Shown here in pieces: positions 1 through 64,000 of a stretch of DNA of 64,000 bases; the stretch's first letter is position 1, and each line of letters starts with the position of its first letter. The stretch covers positions 2,728,001-2,792,000 of the forward strand of contig CM034138.1 in NCBI GenBank assembly GCA_019914995.1, read 5' to 3'. The notes under the pieces were generated by a model. It was not told where the DNA came from, made no database searches, and was given only the letters and a program-made list of their open reading frames with translations. The translations under genes were made by a program, and so were the position numbers. Source of the DNA: Acanthochlamys bracteata. Taxonomy: Eukaryota > Streptophyta > Magnoliopsida > Pandanales > Velloziaceae.

Positions 1-484
1 TATTAAAATTGTTATTCATTTTATAGTTGTTGGGCTAGAAAGCGACTTATTCATCTTTTGAAAATTTAATAATAGGATAGAATTATAAAAGCAGAAAAAA
101 TAATATTATAATCAAATTGGAATTCCACAATTTTATATTGCAAAAAGTTTAGTTTGCTCTGAAAAATTGATTTAAAATAGTTGGTATCTTCATATATGGA
201 TCAAAATATACTTCACCAAAAAATACAAAAAAAAAAAAAGAAGAAAATTTTCATCAATATATGGAAAAAGTATGGTATACCGTAGGTGAAGGTCTATAAA
301 CCGGGCTACATGAAGAAAGCCCATTACCATCGGAACAATTTCGGCCTAACATTTCGAATAGAATCGAAGGTCTAGCAACTTCAATACTGTGGGTCCACTG
401 TCTTCGTTCGGTTTTCGCTCGAGCAGCGTGAGCGAGATCTCCAATCTCGCGGAGCGTAATCAAATCAAAACTCCAGAGATCCCT
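1..484. other. Upstream spacer and 5' UTR of the Rav1-like gene
   Basis: AT-rich sequence with an A-rich run near 225-245. It becomes GC-richer from about 390 as it approaches the start codon at 485. No gene is visible on either strand. The open frame continues upstream of 485 to a GTG at 389, but ATG 485 is the first in-frame ATG and gives a family-like N-terminus. Confidence 0.5.
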
Positions 485-3400
485 ATGGACATCGACGGCG
501 AACGCGGCGGCGCCGCTGTGTTCGACCGTATAGTTTCTCAACTCCCTCTTACCTTTCTACCGCCACGTGTAGTAGTTCCTGCACCAACACGGCGGCGTTC
601 CGCCATCGACTTCCTTCCTGATTTCGGCGGCGCTGCTTGGCTCGCTTACGGCGCTGAGAAATTTCTAGTAGTCTCTCACGTTCCTTCGCCTAATGATTCT
701 TTCAATACCTATGAGGTGGGCCCGTTCTTTTGCCAGGTTATCGACCCTCACCGCTGCGCTACGACTGCTGATAGTGAGAGAAGAGAGCACGAGGAAGTTG
801 TGAAAGCTGTGGAGTGGTGCCCGGTAACACCCTCGGATGGCGAGCTTGCTGTTGCCATCGGGGATTGTGTGGGCATTTTTTCTCCTGGGACTGCCGCAGG
901 CGAAGGAAGTGAGCCGGGTGAGATTTGATCGTTAGAGTTTTTTTTCCCCCTTTTTGCGGTGTTTGGGCTCTTTGATGGAGTCCAGTAGACAACTGAATGA
1001 TTAAAACTTGTTTCCAACATGAATTAGCTGAAAGTATTAACTTCTGTCCAGCTTTTTCTTTATTGGTTTAAGTTTTGTTGGATGTCATGCATTTGGTACA
1101 TATATGTTGTGTGGATGATAAGAAATTGCTTACCTTTGGAATAAAGTTTAGATTTTACTTGCGCTTTGATGAAAGATATTGTTTAATGAGTTTGTAAAGT
1201 TACTTCATCTTAATTGTTTGGAAAGGACATGTATTTAGAAAGCAGACAGGCAGACCTAAATGATTCATCGACTTAAAAGTTTGCTCTAGTACTCAATATG
1301 CAATGATCTGCATTTTGAAGTTAATTACTATATTCTATGCTCATTTAAGAAAAACAGACTCTCTAGGCGCTGATGTAGCATTCTCACCTGCATCTTTTAG
1401 GACATATCTGCTGGAGGCAGACAGCAGGCATTGTGCAGTCTTTCACTGTGGAGTCTATTAAATGGATTGGTTCAGGTGATGGGCTTGTTGCAGCAGGTAC
1501 TGATGTGGTTTTGTGGACAAAAAAGAGCAGATGCTGGGAAGTCAAATGGAAGTCAAGAGCATTGATTTCTCAAGGTCTGGTATCAGCCTGCTTCTTTGTT
1601 GATGGGCCTGTTGCAACTGCTGCTGGATTGTGTGGGAACGATATATCTCCTTTGTCCCGAAGAGAATCTTCGAAGGTTACAATTTATCTGAGTGGTGGAA
1701 AATCCTGTATTTCAGAGGTTCATTTATCACACCCTCAGCCGGTCTCGATGATTCAGTGGAGACCGACCTTTTCACAGGTGAAGGACGGTTTTGACTCACG
1801 GAGGGATGTGCTGATGACTTGTTGCTCAGATGGAGCAGTTAGATTGTGGTGTGAAATTGACTATGGAAGAGCTAAACGATCGGCAAAAGACATCCATGAT
1901 CAAATGTCTGCTAGACCTTCTTTCCATGTTGTAGCTGTCATTGAAGTGAACCATTCCCTGAAAGGAAATCTTGGCACTGATATATTTGTAGACTGGGCAT
2001 CAGAAGCTGGTGGCATTGTTTCTAAACATGAAGGGGATGTTTACGAGTTATTTGAAACTGAACATGACAATATTGGCAGATGCGAGTGGATAGTCTGTGT
2101 AGGTCCTAAGTCTGTGGTAACATTTTGGGCTCTTCACTGTCTTGATGACATATCCCCATTAAGATTTCCAAGAGTGACCATGTGGAAGAAACATGATGTT
2201 AAACAACTTATCTGTGAACATTCTATGTCTGTAGACTTATCAATCCTTGTTAAAGTTGTTGCATCCAGGAGCCAGCCTTATGGTCCACCGGTTTTATGTT
2301 CCTTACTTCAATTGCTACCTAATAATTCGTTCTATTGGCTGCAAATTGGTAATAAGGTCTTCGATGCTAATGAAAAATCCTCTAATGAATATAGTCAGGA
2401 GGTATGTAATTGGGATGTTGCAGACTCAACTATTAATTTGGATTCCCATACGGGGAAAATGATAGCAGTAGCAGTGCATCCATACAACTTTGAAGATGAG
2501 CTTGCCGCAGCTTTAGATTCTCATGGGCTACTTTTCCTGTGGTCTTTTCCGACAATCTCTAGTTGTTCCCTGGGCACAGAATATTACGTAAATCCTCCAT
2601 TCAAACTTTTAGGGAAAACTGCCTTGAATGAAATATTCCCTAAAACTGAGTATTCATGCTTGACATGGGCACCTTCAGTTTTGGATGATCATCACTTTCT
2701 TTTTCTGGGGCATGCAAATGGCATCAATTTTCTGATTGTCAGTATACCTGCCAAGGAACCATGGGATATCTTATATCACAAGATGCTTACTATCCCTTGT
2801 GGTGATGGCAGTACTAAAGCTCCACCTGATCAGATTTTCACAACATCTGTAGCTTGTGTTGATGGGCCATCATTTACATCCAATAGCTTCTTTGTTTATG
2901 CAATATGGTTTAACGATTTCAAGGCATTATCTTGGAAAGTGGTACTACACTCTGAAAGTTTGTCCAGTAGCAACCCTGATGGTGAAGATCTTCAAAGTTC
3001 AAAAGAAGGGGGAGCTCAAACTTTTTCAGTTTCCCTTGCTGACAGGGTGTGTTATGCTAGGGTGGTTCCAGCCTCATCTGACTTCCCGGATTTGAGTATT
3101 TCATGCAAAGTTACAAGTGTTGCTGCAGTCCCAACAGCTAATTGTCTTTCCGCCCAGCAGTTTGAAACTACCTCAGGTGGACCGTCTAGCAAGTCCTTGC
3201 CATACCAGTTTGCTACCGGCTTTCTAGATGGATCTGTAAAGCTCTGGAGAATGTCTCATTTGGAGTCCTCGTCCTGGGAGCTTGTGGGAAGCTTTACTTC
3301 ACATCATGGGCCTGTGGATGCAATTTGTGTATCTGATTATGGTGTTAGGGTTGCCACAGTGAGCAAAGGTGGCGAAGATAATAAAACTAGCATCCAGATA

Positions 3401-6400
3401 TGGGAAGCCATATTCCCTGTAGGTACTGGTTGCTTTTTATTAGAAGACAAATTGTCATTTATAGAAGCCGTTGTTGCTTTAAAGTGGGCAAGTTTGGGGA
3501 ATGGTCAGCTCGTGCTTGGGATCTGTACTTCCACGGAGTTACGAGTATATGCCCAGAGAAGATATGTTGACCCAAAAATCAATGAGATGCACATCTGGGT
3601 CTGCATGGCTTCTTCATCAGTTTATCCTGCTCCACAGGACTTCCTTTGGGGTCCCAAAGTGACTCCACTTCTTCTTCATAAAAAATATTTTGCTGTCTTT
3701 ATACCTTGGTTGCTCGCATCTGAAAGAAAAACTTGTCAAGATCATCCTGAAAGTTTTTCCAACACTGCATATCATAGCGTCCATAGTGCTATTTACTCAG
3801 TTAGGGATCTTTGTGAGACTAGTTCATCAGCAGATAATGAAACTATTAAGGAAAGTGGTTCCACTTTGTGCACTGCTAGGTCAATGATGTTGAGTAAAGA
3901 GTTAAGAGTTTGTAGAAACAATGAATTTTATAGAACAATTGACGTTGCAGATTTCTTGTGCAGACCCTTGCCAGTGTATCACCCGAAAGCACTTCTTGAA
4001 TATTTGTGTTCAGGTAAGACAGTACATGGTAAAAAATGGCTGGGCACAGATAACTACTTGTCTAAGTCAAATTATTTTGTTTTACCCTATTCTTTTCATT
4101 ATTAAGTGGATTAGTTTTCTCTTTTCAGTCTCTATTATTAGCCTTAAATTTAATGCCTCCAAAATTGTGTTTGATGTCTCTTGAATTCCACATGCAACTG
4201 TTATGATTTTGAAGCTGTTCTAGGTGAGATTTAATCTTCAGTACGCTATTTGTAGGTAATCATAGCCGTGCCTATGTAATTCTGAAGCATTTTGTTGGTT
4301 GTATCGTGTCCATTGATTCTGCTTCTACTTTGGGGAGAAGCAAGTGTCAGAAGCCAATACCTGAGATCCCAGAGATTGGTTTATCATCTTATTTTGAGGA
4401 GAGTATGAGTAAGGGTTCTCAATGTAAAGGATCACAATTGCAAGAATTTCAATGGGGTCAAGATATTTTGTCTGGATCTGCCAATTCTGACCAGGCTCGC
4501 TTGTACCAGCTAGCTGGAAGCAATTCAACGGCTTGTCTGCATCAGAACATGTCGACTACTGTATCACTTAAATCTGAAATTTTGGGATTCATTAGCATTC
4601 TCGAGAAGTTTGACGTTGCCGCTTTTATACGTGACATTTATAGAAATCACATCATAGCAATCATGGAACTTCTGATTGAAGTGAGTGACTCACCCTATGC
4701 TTCTGTATATGAAAGTCTTGATGAACCTGGACGAAGGTACTGCAAAACCTTGGTTTTGATAATTTGTGGTTTATTGTTCTTTTTTAATTGAATGCTGTTT
4801 AGTTTATGCTTAAACTTCATGCATATCTGCTCGGCTGTGCTTTTGTTTGTGCAATTTAGTCAGTCATCTTTTTTGGGGCGTTTGGGAGTGCTTATGAAAT
4901 AGAGATTTTCTAAAATAGAGGGTATTTTTGTCTTTTTTGAAAAACGAGATTTATTTTTTTTACTTCCAAAAAAATAATTAAAATATGTAATAAAAGATCT
5001 CACTCCGTAGAATTTTTCTACGCTTTCTAAATTTTTAAATAAATTCTTTATATATTTATAAAATATGTATTGAAAACGTGAAATGAGGAAAAGTTGAAAA
5101 GTAGCGTTTCAAACGCTCTCCCAAACGCACTTTTTATCATTAGATGTATGTTAGCAGGCTAGGTATGATAAATGTTCCCATTCTATGCATAAGTCTGCAT
5201 TTACTGTGCCTTCAGGATAATTGTTGGTAGAGAGTTCTAATCCATTTCTAGGCATGCAGATACTATTGTTTTGGCTTTACAGAGAAATTAACTTGCAGCT
5301 TCTATATTCCCTTAGTGCTTGATCATGTCCCTTAACTAACATTCCGTGCTAAGTTGAAATTCTTCTGCCACCTTTTTCTTTCTTTGCTCCAGCACAGAGC
5401 GAAAATCTCGAATACAATTTATTTCTATATTTTCTATATAAATGCTGATATAGTAGGGAACTAGTATGTCTAGACTGTGAAGATGTAGCAATCAAAGACA
5501 TAGTGAAGATCTTATCAAATTTCACCAACTTTGGGCCTTTGATGTTGAAGTGCATGAACATTCATGACGTGCAGGATGTCTAACAGATGTCTGCTTCACA
5601 TAACATAAAATAGGCATATAATTTTAACGTGCCTCAAGTAATGAAACTAATTGTTGGCCACATAAGCTTTAATCTTTTGATGTCAGTCTATGCCAGGCAT
5701 TGATCTTTTTATTGTCAAAGAAAGCTAGCTTCTCAAATTAGCATGTCAATAGATAATCAGTAGTTTGACCTCCTGAAGTTATTAAATAAGAGTATGTCCA
5801 TTTGAGCAAAGGCGTGGTTGAACCTGTTGTTGAATATTTTACTGGTGCCATGATTTGAAGCAGTCTGTACAAGGCTGCAAGTGGCAGTAGTAGATCTCAA
5901 TAACGCAGGGTGGTGGAGGTAGAAGCATCTATTGGTAGCCTGAAGTGAATATCTAGTGCATTATCTTCTGTACCATCATGCACTATTTACTGTACCTGTT
6001 ACAGACTGTTTTTAAAATTTTGTGATACAATTGTGCTCTAGTCTCATGAATAACCTTTCTGGGAATGTGGGCAAGACATGTATAATGATCCTTATTAGAC
6101 CTTGCATTGTAAGATAGCCCTCATAGTTGTTTTTTTCCTGTTATCGTACGTAGAATGTTCCTGTTTAGCACTGAACCTAACTGTTTTGCATGAGTTGCCA
6201 AGCTCATGTTAACCTTGTAATTTTTTGTAGCTTTTGTTGAGCAATTGATTGCATTCTATTTAATTTTTCGGATGTTACATGCAAGTCAGCTTCTTCCTTT
6301 GGACTAAAGTTTTAGTAAATGTGCTTATATTTTTTCTTATGTTTGTCTTAGCGAATATGACACGCAATTATACATCTATATGCAGGAGAGATGCAGATCT

Positions 6401-9400
6401 TCCTTTTCCTTTGTTAGTGCAAATATGTTTTTAGCAAATGTAATATATACTACATAATTTTGCTTCTTTCAAAGGTTCTGGGTGGCTGTACGCTTTCAGA
6501 GACTATGCTCTATTCGTGAAGGTGGAGGATCTTCTGCTCCGGAAGAGTTTGTCGCCAAGTCAAGTCTGATTTCATGGGCTTTTCAATCTGAGTGCCAAGA
6601 TGATCTCTTCAGTTCACTTCTCCCTGAAGAACCATCTTGGGTAGAAATGCGAAATTTGGGGGTGGGTTATTGGTTTAACAACCTCACACAACTACGGGCA
6701 AAGGTAAAAATGGGACATTTGTGCTTTTGTTGTACTTCAGTTCTGTTGACAAGATCTTTTCAATTTATGGGTATATTGGATTGCTTCATGCTAAGTAGTC
6801 AAAAGTGCTGTAAGCCTTGTACGTTAAGGGGCTGAGATTTCAACTGTTATTATTTGAAAAACTCTACTCTATAGCTTATAAACATGGAGGTATAAAATGT
6901 CAAGCGATTTCATTGAAGTATTAGTTTGGTATAAAATGTCAAGAATGCTCCTGTTTACTATGAGCTGGAAATAATTTTCTAATTGTGACAATTCTGGAAA
7001 CTGATGCATATATGGGTTAGATGGTGTTTAAGAGTATTGATAGCTAATGCAACTGTAGCTTTTCACTTGTTCTGGACCTGAGTAGACAACAATTATAACT
7101 ATGTTCAAGCGGGCCAGCTTCCATCCTCTAGGTATAAGTCTTGCAGTTCGGTTCGTTTGACTATTTGCGGCTTCTGGAACATTCAGGACGACGTAGATCT
7201 TTGCATCCTGTCATAAGTGACTTTCTTTTGCACAACCTCTATATATGGATATACTTTCTTGTAATCTGGAGATTTTGGGTACATAGGTATATGATATATC
7301 TAATTGATCCAAATCCTTCGGAGGATTTTTATTTAACTATTTTGCACATTAATGTCCATAATGATAATATTATTGTTGATGTTATTGGAGTTAGCAGGCA
7401 TTGCATAACTATATTTCTACAATATTTTGTATGAGCAAGATGTTTTATCTGAGGGTACAGGCTTTTTAAGTAACACGTGCTTTAGTCTGTAATTTCCTTT
7501 GTGTAAGTTCTCTCTATACTAGCGAGCAATGATCTTGTACTATCCATCTTCACTATTGATCCTGACTATATTGGTATATCTTTCTTGTCTTGCTGGATCT
7601 CTGTAATGCTGATAGGATAATTTGATTTGTAGATGGAGAAGTTGGCAAGATATCAATATCTTCAAAGGAGAGACCCAAAGGACTGTGCCCTTCTGTATCT
7701 AGCCTTGAACAGGGTTCAAGTTTTGGCTGGTCTTTTCAAGATCAGCAAGGATGAGAAGGACAAAGTGTTATTTGGATTTCTTTCACGCAATTTTCAGGTA
7801 CAACAAAAAGATTGGTATGAATTCATGTTAAAGTATCCTCTTGTATTGCCTCCTTATATTTTCACTTATATGTCTGAAAAATTGTTGACAATGCTAGTGC
7901 AAAGATAGTAACTACAAAATTTCCTGGTCCTATAGAAACTTCACAAAGAACAAATAACAATAATTAGTAGATTGTTTGATTGTAAACTTTTTTTCATTGT
8001 TTCATTATCTTAATCATAAGTGATGCTTTGTAAGACAAGCATATTATGGAATAGTTTTTGAAATTAACTTCAAAGTTGGTAGAGATCCAAGCTAAACAAT
8101 ATTTAACATCGCAACCTTCCTGATTAGTTGGCTGTTCTTTCTTAGCTTACTTTTTTTTTTCCTGAAAATTATGTGTAGCTTCTGATGTTAGTCGGTCAAT
8201 CATTTGTCTTTGCATCCAGAAGGAAAAAAATAAAGCAGCTGCTTTGAAGAATGCATATGTTTTAATGGGGAAACATCAGCTGGATCTTGCTGCTGCTTTC
8301 TTCCTACTGGGTGGTGATCATTCTTCTGCAGTCACAGTCTGTGCAAAGAATCTTGGGGATGGACAACTTGCTCTTGTAATTTGTAGACTCCTGGAAGGTT
8401 TTGCAGGATCTTTGGAACGTCAACTTATTTCAAACTTTTTGCTGCCAAATGCACTTGAAACAAAGGATTACTGGCTTTGTAGCCTTCTTGAAGTACGCGA
8501 TTTTATTCTATTTGTCAATACAAGAACCAAGAATTGGTGACTTCTGACAAAAGCTTTCTTTCTGCAGTGGATGATTGGTAATTATTCTCGTTCTCTTCAA
8601 CACTTATTTGATTCCTCTGTGGAGACCGAGACTGAAACACCTCATACTCTTTGCAACCGTGCTGCTTCTTTGGACCCTAATATAGGTCAGCACTGTGTAA
8701 CACTAGCATCCAAAAATAGTATGAGAAATTCAATTGGTGATTACCAGGCCTCAGTGCTGATGAAGTTTGCTTCATTGATGGCTGCGAAGGCTCTAGGCAG
8801 ATCTGGGCTCCCTGTAAGTGTATTTGCTTCTCATTCAGCCATATTTGGTTGTTCTAGAGACTCCAAGTTGTTACTTTTTAATTTTTTTTTTTTTAAATGT
8901 TCTTGTCAATTTGCAGAGTATGGTTGCAATCTCACAATTTTTTTTATAATATAGTTTGGTGCATGTAGATTGTCTCAATATGGTCAAAACCATGTGCTTT
9001 TTTGTATTATAGTTTGGTAATGCAATTTTCCAACTTGTAACCACTTTTTTTTATACCTTCATTGTCCTAGTTGAGTTATAAGATAATCTAATTCTATTAA
9101 GGGCATGGGTGACTGACTATACTTAATTCTCTTTTCAAGCTTCTTGCACTCGACTGTCTTTCTTGTTTGGGTAATACAGAGAGTAAAGATCATGAGCAAA
9201 TTTCTGCCAGCACTGGATGTCATAACATATTTCATAGTCTTTTGAGCCCTTTTGATATAGGTGCTCCCAACTGGCTGCTGGGAGCAGTGGCTTCTGATTT
9301 GTTGACCCGGATGAAACTGGATATGGCATTAGTATATGTTACAAATCTGCTGAGGTATCCACCATGCAGTCATAATGCTCAGTTGTCTACAGTCGAACTG

Positions 9401-12400
9401 ATTATCAAGAATGAGGATGCTCCTTTAGGAGAATTTGAGATAGAAGACCAGAATAGTAATCTGATGATGGCATTAACGATACTTGGTCAAAGATATTCGC
9501 TGAACCTGAAGGATTTGGCTGAAATGGTATATCTTATGCATCCAAAGGTTATATAGTATTTGCTATTCAAGTTTATTAGTTGAAAAATGCTGTGCTCCCA
9601 GTTTACCACACAGGCTGTGATTGACATAGTTTGGAGTCATGCAATCAAGTGCACTTTATAGAATACCTTAGCACTGCCAATTGCATGATTCCGAATTTTG
9701 TGGCTCACAGCCTTTGCTGCTGAACGTTGAGCACATAGCCACATGTTTGAGCACGAGATGTGTTCCTCTTCCAATTAATGTTTGTTTAGTTTAATAAGAG
9801 GTTTATGTTTATCCTATCTGTATGTATGTTGTCACAGATTATGGTTTTTTCCTGCAACAAGGAATGTCCATTTGTAGGCTTGAAATGGTTTGAGGGCTAT
9901 ATGTCTCGAGGATGCAGTAATGGTAGCTGTGGTGCTGGCAGTCCTGTACCATCTTCACTGTTTCCAGGACTGTTTTTGAAGGCAAGCAGGGAGATCTCCT
10001 ATGCATTTGCACGATCTGTTGTTTGCAAAAGTTTTGAAAATTCAACTAGGAGCCTGAGCTCTGGAAGAACTCTACTTCAAAAGGAAAGTTGTGCTTCCAA
10101 AGAGTCTTGCTTTCGGGGCCTGTTGTATTCATTAAGGACTATCAAATTCCTTTTAAAGCCTTGCAGACATGGCTCTTCAATCAGCAGCATCAGTTTGAAA
10201 ACATATGATGTTCTTGTTCTTTTTGAATATTGCATATATTTCGCTTCCTTTTTTCTTGAAGGGAACCTTAAAGGACTTATTGTGATGATCTACCCAGTTG
10301 TAGCTGCATTTGCTAATGATCAATCCCCTTTTGAAGTTATTACTAGTGGGTTGTCTGATTTCTTGCTTCATAATGTGAAATGCATTGCTCCTGATACATC
10401 AAGCTTTGTTATTGGAAGACACACCAATCCAAACAGTGAAGGTCAAGGTGAGGTGCCATTATCATTGATGTCTGATGAGGAGAAGTTGCTGATAGTTCAG
10501 GTTTCCTTATGGTTACGTCTTTCCAGATTTGCAGTACATCTGTTGAGCAAAGCTTTGATGACAGAAGGAGATGAAGATATAAGCAGCCAGACAGATTTGA
10601 AAGTTTCTCCAGTTCCTGCTGCTAAATCATTAATGACATCGCTATATTATGTGTCTTCTTCTCTAACTAAGCGGTTTGCTTCACGTCTTTGTCGGAAAGC
10701 ATTGAGGGGTGAATTTCTTCCCACACTTGATTGGTTAAATGAAAATAGTCAGCCAGCAAAACGCTTACACTTGGTTATAGAAAATGGTACACTGCAATTT
10801 ACTGGAGCTGAGGACAGTGAATCGATGTTAAAACTGCTGTGGGAAACTTCTGCCAACCAGAAAGAGTTATGTAATGAATTTGTGTCTGAGAAAGTTGGTT
10901 GCATTCCGTATGATAAGCAGAGGAGCCAAGACTCCTGGCCAGACATTCAGAAAGAGTTATCAGCACAGTTTGAAGACATTTTCTCCAACAACAATAGATC
11001 TAATGACATATCTATGCATCGCTCTGGTGATGATGGAGCTGGATCTTTATTTAATAGTACTGTAGCTTATACATATGGATCTCTGGATACAAAAAAGAGA
11101 GATCCTTACTTGCAGACAAATAAGTCCTTTTTCCATGATCCAAAAGAAGTTTTTAAGCGAACAGGAGAGCTTTTTGAGGTAGGATTCTTTTCAGCGTCAC
11201 CTTGGTTAGTGGTAAAAGAAGTCATTTCTGTTTTCCTATTGCAGGCTTGCCATTTTTGTTCTAAGATACGCCTTTTCTGTGGTCAACATGGTTTTAATCA
11301 ACAAGTAATTATGCAGGCAATTTCTTTTAATTCAGTCAATGTACAACATGGTGCACTTTTGAGCAATAAGAAGGTACTGCCGCTCCTTATTTTAATTGTT
11401 TGGTATTTTGATACTTAAAATTCTTCCAGTTTTCTTTATTTTTTGTGAAAGTTACTCAGAAGCTGTGGTATCTATTATCTAATGTGTTTACATGGAATAA
11501 TGTGTGATTACAAGATTACAGTTGTGTTTATATAGTTTCCTTTTGCTAAACTTTTGAGTTCTAGTATTTTCTCTTATTTATTTGTTTCACTTTCACTAAG
11601 GCAGTGTTGTGACTTTACTTAAGGACTATCTGATTGTTCTGTGTATTGATTGGCAAAGATCCTTGATTCTAGTATAAGATTTGGCACTTTGGTATCCCGT
11701 GCTTAGATGGGCATTGGTTCTAAGAGTCTGTACTGTATCTCTATATTTTTCTGTCCCCATTGATTGAGTTCCAATGTGAAACATGGACAGATGTAGATCG
11801 ACATGACTAGCATGGACATACCTATGGCTTGATGCCTAAAACTTAGGAGATGGCATAACTAGTATATGACATTGTTGTTTAAATCTGCATTATGCATACA
11901 TGCATAAATTTTATTTAACTATTGATATAGAGAACTTAATATCATTTAGGTAGTTTGATGGATACATATGTCAATAGTTATTTTGATATCTTAGAAACTA
12001 ATCTGAAGCTATGGTCAAAATGTTAACAATGCAAGCACTTGCCTCTATAGGAACTAAGATGAAATTCAATATCGACTTTGTATCTACTCTTTTCAAATAA
12101 AGATGTTAAATACATGAGTTTAAATAATGGATGTATCAGGTATGTTGCTTAGGTATTTAAGAAACTTGAGACATGGATATATCCTTGAAGTTTCTGGTGG
12201 CGGACCTGGGTATCAAGTGTCAGATATATTGCCCCAGAGTCTGATTTGAAGTATCACTCCTGTAACAACCAAAAGAAAGTAGTCAGTCTTCCGTGTCTAA
12301 CACAGACAAGATGTGTGATTTGAGGTTCTAGGTATCACTGATTTATGTGAGTTGTAGCTTTTAGATAAATGAAAGACTTAATAATCACTAAAGTTATTCT

Positions 12401-15400
12401 TGCGATCTTATGTGGCATTAAATTTCTGGAGCATACAGTCTGAGAGCTTTTTTCTGCATACTGCTGCTATGTAGGGGCTTATTTTCTTCCACTTGAAGGA
12501 AACTTCTATGCAACGCGCTGAATATATTTGGCCTCAGGCTGATTGGCCTCAAGGTGGTTGGGCAAGTTGTCAATCAACACCTGTTCCTACTTTAGTTTCT
12601 CCAGGCGTTGGACTTGGAAGCAAGAAAGGAGTACACCTTGGTTTAGGTGGAGCAACTGTAGGAGTTGGCTCCATTGCAAGGCCAGGGAAGGACTTGACAG
12701 GTGGTGGAGCATTTGGAATTCCTGGCTATGCTGGAATAGGAGCATCAAGCTTAGGGTGGGGAGAACAGGAGGAATTCGACGAATATACTGATCCACCAGC
12801 TACTCTTGAGAACATAAGATCAAGTGCTCTTGCTAGCCATCCTTCAAAGCCTTTCTGTCTAGTTGGTTCCAGCAACACGCATATTTACTTGTGGGAGGTA
12901 TGCCTATCTCATCGAGCGTAAATGGATCAGCTGTTCATTCGCTTGTCTTCTCAAGAGTATTCATGAAATAATCTAAAATTTCAAGTCTAAAAAACTTTTG
13001 CAAGCTTTCAAGTTGGTAATCAGAGTGCTTGCATTCATCTCTACTTAAGCGGAACAGCTGATATATAAGGTAGTGCATGGTAGTATAATGTTTTGGACTC
13101 TCAGAAGTATTTTGTCCTTTATGTCTTTCCGTTGAAGATAATGACTGGAAGTGGCATGCAAGCGTGCAAAAGCAGGCTGTTTATTTCTCTACTTTGAATG
13201 AATGCATGCAAAGTTTTGACGTGGGAAGAAAGACAAATCTATTTTAGAAGCTGATGAGAGTTTTGCTTGATCATTAATGTATTTGCAGATACAGTAATTT
13301 TACCTAATACTTTTTTGTTTCGTTCATTGTTCAAAGAACCTGAATGCACTGCCTGTTGCTGAAGTACGAGCGGTTATGAAGAATCTTTTTTCTTAGTCAA
13401 CTATTGGTGAAGATATAAAGGGCTTCATCAATAATTATACCACCTGCTTAATTTGTAGTTCTGCTAGTTGTCTATAGCGTTTCCTGTAATGAAGTTAATT
13501 TGAATTGTGTTCAAGTTATTCCCATAAGATGTTTACTAGTCCCATGCCTGTTGCTCTAGACCTGTGGTTTTCCCCCTTGTACCTGTAACTTTTTCCCCCT
13601 TCTGATTGTGTGAGATCTAAATTAAATGTCTGTTTTGTTGGTGCTGTCCCTGCAGTTTGGCAAAGATACAGCCACTGCCACCTATGGCATTCTTCCTGCT
13701 GCTAATGTCCCCCCACCTTATGCCCTAGCTTCAGTATCAGCCTTGCAGTTTGAGCACTGTGGCCAGAGGTTTGCTAGTGCTGCATTGGACGGGACTGTTT
13801 GCACATGGCAAATTGAGGTTGGAGGGAAGAGTAATGTCCATCCTGTGGACTCATCTCTATGCTTTAACAATCATGCATCGTAAGTGGTTATTTCTCGTCT
13901 GATTAAAGTTGACTACCGAACTTTTCGATTTGTCATTGTGTTATTACTAAAAGACGAGTTACACTGCAGGGATATTGCTTACCTGGGAACCAGCGGGTCA
14001 GTTCTTACTGCTGCAGGATGCAGCTCAAATGGTGCAAATGTTGTAGTATGGGATACATTGGCTCCACCGGTTTCAAGTCAAGCTTCTCTCACTTGCCATG
14101 AAGGTAGTCGTTAATATTGATGCATGCCCATTTTTGTCTATCATCATAACTGTTGGTTTGACACTGCAAGACACGTTAGGTTATGTGGATATAAACTACT
14201 AAAAGCGCTATGGATAGATTTTTCAATATGTAATGGGTTCGTCTATTTTCTTGTCACCATGTAATGAGATGATGGTGGTAAACTGGATCGAAAACGATCT
14301 TACCTTAACCTCTGTTCTGAGCGAGAGCACAATAAGCATGCAAGTACCAACCTCACTTTGTCCACCTAATTGATTAGGCACAGTGCTTATTGCTTTTGCT
14401 GCAAACTAGTTCGTTGCTTCATTGTTCTTTGGTACTTATTACTGTCTGACACTTTTGCTGGGTTCATATTTAAGATGGATGTTGGCATCTATGGTGATAA
14501 TACTGTTGTCATTTTAGTAAATCTAAAAATTATGATAGAACTGTTGTTGCCATAGAGGATTGTGCTGTACTGCAAAGTGATGTTTTAAATAGTTAAGTTC
14601 GATTATTCATAATGAAGGAAAAATTGAATAAAATGTTATGTATATGATTAAAATAGGATAGATGAAATGGTGAGGTGCTACCGAAATTTTATGTAATAAG
14701 AAAATCCTTAAGGCTAAAAGGTTAGTTTTATAAAACAGTCATCCGATCTGCAATATTATATGACAGTGAGTGTTGGACTATTAAAGATCAAGATGTTCAT
14801 ATGATAAATGTATCAGTAATGAGGATGCTAAGATGGATATGTGAAAATATTAGAATGGGCAAAATCCGAAATAAGAATATACACCAATAAGTAGCTGTTG
14901 TGACGATCGAGGACAAGTTAAAGGAAGACAGGCTTAGATAGTTTGGACATGTCTTGTGCATGGCTAAAGATGTTGCAATGTATAGGAGTGATGTGATTTC
15001 ATTATAACACCATAGGAGAAAAAGGGGTAGAGGATTTAGGGGAATTAAATCTTTCGTTGAATATGGTTATAATTGAACGGAATCGGAAAAACGGGTTCAT
15101 GTAACCGTCCCCACTATCAAGTGGGATAAAGGCTTAGTTTATTGTAGTTGTTGTTGTGGGCATCTATGGAATGCAACATGCATGAGGTTGCATCTCTCTG
15201 CATAAGAAGAAATATGATTGTCAGCGTTATGTATGTTTTCTCATCGTGTGAATGGGTTATATGATATTATGCTCTAATTGTTCTGATTCGTCCAGCAGAT
15301 TGACTGGCAATACTTGTATTTACAGGCGGTGCACGATCACTTTCTGTGTTTGATAATGGTATAGGGAGCAGTTCTATTTGCCCATTAATAGTTACAGGAG

Positions 15401-16107
15401 GAAAGAATGGTGATGTGGGTCTACATGACTTCCGTTTCATTGCAACTGGTAAGACCAAGCGCCAGAGACACTCTAGTGACCAAGACCTTAAGTCCTCTGA
15501 TCTTCACGACACAGCCTCAGGCACTCATAAATCTGGTGAAAATGTGAATGGAATGATATGGTATTTACCCAAAGCTCATTTAGGTAAGTATTTCATCCTT
15601 TTCATGGATAAAGTAAGTTCAATTCCAACTCGTGTAATGCTTATTAATAACTCCCATTAGTGTTCTCACAGAAATAAGTCTCTTACGCTGCATGTTCATT
15701 CTTGTTATGGAAGGGTCTTTGCCAATAGTAATGTTATTTTTTGTTTTTAATGAAGGAACTGTGACAAGGATATCAACCATCCCAAACACAAGTTTGTTTC
15801 TGACTGGTAGCAAGGACGGGGATGTCAAGCTTTGGGATGCTAGAAGATGCCAGTTAATTTATCATTGGCAGAAAATACATGATAGGCATACCTTCTTACA
15901 GCCGAGTTCCCATGGTTTTGGTGGTATTGTCAGGGTAAATGTCATCGGTCAACCCAAACTATATGCATGCTTTCTCTTTGCATGCAAGGATTTTATTCAT
16001 CTACCATCCTCAATGTGCAGGCTGCTGTAACTGACATTCGAGTATGCAGTCATGGTTTTGTTACATGTGGTGGGGATGGTTCTGTCAAAGTGGTCTACCT
16101 TAGGTGA
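485..16107 (+). CDS. Rav1/DmX-like (rabconnectin-type) WD40 protein, 16 exons
   Basis: Large WD40-repeat protein of the Rav1/DmXL family (RAVE complex protein 1 C-terminal domain), which in yeast and animals promotes assembly of the vacuolar H+-ATPase. My exon model is 485-908, 1401-4013, 4256-4736, 6475-6703, 7633-7797, 8220-8492, 8568-8813, 9140-9526, 9838-11178, 11245-11373, 12475-12897, 13656-13879, 13970-14103, 15326-15583, 15756-15934 and 16021-16107. All junctions are GT-AG and the lengths sum to 7,593 nt, giving 2,530 residues with no internal stop. N-terminal WD-like blades include GSGDGLVAAGTDVVLW and CCSDGAVRLW. The middle (exons 4-8, e.g. LARYQYLQRRDPKDCALLYLALNR) matches the Rav1 C-terminal alpha-helical domain. 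C-terminal blades include TGSKDGDVKLWDARR and CGGDGSVKV. Start ATG 485 (MDIDGERGG) leads into QLPLTFLPP. The length fits the single-copy Arabidopsis homologue (about 2.5 kb of residues, from memory). Function is inferred from the family. Confidence 0.93.
4877..5130. mobile_element. MITE-like element in intron 3 of the Rav1-like gene
   Basis: The block opens with GCGTTTGGGAGTGC and closes with GCTCTCCCAAACGCAC, which are near-perfect terminal inverted repeats of about 14 bp. The interior is AT-rich and non-coding, about 250 bp long. These features fit a short non-autonomous DNA transposon, possibly hAT-like. The flanks are T-rich, so I could not fix a target-site duplication. Confidence 0.6.
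14590..15150 (+). mobile_element. LINE retrotransposon 3' remnant in intron 13 of the Rav1-like gene
   Basis: Translation of the stretch gives pieces typical of the end of a plant L1-type reverse transcriptase: AMLYGSECW-like (here FYKTVIRSAILYDSECWTIK), VMRMLRWICENIRMGKIRNK and KLKEDRLR followed by FGHVLCMAKD. Frame breaks and in-frame stops (for example after NIHQ) show it is dead. The block ends in GGCTTAGTTTATTGTAG then a TTG-repeat tail, as plant LINE copies often do. It is 5'-truncated, lies in the same sense as the host gene, and sits between exons 13 and 14. Confidence 0.75.
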
Positions 16108-18049
16108 CTTTGTTTCAAAGAAATTTGATGAACAGGAACTGTTCAAACAAAGGCGTAAAAAGATGCTAAAGCAAGGAAACGTGAGAAAGCAAGCACACTT
16201 GAAGAACTTGAGATTGAAATTTCATTGCGATTTATAGACATAGTTCCTCATATTTGCTGGAGATTGCGTTATGAGGGATAAAGTCTCGATGAAATTGTGG
16301 TCCTTTTGGGATTCTCATGCAGAATTAAGAAGCGCCTTCTGAAGTAGATGAAGAGTGCCAGGAACCGCTTGATTTACTTTCGAGTAATGGTTAGAGATGG
16401 CAAGTTTGAAGCAGGAACTCATCAAGGTTATGCATACGGATGCGTGTACCTTTGCTAGAGAATTAGCTGCAGAAGTCAACATGGACCTGTATATCTTCCG
16501 GATTACCCTGTATAGCTTTTTGATGGCTTCTTTCACATCGTCTGTATTTATTTGTTTACAGAACTGTGTCTAATTCAATGAGCTGTAAATTTTGCCCTCA
16601 GAAGAACAAAAATGTAAGTTGGCAAAGTTACATTTTTATTGTATGTGATTAGAACACTTAAAGCCTTTAAGGCATGTCTCAAATTTTCGAAATTTTAGTT
16701 TATCTCTCTACAATTGGAATTTTAGACGGTTCAAATGTTTTAAATATAAATTGAATTGGGAACAATATTTTAAAAACTGAATTTTATATTAATTCATTTT
16801 AAAAAGAAAGTAAAATATAAATATAAAAATTTACTTCTAATTTATTTAAAAATAATTAAAATATAAATATAAAAATAAATTTTAATTTATTTTTTAAAAA
16901 AATTATTTTTTATTTTTTATTTTTGCGAAACTAATTTATGTGTATTTGAAACAAGTTTTTAATGTTGTTTAGCCCTACGGTGAGGGCGCAAGTTTTTTCA
17001 GGTGTTGTCTAGATAACAATCTGAGTAATTATTCAAAGCTAGCATAGCACCTCGCTTATGATGCTATATATATTTTTTTCGTATAAATTTCACATTTTCA
17101 ACTAGATACAAATTGCACAATCTATGAACTCTTGAAATTTGTAAAAATGAGGGAGGTGTAAAAGCATGTTTGGATTTGCTTATTTTTTCAAAATAAGCTG
17201 CTTATAAGTGCTGATGTTTGGAAGCAATTGTTTGTTTTTTTTTACAAAATTAATTATTAATATAATATATTAGTTATTATTAGAAAAAGTAGTTAAAATT
17301 AATTATGATAATATATTAAAGTGGAGAGTTAAATTACATATAAAAATTCATGAATTTAATATATAAATATATTACTTATTATATATTTAAGAATATTTTA
17401 GTTATTAATATGTTCTTTTGATGATAAAATTTTAATTTTAGAAATAAGTTTAAACTCTTTATTTCAGTAATTTTTTTATTTTAAGTAAAACCAAATATGT
17501 CATAAGTATCATAAAAGCCAAACAGGCTCATTACACGTACGGGCTTTCAAATCCTTAGTCGGCCTGATATATAGATGGAAGCTGGCCCATTTACTTCCTC
17601 GCTGAAAATTACAAAATTGCCACTGAGATGAACATCCAAATTTCTAACATTTTTAAAAATGTCGCTCACTCGCTTGTCTCGGCGGGAAACAATGGCTCGT
17701 GATCGGATATTTCTTTGATATTTCGAATCAGCTTCATCAACTAGTTTGATTTCTACTGTTGCTTTAACAATCTTCTAGACTCTTCGATCTGCCACGAAGG
17801 CTGTCGATCTGTCTCGAACACCGGCGATTACTCTAATCTAGGTTCTCAATCTTATTCTTCGATGAATTTCATGTTTATTCTTCGGTTATGGCGATAAGTT
17901 TGTAATTCTATATGAGGGATTGGATTGCGCAGGAGGGATTGTTAATTTTTCTTTTTCTCTGATTTTTGAATGCTTCCATTTTGGTTGAATCACATCTGAA
18001 CTGAATTTTTATTTGATTTAGTGCAGGATTTGTTGGTCTCGAGTTTATA
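16108..18049. other. 3' UTR and spacer between Rav1-like and DUF2439 genes
   Basis: About 500 bp of 3' UTR-like sequence follows the stop at 16107. AT-rich non-coding sequence follows (16670-16950), then a MITE-like block listed separately. The 5' leader of the next gene begins around 17700, where base composition becomes less AT-rich, and probably contains a leader intron before 18025. Confidence 0.5.
17164..17527. mobile_element. MITE-like AT-rich element
   Basis: The block opens GCATGTTTGGATTTGCTTA and closes AAAAGCCAAACAGGC. Read inward, the ends form imperfect inverted repeats (GCATGTTTGG against GCCTGTTTGG). The roughly 360-bp interior is AT-rich with no ORF. I see no clear target duplication. 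Confidence 0.4.
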
Positions 18050-21000
18050 ATGGTTGAGATCCGAAGATGGATTGTGACGTACACAAAACATCTGACCCAG
18101 AAGAGGAAAACTTTTCAGGATGGGATACTCGAGATCTGTGGTTCAGGGAACAAGGTATTGTATCAACATCAACACAAACGCGAAGTTCCTTCGAAACTAG
18201 TGTTTACTCGCCAGTGTAGATTGTTATCTGTGGTTGGGTTGGCAAGATTCACTATTGCCATTTTGTTTTAAACCTTAATGCATTTTTATGGAAGCCATTT
18301 GAATATGTTGTTGCTGATATATGTGGTTTAAAAAATGGATACCAGCACTTCAGGCTTTCCGTGTGCTTTGTTTTGTTCTCTTTAGGTCATGCTGTATGAT
18401 GACAATGACAAGGTTATAGACAGCAGATTCTTGAAGAAACATGAAGTTATTCAGAGTGGTTCAACTCTGGCCTTAGAAGCTCATCTTGTTGATATCAGTT
18501 ATCCTGAAGAAATGGAAAACAAGCCAAAGAAGAGTAATTGTGCAAAAGGTGCGGCTTCTGATGGAGGTTCTAGAGATCAAGAGGGTAGGCCCTTCTGTTC
18601 TTTGATCCTTGAGACCCTTTTCCTCGATCATACATGTTATACAATATTTCTCTATGCAAGTCATGTTGAAATTTTCTAATAGATCAAGGCAAGTCATAAC
18701 GGCTTCATGTAAATAGGCATGCTTATATATCTTACATTTTGTCCTCCACATGTATTTCTTTGCAACTCCAAAATTACCTTAGGAAGAATGCTGAATGCTA
18801 GCTCTCAATATCACTAGCTGATAAGCAGTTCTCTAAAATGCAAGTCTTATACATGGCATGCAATGGACTTTTCCTTTCTATCCTTGATTAGAGCACTATC
18901 ACATTTATATTCCCTATGATTATTGGAAGTGGCAAGAATTTGAAATGACCTTACAAGACCTGCTGCAGAAGATTCTTTGTCAATTTTTATTTGTACTCTT
19001 GGGTGCTACTTACTTGGAGCTGGCAGACATTAATATCTAAAATGGTTTAATACCCTCTTAACTCTGAAGGACAATAAGAGTCTTTAGTTGTTGCATAAAC
19101 ACTCCTATGCTAGTGAAAATGGCCTGTACAAATTACAGTTAATGGAAATGCCAGTCTCTATATTGTATGTTTTTTTTTTTTTAATTTTTCATAAAAATTT
19201 TTAAATTCCACACAAAGGGCAACATTTTCTAAACATGACTAATTGAAGCATCACTTTTATCTGTTAATACCAAAAGATAGCTTTTCTGATATTGGTCGCT
19301 CGATTTTTGTTTTCTTTCTGGTAGTCATAGGTTTTGCCAAGAAGGGTTACTGTTGTCACAAAGTACCCTGTCATTTCTGCATTGCTGTGTTTACAACTAC
19401 AAATGTTTTAATGAATATAGAATCGGTCCTTATCCGTATGTGCTTCATATATAGAGTGGAGAGTTTTGTACACTAATCAAGTTACAAAGAAGGCCAAAAA
19501 GTATCATGATGGTATCTTGCGACTTTCAGGTTGCAGATCACAGATGAATCAGGTAAAGTGCTAGCATTCATAGTAATCTGTTTTATTGCCACCATTAGCT
19601 ACACATAATTTTGGGATGGAGTTCTAACATTTAAGTGCAAGGATAGGTATGCTGCTTAATGAAATTGGTTGCAACCTTGATAGATAATACTGTGTTACAA
19701 AATTCACCGAAAAATCTCCAACCAAAATGGAGTTAGGGTCTGTTGTGGAATGGGTCATATTAATAATGGTTTAAGTTGATGTTGCATTCTATCTTTTTAA
19801 AGGAGCAAAAAAACGATTCTATAAAACTTAACTGTGTGTGTATAAGTGTATTGCAGCCACATTTATGATATGCTTGAATCAATTTTCACCAGTTTTATGT
19901 AAAATGATTGTTACCTGTCCCAGCTATAGAGATTAAAGATTATCAGGAGTTGCTCCTCCGTTGTGATATACATTTTTATCTTTTAGAAAATGGCACCTTG
20001 GAATCAATGATGAAAAAAGAGGATAATTAGAAGTACTGTTTTCTTTTGTAGGCTATTAGGAAGATTTCTCAATTAAATTTGGGTCTTTAAAGTATTTATT
20101 ACATGTGCACATTGTAGGTACTGATCTTGCTTAGTGACGGTTCCTTGCACTGTTTCTTTAAATGATCCCTTACTCTCTCTTACTCATTCAGGTGTCCTTA
20201 TTGAATGATGAAGGGGTTATTCTGGTTAGCAAATATCTCAAATCAGTTGAGTGCATACGAAAAGGAAATCAGTTCGAACTATCTGGCAATCTCATCCAGA
20301 TTTGTGAGCCGCGGTCATCAAAGAGAGGTACTTTAGTTAGACAGAATGGAGTCGTCCTTCAGTTGATGAGAGAGAATGCAAGTTTCTTTTCATGTCCTCT
20401 TGATAGAAATTTCTACTTCAGCATCATGTCATGAATATTTTCTGCATCAGGCTGTTACCTGTAATATAATATCTTTTATGTTCAAAGACTGCAGAATAGC
20501 CCCTGAGAAAGTTTCCACTTCGTGTGATGCAGAAATTGCTGGCAGCACGCCACTTATCAATAGTATGTCTGAAACTACTTGCATCAGTTGTTCTTTTATG
20601 CTTCGTTATACACCTAGAAAAAAATGTTAGTAACAGTTATCAGTTCTAACCTGCAGATGAAATGGGTATGTTACTTGTTTCTTGTTTCTTGCTCAAATTT
20701 GGTTGGATTCTAATCATATTTTACCTACTAAATCTGCAGATCGTCTCTTTAAGAGTCCTAAAATTCAAGTTAAAGCTCATACTAGTTCAGGTGACTGCAT
20801 GGTAATGAGTGGTGGGACACCAATGAGTTACGAATCATCATGCACAGGTTTGCCTATGGTTCAATCCACTTTGTCAGGCATCTATGGTTATGATATATGG
20901 AATTCAACTTTCTCATCTCTCATGCATATCTACTTAGACTTGTATGCACATTGCTTATTTGCTTTGAAAATTTTGATTAAAACAGTTGTTTAAAAAGTCT

Positions 21001-24000
21001 GCAAAGCTGCTAAGTCTTTAATTTATGGTCATTTACCTCCTTTCTTGTTTGCAGTGTTTGATATATTGGCACCTCAGCCTTTCTAGAAGTTCATTTTATA
21101 ATAATTGCTTATTTTTGGTGTTCTCTTTTATAGTTTTATTTAGTTAAATGTTTGCCTTTTCCTTAGAAACTCTCTTGCAAATTCATGCGCGAGCACACAC
21201 ACACACAAAGAAAAAAAAGAAAGAAGAGAAAAAAAAGAAAAAAAACTAAAAAAGTAAAATTTAAATTTAACGAAAAAACAAGGAAAGAAGAAAAAAGCAA
21301 AACAAAAGAATGCACAACAGCAGCGATGTAACCATGTTTTATCTGACGGGAGGAATCACTTGCAGTTTCACCTTTGTGTCACTCCCTCCATTCATATTAT
21401 AATTCAAGAGGTGTCAATAAAGTACAATTTTATTTATGCACATATTTTTTTCTTCCTAAAAGCACTACTGAATGCTAAGATATTTTCCTTTCTATTCTGT
21501 GAGAATGGTGTGCCCTATACTCTAGTCAAATCACAAAGAAGACGAAGAGTTATCGTGATGGCATCTTGAGACTTTCTGCTTGTGGTTCACATATGAATAA
21601 GGTCTGTTTCAGTAATTGTCTTCGATATCTGTGTAGTACATTTTTTATCAATATTCTTGCACGTTCCTTTTCGATGTAGTTGGAGCAGTTTTAGTGAATT
21701 AATGCTTTTCCTCTAGGTTACTCTGCTGAGTGAAGATGGCACACTACTTACCAGCAAGCACATTAAGTCAGTTGAATCTATTAGAACTGGAAACACGCTA
21801 GATTTCCCTAATTACTTGGTTGAGATTTGTGAGCGAAGGGATTTCGGTAAAGGTATGATCTACATGCCTTCATGAACTTTAATGGTCAGAGGAACCTTTG
21901 GTGCATCCAGATGTTTTTACTAAGTAACTGAAGTAAGCAAACTGAATGCCAATATCTATTGCTTTTTATCACTGATAGCCTTTATTATGGCCTTCGCATG
22001 GTTCTGCAATTCACTTCTTTAGTAGATCATGAGAAGAAAGAAGCAGAAAAATCTAATAGCTCAACTGAGGGGAAGGTCATAAATAGCGAGATGGATGATA
22101 AGATGCTACCTAAAGGTCTATTATTTATCTTTACCTTGCAATGACAAGGACTTACTGCTCTGTCTAAATTACTTCCAGCTTTTCAAGTTTGTTGTGCTTA
22201 GATCTTCTTAACTTTGTTATGATTACCTGTCCATGTTGATATGCAGAAGACCTCCAAATGCATTTACCTGGAAGAGTTAAAGATGTTCACAGCAGAAGCT
22301 TTGGCAAATCTACTAATGTTGAGAAGCTCATCAGCAATAAGCCATTACGCAATGGTTTGTACCATTTAAATGCCACTGTCTTAAATTTAATGTAGCTCAG
22401 CTTTATTTGGGATATCATGCTTCCCTTTACATTAAATTATTTGGTTTCTCTGGTGTCATATGGACTTTATGTTTCGTTCAGCATGTCAGATATTGTCCAT
22501 TCTCAATCGGTCAAAGCCTGATGAAAATGATAGACGGCAAACACAACCTATGAGACAGATTCATATGTCTCAATCTTCAAACTGCAATGAAGTGGATGTA
22601 AAAACTGAACAAAAGGTGATGGAGTATAATGCTCAAGGAGAAGACTTTCATACGAAGGCTTATGAAGACGATGATACAGATGTACCACAAGAACTTAACA
22701 AAGGAGTATCTTTTTCAACTAATGTATCACAGGATTATCACAGACAACTGAAAGTTTCCCCAGACTCTTGCTCAGCCATCAGGAGATTCTTGGAAGAAGT
22801 TGATGTAGAGCAACAGTTTGATTATACCTTTTCTAATCTGATATTTGGGTATGTCTTACTAATTAGGTGCACTGAACACCAAAGTCCCACTAGTAAAGGT
22901 GTTGGTCCCTCCCTCCATGCTTCTTTCAACATCATCTTTGTTAAAGACTTTAAGGAATGCTGTAGGGATTCTCCCAGTGACCTCCCAGTGGAAGTCGATT
23001 CATAGAAATTAGGAAGTGCGTATAGATGGGTATAAATATATAATAGATTATCCTTTGAAGCATTTTGAAACCAATGTCCCATATCTCTTTACTTTCTGCG
23101 AAAGCAACTTTTCTCTTGAAAATAGTAAGTGCACGGAGATGAAGAAGTACAAGCAAGTTATATATGAAGCAGAAATTACGAAATGCTATACTTACATCAG
23201 ATTTTGAGGTTGGAATTGGATTTTCCTTTTTCTTTATTTTTTAATTGTTTTCATTTGGTATGTCGATTTCAGGAATGTTGTACCTGATAGAAGGACCTTG
23301 GAGAATTATCTCAGTAGTGGTGATTTAAGGAGTTTGAATGGCGGGTCTACAGTAGCAGACTCTAATGCTTGCAGATTCTTTGAAGTTGACACTGGAAATG
23401 AGTCAGAAAAAGTGCTTATTGGAAGCATGTCATCGAAAGAAGCCATCGACATGAAAGGTGGACTTGATCCTGAAAGAAATTCTTCTCTTTCTAATGATAA
23501 CAGAGGTAGTAATTGCCCTGCTACTAATCATCTGAAGGAAAAGATTAGCAAAGTTGACAAGAATGGTATCTCTACTTTCTATATCCTCTGAATCACATTA
23601 CTTTGTATCACGGCTTTTTTAATATTTATCTATACATATCTAAGCATAATATTTAATAATCAGGGATTTCTGAAAAGGCCTTATGGAGCTCTGCGAGTAT
23701 GCCAGATGGAGACTTTAACCTGGTATTGCTATATGGCATGTTATTAAAGCGATTTATTGATATGTACAAATAATTACTGCAATTGTGTGATCCTATTCTT
23801 CTATTAATACAAAACCAGCTTTCTTTAAGTAAAATTTATTGTTTGTGCAGACTATAATGATTTATTGTTGATATGCTACAAATACTCACTGCAATCCTAT
23901 GATCTGATTCTTATATATTAATTAATTGTTTGTGCAGACTTGTGGAATGGTTTTCTCACAGGGAGTCCAATTACCTGCCTGTAACACTTTCAGTGACAAG

Positions 24001-24081
24001 AATAAAGTAGATGAGGTCCAGTGCTCACCAAACAGGTGCCAGTCTTCGAGTGACTTCCCTACTTTTGATTTAGGATTGTAG
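18050..24081 (+). CDS. DUF2439 (ZGRF1/Mte1 N-terminal domain) protein with three tandem repeats
   Basis: The N-terminus (MVEIRRWIVTYTKHLTQKRK, then FQDGILEI and VMLYDDNDKVIDSRFLKK) is a DUF2439 domain, the N-terminal module of human ZGRF1 and yeast Mte1, which act with helicases at recombination intermediates. The module occurs three times: exons 18050-18154 plus 18386-18584, 19455-19552 plus 20192-20327, and 21504-21601 plus 21717-21852. Each copy has a first half ending in a DGIL motif, then an intron, then a half starting V(M/S/T)LL or VMLY. Short acidic or polar linker exons follow each copy. Later exons (about 22025, 22247, 22481-22848, 23272-23565, 23664-23722) are low in hydrophobics and include an RRFLEEVD motif. 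The last exon, from 23938, ends FDLGL at stop 24081. No helicase or GRF zinc finger is visible, so this is an N-domain-only protein. Several middle linker exons are uncertain. The DNA-repair role is inferred from the family. Confidence 0.8.
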
Positions 24082-24471
24082 AGTCTAACTTTACTTGGCT
24101 GTATAGATTTTTCTAAAAACATCTGAATTAACTTTGGAACAAAGATCAGACAATGCTCTAAGTGGGGAACATATGGTACAAGAATCTTTCCTAAACAAGA
24201 GTACTTAGTGTTGTGCAATCAACATATGAAGGGCGATTCTTTGTTCTTTGGAAGTTATGTAGGAGTATCACTCCGAAGGGACAAGTGATAGACTTGCTCA
24301 ATACATGTAACAATGATATGAAATTGAAAGATGATAGTTTTTACTGATTTCTTGTACACGCTTTGAAGTGTATGCAAGGTTTATCATCTTCTCTTTTTAA
24401 TATGGTAATATAATATTGTTTTTAGTGTCTTTCTACTCTGCTGCTGGGTGCTTACCAACTTCAACTGCAGG

Positions 24472-24765
24472 ATGGTAGCTTTGAAAATCTTCCACGGAGG
24501 GAAGTTTGTCAGAAATCCTAGAATTTCCTATGTGGATGGGTACAAGAATGTTTTCCATGTGGTCCCTGAATCCATTACTGTAATGGAATTGCAGAACATA
24601 CTCAAAGGACTGAAGTGTTGGAACATCAGTAAGTTATTTTATGTTGTTCCTGGATTGTTCTTGGGACGTGGATTGAGATTAATTTACAATGATGAAAGTG
24701 TTTCTGATATGCTAGAACATATAAATATACATGGGAAAATAAAACTATATGTCGAACATAAGTAA
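24472..24765 (+). CDS. PB1-like domain ORF of the plant MULE-transposase N-terminal type
   Basis: Ninety-seven codons from ATG 24472 to a stop at 24765. The pattern (LKIFHGGKFVRNPRISYVDG near the start, then FHVVPESITVMELQNILKGL and LRLIYNDESVSDML) resembles the PB1-like domain at the N-terminus of many plant Mutator-like (MULE) transposases, which begins with a HHGGKF-like motif. No zinc finger or DDE transposase follows, and the next 3.5 kb is non-coding. It is either a captured or decayed transposase head or a small domesticated PB1-like gene. A splice-acceptor-like TTCAACTGCAG lies just before the ATG, so an upstream exon is possible. Confidence 0.55.
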   Translation: MVALKIFHGGKFVRNPRISYVDGYKNVFHVVPESITVMELQNILKGLKCWNISKLFYVVPGLFLGRGLRLIYNDESVSDMLEHINIHGKIKLYVEHK

Positions 24766-27700
24766 GGTTATATGGAAAGTTAGTGCAAGTGGCTCATGAG
24801 TTTTGTCGCTTGATTTAAGTAAATAGCCACAAAGGGTTTTGAATGTAGAGCATTAGTCTAAGAAGGAATTTGATAAAAGAGCTTGCTTCATGAGCATTAT
24901 AGCAGACATTTGATTATTTGATATAAGTATGGATAAACAAACAGCTCAAAAAGTGTATTTTAAGTTTGACAAATATGCTTTAAGGATTGTGATTTTATTT
25001 GGCATATAATTTGTATTGGCATAGGCTTTGGAATAAAGGTTAGGAGTGTTAATTTCGGTTAGTGGGTCGATTTTGGATCAATATATTTAATAATCGTGTC
25101 AAATTCTCTCAATCTTAATACAATCTATAAATTTATATGGATAAAAAATATTAATTTTAATTTAACTATAATTGGATCAAATTCGGGTCAATTTATTTAT
25201 AATTAAATTTATAATTTTAATTCTATATTTGTAAGCTTGGGTGAAATTTAAACATAAGTTGGAATAATATGCACGATGTTCTTGATGAAGAGATATGGTG
25301 AGTATTCGTCAAAATATATATTTTTTAGTATTTTTATCGGTTTTTAGAACGCTTCAATTTTTTTTAATTTTTTAAAATATGTGATGACAGTTGAAATTTT
25401 ATGATTACAAATACGTAATAATATTTAAGTTAAAATTTTGATATACATGCTAGATAACAAAATTTTGACAAAAATATTTTTACAAAATTTAAATTCGTTA
25501 CTAAAAAAGTACCTATACAGTATTACTTTTGATAATATTATAAATATTCATCTTATACTATTATAATAAAGTATAAAAATAAATAATTAATTATAAATAT
25601 AATATAATTTAATAATATATAAATTATTATAATTAATTTTTTATTATAAAAATTTTATTATACGATAAAGAAAAATTAGAAAAAAATTATTTTTTTCAAA
25701 ATATAACAATTCGAATTTATAAGTTAATATCTTATTTTAAAATATATATTTATACATGTTAAAATTTTTAATTATAATCTCTTTAAATCGATTAATTTCG
25801 GATTGAATTTTGAATTTTGTTATATATTGTCATCCTTATAAAAGGTCTTAGGGTGACACTTTCCCGTTTGACCCTTGCGAATATCATAAACCCATTTCAA
25901 CCTTTCTAGCTTGATGTAGATATGAGATATATTAAAATTGGAGCTGGTGTCTAACGAAGATTATAACCGATGGTGTGGATCTAATGGAAATTTTGCAAGA
26001 ATTTGTGGAGCGTTGAACTTAGGATGTGTTTATTTTTATCTTTACAATTCATTTTTAAAAAAAATTTATTTTCAACTTATTTTTTAAAAAATAAATATTA
26101 AATTTATTTCTAACAACTTTATTTTTAATAGTCATATTTAAATAAATATATTTTTAAAATTGAAACATAGCCAGACTTTGCCGCGGAAACTCTTCTCGCC
26201 GCCGGGGAATTAATTTTACAAACAGCAATGGGCACTGATGTGGACGTCCCATTTCATTTAAATTTTAATAAAATGGGGCTTAATTTATAGGTGAATAGTC
26301 TTTGTGGACTCATTCTTTTGCCTGATAAGATAAAAATAATCTTCTTGAACTCGAGTTATTAGCTAATTAAGTCCATACAGGTTGGCTTTGTGAAGTCCAC
26401 TAATTGTGCTTTTCAAAAGTTGCTCACAAGCATTTCAAACCTTTCCATCGTTATTAGGAAATCTGTTGCTTTCGTTCATTTTTCTACAAATATGAAATTT
26501 ACGATTAATTAAGATTTCAATCATATGAATCTAGAAAATACAATTGGTTCCAGATTATATACATGTAGGAGTACATGAGGCCTTTGATATCCTTAGAATA
26601 ATGTATATTTCTGCTTTATAGCTATGTCGGCTTGTGTTTGTTATCTGTATCGATAGCAAGTTATCAACTAACTTTTTGCATGGTTTGAGTGGAGAAAATT
26701 GGGTACACTTGGGCTTGAATGGTTAAAACTACTACATGCTAATGATGTGTCCTACTTGTTTTTGCATTCATCTTCGTAATATGGTAATCAACGCTTTCTT
26801 TGAGAAGTGTTGAAAAGAAGTTTCTTCTCCTTCTAGAGGAGTTCCGTTTTTTTTGGGGGGGCTGATGTCTCAATTCTGCCGCTGCAAAGCGTGGATCGTC
26901 TGTACGCATCTCTCTGTTCTGTGAACAAGTTTGGTAAACAAAGTGTACGTTTGACTAATCTTATAAAAAAATTTATTTTAATTATTTATATTTTAATACA
27001 ATAATTTATAAAATTTTTAAAATTTAAAAATACAGAAAAATTTTATTATTATCTATTATTAGTATTTTTTAATTAAAAATATTTATTTTTCAAATATTTT
27101 TAAATATATTCTTTAATTTTTTTTTAAAGAACCACTATCAAACAAACGTACGAACGTGTTCACGTGAGTAAAACTTTGATGCAATAGTTCTACGAGACCG
27201 TTTAGAAAAATACTTATAACATAATTTTTTTAAAATAATTTACATATTTTAAAAGTATGTATTTTATTAAAATATAATAAAATATAATTTGGATCTATTT
27301 ATATAACTTTTTTATATTTTTAAATTTTAATTTAATTTTATAATATTAAAAACTACCTACTCCGTGTTTGTCGTTGATCGCTATGGTTGACTTCTATTGA
27401 TGTCCGGTTTGATTTTCTCCATGTCTCATGTCTAAAACTAAGGGCACGCTGCCACGCCGGGCTGAAATAACTGCAAAAATAAACTTAAACAAATTAAATT
27501 CTTTCAGAAAACTTAGAAGTACAATAATTTCATATTTATCAATATTAAAGGAAGTTTACATTTTATAGAAGAATTTCTTTGGTTTAAAATGTTTAAATGT
27601 TTTCCTAATAGCTATGCGAACGTGGCAACGTCGATCAATTAAGTGAGTCCTTGGACTGTGTCACGGGAATTATTTTATGCCGAATATTGGTAATGTTTAC

Positions 27701-28477
27701 AATGAATATTTAAATGAAATAATATTTTAAAAAGTTTTTAAAAAATAAAAATGAAAGTGAATGATCTAAAAAAATAAACAATTATATATAAATATAGTAT
27801 ATATAATATGTTTGCATTTTAAATTAACTTTTTTATAAGTGTTATTAAAAAATATTTTAAAATGTGTGTAGAAAATAAAAAATAAATATAAGTATCGAAC
27901 GAATCCAAAAGAAAAAAGTAGCAAAACATCTTGTGGGAAACGTATAACATATACGAGTAATAGCTTTCAGAGTTCTGATTGCATTCGATCTAGTGCATTT
28001 TTCAAATACTTATAATTTTATTTTTTTATCAAATTTTAAATTTTAAATAATTCATATATTTTAATTATATGAAAATTTTAAAACTTTATTTTTATATTCC
28101 AAATTTTAATTGTAATTTTTTTATTTTTTTATTTTTTAATATAATTATATATTTAATTGTTAACATATTTTTAAGACTATTAAAAAATAAATACTAAATT
28201 TTATTTTTACTTTATTTATTAAGAAATTTATTTTTAAATTTTTATTTTTATAAAATTTATTACGAATATTTAAAACATTTTTACTATAAAAAATATAAGA
28301 CTTTTTAAGAAAGCGTAAATCATCAAACATATGCAAATAACAGAAAATTGTTTTAATTAAAAGCTAACCCGAAGTTGGCCGACAGGAAGCCGAAAGCGAA
28401 GGGACGAAATTGACCGATGCGCAGTCTTGACTTGGTTGCCTTTTCCCTTCCCGCCTTCATTGCCACTTCCATCTGCC
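24766..28477. other. AT-rich intergenic region
   Basis: No gene is visible on either strand. The stretch is largely A/T runs. It contains a dispersed repeat (25045-25860) related to one at 47610-48350. A T-rich/G-run patch lies near 26845-26865. Confidence 0.5.
25045..25860. repeat. Dispersed AT-rich repeat, copy 1
   Basis: The motifs GTTAGTGGGTCGATTTTGGA, TCAATATATTTAATAA and CAATCTATAAATTTATA, and later AACAAAATTTTGACAAAAAT, recur in diverged form at 47610-48350 in the same orientation. No coding capacity is seen. It is probably a non-autonomous element; I could not resolve the class. Confidence 0.4.
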
Positions 28478-28507
28478 CACGTGTACAACCGAGCGCTTCT
28501 ATTTATA
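28478..28507 (+). promoter_or_regulatory. G-box and TATA-like core upstream of the hydrolase gene
   Basis: CCACGTGT (G-box core CACGTG at 28478-28483) lies about 20 bp before TATTTATA (28500-28507). This pair is about 270 bp before the start codon, with a GAAGA-repeat leader (about 28746-28767) between them. The spacing fits a plant core promoter with a G-box. The assignment is inferred from sequence only. Confidence 0.4.
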
Positions 28508-28779
28508 CCCACAATTTTTTAGCATCTCGTTTGTTTTCCATTTCTATTCTTTGGATTAACTTTTGATAAGCTGTTTTCTGTTCTCATAATTCCTGACAGG
28601 TTGAAGATCAAACAAGAGAGAATTTAGGATTTTGTTTTTATTTTCTTAAATTCTTTGGTTATTTTGCTTATCGAATCGAAGGGGAAGAGAAAAAAGAGGA
28701 TATTTTTTGTTTCCTGTATTGTTGGGGAATTTTCGGTTTTGTCTGAAGAGAAGAGAAGAGAAGAGAATTGAAGGTGAAG

Positions 28780-31700
28780 ATGCCGTATTGCGAAGTGGGA
28801 AAGCGAGTCAAGATTTTCTACCGGAGGTACGGCCATGGCAGCACCAAAGTTATCTTAATCATCGGTATGTTTCTTTTTCCAATTTTTCCTTCTTTTGATT
28901 TTTATTTTTATGTTTTGTTTTATTTTGTTTACTCTTTGTTTTAATTTTTTTGTTTAAACCTATGGTTGCATTTGCTTGGTTCGTCCGTTTGTAGTTGCTG
29001 AAATGGATTATAAGAGCATTCTAAAAATTGGATTTTATTGTTTCTAAATTGCCAAATTTTGTGAAATTATGGTCAGATTCGATTTAACTCGCGAATTGTG
29101 TATTTTGGGAAGGAACTATGAGGAGTTTTAGATTAACTTATTAGTTTGCCGATCGAAATATCAATGGATGTCTAATGCATTTCATGTTCTCCAAGAAGTC
29201 CCTGGACCCCAGATGTCATCAGAAACTTTTTCCATGATTTATTAGTTGATTAGAAAATTATTTTTTTATTCTTTAGTTCTACTTCATTCTGGAATAGATG
29301 ACAACTTGAGAACTTTAGTTGAACTTTTCATTTTCTTTTCCGGGATCCCTTGAGACATGCTCTCTTATCGTGTTTTCACTTCCAGATGTCACCATCTGTG
29401 CCTAAATTTAATCTCTGTTTGCAGGTTTGGCAGGAACTCATGAATCCTGGGGACCTCAGATCAAGGGATTGACTGGAACCCTTGAGCCGAACGATGACGA
29501 GGAACCGGCACCAGCTCCGGTCAGTGATGCGGCGATGGACTGCTTCCAGGATGAAGAGCGGTCGGATGATGTTGGGATCGAGATCTGCTGCTTTGACAAT
29601 CGCGGGATGGGCAGGAGCTCAGTGCCTACCAACAAATCCGAGTACACGTGAGTCCAATTTGCATTTTAGTTCTGATGTCAGTTTTGGTCTTTAATTGGTA
29701 GGCTAAGATATTTTCAGTGTTCATTCTCTTTCAAGTTTCAGCTCAATTTCTTGAATCAACTTATAGGAGGATAGTTATTTCTGACGTACCAAAGTTAGCA
29801 GTTTTAATTGGATTTATTTTATGTTCAGTCTTCTCTCTACATTGCTTTTGTTCCCATTTTCTGGCAAATCCAGGGAGACAGTTTATCCTTGCAGTGAATA
29901 TAGAACTTTTTTTTTAATTGTGTAAACTGTCTATCAAATTCTTTGTTGAGGAACCCAAATGCATGTTTGGAGATCATGCTAAACTGAAACTGGATCACTT
30001 TGTTTACTGGGCTGCAGAACAACAATCATGGCGAAAGATGCCTTGGTACTGTTAGATCATTTAGGCTGGCAGAAAGCACACGTCTTTGGTCATTCCATGG
30101 GTAAGTCAAACTTTTATCCTTCATTCAGTCGGTTTGGGTATTGCCTTTTTAGGTACGTGGGAAAGTGTGACATGCTTTGTGGGAAAAGTTGATTTAGCTA
30201 ATTTACAAGCTGCAAGTCTTGGTCTGCATGTGATTCTCGTCTTTAAGTGGTAGCAGGTGCTATGATTGCTTGCAAGTTGGCAGATATTGCACCTGGGAGA
30301 GTATGCTCATTGGCCTTGCTGAATGTAACAGGCGGTGGCTTGGAGTGCTTTCCAAAGGTACCTTTGAGTAATCACTTCACCCAAATTTTAGTTACAATCA
30401 CCAAAAAACAAAGATACTGCTGGTCTTGATGTCTTAACTTTTTCATGACTGTTTGCTTTCATTTTCTGTTTCACAGCTTGATCGGCAGATGATTTCCTTG
30501 GCTTATAGTTTTCTACGGGCAAAAACTCCAGAGCAAAGAGCTCTAGTTGATCTGGAAACTCACTACACCAACGTAAGCAAGTCTATTCTTTTTATGTTCT
30601 CATTTCTTTTTCTTACAATAAAATATATCCTCTTAACTTCTCTTTTGGTTTTCCTGTACAGGAGTATCTCGATGAGTATGTTGGAACACAAACAAGGAGG
30701 AAAATCTTATACCAAGTAAGCCCACAGTTATAAGTTTGCAGTTAACTAAAAGGTTCCCTTGTAGCTTATGCTGTAGTTTCCTTTGCTGTATTTATTTAGT
30801 GAAAGACTTTGGTATCTTCTGGTACCTTCAATTCGAATATTTTTTATGAGTTCTCATATTGGCATGCGTAAAACATCAAGTAAATAGTTGTGATGCTTGA
30901 TAATCCACATAGGTATGTTATGTCTCTTCTTTTCTTGAATGTAAGGAGCTTCCAACGCTGACTGATTTTTGTAATGTTGTTCTTGTTTTAACTATTATTG
31001 ACCAGCTTAAGAAAATCCAACTATGTCATAGCGTGAAAAAGATTGCCCACAGGACCTCTAGAAGTATATTTTCGCCTCTTTTCTGTAATACTGAAAAAGC
31101 TAATTAACAGGAATATGTGAAAGGTATATCATCGACTGGGATGCAATCAAACTGTGGGTTTGAAGGTCAAGTGAATGCATGCTGGATGCACAAGATGACC
31201 CAAAAGGAACTTGAAAATATTCATAAATCAGGATTCTTGGTATCAATAATTCATGGCAGGTTAGTGTTTCACACTTCGTGATAGAATTTAGTTCCATTAT
31301 TTTAGTTATTTTTCTGATGCTGTTCTCTGGAAGTTACTCCTCGCCATGTGAACTCCTGAATCTTTTTGACATTGTGCTCATGTTTGTTTTGAAATACTGC
31401 AAGACTTACTGAATGCTCCTTTCTGGTATAGGGATGATATCATAGCTCAATTATGTCATGCAAGGAGACTTGCAGAGAAGCTGCAACCAGTTTCAAGAAT
31501 GGTTGAACTTCATGGAGCACATTTAGTGAGCCATGAAAGACCTCATGAGGTAAAAGCTGAACCAAAACACCACAATCATATGACTAGTTTATTTGATATG
31601 GATAATAGATGCTAAAAAAGAGTTTTTGTGGCTATTCATAGAAGCAGTTACTATGGCTATAACAAACCAAAACAGAATACAACTATTCCTGGCTATAGCA

Positions 31701-32896
31701 CAATGTCTGTACAGTTTTCTGTGGATCTAGACTACTGATATGAAGAACGAAAACTAGGCTTCATCATTACATACCATTGTTTTACTTGAGATTATCCAAA
31801 GACAATTGGAGCCTATCAATTGCAGTGACAAGCTAAAGCCTAGTTGTTACTTCATGACAACACTTTATCAAGAAATTTTCAAAGTTTCAATAAACTGCTC
31901 CTCTTTATATGCATCGTACTTTGAAGAAGACACCCTGCGAAGAAAGAACCATGTTTGGTTCATTTACACAACTTAAAGCCAGTCTGCAAAGTCTTGTGAA
32001 CCTTATTTCAAGCTGCAAGATGTGCTTTACTTGAAACGCTACAAGCTTCAGTCCTGAGAAGTGCAATTTTTATGAAGTATGAATTCATCCATGCAACAAT
32101 TACATCGCCCTATGGCGATGAAGCATTTCGTGTTTTGGGCATTTGTGCCTTGACAATGTGAAAATGTAGGCCTTATCACCGTGACAAAAGTGATCCATAC
32201 GAAATGTAATGGTGGTTCACTATTATTTAGATGCAAATTTGTATAGGATACGAAGCTTTAAACTCTACAATGAGTAAACTGTTGGGTATCATTTCCCCTA
32301 AGTTTTAACAAGAGGCATACTAGGAATCAGAAAGAGCCAAAAAAAGAAAAGAAAAGAAACAGCCATGTTATGTAGCTAAAAGTAAAGTAGATTTTCAAAA
32401 CTTAAATAGCATCTATGTATTTACTATTTCCATCAACTGCCAAATTAATGTTTTTTTGTGCCGAAAGTAGATAGTTTTGCTAACTTAAAGGATTGCTTGC
32501 AGGTCAATATGGCTCTTCTTGAGCTGATAAAGGCTACAAGGTCTAATCTCAAGCCAGAAGATTGGTCAAACTTGAAAGGTAATAAATCTGGTAAGCTCAG
32601 CGACAACTAGAAATCTTATTAATGTACATGGCGTTCTATCTCGATTAGGTTAGCTGAAAAGTAACCTGAGTATAACCTCTTGATTTCCTGCAGGGTCACT
32701 TGCAGAAAGCATGCCAATGTGCTTGAGCAGCATAAACGTTGAGATCAAGAATTACCTTATGACAGCTTACAATATGATGGGGAAGCTACAGCTTAGCCTT
32801 TTGTATTTCTTTGGAGCTTTCGTCATGGGCTTTGAACACATTAAGTCTTTATTTAAAATGGTGAAACCAATGAAAGTTGCACCATCTATATCATGA
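28780..32896 (+). CDS. Alpha/beta-fold hydrolase, 10 exons
   Basis: My exon model is 28780-28864, 29425-29647, 30018-30100, 30257-30357, 30477-30572, 30662-30715, 31111-31259, 31432-31549, 32503-32578 and 32694-32896. It sums to 1,188 nt (395 residues) with consistent phases. Alpha/beta-hydrolase landmarks are in order: oxyanion-loop region IIGLAGTHESWG, strand FDNRGMGRSS, nucleophile elbow GHSMG (Ser), the acid region IHGRDD (Asp) and the histidine region LHGAHLVSHERPHEV (His). All three catalytic residues are therefore present. An acidic, proline-rich insert (EPNDDEEPAPAPVSDAA) lies between the first two blocks. A hydrophobic stretch near the C-terminus (LQLSLLYFFGAFVMGF) could be a membrane anchor. 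Substrate is unknown. An intron in the 3' UTR (about 32899-33014) seems likely; the open frame after it (to 33141) is out of reach of the stop at 32896. Confidence 0.9.
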
Positions 32897-33141
32897 GGTA
32901 TATCCTCTCGCTGAAACTAATAGGTGGTTTTCTTTTTATACGATACATTTCATGCATGCTAGACACAGAAATTGAGGATAACATCTGGAATCAAATCACA
33001 TCTTGGTTCTGCAGGTACACATGGTTTTACCAATACTGCGGAGGTCTGATGCGAGGTTTTTTAATGATCGATCAACCTCCTAGTTGTTTAAAGGGCAGAG
33101 GCCCAAATTGGAAGATTGATTGGGGAGACGTTCCCAAGTGA

Positions 33142-34512
33142 GAGAATGCTCATGCAAATATGAGCCATTCGCTCGAACGGAGATATGAATATCATTAGAA
33201 ATCGACAATCATGCGATTTCTAGTAGTGCTGAAAGCTGGTTTTCAAATGTTTCTCATACTGAAAAGGAGCGCAAATATGTAGTATCTGTACGATTTCCAT
33301 TATGATGAATGAAGATTTATTGCCATCTAATCTGTAATGCGTTTTCTGCGGAATCTACTCGGCACAAACCTTAATCGCTAACTTATCCAGAATCCATGTC
33401 AGCTATATATGTAAATCATGCTGCCGCAAAGGCATCTGCATGCAACTTAAGAAAATTATCCAGGACTTTTGCGCGCAAACTGTATCAACCTGCCAAGATC
33501 AAAAAGTCTTTTGAGATTGTTCGAGCATAGGATATGCTGAATCATCGTTATTGAAAATTTCTGAGACTATGTTTTTGCATGATTGAATCTGACTATAGAA
33601 TACGTCATGGTATATTTTGGGCTAACAAATCAAGTATATATTGTGCAGACAATCAAAACTGCTAACTGGAAAACAAATTGCCATATGAGGGAGGACCTTT
33701 ATTGTTTTTGCAATTGTTTCTAGAATCAATTACCACCAGAACAAACAAGCAAAGCATGCAACTTCCAGAATCAATTTACCACCAGATCAACGCATAGAAA
33801 AAACTCAAAACTCTTCTAATCAAAACAACGATGCATCACATTCGTAAACGTTGTACGTCACAAAACAAGATCGATGCAAATACAAGCACCTATGTACAAC
33901 TACAGAAGAACCAACAACCAGAAATTTAGAAGGAAAAAACCAATGAGAAGCTAGAGACGGAAGAAGAGAAGCTTACCTTTGATTGATTCATGATTCCTAT
34001 CCATTCGCAGAAGCAGCAAAAGAGATTGCATATGAAAGAGGTGAGGAGGATTAAATAGAAACAGATGGATTATTCCTTGGGAATTAAGTAATATTCCAAC
34101 AAGAATATTCTTCCTATGATTCCTGGACTATACTTCATTGGCTTTATGGTAATTAAGGAGCATTTTTCTGTGCAATGCTATAATAAAGCAACCAATAGGA
34201 AAGTACACGTTGAAGTTTCATACAGAAAACAACTACAATAATTAACAGTCCCTAAAATAAACACGGTTCAACTTCTCAAAATTTAGTCGTACCAGATTAA
34301 AAAAAATGAATTCAGGATTTGTATACAAACGATAGGCAAAGCACTGGAGAAAACACTAATTTGTACAATTTGCAAAAGCAGAGTAACTACCATCAGGATC
34401 TGCTTTGATGTACTTCTCTTCTGAAAAACCGTAATTCCTGTACTGAATGATTAAAATCGACAAGGGTGGTGAAATATGAGAAAGGAAGTAAAAGGATGAA
34501 CAAAACTTCTAC
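33142..34512. other. Spacer between convergent hydrolase and ABIL genes
   Basis: The interval contains the 3' UTR of the hydrolase, the 3' UTR of the ABIL gene on the other strand, and roughly 800 bp with no coding signal. A near-duplicate pair (TTTCTAGAATCAATTACCACCAGA at 33716 and CTTCCAGAATCAATTTACCACCAGA at 33761) is a small local repeat. Confidence 0.45.
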
Positions 34513-37414
34513 TTAATATTCGTTCAAGTAAGCATATAACATTTCATCTCCGCTTGGTTTATGCTTGCTTAGCAAGGATTTGAGGAAACCTTTGCTCTTG
34601 CTAGATTTTTCAGTTTCTTTGAAGACTTTACTGTCAGAGTGTTGACGCATTGAAGCCGATTTTCTAGGTAATGAAGAGTACTGCAGGGAGAAAAAAAAAC
34701 AGCAATCTCATCTATTAGTAGCAACTCAATTTATCAAAAATAAATATAGGCTGGTATTATAACTAGCTAATAGAAGTTCGTGTGACCAAACTCATATGTG
34801 TTTTCATCTGAGATTTCTTAAAGAATTCAAAGTGCATTTTCAACAAATGTAACTAATATTCTCCAATAATATATATGCTGTGTGCAATTATGTGAATAGC
34901 AAAATATCCAATCTAGCAAAAGAAATAATAGTTGCCATTAGTTTTTATCTAGAAGTGGCATGCGGGCTCATTACAACAATGTCAAAAGCATAAACAATTC
35001 AGTAAAGGAAAAGAATGCATTATCTGCTTACCCATCTTCCACTTGACGAATTCAGATTCGTTTTAAATGAAACTGATCCTGAACCGACAAGAGGATTCAA
35101 TGACGGAATTGGAGACGGTGGTCTTCTTTCTGTATACAAATAAAGCAGCAATAGAAGTAAAAATCAGCAGGCCATTGCTTGATCCAAATCAATTAACTTA
35201 ATAGAGTGAAACTGTTAGACTGAATATCTGCATTTGACAAAGCACTAAGCAGTACCTGTAGAAAAGACTTTGCCAGTATGCGGTGAAGTTAGTGATGGAG
35301 GCGAAGGATCATGGGATTTTTGAGACGGTGATAGGGTGCATGCTCGTGTGGAAGGTGAAGAAGAGCGTACTTTCCTGCATGGAATAACATAATACATTAA
35401 TTCCCTGACACTATGGGAGTTTACTGCTCATAGGATCTAAAACAATGGATTACCTGAATACAGGTGGCCTTTCAGTGATTGGAAGGTGATCGACTGGAAG
35501 AGAATTGCCCTTCTGAAATTCCAGTGGCTCTACATCCTGTGGCTTCTTTTCCTCCAATTCAGGTGATCTTTCCTTGACTGCTGGGTGGTCCACTTGGAGA
35601 GAATCAGTTTGGAAATTTTGTGATCGACTGTCCTGTGATTCAATTTCCACCAAATCTATATTCTGTTGCTGGCACATTTCTGAAATTTCTGTTTCTAGTT
35701 CAGGCGAGGTGGTCATGGAATTAGGATCCAATTGTGAGCATTCACTTTCTGAAACAAAAGATATGGGGGATCAGCGTAACTTTCATGCATTCCATACTGA
35801 AAACTTTTTTGTGATCCAAGAATCCAAGACTACTAAGGCAAAACCCATGCGACAGGCTCCATATAAGCTAATATATGCATCCGACGAATGGTTATGATTT
35901 ATCATAGTACAGAGAAGCTCATGAGGGTTGTGCATGCCTGTGGATATATAATGCTTATGGTATCTAGGGGTTGCCATCATCAATGACAGTTGAGAAAGCC
36001 CCTGCTGGTCAATGTATCCTTGGCATGCCTGCATTCTCTGATGTTGGAAGAATATATTAGACGTGACTCAATCATTCCACTCATGCTTACAAGATAATTG
36101 TATCAACTACATCCAATTTCCAAGTATCGAGTTATGGTTACATCATATTCAACATTAATCTTTAAAGCATTTATCTCATTCTCTGAAACATAGCATCACT
36201 TGGATAATAAAATGGTAAGAATCAAGAATTATGATATACCTGTTCAATGCATGAGAGTCTGTATTCTGATTGGTGAACCTCATCAACCTCATAATCAACG
36301 ATAGTGTTTACCTCATATGACACTGAGCTCAAATGATCCATTGCGTTGACAAGAGCCTCAGCCGCGTAATCCTTTAAGGTGGTCACCACTCTACATTGCA
36401 GCCAATATAAGAAATTATAAGTCATAAAAGGATCATCCTTCTAATCATCCAATCCCCTGCCACAAAAACTCCAAATTGACCTTAAGGTGCACGTACATCT
36501 CTTTCTGGTTATCATTCATGTATGATAATTCAAAGTATTCGGCTGCCGAATAAAGCTGTACACGTAGATTCTTCAGGTCCTAATGAGAAAAGAGACAGTG
36601 CGATAAGTAACTGATGTGCATTACCAAATTAAGCATCTTATTACATGCAATATGCAAAATGATAAAGCAAATCATGAAACAAAACCAAGTTTTTCTTTAA
36701 AAAATGCCAATAGCAGGGACTTTTAAAAATAACTGCAAAAACTGCAAAACTCAGAATTAAAACAAGATGTCATTTGAGAGTCATCATTATTATTATGAGA
36801 AAATGTTTTCCATCATCATTGAGAATAAAGCATTTGCAACGAGGCGGCCAGCAAATAACTCTTACTATACAACAAAAGAAAAAGGAAAAATTTACAAGTC
36901 CGAATGAGCGAAATGTTCGTGGCATTCTATTGCAATGACTCCCACCCATAATTCACTGTCATTTACCATCTACTAAAGACAATAATGGGGCAAGTCATCC
37001 ATGTAATGTTATGAGAATAAGATCACTTGCCATAAGAAGTGCTCAAACCTTCTTGAATTAACAATCTGGTCACCAGAAAGCCATTTGATGGTAGTGTTAT
37101 ATTGCCTCCTTAACATAATCCACCAACATCACTTCTAGGGAGAGTATATCAAATCCAAACATAAATAAACTTCTAATAAGCCAATCCACATCCAAATATA
37201 CATAATCACATTACCTAAAAGAAGTATCAATTATTCATAGTAAAAGAATAAGTGTTTCACAAGCTCAATCACTGAAGAAACAACATGACATCCTGATCTA
37301 AGTGGGTTTGGGTACCTCAAGGCTGTCGTAGAAGAGTATGTTCTCCTCTACAGAGTGCTTATCACAGATTGATTCTCCCTTTTGGCTTGAAATAGAAGCG
37401 GAAGATGAAGACAT
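34513..37414 (-). CDS. ABIL (Abl-interactor-like) subunit of the SCAR/WAVE complex
   Basis: Plant ABIL proteins are the ABI component of the SCAR/WAVE complex, which activates ARP2/3-driven actin nucleation. Exons, from the start at 37414, are 37316-37414, 36497-36579, 36240-36390, 35938-36037, 35454-35748, 35256-35374, 35032-35129 and 34513-34680. Total 1,113 nt, 370 residues. The N-terminal half carries the family core: LKNLRVQLYSAAEYFELSY, QKEIVVTTLKDYA, NAMDHLSSVSYEVNTIVDYE, LSCIEQRMQACQGYID and TPRYHKHYI. The C-terminus ends FLKSLLSKHKPSGDEMLYAYLNEY-like with a final Tyr, as in ABIL2/3-type members. The middle tail (exon 5) is longer than I recall for Arabidopsis ABILs (about 300 residues in total) and has an internal repeat. 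Exon 4 appears to end at a GC donor. The paralogue number is not assigned. Confidence 0.88.
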
Positions 37415-38584
37415 TGTCTCCAAAGATTGGCATACAAAGGTAATTATGAGTGACTCTTGATGTTGCTATCTCTGGGAGAAAAAAATTAATTCCACATTTC
37501 AAAATCCTAGAAACTATATATGCAGCAAAGAACAGAGCTATTTTTGGTGTAGAAAATCAACTAGATCACATAGCAATTAGGAACACCTAAGGATGAAAAC
37601 ATTGAAGAAAAGCCAAAAACTACCACAAAAATACATTTTTTTACGAGGGGGTGGGGGGTGGTTGGGAAGACAATAAAACCAAATATTCCCAGTGATCGAT
37701 GAAACACAAAAACCATTTCAATGAAGAAAACAAAACACTTAGTTTGGTGTTCAAAACAACCGAAATTATATACCAAAATTTAGAAAAAAAGCGAAAAAAA
37801 CAATTGGTAGAAACCTTAAAGCCAACCCTACACATATAATTTATTGAACCAAAATCTGGAGCAGAAAGCTCAAACACAGAAAAAGTGTTGTGGTTTAATT
37901 GACATAAGTGTGAGATAGTCAGTAACAGATTAAATTCATACACTAAAAGGGACAAAGAGTAGAGAGAAAACTCTTACCTTTTCTTTGTAGAAACTGAAGA
38001 AGTAACTGATAAGAACTGGAAAATAAGAACACAACAAAGGAGGGGACGGCAATTTGTCTCCCCAAAAACTCCACACTTGTTATAATTAGCCCCTTCCAAA
38101 AAGCCAGCTAGCATTCTGATGCTTTTCTGCTTAAAGCCTTAAATACTTGAAAAGCTATAAAGCTTTAGGCACCGTTTAAGCTGTTTTTAAACTTCTGATT
38201 AAGATCAGCGTGTGAAACATAAACCGGGTTCATACGAGCAAGCTTGCTTTCTACTCAACCGCACCGAGTCGTGAATCCATTTAATAAATTCTTTGGGCTT
38301 AAAATTATGACACTGGAGAATTTGCTTAAATTCCAATAACCATCGGTTGGCCCACTATTTATCGACTTGCTAAATGAAGCCCATTTAAATGTGACGATAT
38401 TGGCACGATACAGGCATACAGCAAACCTAAGCTACCAGTTTTTAACCTTTGAGGGGTTATTTGCAAAATGTTAATATGTGAATAACTCCCAAGAGTTCCA
38501 TTAATATCGCAGTGCTCCTACGTGGTGATTCTGATTTCTGAGATCCTGTGTGAAGCAGAGGCTGAAAATCTGAAAGCTAGAAAG

Positions 38585-40801
38585 ATGCCGGTAATGGAGA
38601 AGCTGAAGATCTTCGTTGTTCAGGAACCAGTTGTTGCTACTTCCTGTCTCATAGCCAGTGTTGGTACTGTTCTCATTTCCATATCGTTTCCATATAAGTT
38701 CTTTTTTGGAGAAAATTTTGACTGATTCGAGACTAATTTGGTTCATTTCGAATATATTTGTGTTATTTTTCTCTAAAATTTGACTCTTTGTTGAATTATG
38801 CGGCAAACGTAGGCGAGGTCTTCATTATTGATGCTTAGAAGTTCGAACTATATCAAACTGGTGTGAAATTTTCACATTATTATTGAAGAATGTATCTTTC
38901 AACACTTGGTACAATTACCTAGTGGAGAATGGTTTACCATAGGACTTAAGGACAAATCAGTGTTGCTTTGTTGTACATGCTGCCAAATGAAGTTTGCTTT
39001 TGTTAGTCCTGAAATTGCATGATGAAATATTCAATTGGAAGGTATTTAATATTTATACTGTGGAAGGATGAGACCATCTCTTTGGTTAAATGAAGCTTTG
39101 CTTTTTAGCTATAAATGCTCAAAAGGTTTAGTTTTTATTTGAGTGTAAACCTGAATCCGAATTGATATGTAACATTTTCTGTTGGCGATTTTGTTAAAGG
39201 TCTTTTCTTCTAAAGCCTAGTTAGATGGTCATATGTTCTACTGATTTTAAATAGTTTTATGCTGGAAGTAAGAACTTTTATATATTCATAATCTATGCCT
39301 ATATAAAAGGTTGCAAGTGTTTCCAGGTAGCAAAATCTATTTGGGCGAACAAGCTGTGATTGTTTTATCTGACTGTTACTTATTCCTCATATCCTTTTTA
39401 ATTAAACTTTGATGTCCCTCTTCCCTTCCACCTTCTTGACCTCTACGACCATTCTAACTTCTTTTGCAACACCCTTTCCTATCCTTCTGCAAAATAATTT
39501 TCTGTTGCTAGCACTGACATCACTAACTTTGGGGTTGACCTGGCAGTGACTGTGAGGTCAGTCATCTAGATGCTTAATATATTTGTACCTTTGTTATCTT
39601 TTGGAGTTGTAGGATAATATCGTAATAAGTCAAAACATCAAGCTTCATTACCGCTTTAGTCAACAGAGTATTATACATCAATGCAAAGTCCTCTGGCCAT
39701 GGAAGGGTCTCCATTCTTAATTTTTTATGCCCTTTATTAGTGGATTTTTATGTTTTCATCTGTATTTTGTTGGATTTTTAGCTCTCATGAATGACTTAGT
39801 TATATGCGTTAGTTCAATGACTTCAGGCAGACTAGTTGACAAGTCACAAGCATTGGCCTTCTGTTTTTTACTTTACGTAGTAGCCCATAAAGGTAGTTAG
39901 ATGCTGTAACGTCATGTTCGCTGCCACTAGTTTGTTCTGAATTGTACAATCAGCTAGGTGGTAGTTTATTTCGAAGTTCATATAAATAGATAAGCCTATG
40001 TATGTCAAAAACTGTGTTGATCTGTTTTACTTGTAGCACATATCACAATTGTAAGTGTGCAGTTGGTTTAAGTAATTTGCTAGTGGTTGTTCTTAAAATT
40101 GGATTCTTTTCATACTTCTTTGTTTTCACTGATATGATGTTGCAAGCATTCTTTGCATTTTGCTTCTAATAATTAATAAATCAATTCAATTTCAGGCCTC
40201 TTTCTTCCGGCTGTGGTGAGGCCTATTTTGGATTCCTTTGACTCTGCGAAGCAGGTTCCTCAACCTGCTCCAAATGATGTATGTTCAACTTTCTAAATTC
40301 TAATGTTATATAAATATAAGAAAAAGAAGATTTGGATGCGCAAATGACATTTTTTTTCTAAACCTCGTAGCATATTACTTTCTGTTTGGAAGCCTTTTCT
40401 TAGTGAAACTTTCATAAAGATGCTATCAATAGATATTAGATTGGGGAGGAGTTTCTAGGGCCACTTATCCCTTAATTGACAGCAGAGAGCTGTAATGTGA
40501 TTCCAATTTTACATTGACCATCTGAATGAATTTTGTAAGATAAATGCATTTTACCGTAATTCCAATAAAATCAGCATGCTTCACAAAAGTTGCACACATG
40601 TGAAGTTGATTATATTCATATATAATAAAAAGTGGAAATCTCTACTTTGTTGTTATGTTCTGCTTCATATCTGTTAGAGACTTAGAGCTGGCATGAATAT
40701 TATCTTCAGTCACGTGGCCTAAAGTTTTCCTTCTGACTTCATTTCACTTTGGTTTCCAGGATGTTGCTGGATTCACCGGCAAAAATCTGAAGTCGTCATG
40801 A
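38585..40801 (+). CDS. Small mitochondrial complex I subunit, B9/NDUFA3 (Fb11) type
   Basis: Three exons (38585-38663, 40196-40278, 40760-40801) sum to 204 nt, 67 residues. The protein has a short N-terminus (MPVMEKLKIFVVQEPVV), one hydrophobic span across the first junction (ATSCLIASVGLFLPAVV) and a soluble tail RPILDSFDSAKQVPQPAP ending in TGKNLKSS. Size, single membrane span and the LFLPAVVRP motif match the plant protein annotated as fiber protein Fb11, which I recall being assigned to the B9 subunit of complex I in the inner mitochondrial membrane. The start is the first in-frame ATG after a TAG at 38578-38580. The assignment rests on memory of a short family. Confidence 0.72.
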
Positions 40802-41805
40802 ACATTTCATGCTCCTGAGCAATTCCGATAGTCATTCTTGAAAAATTCAAATATTTGAACTTAATTTCTCTTTGCTTGTTTTAGTTTGAGAGAATATAGG
40901 ATGTAGTTTTTCTCTTGTTCCCATCAGTGTTCACAACTTTGTTGGTGCACTCGGTGTACAGCATGAGACAACTGCTCAAATATAAAACTACACATGATAA
41001 TGAATGAATGTGGCTATCTGCTTCATAGTTTCAGCATTGATAAAAACGGTGAATCATAGAATGTGAATCAACATAATAGATTTCTTTCACCTCTTGGACA
41101 ATGGTGAAATATTTTTTATCCCCTTGTTGTGGTGGTTTTTCCACTCTTGATTGCATGTTTTATTATCTTAAAGCCCATTTTTTAACACTTTGGAACCCAC
41201 TTATTAGAGGTTAAATATACGTGGACTTTTCAATAAATTCATTAAAAAATAATTCTGAGATCGATGAAAGGGCTTATTAATAATTGTCCCTTAAACCAGT
41301 ATATATAGTTTCACATATCGATAATTTGTTAGATGCATACAATTAGAATGAAAAAAGTTTAATGAAACGAACGTGGCAAACTTCCAGAGCTTGTTACTAA
41401 CCCACTAAATTCATTTTTTTTTAAACTAACTTTTAATCTAAAATAAATTAAATTTTATGATATTTTTTTCTATCAAAAATTTATTTTTCAAATCTAATTT
41501 TAAAATTCATTTTTAATACAATTAAATATAAATATTTAATGTTTATTAAATATTTTTAATTTTATTTTGTAAGCTCACTTTCGAAAAAATGAGTTTATCA
41601 TATTAACTTAAAAACATTCCCTTAATTACTATTATTATTAATCATATTCATCAGAGCAGCATATCCACGCACATCGATCATTCAATTGATTCCCCTGATT
41701 ATCATGTTTTTCATCTTCATAATTAATTAACCATCTCTCCCTCTATGTAAGTTCAAAACCAAAAAGATTAATCTTTTTAAAACATTCTGCTCAATTAATT
41801 AATTA
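40802..41805. other. Spacer before the RKD gene
   Basis: About 250 bp of 3' UTR-like sequence, then AT-rich non-coding DNA. A TTAA-rich stretch (AATTAATTAATTAATGG) immediately precedes the RKD start codon. No gene is seen. Confidence 0.5.
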
Positions 41806-42627
41806 ATGGACATCAAACTCGTTAAGAAATTCTTGTTAGAAGATGAACCAGAAGAATTCCTCGATTGGTCAGATAATGATCTTCTTCCAACTTTGCAATT
41901 GCCTGCAGAAGTAAGCTTCGATCATTTCTCACCTTACGATCAATTCTATTTTCTTCCATCACCGTGCAGCAAGCAGCAGGATCAATTCCAGTTCGACGAT
42001 ATGGTTCTCGAGGAATTCACTTGGAGCGAAAACTCTGACAATCGCAACTCTGTTACAGTAGTACAGTATGCAACAATAACAACAACAACAACAACACTAA
42101 AGAATCAGAGAACTGAGAGAATAAGAGGAGAACATTAACACATTTTGCTTCTAAGTTAAGCGGAATGCAGTACGATGAAATTAATCAGCAAGTATTTCTG
42201 TATGCCAATAACGAGAGCTGCCAAGGAGATGAATGTTGGGTTAACGGTGTTGAAGAAGAAGTGCATAGAGCTTGGGATTGCAAGGTGGCCTCCTAGGAAG
42301 ATCAACAGCCTTATATCTCTCATCCATAACGTGCAGGTAATTATTTAACTTAGGTACGTTCCTACGTGAATGCGTGCATGCATGGAATTATTCATATATC
42401 AGAACCCTAATAAAATTTTGTTGAGGAGTTGTTTGATCCAGGAGGAGATGGAGAAAGGGATGATTGAAGATGTGAATGCAGGGATTGAGTTGGAAACATT
42501 AGAAGAGTTGAAGAGATCAATGGAGCAGAACCCATGAGAGTTGGAGCTTACTGAAAGAACTAAGAGATTGAGGCAGGCTTTCTTCAAGGCAAGTTATAGG
42601 AAGAGAAATGGGCAGATCTGTGGTTGA
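41806..42627 (+). pseudogene. RKD-type RWP-RK transcription factor with an in-frame stop
   Basis: Plant RKD proteins control egg-cell and early-embryo gene expression through an RWP-RK DNA-binding domain. Exons 41806-42065, 42171-42336 and 42442 onward join in frame. Exon 1 is acidic and aromatic (FLLEDEPEEFLDWSDND; FDDMVLEEFTWSENSDN). Exon 2 is a good RWP-RK domain: [20 protein letters not shown], then [20 protein letters not shown]. The domain signature appears as RWPPRK. Exon 3 carries the coiled-coil tail (EEMEKGMIED...LKRSMEQNP) but meets TGA at 42535-42537. The same frame continues with ELELTERTKRLRQAFFKAS to a second stop at 42625-42627, and that block is the family's conserved C-terminal motif. 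The gene therefore makes a 173-residue protein lacking this motif, or is a recent pseudogene or sequencing error. The DNA-binding domain itself is intact. Confidence 0.75.
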
Positions 42628-42734
42628 AATTTTTGTCTTTCCAATTATTTCAAATAATATAAGGATTTTAGCAGTATCAATATAAGCTGTATCATATCTT
42701 AACAAACTTGCATATATGTATATATGGAGAATGA

Positions 42735-43137
42735 CAAGAACACTTTCTTATTAGAAGTATTTTCGGGTACTTTTTTTTCGGTTTATAGCCGGAATAACCT
42801 TTCAATTCAATCTCCACCATTGAATATGAAGAATTATTAGTTAGAAACATTCTTATAAAATTTCATCTCAATCGGATCACGAATTCACTTTCATCTAGTT
42901 ACTTGATCAAAATGACAGAAATGATACAATATATATATTTTTAAGTTTTCTTATTTTCTATCACTTGATCAAGTGATCAGATGAAGGTGAATTTGTGGTC
43001 CGATTGTACTGAAATTTTATTGATATGTCTCTAACTTATAATTCTTCATATTCAATGATTGAGATTAAATTTGCAGGTCATTCCAGTTATAAATCGCGAA
43101 AAGAGTGTTCGAAAGTATTTCTAAAGAGGGAATGTTT
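42735..43137. mobile_element. Long inverted-repeat (foldback) element
   Basis: Bases from about 42735 to 42908 pair with about 42965 to 43137 in reverse complement. Shared segments include TTGAATATGAAGAATTAT, TTCATCT and ACTTGATCAA, in the same order, with mismatches. Arms are about 170 bp and the loop about 55 bp. There is no ORF. The structure fits a foldback or long-TIR non-autonomous DNA element. Confidence 0.7.
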
Positions 43138-43959
43138 CTATCCCTTCCCTATATATATATTGTGTTAAAACTTTAGTTCTCATGTTAAGTATTATTTTTG
43201 TCTACCTTCTTCTTTACTGTAAAGGTTGCGAATGTGTGTTTGAACATGAATTATAAATTTGAAAAAAAAAGGTATGTAAAGGGTACCCGAGAGGGATCGA
43301 TATACTCTTATTTTATCCTTTTCATAGAGATAAGAATTTAATTGATTCTAGACTACTCATTTGTATCGATATATAGTTAATGGGAATTGAACTAAGGTAC
43401 AAATTTGAGTTGAGGGCCATGTAAGAAGCGTGTGAGAGTGACTTTAAAAATATTTTTATTTTATTTTAAAAAATAAATTTTATTTTTAATTTAAAAAAAT
43501 TATAAAAATAAATAATAATAATAAGATTTTGAAACAGAATTTTTAAATTTTATAAAAAAATTAAAAAATTTATTAAAATATAAATTAAAAATTAAAAAAT
43601 TGTTTTTTTAGACGGGGCCGTATTCAGTTGTTAGTCAATGATTTCTCACGACATTTGGATAGTTCGCTTTAAGTTGAAGAACTTAGCGTAGATTCGATAT
43701 GTCAACATATACATTATATACCATAGTGGCCGGAGGAGATAGACCTTACCGGAACTTCAATAATTCAGCAATTCAGCTATCTGATTAAACGATGTGGAAG
43801 TTAAGATTCATCTCTTACTTTCTTAGAAAAAAAGATGATGTGTTTTATCATCCATAGCCACGATCATTTGATTAAATTATAATTATATGATTGCTTGATC
43901 GGAAGGCTTTTAAAACAAGAAATATATATATATATATATACCTTAGTTACATATTAGCA

Positions 43960-44165
43960 TATAATGGTCAATCTAAGATGCATAAAAAGTTAAGAGTTTG
44001 ATCACCATCGTTGGATATAAAAAATTATGAATTGTAAATATATCGACAAAATTTAATCTTAATCGGATTATGAATCAATTTTCATCCGTCCATTTAATTA
44101 AGATGTCAGAAAAAAATTAACAAAATTTACAAAATACAAGATTATTTTTTTCTGTTATATTGATT
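43960..44165. repeat. Diverged half-copy of the inverted-repeat element
   Basis: The order GTTGGATATAAAAAATTATGAATT, ATATCGACAAAATTTAATCT, AATCGGATTATGAATCAATT and TTTTCATCCGTCCATTTAATT parallels one arm of the element at 42735-43137 (ATTGAATATGAAGAATTA, AAAATTTCATCT, AATCGGATCACGAATTCA, TTTCATCTAGTTACTTGATC). Similarity is partial. Confidence 0.4.
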
Positions 44166-45242
44166 AAAATATTGATGAAAAAAAGGATAGATTGAAAATT
44201 GCCATTGTTGGAGTTAGAGGTCTTGATGCAATGTTTCCTTCTTTTATTTTTCTCCTCACCTTTCTTTTCATCTTCCACCCTGACAGCCACCTTGCTGCTC
44301 CCTCACCGGCAGACAATTTCTCCCCTCACGTGCCGTTATTTTCTTTGTTCTTACTCCGCGTGCATTCAAGCCTTTATATTGATTGTGATTGGTCAATTTT
44401 ATTTGAGCATTCTACATATTCTCTCAAATTTTATCGCTCTTTATATTGATCAATGTGCGTCCGTGTGCACCTAAGATGCAATGTGTATAGGTGCGTTTAA
44501 ATTCTTTATGAAATAAAATTTTTTAAAATAAAATTTTTATTTTTTTTTTTTTTTTAAAATGAGCTTTATTTTTTTACTTTTTAATAAAATTTTTTAAAAA
44601 AAACAAGCATTATTTTTTTATTTTTAAAAAAAATAATAAAATATACAATAAAAATATAAAATTAAAAATTAAAAAAAAGTGTTGAAAAAAAAGCTGAACC
44701 AAACACTCGCTTAATATCTTCTTCCAACATATGATGCAAAACAGCAAAGTCTTTCTAGGAATTAACACATGCTAATTATGGCAATAAACATTCATCCACA
44801 TTACTCCCTACAGTCACTGATTCTCACCGATCAAATAAAAATTGAAACCTTATTTTAGGCAAAATGTCTTCTATCACGGTCCCATATTTGATCGATGCAC
44901 TTGCCATCCATTTTCATAGGCGTGTTTGCTTCTGAAATAAAAGTACCACTGCCTCTTTAATTTTTCAAAGAAATGATCAAGACGTGCATAAAATAAAAGC
45001 TAAGTCGACATATGACAGAAGAATCTGAAAACAGATCAGTACAATAAAAACAGGACAGAAAAATGAAACGCTTGAATTTTTTCTGCTGGTGCTTTCTAAA
45101 CATTAACAAAATGCAAACAAGTTCCTCGATCGAGCGATTGATATATCATCGTTGAAATGAGATCGTAGGCAGTACGGTTGATTCAATCCCTCGCACCGTG
45201 ATTCAATTTTTCAACAAGAGGATAGAGCTTTATTGATTAAAA

Positions 45243-46412
45243 TTAGTCTCTCTTCCATGGTACGACCTGTTTGAAACTTCCCTTAATGCCAGCCTGAAAA
45301 TTGTAGTAGGAAGAAAATAACATTATCACTGTCCAATGAAGCAGGTTAGTGGAATTTTAAGCAAAAGTTTTGTTTTATTTTTTTGCAAAGAAAGAAAATC
45401 ACAGTTCTGCATGCCTTGAAAGTTATACGCACACCTTAGTTAATCAAGCAAGCAAAACAATAGCTGCCAACTTATCCGTTAAACTTTTGAAGTACATGTT
45501 CATTAACATTTTAAAAGAAAGAAAGAAAAGAAAGATGTTGGTTTTTGGAATATGAAAGATTGTAATATAAAGATCGCTTATTATTCCTTTTCTAGAATTA
45601 GACGGACATATATAGCCAATTTCCAGCGGTGACAAATCAACCAAAACTCTTTTCTTTTTCACTTCATTTCTCATCATCATCATCAAAAATTCAAGTAAGG
45701 TTACGGGAAATGAACGAACTAAATCAATCGATTATTCTGTAATGGAAACAAATCAAAATTAGTTAAGCTTGAATTGATGACTTACCCAGAAACGTGAAGC
45801 AGCAGAAGAAGAAACACCAACAAAACTCCTGTGCCTTCCAAACCTTCTAATCTTCACTTCAATCTCCTCCTCTTCTCCTTCTTTTTCTAAATCAGCAACA
45901 ACACTAACAGGAACAGTATCAACCATTGATGAAGATTTCTTTGCTTTCCACCAAGAACCCAGAACCGTTATCTTCTTCTTCTTCTTGTTCTTGTTGCTGT
46001 TTGATTTCTGTTCGTCATGATTAATACTTCGTTTCGCTCTAAGAATTCTTTCTAAAACCTTTTCATCACCAGCAGAGAAAGAATGGCACCAATCACCCGG
46101 TGGTCGACGGAGATTGTACGGCCCATCAAGAACAGTCATCCGCGACTTCGACGTTCCTTCACCAGAATGTGATAATGAAAGCTTCTTCCATGGTTTACCA
46201 GGTGCTTCTTCCCAGAGAAATGGAACAGCAACAGGACGGCGGAGCGGAGGCGTCGCTAGTCCGGGCGAAAACGGTGCCGCGGTGGCGTGCTTTATTGATG
46301 GTAGAGAGAAGTAGGAGAGCTTTGGAGGAGTTGCTCGGGGTTCTAACGGTGCAAACATCATTGATCGATCTTGTTTGGTTTTCTTTGTTGCTATGTTTCT
46401 GACAAAAAACAT
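45243..46412 (-). CDS. DUF688-like plant protein of unknown function, two exons
   Basis: Exon 1 is 46412-45786 and exon 2 is 45293-45243. Together they give 225 residues; the junction is a GTAAGT donor and a TTTTCAG acceptor at phase 0. Signature elements are an N-terminal Pro-rich region (LEPRATPPKLSYFSLPSI), the motif VPFLWEEAPGKPW, a C(H)SF patch (GDWCHSFSAGDEKVLERIL), basic low-complexity stretches (SNSNKNKKKKKITVL), an acidic run (EKEGEEEEIEVKIRRFGRHRS) and the terminal VVPW motif in exon 2 (GSFKQVVPWKRD). The WEEAPGKP motif is typical of plant proteins annotated DUF688. No catalytic motif or membrane segment is seen. Function is unknown. Confidence 0.78.
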
Positions 46413-48593
46413 CGAGTGAGCTGAGAAAAATGTTTTGGAAAGTTATTGAGAGGGAGAGTGGGGGACGTGGGAAGACTAATAACTATAACGGTTTTGAATG
46501 ATGCTGGGAAGTTTTTCTCTTTAGATTTTTAAGTTAATTATTAGTTAATGAAAGATGAATTAATTAGTTTGTTTCAGTAGAAGATTAAAGTTATGAATGT
46601 GCTTATAACTAAAGTTAGTTTGGTTAATAAAGCAATTCAATGACATTGAAGAAACAGGTGAAAATGTAAACTGAGTTGTTCCATCTACTTTCCTTCTTTC
46701 GTATTCAAATAATCATTATTCTAAAAAAAGAAAACAAAAAATGAATGAAATGCTGTCGAAAACTTTTTGGATTTTTTGATAGAGGCTTATGTTAGCCCAC
46801 GAAGTGTTTTCTGTTTTTTACTGTAGCAGATCATGAGCAAAAGAAACCTGCCAAGTTGGGTCGCCATTTGCCTGGCCTGCCATCAAGGGAATGAAAAATG
46901 TTTTCTTCAGAAACTACCATGATCCAAAAGATCTTATTGAGAATAAACAATTTGCATTAGAAACAGTTTATAAAAAATGCAACTACAAGCGTTACTAAAA
47001 ATCTCTTTTCTTTTTGGTTCTCATAGAAAAGGTAACATCCTCATGTTGGATACATCATACAAAGCTTGACTTTCTAAAACTTGGGTGTAGACTATGAAGC
47101 AGGTTTTATAAGTTACCTTCGTAATACTAGTTTGTTATTGAAATTCAACTTTCTTGCTGCTTCACTGCAGTTAAAGTTCGCTTTATTAACTTATGAATAA
47201 TAATATGTTAGCATTTAAGGATTATTGTGTTAGATAGACTTCGAATAGAACTCAGCTTTTACAAACTAACTCAAAATGTGAGGTGTCCAAATTCAAATAA
47301 CAGTAAATTTGATAAAAGATAATGTGGGATAATTTAATATCTCCTCACGCTCAGCGTGCAAAGATGAGCACAGTCTTCGTAAATCCCTACAAAGAGCCTG
47401 TTCCTTAGATGAGCCTTTGAATAAAAATGAAACTCAAAATTAGTTTAAAAAGTAAAGATAATCTAAATTTACAGAAATAATTACCAACTTGACAAACAAA
47501 TAATATAAAACGATTAGACATCCTGATCATAGTTGTCTTTATTGTTGCACTTTGTCCCCGGAATATATTTATGACAATATGCTGCTTGTTTCCGAAACAT
47601 TTTCAAATTCGATGGCAATTTTGTTTAGTGGTTTAGTTTTGATCTATTTAATATTAAATAAAATTAATTTAATTTATAAATTTATACGAATAAAATTATC
47701 AACCATAATTTAACCTATTTAATAATTAAATAGATCTATTTAATAATTCAAATTATTTATTTTTATTTTTATATTTTAAGTTTGAATGAAATTGTACGAT
47801 ATTTTTAGTAAGGAGATCTAATGAGTCTTTATTAATATACTCATTTTTAGTATCTTTATCTATTCTTAAAATATTTTAAAAAATTATTTTTTTATTTTTT
47901 TTATAATAATAGCTGAAATTTTAGTATTATCAATACATATTAGTAGTTTGGATAAATTTTTTGTAAATATAGCTAACTGATAAAATTTTGATAAATATTT
48001 TTCTATAAAGTCCAAATTCGTCATTAGTCTATATAGTAATTTTTTCGATAATTACTAGTTTATTAAGTCATAAAAATAAACGCTTATTATAAATATAATA
48101 TAATTATAACGATTTATTAATTAATCGTGTCGATTTTTTTTTTGTTGCCAATATTTTATTATAGGGTAAAAAGTATAGAAAAAGAATTGTTCCTTATAGA
48201 AATAATAATTTGAATTAGTGGGTCAATTTTGAATCAATATATTTATTAACAAAGTCAAATTTATTTAACCGTAACTCAATTTATAAATTTTTATAGATCA
48301 AAATTTACGATCATAATCCAAACTAAATGAATTGATTTTCAATTGAATTTTGGGTTGGGATATTTTCAAAGATAAGTATGAAGTACAAAGAACAAAAATA
48401 AAAAAGACAGAACTTCATTGAGATATATCATATAACAGATTTACAAACATGTGCCTAGGTTAAGAAAACAGAAGCGAAAATAATTCACAAACACCTCTAT
48501 CTTTCCTGTAACTTCATTGTTTTATCTATACCTCTTGTACTTAGAAAGGGAAAGTTTCAACAAGTTGCTAAAGCCTATATCACTGTAGAACAT
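46413..48593. other. Spacer with second copy of the dispersed AT-rich repeat
   Basis: No gene is visible. Upstream region of the DUF688-like gene (46413 on), then AT-rich DNA. The part from about 47610 to 48350 is a repeat shared with 25045-25860. Confidence 0.5.
47610..48350. repeat. Dispersed AT-rich repeat, copy 2
   Basis: It shares ordered motifs with 25045-25860, for example TTTATAAATTTATACGAATAAAA against TCTATAAATTTATATGGATAAAA and AACTGATAAAATTTTGATAAAT against AACAAAATTTTGACAAAAAT. Its last 130 bp (AATTAGTGGGTCAATTTTGA, then ATCAATATATTTATTAAC) again resemble the start of copy 1, so the unit may be partly tandem or bear terminal direct repeats. There is no ORF. Confidence 0.4.
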
Positions 48594-51500
48594 TTATCTT
48601 AGAATTCCATCAGAAGCTAAAGTTCCTTCAAGATCACCAATAATCCTTGCAATTCTCACTTCAAGGCCTCTCTGAATCTCTCTGAACAGCGTCCGAACGA
48701 CGTCCGCAAACTGATCAATCTTGATACCTGCTGATTTCTCTAGCCCGTCACTAGAAACGAAGCTTAACTCCATCCTTGACTGGACATCAATCAGTTTCTG
48801 TCCTGTAGCAACCATGAATCTCTGCAGTTGGAATGTTTCCTCCAGAAACCCCTGAAGTGCCTCAGTTTGCTGTTTTGATCTTCCAGTTAGTAGGTCCCGT
48901 CTGCTTTCGGTGCTTGAATTTTCATGCTAAGATAAGAACAGAAGCAAGTTCTTATAAAAATTTCATTGACTGAAACAAATTCAGGAAACAACATGACTGA
49001 TATGTTAGTGCAACCTGAAGTGAAAGTTTGCTAGGAATATGTTAGGCTATTAGCAATGATAAAAGGACTCTATTAACGTTTATATTGCAAACTTCTCAGA
49101 ACCTCTAAATCCAGATGAGTGTTAACAATAAATGAATCACGCAGAGAAGAATGTTGCCAGTACAATTGTACAAAGACATCATAGAAGTTGTTAGTGCATA
49201 TTTGGAGTGCTCGTCGCTACTTCTCAAAACTTTATTTTAATTTCTTATTATTCAATAAATATTATATAATATTTTAAAAATTAAAAAAATTATTGTACGA
49301 TCATAAAGTCTTTGTATATAACTTTTATTCTTTTTAGTAAAAAAATTAAGCTCTTTTTTTGAAAAAATTCAAAATAACTTTCTTTTAAAAAGTTTTTTAT
49401 TTTAAGTATTTCTAAACGTCCCCTAATCTACTAGTATAACCTTCTTCAACTAGTTCTACGTAGTGCAAGGCTAAAGAATTAGCATGTTTCTCTAAAAGGA
49501 AAAACAGGGCATAATTGATTCTTACCATTTTTCTGCACAAGTCATCCGTCTTCTCTTCAAGTGACTGATATCTTTTGACTTGCTTGTTGAGCAAAGTCAT
49601 GGCCTGAACGAAACCCTTCCCATGCTTGCTATAATCATCAATTTTTCTTTTATCAGTAAAACCTGCTGCATGGGATTCATCATCCTTTAGTGCCGACTGT
49701 TTAATTGTTTGTAGCCCAACCAACTTCTCAAGAACGATAAGTTGCTGTTTCAGCCTCTTGATCTTATAAGAAACTCCCAGAGCATGGATATCCATTTTCC
49801 AAGTGGAATCCTTCTCCATGAAACAATGCTCAGCTGATAGTAGTTTATCACTGGTACTAGTGCCTACTTGAGAGCTGCTTTGCTTCTGAACATGACCTGG
49901 ATCGATGCCAACTTCCTTTTCCTCTTATTTCTTCTCCTTTCTGATTTACAAGACTTTGCTTGCTATCATCAGATGAGTTTCCTATTTCCTCAAATTCCTG
50001 CGGAGCTTGATCGTCAATGCAGACAATGGCATGTTCATCATAGTTGAAGCTTGGTGGTGTGCCATCTGATGCACCAGATGTAGTATAGTCAACGACCGCA
50101 CTTTCTGGGGAGTTCATTTCAGCTTTACATTGATCTGGTTTCACTTCGTTAACTGTATTCATAGTAGAAATAGTATTACCGGTAATCTGAGAAATTGTCG
50201 GAGACTTGGAAATTATTAGGAGAGCTAGTCTTCTGGCAATTCTGCCGCAGGAGATTGAATTGGTCCTTGAGTGACTTTACTTCCTTCTTTTTGTCCATCA
50301 ACAAGGTTTCCAATCTTAAGTTGTCCTCTTTTAATTGAGACAAACTGCCATCAAGACCTTCAATGTCAGATTGTAGTCTGTTGTGGCACGAGATCACCTA
50401 CTAGGAGGCAAGCTGTGAACAGAGAACAAAAATAAGAAACTTGAAAGTAAAATAACAAACTTCTTCTCCCTGATGTAGGTGCTTGGCACCTTTATTTATA
50501 GCTTGGCCCTTTGCCAAAGCTAACTACAACTCAAACTCTAGTGAAACACTTATTGAAAACTCCTACACAAACTGCAACTCTGTTTACTAGTGAAACACTT
50601 GCCAGAGACTCCTACCTAAACAGAATACTACTAGAGAACAGAGACACCCATAGAAATAGAATTTCTAAACAGCATCATTGCAACCCCCACATCCAACACA
50701 TGCCTGAGATTGTGCCTTTATGCGTTGGCTCCTTCTAGGCAGTACCTGAGCTCGCTCTTCTTCTGTGCTCATCCTGACATAGTCGCTTCGTTTCTACATC
50801 CATGCTTAACAGCTGCCACTTCAACATCTCCAATTTCTCATCTTTCAGCATCATTTGCTCCGCAAATGCTTCGATTTCTTCATAATGCCTCTCTTCAAGT
50901 ATGGCTGCATACTTCTCCGCTTCCTGGCGAACCAACTCTCTCAGTTGATGAATAGTTTCCATCGTTGCTTCAGGAGATAGCAAAATCACTTCAAGAATAA
51001 GAAAGCAGTTAGTCGAAAAATTGTAGAATGGATTTCTATAAATTGGGTATAGATTTACGGAAAAGAATACTTCAACTAACAAGAAAATGTGTAACAAACA
51101 AGATTTCAGATGGAAGTCATACCAGGTTCATCATTTCCTTCACTCGAATACTGATCGAAAATTTCGTATTTCGCAACAATTTTCTCTCCCTTGTCGTCCT
51201 GTTCATTCCTGTTCTCAGCTTCGAAGTAGTCGAGCAACAGAGTCCTAGTGCTATACCCACCATTCCCATTCTTCAATTCCTCTCTCTTTCCATGAGAACA
51301 CCCTGCTTCCATGGAATGCAGCACTCTGCTTGACCCTCTCCTTTGCTTCCCCACTCTCAATCTATCTGCCTCAAGCTCGGCCTGCTTCTTCTTCGCCCTC
51401 GCCATCTTCACCTCTTTCAACAAAACCTGCTTCTCTGCGGTTTCAATCTTAGATTTTCGCAGCGTTGCAGACAGAATCTTGTCTTTCTGTTCCGCATCAT

Positions 51501-52215
51501 GCCGAAGTTTGATCACCTCAGCGGACATTTTCTCCATCAGTCCAGCAGCTTCTTCGCTTCGAGCTTTCTCTGCAACAAGCTCAATCTGCAATGCTTCTGC
51601 CTTTCTAACAGCTTTGCCCAATTCTGCTTCAAGCTGCCGCTGAGTCGACATCGCCTTGACGAATGCCGTCTTGTGCTTCCATAGCTCTGCTGAATGCTCC
51701 TGTGCTTCTTTGTTTACCCTCACTTTCAACTGCTCCGCAACTTCTTCAGCTACCTTCAACCTCTCCTCTGCTTCTTTTCTCTTTGCTGCTTCTTCTCCCA
51801 CAGCGTCTTCTTTATCTCTTAACAAAATCTCGCCATCTTGAATTCTCTTGTTGAGTTCAGAAATCATCTCTTCATGCTTGTTTCTGACGTTCCGCAGCTC
51901 ATTAGAAACAACTTGGAGCTGCAGAGCAAGCCTCTTACGCTCAGCTATCCAGCTCTGCTCATGCGCTGCAAAGATTCCAACAACCTTCTCGTTGGCTTTC
52001 GCATCTTCCACTCTCCTCAGCTTCAACTCAGCAATCACCAACTCAGCTCTCTTCAGCTTCGAATTCTCCTCATCACTAACTCTCTTCTCTAACTTTTCCA
52101 TCAATAACAAACTCAACAACTGCAAACTACCACGAAGCATAAGCTCTGTAACATTTGCCCATCGGTAGTTCTCCAAATCAAGCTTGGTTTTTTTCTTCTT
52201 TATGGAATGCAGCAC
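48594..52215 (-). pseudogene. Plant coiled-coil (myosin-heavy-chain-like) gene interrupted by a solo LTR and frameshifts
   Basis: This belongs to a plant-specific family of coiled-coil proteins (USO1/myosin-heavy-chain-like) of unknown function. The first long exon (about 52215 to 51123) is open for over 360 codons of charged heptad-like sequence (EQSWIAERKRLALQLQVVSN; KRKEAEERLKVAEEVAEQLK). The next coding block (50988 on: METIHQLRELVRQEAEKYAA, then EKLEMLKWQLLSMDVETKR) is cut at 50780 by a 401-bp solo LTR and resumes at 50378 (LQSDIEGLDGSLSQLKEDN). Frames then break near 50176-50215 and near 49920-49935. Later blocks return to the family pattern (MDIHALGVSYKIKRLKQQL; LLNKQVKRYQSLEEKTDDLC). 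The last exon, 48926-48594, ends VRTLFREIQRGLEVRIARII then GDLEGTLASDGILR. The exon 1 start is not resolved: the open frame begins right after an acceptor-like CGCAG, with no convincing upstream ATG. The later exons still look selected, so decay may be recent, or the sequence contains errors. Confidence 0.75.
50379..50779. mobile_element. Solo LTR (401 bp) in a coding exon, 5-bp target duplication TAGTC
   Basis: The insert begins TGTTGTGGCACGAG and ends ATCCTGACA, i.e. TG...CA termini. It is flanked on both sides by TAGTC (50374-50378 and 50780-50784), a perfect 5-bp target-site duplication. A TATA-like TTATTTATAG lies near 50492-50502. Two diverged copies of an AGTGAAACACTT...CTCCTAC motif sit near 50540-50615. 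There is no tRNA primer site, polypurine tract or coding region inside, so it is a lone LTR left by recombination. Deleting it together with one TAGTC joins the host frame across ETKRL and QSDIEGL. Confidence 0.85.
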
Positions 52216-55200
52216 TGCGAATGAGAAAGAAACACCAAAATATTTAGGAACTCATTGGTCTCCATGAGTGAATCAATGAAGAGAATGAGAGAATGATTGT
52301 ACTGCTGATTCAACTTCTACACGAAAGAACACATCCTGGTGTGTAGGATCATGACGCTGTTGGCGTTGGTAAAAATGAATTCTTTTTGGGGAGAACGAGA
52401 GAGAGAGAGATACAGAAGAAACAAGAAGAAGAAGCAAATGAGAAGAGGAGAAAACGTGATGGTGATGGTTGAAGCCTTCTGGTTTTGTTTGATTGACTGC
52501 TAAATTGGTTCCGGTTTTAACTTGAAATTTTTTTTCTCTGTTTCATTATTTTTCTTCTATAAGGTTTCTTTGAGAGTTTTGGTTCACCGGGAATCCTGCA
52601 AGTCTAGGAGGAAAAGCGTGTGAGTTGGCACGTGCAAAGTGCCTGCTAGTTAATATAAATTTGTTTAACTGACAGTTCATAATTAAGAATTAGTTAACGG
52701 AAGTTCACACGTTTTCTGCAAGTCTTCGCATGAAATACTTAAGGCACGCAGGATAATCTTACCAGCAATTACAAGAAAAAAAAAAAAAAAAAAAAAAGCA
52801 AGCGTGCCAAATGATTCACCTGAAAAATTCGTTCAGCAGTAACTTCACATGTTTTCTACTCTTCGTATGAAAAACTAATTTTCAGGGAGAGACACCGGTT
52901 TTAAAACAAAAGTTTACACAAAAAAGGCAAGTATATTGATTGATAAATTGCGACGAGCGCAGAGTGGAAACAACTCCTAGGACACTATCTTTATCTGAAA
53001 TCGGGCCAAGCATGAACATGACATGTGATTCAAATTCGACGGTTTGAATTCAGATGGGTAAGTGCCTGATTTGTTTAGGCATCACATTCGCAAATGTCAT
53101 GAGAGATTGATTGATGGACATGGGACCTGTTTGCACATTGGAATTGAACAGATAAATAAATGGGATGATAGCTGCTGCTACCAAATCTATAATAAAAATC
53201 TCTAGTTGAAATTTAAAAATATAGGAACGCCGTCTGTATGAATGAATGAATGAACTAAGTAACTAACCATTGCCTGTTCTCCTTCAGTTCAGAAACTGTC
53301 GTTGACATTCACACCAGAAGCATGTTTGTTAACCCAAAACTAAAATCATGCATCAAATGTTTCAAGGAACTTTACATAGGAGTGCTGGTTATAATAGTCC
53401 TGGTTTTCTTTTTCAGTAGGGTACAGCAGAACAGTAAGTTACAGGGAAACAGATCCAAGAAAGCACAAAATTAAGAAGGGATAAAGGTAGGCAATTGATT
53501 AAGATTAGTTAAAACTTACTACAATCTGGTAGAGAGTTGGCACAAACATTATCACTTTCTGAAATGTTTAGGCTCAAATCCCTTTGTTAGAAGATTTGGA
53601 ATACCAATGTAGCTTGAGTAGAGAGCAATTTAGCTTATGTTCAATCATGCTTAGGCATAGCTAACTAGCACTATACCATACGTAGGATAATGAAGATGTC
53701 CACTGTAATCATTCAATGACATAATAGACTAGTAACTTAATTTGCAGGCATTACATGAAAGCTTATTAGACATCCAGAAAACTAACCTAGAATAAGTACC
53801 AATCGCGGTCATCTGAATTGGCAGAAAATGTTTTGATTTCTATACTTGTTGTGAGATGATTAGCTCAAGATTCTATAGGATGTAACCAGCACATGCACAA
53901 TTCTAACTTATCCGCTTATGCTGCTATTCCAATATGCCTCCAACTTCTACCAACAACAGAAGCATTGGAAATCCCTGGAAATCAGGTTTCCTACGAGACT
54001 ATCGGAATATTTTAGAATTATTTAACTTTTTTTTATATATGGTTAATTTATATATTCTTTAATTTTTAAAAATAAAATATTTTTAAAAATCTATTAAGAA
54101 ATATTAAATATAAAATTTTGATAATATATAATAAATAATATTAAACATGCCCTATTAACCTAACTCATGCGCCTTTTCATATACTCGTAACGTTTTGTCA
54201 AATTTGTTCAGCAAAATCACTACAATAATATTTCTCCCCGTAACAACTCCCAATTTTAGTTAAAGAAGATAAAGAACACTTCCAACCTCACAAAACTTAC
54301 TCCGCCCTATTTCCAATCTGTTGAGTTTCGAATTATAGTAGTGGTTTCAACCTTCAAGACCTAAAAGAAAAGATCCACTTAGAAATTTCTACTCTTTTTC
54401 TCTGTGTTCTGACATTTGTTTGATGTTGAGAAAGTAATTTAGAGCCGTTTCTGAATGTGTTCAACAATTTTATTTTATTTTATATTTTTAAATAAATTTT
54501 TTATAATATTTTATAAATTTTAAAAATATAAAAAAAATTATTATTATTTATTATTATTTTTTTAAACAATCACTAAACGACCACTTAACTAACCAAAGAA
54601 GCCGGCCATTAGTGGTACAAGCCTAAATCATGACGAAGTTCGTTCCATAGTTGTCAAATCAAGACCGCTCGTCCGGATCGATTCAGAAATCAATTTTATT
54701 ATAAATTCGAAACGTAAATCGGTTCGAATTTATAATAAAATTGTTTATGCAACTATTGTTCATTCAGCTATATTAATCTTTATTCGTTTAGTTTCATTAG
54801 CATTATATATTCCAAATGGTCGCGTCGAATTCAAAGCAATTAATATTTTAGTCTTTCCTGAAGAAGTGCTGAAAAGAAACATAAAAGAAAAATAACCATG
54901 AAAAAATGTTCAACTAACAAACGCACAGAATAATTGTTCCTCCGGATCTTTTGATTCCGCAACAACTGCATGACTGCTTTAAGCTAGCTTAAAAGACACA
55001 AAGCTTTCAATTACACAAAACTCATATCTTTTTGTCAGATTTGAATTCAAATTTATTTTCTGTATTTTAATTTACACCAAACTTATTGAATTTATTTTTA
55101 ATTTATTTTTTATCGAATTCAGTCATACTATAAACTTATTTTGTACATTAAAACACACTCTAAATTTATCCAAGCTCACTTTCAAACATTTGCTTGTTAG

Positions 55201-56386
55201 AAGATCTGCCAGCATTTCCATCTAACTGATAAGAAGGTATTCTCCTTTTGGCTGAACAATATCTAAAGGATCCAAATATATGCTAAGGACTAAGGCAAGC
55301 AATTTGGCCATCAAAATATATGGCTCGTTAAAAGAGATCAAAGACCATTGCCATTGTGGGAAGCAAAAAATGATCAACATCAACAAACAACTTAACTATT
55401 GCATCTTAGCATGTACTTGTGAACTCAGCATCTCCCAGATAATGTTACAGCTTGTATGTTTCTTCAAATTAAAGCTCTTCTAAAACAAACTTCTCTTCAT
55501 TCTATTGAGCCATGTTATTCAAGCACCTACATGGCAGGTATAAATGTCAGTATATATCCTATTAACTCTTCCAAAAATCTAGGAAGTTTAAGCTATAAAG
55601 TCAAGGATAGCAAAAGAAATTATTAGTAATAGTAACCAGACCCCATTTTTTTAGAACCCCTTAAGTTAATACTGCTAGCTGATAATGTCACTTCCAAATC
55701 AAATAGCTATCTTGAGAGGAACAGATCTTCAATTAAGACACTCCAATAGGAGCATTGTTCAGAAACGCAAGCATTTAAAAAGGGATCAACTCATGAAGCT
55801 AGAGGTCCACTAGGAAGGAAAATGTTTTAAATCTCCTACCCAAGGGACGAGGTACTGGAAACAGAACATAAACAAGTTTGGAGATGTCAGCAATTTCCTG
55901 AGAAGGAGAACAAAGGCCAAACCATTGCCTACATACGCATGCCTCAAACCATAAACAATTAGATCTAATGCAGAGGTAGCTATTTAGTGAAAGAGTTCTA
56001 CGGTGAAGCCAAGCTTACCTTATTATCCAATGGGTGTGAATTACTAACTTTTAAGCTATAAATAAGTTACAGAAGTGAATTAGTAAAAGTTAAGTTATAA
56101 CAAATAGTGCTATTATAAGTTAATTTAATATATATATATATATATATATTTGAAAAATGTACACTGAGAGTAATTTTACTATTTTCAACTAAAAATGAAT
56201 TAAAAATAATTTTTTAATTGAAAATAATTGAGCTGTATGGATAAAAAATATAAACTTAGTGGCATCAAATGTAAAAGTGCATTCCAGTGTTCCGAAGCAA
56301 ACTCAATCTAGTGAGCAAGTTTCAGTAGCCATGTAGAATAAATAGTCCAGATTCCAGACCAGACCATGCCTGATGGTCAATTTTTA
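52216..56386. other. Intergenic region without a recognisable gene
   Basis: The first 300 bp (52216-52530) look like 5' leader and promoter of the coiled-coil gene, including a GA-repeat near 52400. The stretch has a poly-A run at 52776-52797, an AT-rich block at 54470-54590, a perfect hairpin at 54691-54743 and a (TA)n run at 56129-56149. Open frames are short and show no family pattern. Confidence 0.5.
54691..54743. repeat. Perfect 21-bp hairpin
   Basis: The left arm is CAATTTTATTATAAATTCGAA (54691-54711) in its first 20 bases, followed by an A. The right arm, 54723-54743, is its exact reverse complement. The loop is 11 nt. No T-run follows that would suggest a transcription terminator. 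It may be the core of a tiny inverted-repeat element. Confidence 0.7.
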
Positions 56387-59022
56387 CTATTTCAGAATTG
56401 GAAATAAATTCATGATATCGCCAAGATTTTCCTCTCGACTCCTAGCTGTGCGAGAACGATTCACAAATTTGTTTTCCAAGGTGTGCAGTCTTATCGTATT
56501 CATTTGCACTATGTTACGTAACGTCTCCATTGATGTTTCCAAAGAACCTATGAGATCCTAGAAGTAATCAGGATTAGCTAGAGTACAATCAGATGATAAT
56601 GATTAGAGATAGAACAGTGCATTTTAGCCACTTGCACTCCGGACAGAACTCGGGCACAGGGAAGCAGGTTACAATGCTTTACTATAACAGTTGCTACATT
56701 TAACAAAGATAATAGAGAGCACTAACCTAGATAACCACAAAATAAAATCAATCTAAACGAAACCACATTTGTCAAGGCCCAGATAAGAAACTGGACGATA
56801 CAATATTCGCAGCTGAAGCTCGAGACCTTCCTAAGGATGCCACAGAGTAATCCCATGGAGGCAACGACCGGACCATGTCAGAGGTCTCCCAGCTGCAAAC
56901 TTACGACAATGAGAGGCTCAACATCAGATATATAGTACCTTGTTAGCATCAACCGACCTTAGAGAGAAACTTCCAACCCATTTTTTACAGGTAGAGGCAG
57001 CTTAGCATATCAAGAGAACTGTTGTGAGAGAGTAGAAAATTAAGTCCATATCTGAAGCAACATCCGGAAGAGACTGATTCTCGGGCATGAGGTAGTGAAT
57101 AACTTCCAGTTACAACACCAAGTCGAACTCACTTCATTTTCAAGATTCCACTTTCAGAATGGCACGACGAGGATCTTTCTTCGATGAAATGCCATCAAAC
57201 TAGCCTCTGTGTGGAACCCAAGTACCAGTATAAAACAGAAAGCCAATTGACATATCCAAGACTGAGGATCAGATTAATCCAGGTATGAGATAGTTAAAAT
57301 AGCGGTAGAAAACATAGTCAGTCCTCCTTAGTCACAAAGATCACCATATAAAAGCCACAAATGCAAATGTCAAGAGAATGCAACAATGGGAAGAGAAAAA
57401 AGGGAAAAATAATAACAAAAAGCAGATGTAATAATGTACCATAATATAAGTGAACTGGGAGAAGCAACTTTTGCCACAATGTCAACAAGCTTGAAGTTTA
57501 ATTAGGTAAAACAGCAACCTTCAGTGGTAAAAATGTATATCCATCACAGATACATTAAAGGCATTAATTGCAGATAAAATTCTATAGGCAGAAAGCTTCA
57601 ATTGCAGGGGTGTGTGTTATATATGTTAAAATCTAGCATTCCTGTAATAAAGCAAATATGAGAGTAATCTGAGAAACCTAGTTCCACCGCTTATGTGCAG
57701 TAGAGGCATGGCCTACATTCACTATAAACATGGCCTTCATTCAAAGAGTAACATTCTATTCACATAGTCAACATGAATTTCAATAAACAAAATTTGAGAA
57801 CTAAAATGAATAGCATAAGCAATCAGGAAACTCAAGTGCAAATTCACGCACCCTTATTAGTACTTCCTCTTCCTTGTCTTCAAGCTGGATGACCACATCA
57901 CATCATCACCAGTGTTAAACCTAGTCTCAAGCATAGACATGGACTCCGGCTTGGTGAAATAAGTAAATAGAAGGTAATTTCAATCAAGATATGTACTTTT
58001 CCCTCCTTTGTTCTTTTTCTTAATGCTGCATGCAAGTGGGATCACCCCTCTGTTAAACACTTCTATAGTTCTATGTCCATACCAACTCCAGCAAAAGCAA
58101 CTGTAGCAATGCAAGCAAACATCAAAAAGTCAGATAACTACATATGTTTAATGCATTTTTGAAAAACACGAAGTAAAAGGGTGTTGAAGCACACAAAAAC
58201 AGTTGACACATAGTGTGCAATTTTGTGGCAGCATTTTTAATTTCTTCCTAGGGCAGGTTGATTATGAAAAGGTGACATGTTTCACTGGTAAACCAAAAGG
58301 AGAGAATTTCTGCTTATGCAACTCCTAATGTACTTGAGCAGAGACCAACACTCAAGAGTTCTACAGGTTGTGCAGCCTGATTTTAGCATAGGGGTTTAGG
58401 CCATATTGACAACTTGATGAAAAGATGGCATAGGGGTTCAGACTGATTTCCAACCTTGACACCAGATATCAAGAACATTACTTGGACCATAAACCCTACC
58501 CACAATACATTAGAAAATTAGGACCTCCAGATCATAGGAATCTTTCTCGGTTTTTCTTTTGCTAGCCTATAGCCTTATAGTGGACTTAGGATGCCAAAGC
58601 AGAATTCTTTTATATACGTAATTAACTGCTGCATATGCGCTAAGGCCGCTACCTATTTCCAGTACAAGTGTTACATTCTCGTTTCATGAAAGACTTAACT
58701 GACACACAGTCTCTTTTGCCACAACATGAGCAACATCAAAATGGAATCCAGGTGTACTTCCCGTTCATTTAATCTGTTTTGTCACAACCAATTTCCATCA
58801 TACTTCTTAGGAAACTTCATCCAGCTTGTTTCACACTTGATAACCATATTACACAACAGTTTTTCACAGCCCTTCTAGCAATTATTCCAATTCACCTCAA
58901 AGAAATAAATTCTTCCATGGGGAACGTATACTGGAAGGAAATTTTACCTCTTCATACCGCTGAGTGAGAGCAAGTCTTTCATCCACAGTTATATCAGGCC
59001 AGACCACCAGCCATGGTTTCAT
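56387..59022 (-). CDS. Possible small coiled-coil protein, three exons, not recognised
   Basis: Three minus-strand blocks join at phase 0 with good splice sites: 58948-59022 (MKPWLVVWPDITVDERLALT, then QRYEE), 57852-57884 (LEDKEEEVLIR) and 56387-56557 (DLIGSLETSMETLRNIVQMN, and on to LENKF and a stop). Lengths are 75, 33 and 171 nt, all multiples of three, giving 92 residues. Residues about 18-67 look like one continuous coiled coil rich in E, L and R. A basic patch (RSRTARSREENLGD) precedes a hydrophobic end (IMNLFPILK). Upstream, the frame is open to a TGA at 59113-59115, and a separate short ATG frame lies at 59304-59113. I do not recognise the family. The call depends on three small exons and could be wrong. 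Confidence 0.45.
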
Positions 59023-59499
59023 ACTGCCGGAATCTAGGCGGGTACTGTGGCTCTTCTCATTCACCCAACGCCACCGCCGCAGCAGAGCAGTTGGTCCAAA
59101 CGGCGCAGGTGCTCAAGCAGCACTGTCGCCTTCAACGTCTACGCTCTCGAAGAATGATCCCAAGAAATCAACCGTCTGGGTTTTCACACTCAACCGACAT
59201 GGCACTGATTTCTCCAGCTGAATATCGCATGGAATTTGAAGACGGCGCATTGAAATGCCGAGCGGAGATGGTGACAGAGAAGGTAATGCGCGAATAGAAG
59301 CCATCGCTGGTTCTTTTTCGTTTGGGTGTCGGGAGTGTTTAATAAGGACGGTGTTAAAAGGACTACGTTAAACTATTACGCTGCTCTTCTGAGAAACTTA
59401 AGTGATTTCTTAAAGTGATTGGCCCAATAAACGGCCCAACCCAACTGTAACTGCTTTATAGCATGGCGTACCAGGCCCAATCGTTTATAGAGTGGTCCA

Positions 59500-61320
59500 G
59501 AAGGTTCTAAAAGCTAATAAAATCTTATGTAATTGTATGAAATATTGTAAATACTCATAGAAAACATAACAACTATTTAAATTTACGTGCCAAAATATTG
59601 ACTAAGTAAAAATATTTTGCAAATATAATCTGTATTCTGTAAAAAAAATTTAAGAAAAATATTTTTCACTATTTTATTAAAATAATTTTCACCTTTTGTT
59701 AAAGAAATTGAGACACTATATAAATACAGAAAAAAAGATCCTCATTTACCGAAGATCATATTTCATTCTTGCTACCATTGATGAACGTAGATCTGAATGC
59801 AATGATGATTGAATTTTGGATTCAGGTTGTTTTTATCATATGTGTTCGAATCAAAAAAATTTCTCCACATATTATCCAGTTGAAAGTGGAGTTATCAAAA
59901 TTGCTAATGATACTATTTGCAAAGTTATTGAGATAGGAACAATTCAAATGAAGATGTATGATAGAGTTCTAAAATTTTGACAAATGTTAGATTTTATACA
60001 TGACTTGAAAGAAACCTAATTTTTTTGGATCTTGATTCTAATAAATGTAAATTTTGAGCTGAAGATGGATCAATGAAGATTTGTGATGAAATTTTATAAT
60101 TATGAAGGAAAAAAGATTGGCACTTTATATGTCATGGATGGTACCACTATCTATAGTTCAACAGTTGTTTTTTTATCTCTCTCTGAGGCCGACATTACTA
60201 AATTATGGTACGTGAGAATGGGTCATATGAGTCAGATATGTTTAAAAATTTTAAGCATAAGAGACTTATTATGCAATCAGAAAATTAGCCATGTAGACTT
60301 CTGTGTAGATTGTCTCTTTAGCAAGCAAAAGAGTGTTTTTTTTAGCACAGCAGTCCATCGAACAAATACACTTAGTTTCTTTCAAAGGAGATGCCGATTA
60401 TATACTTATTTTTATTGATGATTTGTCAAGAAAGGTTTGGGTTTATTTCTTGAATAAAAGAGTTAAATGTTTGAAACCTTCAAACAATTGAAGTCTTTGA
60501 TTGAAAAGCAAATAAGGAGACAGATTAAGAGATTAAGAACAGGCAATGGTTTAGAATTTTGTAGTGAAGAGTTTAATAACTTCTATTTGAGTCAGAAGAT
60601 TACAAAATATTATATAATTCTTTATACTACAACAACAAAATGGTGTTAAAAAATGTATGAACAAAACTCTTCTTAAAAAGATACGTTTTATGTTGTCTAA
60701 TGCAGGCATTGGTATGGAGTTCTAGGCAGAAGTAATTAACATGGCATGTTATTTGATGAACCGCTGCCACATACAACCATTGATATAAAATTCTAAAAGA
60801 TGTACGATCTGGTGCTCTTGTAGATTATTTCAACATTAAAGTGTTTGGTTATCCTATTTATATACATATTAATGACACAAATTGGAGCTAAGTTCACCTT
60901 GATGTGTTCTTTGATGAATTAGTCTTGTTTCAGTAGAAGAAGGATTTAGTGACTTCTTCAAACTCAAACAATGAGTTGCATACTCCTAAGGTTACCTTGG
61001 AAACTGGCAGCTCAACTTCTTCTCACACGTTGCCTTCTACTGTGTCTTCTCAACCTTCTGCTGATGAAGAAAAAGGTTCATCATTTCAGTCTAAAATTTC
61101 AGCATATGAATATAGTATTACAACAATAGAGAAAGAAGAATAATTGAACTACCCCAGAGGTATGATTATGCAGATCTTATTACTTATACTTTATCCATTG
61201 CTGAAACGGTTGATGATCCTACTCGAACTTATTACAAGAAAGCTATCTCATGTTCTGAGCAAAACTTAGTTATGTTTCATGTGACTATGTGTCATACCGT
61301 TTAAGGACAAAACTGGGCCC
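59500..61320 (+). mobile_element. Degenerate Ty1/copia retrotransposon
   Basis: Protein pieces appear in copia order. A protease-like segment near 59810 has LDSG then YHMCSN, with a stop in place of the usual preceding Trp. The GAG-pre-integrase region is at 60083-60400 (LWYVRMGHMS, VDFCVDCLFSKQKSV). Integrase fragments follow at 60467-60640 (KQLKSLIEKQI, RTGNGLEFCSEEF). The start of reverse transcriptase appears near 61190-61290 (TYYKKAISCSEQN). Frames are broken repeatedly and the reverse transcriptase and RNase H are missing. An AT-rich block with a TATAAATAC near 59715 may be the remains of the 5' LTR. I could not match a 3' LTR. Confidence 0.8.
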
Positions 61321-62656
61321 GTAACAGTATATGACTCTCGTTTATTAATTAGGTGGTATTTGAAAGTACTTTTTAATTAGTTATATTTCAATTTTTTATT
61401 TTATAATTTTTAATAAACTTTATATAACATTTTAGAGATATTTAAAAAAACTTTAGAAATTACAGAAATTTCTACACCATAAAATTTTATTATTATTTAT
61501 TTTTATTTATTTTTATTATGCTCTAGATAAAAATAGTAAAGCTCATTTTCTAGAAATCTTTAAAATATTCGTTTCAAAAAAGCTATTTTCAAAAAACACT
61601 CACAAAGATCTCCTTAAGTGAATGAACAGAAAATAGAACAACACCATGCACCCATTAACATCTTCCAATAAGCTTTCTTTCTTGTGATAATGGAAAGTTC
61701 ACTGTAGTTTCTTGTTCTCTATTTTTTTCGAAGATTCAAATATCTACTTAATATTCTTCTGAAATTTCAAGTACTTACTACATAAAGAAGACCTTAGTGC
61801 TTCTTCCTTTAGCTTTGTAGAGGAACACATATATCATCATGCATGTACCAAAGTTGATGTTAATTGATGTTGATCAACTAATAACACACAAAAGTGTGTC
61901 CCTTCAAACTGGAAAGGTTCAAGATTTGAAGAACTCATGACACTTTCAGATATGCACGAATCTATAGATCAAGATGGATAGGACATCATGGGTCCTTTAT
62001 GTCCAACGATCCTTTAACTTTACTTTGTCTTTTTTTTCCTCGTTTCTTTCCTTTCCATTCATCTCCTGAATAAAGTTTATCTATGCATTAGAAGGAAAGA
62101 AATCGATAAGGCACATATACTGCTGCTTTTCTTATTGTAGGGTAAAAGTGAAAACAGAGTCACCAGAGACAATTAGTAGATCATGTGTCTGTTTGCAACT
62201 GTTTGTATATACTTCTTACATTTTATCCGTTGTAATTAATAAGTTCATCAAATTAATGTATATTCTCAGAGCTAGGCATGCCTCAGAAGCCAATAGTTAA
62301 TGCTGAACTAAAATATACCATGCAAATAGATCGAGCAATGAGCTTCTGACAACTCTTACGAACCGACGAATTACAACCTGTTTAATTTGTCGCTGCTTTT
62401 AGAGTGATTTATCTTTTAGTTTTTGCAAAGAAAAATATTAAAGACGTTTAAGATGTACTTACAAACCAATCGCATCTACTCGTGCATAAAAGTTCAACAT
62501 CCTATTTGGCCTTTTGCCTAACGAAAGGACATACTCCTATTTATCCAAATGCACAAACTCCATTGATGAACTCGTACTACTGTACGTAGGACCTCTTCTT
62601 TTGGTGCACTATAAGAACGATAGTAGTTATAGTTAGTATACAAACCATAATCCTAT
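61321..62656. other. Upstream region of the TFL1/CEN-type gene
   Basis: An AT-rich block with weak inverted ends (about 61345-61610) is followed by about 1 kb of non-repetitive sequence leading to the PEBP start. No ORF of note is seen. This interval should hold the promoter of the PEBP gene; I see no motif clear enough to list. Confidence 0.45.
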
Positions 62657-63043
62657 ATGCCTAACTGCAACCCCTCATTCTTCATGGAAAGAGCTTATGA
62701 AACTCTTGTCTTGGGAAGGATTATTGAAGAAGTCCTTGATGAATTCACGCCCTCGGTTAAATTGGTGGTTGCCTACAAGTCAAACTATGCTGTTCTTAAC
62801 GGGCGCGAATTGTTCCCTTCATGCCTTACCTCTAAACCTAGAGTGCAGATCCATGGCGGTGATCTAAGAACTTTCTTCACACTGGTATGAATAACATTCC
62901 ACTGCAGCTATATATATTCATGCATGCTTCGATTTTCATATATATCTTGTTTGAAACTTCTCCTGAAAATATTTTGATCAGGTGATGATAGATCCAGATG
63001 TGCCCAACCCTAGTGATCCATACTTGAGAGAGCATTTGCACTG
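62657..63043 (+). CDS. TFL1/CEN-type PEBP gene, exons 1-2 only (runs off window)
   Basis: PEBP-family regulator of flowering and shoot determinacy; TFL1/CEN members repress flowering by binding FD-type bZIPs and 14-3-3 proteins. Exon 1 is 62657-62884 (or from the internal ATG at 62684, which gives the family-like [20 protein letters not shown]). Exon 2 is 62982-63043, exactly 62 bp as in FT/TFL1 genes, with donor GTATGC. Family motifs are VHGGDLR-like (here [12 protein letters not shown]) and the ligand-pocket [18 protein letters not shown]. The residue before LHW is His, the TFL1-type state, where FT has Tyr. The diagnostic external loop of exon 4 is not in the window. Several positions differ from typical members ([26 protein letters not shown]), so a diverged or BFT-like paralogue is possible. 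No exon 3 is seen before 64000. Confidence 0.85.
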
Positions 63044-64000
63044 GTATGCCATCATGCATGACAAGTTCATCTTACATACTTAGCTTTTGTTTGATTTTCT
63101 AAACTATTTTTATAACAAGTATGAGCATATATATATATGAATGCTTTAATCTAGTACATAAACAAGTACATAGAAGAAATATATTTATCAACCACATAAG
63201 TGGAAATTAAAATAGGTCTGAAAATGAAGAGAGCAAAAGTGGATGTACTTTCATTTGGCTTAAAGCAATACACAAGGATGCAAATGCATATTTCATAATT
63301 CTGTAAATGGCTTGTTATATTACAGTCCTGATATGAATATATGTTCTCGCGCTGTAAACTCTAAGTATTATTTCAGCAATATTGTAGCTCATTAACAAGC
63401 CCTCGTAGCGTATACGAGATATAGTGCTTGTATCGGCTGCAGCAAAACTTAATCGTCTGAGGCAAAGAAAATAAACGTAGGATCACTTGTTGATGTTAGT
63501 TTGATCAGTCCTTGGGCTTCATTCAGAAGACCTGTTACTAAAGCAAAGGGACAAAACAGTTTGGGGCACTATGATTGGTTCCCCATTTGCTTCTATACTG
63601 GTGGTGGTGGTTGATGATGATTTGGTAAGGATCAAAAAAATCTTTCGAGTAAGATCCATCTGAGCTACATTCATTGTGAGTGTTATCTGTCGCTTCTGGA
63701 GACTTTCTGAGTGATTTATATAAAATTTTAGTACTTCGATTCTGTATCTTGAGTTGAAATTTCGTACAGATGTGTAGCACTGATCGTATATATATATATA
63801 TATATAGTAAAAGAATCTAAGAAGATGCAATTTATTTTTGTTCTTGTTGATGAAAGAATCTTGGAACAGTTATATTAGAAGTCTAGCATTATTATGAAAC
63901 GTCTTGCATCAATTATTCGTGTAAAGATAGTGCTGGGTACCTAGATTTTAGTGTTTTACCACTTAGTACGAATAGTTTATGTGACACATATTGAATTAGG
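63044..64000 (+). other. Second intron of the PEBP gene (partial)
   Basis: No match to the expected exon 3 (VTDIPGT-like) in any frame, so the intron is at least 950 bp. It contains a (TA)n run at about 63788-63805 and a TGG-repeat near 63600. Short minus-strand frames here carry no family signal. Confidence 0.5.

Follow-up and report, generated by a model that had tools for sequence, protein, structure and literature searches.

Exon 2 of a minus-strand gene with three exons in the analyzed stretch of Acanthochlamys bracteata DNA (contig CM034138.1, positions 2,728,001 to 2,792,000; 64,000 nucleotides, hereafter the window) is interrupted by a solo long terminal repeat (LTR) in the sense orientation. 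The LTR very probably stems from a recombined Ty3/gypsy element, and the gene copy that harbors it (the C13 copy) is in all likelihood a young pseudogene, its duplicate on C14 being open. Most likely, the pseudogene was either killed by the element or hit by it after the gene had died.

The solo LTR and its target-site duplication

The insert occupies positions 50379–50779 (minus strand), is exactly 401 bp long, has TG...CA ends and no internal region, and is directly flanked on both sides by TAGTC (50374–50378 and 50780–50784). The initial annotation, which had described an insert of this length with these ends and with exact TAGTC duplications, was right to the base. Its further claim that a solo LTR lies within a coding exon is borne out by the target-site duplication, by the homologous LTRs of paired elements elsewhere in the genome and by the alignment with the C14 duplicate. 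Two of these paired elements, L012 on C1 and L013 on C8, served to orient the LTR by their PBS-like and PPT-like sides. Near the start of the sense LTR there is a 35-codon ORF (MSTEEERAQVLPRRSQRIKAQ..., 50665–50772, minus strand), whose stop-to-stop frame opens just outside the LTR, at 50793.

A search of the genome with the LTR (195.5 Mb in 557 contigs; the counts are lower bounds) yielded at least 22 matches, the window among them, from 18 scored candidates. The interior had been called LTR-like from its letters, and further LTR copies are indeed present, both paired (L012 and L013) and single with duplications. The six next-best matches, located on C8 (two), C7, C1 (two) and C15, are 95–98% identical to the LTR in the window; the remaining ones are mostly 66–79% identical, the exceptions being short pieces at 85–100%. 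Over the first 375 of its 401 positions, the window LTR is 95.5% and 94.7% identical to the two L012 LTRs; over its full length, the values for the two L013 LTRs are 97.5% and 95.0%. In terms of K2P distance, the closest LTRs are a partial one on C7 (0.0197 over 361 sites) and one LTR of the C8 pair (0.0204 over 399 sites), followed by those on C15 (0.031) and C1 (0.040 and 0.043), the other C8 LTR (0.063) and L008 (0.098).

The window and 12 other loci were scanned for the same end motifs together with a 5-bp duplication, one mismatch being allowed. Five loci were positive: the window, the single LTRs L008 (TTTTA/TTTTA) and L014 (TGTTC/TGTTC), each with a perfect duplication, the pair L012 (TTCTT/TTCTT), whose two LTRs are 96.7% alike, and the pair L013, with an imperfect duplication (TATCA/TATTA). 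The L014 LTR lacks an inner portion, and the identity of L008 to the LTR in the window is only about 70%. At the other eight loci (L015–L019, L020, L021 and L022), no duplication was found with the set end motifs; L020 and L021 contain two LTR matches each. As the same ends and a 5-bp duplication recur at five loci, the insert in the window is an LTR and not a chance match. The paired element on C8 also contains an inverted LTR piece of about 140 bp (L013:5783–5921).

The parent element family

Four minus-strand ORFs of L012, which are separated by stops, were searched separately against Pfam. Positions 3871–4884 match RVP_2 (protease), positions 3004–3867 match RVT_1 and RNase H, and positions 1562–2830 match Integrase_H2C2 and SH3_Tf2-1, with rve below its cut-off; the first ORF, in the gag position (5140–6267), had no Pfam match. 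The resulting domain order, protease – RT – RNase H – integrase, is characteristic of Ty3/gypsy elements, and on this domain evidence the parent family of the LTR in the window is assigned to the Ty3/gypsy LTR retrotransposons. Directly after the 5' LTR there is a PBS-like sequence, TTTGGTACCAGAGC in L012 and TTTGGTATCAGAGC in L013; both presumably resemble the primer-binding site for the initiator tRNA-Met. Ty1/copia, a first guess made from the LTR, is ruled out by the domain order of L012.

The host gene and its duplicate on C14

Alignment with the C14 duplicate places exon 1 of the host gene at 51123–52265 and exon 2, which bears the solo LTR and two other frame-breaking gaps, at 49526–50988 (alignment with L011); exon 3 (48594–48926) is open, with 110 amino acids followed by a stop. 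All three exons are on the minus strand. Positions 26186–63199 of the window are colinear, in inverted order, with C14:4760686–4798094, a block of about 37 kb, which indicates that a segmental or whole-genome duplication gave rise to the gene pair. The C14 copy is thus a duplicate and not an orthologue, so that it shows the ancestral coding frame but not an orthologous empty site. Its open frame of 876 codons is spread over three exons, the introns being of the GT-AG type as drawn by the alignment, and the codons at which the C13 copy carries the LTR are uninterrupted. If the LTR and one copy of the target-site duplication are left out, ...MDVETKRL/QSDIEGL... of the C13 copy matches ...MEVESKQL/QSHIEGL... 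of the C14 copy codon for codon. The frame restoration that had been proposed earlier, with KRL joined to QSDIEGL, is therefore confirmed locally by the insert-free duplicate.

Among the best candidates in the genome, a 71-aa exon piece from upstream of the LTR and a 371-aa exon 1 piece each matched a single further locus, on C14, with identities of 77% and 83%, respectively; neither piece found a third gene copy among these candidates. Since only the C13 and C14 copies were found, the indels cannot be polarized by a third sequence. For three pieces of the host gene (P0001 and two from L011), no Pfam family was found at an E-value of 0.001. Elsewhere in the window, a short repeat (4875–5108) has five matches (69–89% identity) within 74 kb of C14 and is perhaps a small dispersed element.

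Frame-breaking lesions in the C13 copy

In the unspliced C13 copy, the host frame meets its first stop within the LTR, a TAG at 50737–50735, the 15th codon beyond the LTR junction; this is the stop that had been noticed earlier as TGCCTAG near 50738. Besides the LTR, the C13 copy has three frame-breaking gaps relative to C14, of 13, 71 and 2 bp, that are missing from the initial annotation. The 13-bp gap (52250/52249, minus strand) lies just after the start codon (52265–52263) and puts it out of frame, so that the original start reads 21 residues and then a stop. The 71-bp gap (50205/50204, minus strand) leads to a TAA at 50178–50176. The 2-bp gap is placed by this alignment at about 49927/49926 (minus strand) and could be an assembly error.

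When C14 exon 2 was compared with the window by TBLASTN, it fell into four pieces in three frames, interrupted by the LTR and by the gaps of 71 and 2 bp. For exon 1, TBLASTN gives a single-frame match that begins before the start codon and runs through a stop; the evidence for the 13-bp lesion is therefore the C14 alignment and the reading of the frame, not TBLASTN. The same comparison listed six C14 ORFs of at least 130 aa with identity above 55%, four of them being the host gene or its antisense; the other two ORFs of the block are each matched in one frame, the second over residues 6–182 of 236. The C13 copy, in short, shows frame-breaking lesions against an intact syntenic duplicate, as expected of a pseudogene.

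Selection and timing

We calculated pairwise dN/dS between the C13 and C14 copies by the Nei-Gojobori method over 842 codons, gapped codons being excluded. For the whole gene, dN was 0.091, dS 0.429 and dN/dS 0.21 (bootstrap 0.16–0.27). By part, the ratio was 0.21 in exon 1, 0.19 in exon 2 before the LTR, 0.25 after the LTR and 0.11 in exon 3; in the 56 codons from the LTR to the 71-bp gap it was 0.48, with a wide interval (0.20–1.27). Such low ratios reflect past constraint and are by themselves no sign of gene death. There were no stop substitutions in the 842 codons compared, against 22 to 30 expected if the whole branch had been neutral, and hence the loss spans at most about 10–13% of the branch. 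Assuming equal branch lengths, the C13 copy was constrained for roughly 87–90% or more of the time since the duplication. The dN/dS of 0.21 and the lack of stop substitutions together demonstrate constraint on the C13 copy until recently. If the LTR and synonymous rates are equal, the nearest LTR pair sets a limit on the insertion of roughly 5% of the divergence of the duplicates.

Alternative readings of the locus

The initial annotation had suggested that the LTR may serve in part as an intron, with the donor GT at 50797 and the exon resuming at 50397; a near-normal protein would then still be made. Splice sites were scored with approximate plant splice frequencies, not trained on this genome. 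The donor/acceptor pair does exist and gives an in-frame bypass, being the second best of seven in-frame pairs, and its acceptor (5.7 bits) is comparable to the gene's own acceptors (5.2 and 4.9 bits), but its donor GAT/GTAGAA reaches 2.2 bits, whereas the two native donors of the gene score 8.0 and 8.2. The pair ranks 56th among 349 GT-AG pairs, seven of which give an in-frame, stop-free bypass, so that a pair of this kind is not special; moreover, GTAGAA is present at the same place in the C14 duplicate, whose exon 2 stays open through it. Nor does the frame remain open through the rest of the gene once the LTR is removed: it meets the TAA that follows the 71-bp gap about 66 codons past the LTR, with the 2-bp gap thereafter, and, as estimated from the C14 protein, about the last 40% of the protein would be left untranslated. 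Given the splice scores and the downstream frame breaks, we reject the LTR as a spliced intron and consider a near-normal protein made in this way extremely improbable.

The C13 copy could instead be alive in a truncated form, its message ending or its frame stopping in the LTR, with a 423-residue fragment read from the first in-frame ATG of exon 1. The frame is open from 52251 through exon 1 and on through exon 2 as far as the LTR stop, pairwise dN/dS in these open 5' parts is 0.21 and 0.19, and the sense LTR carries AATAAA within the stretch TATAAATAAAG at about 50500–50490. However, the original start codon has been shifted out of the reading frame, and the ratios 3' of the LTR (0.25) and for exon 3 (0.11) point to similar constraint there, which argues for constraint on the whole gene and not on the 5' part alone; we regard a living truncated gene as unlikely. 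A variant of this reading, in which the sense LTR rebuilt the copy by ending a constrained 5'-half transcript and the shortened protein of 423 residues could bind and interfere with the full C14 protein, seems very unlikely; the fragment appears rich in coiled-coil-like sequence, as judged by eye and not from any computation. The sense LTR might also act as a promoter that drives the gene's 3' half: its sense strand contains TATAAATA at 50500–50493, and the region 3' of the LTR shows pairwise constraint, but gaps break the frame twice in the first 460 bp or so beyond the LTR, and we see hardly any likelihood in this reading.

The LTR stop and the three further frame-breaking indels thus make a young pseudogene the most likely state of the C13 copy. 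The course of events was probably as follows. A segmental or whole-genome duplication would have left gene copies on C13 and C14; a Ty3/gypsy LTR retrotransposon would have entered exon 2 of the C13 copy in the sense orientation, presumably arriving whole, and recombination between its LTRs, as the anatomy of the insert suggests, would then have left the solo LTR. The LTR stop and the three other indels, in whichever order the lesions arose, would have ended the C13 frame, the C14 copy staying open. The full C13 protein is probably no longer made, and its function is presumably carried by the C14 copy.

Significance and comparison with known systems

The locus represents a clear and roughly datable case of a duplicate pair, long kept, that lost one copy late; it is marked by constraint on both halves, the lack of stop substitutions and a young element between the halves. 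It also carries a warning, as little can be concluded from a "restorable frame" flanking an insert before the whole gene has been compared with an intact copy. Apart from its dating value and this warning, it is an ordinary broken duplicate.

A literature search by title and the start of the abstract found no paper on this locus among the records listed; the search was done without the species name and is weak. In maize, Ds1 is reportedly spliced from exons (Adh1-Fm335; Wessler 1991), so that an insert in an exon is treated as an intron. As an exon insert it is a precedent for the intron model of the initial annotation; however, Ds1 is a DNA transposon, whereas the present insert is an LTR and the frame is also broken elsewhere.

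Solo LTRs of plant genomes are described as remnants left after recombination of full elements (PMC1560396). The present insert resembles them in being one LTR without an internal region and differs in lying inside a coding exon. In pearl millet, insertion of the gypsy element Juriah into exon 1 of ABCB1, flanked by a 5-bp duplication, is the reported cause of the d2 dwarf (PMC6686935). The natural d2 allele has the full-length element, another element in what is presumed to be the promoter and an ORF that differs by one synonymous SNP; an engineered solo-LTR d2 allele failed to rescue an Arabidopsis double mutant despite expression of the transgene in the lines tested (PMC6686935). The present locus shares with d2 a gypsy-type LTR element, a 5-bp duplication and a coding exon as the target, but in place of a full-length element it has a solo LTR alone, along with three more lesions. 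It is a further instance of a kind already known from pearl millet d2 and from the solo LTRs of plants.
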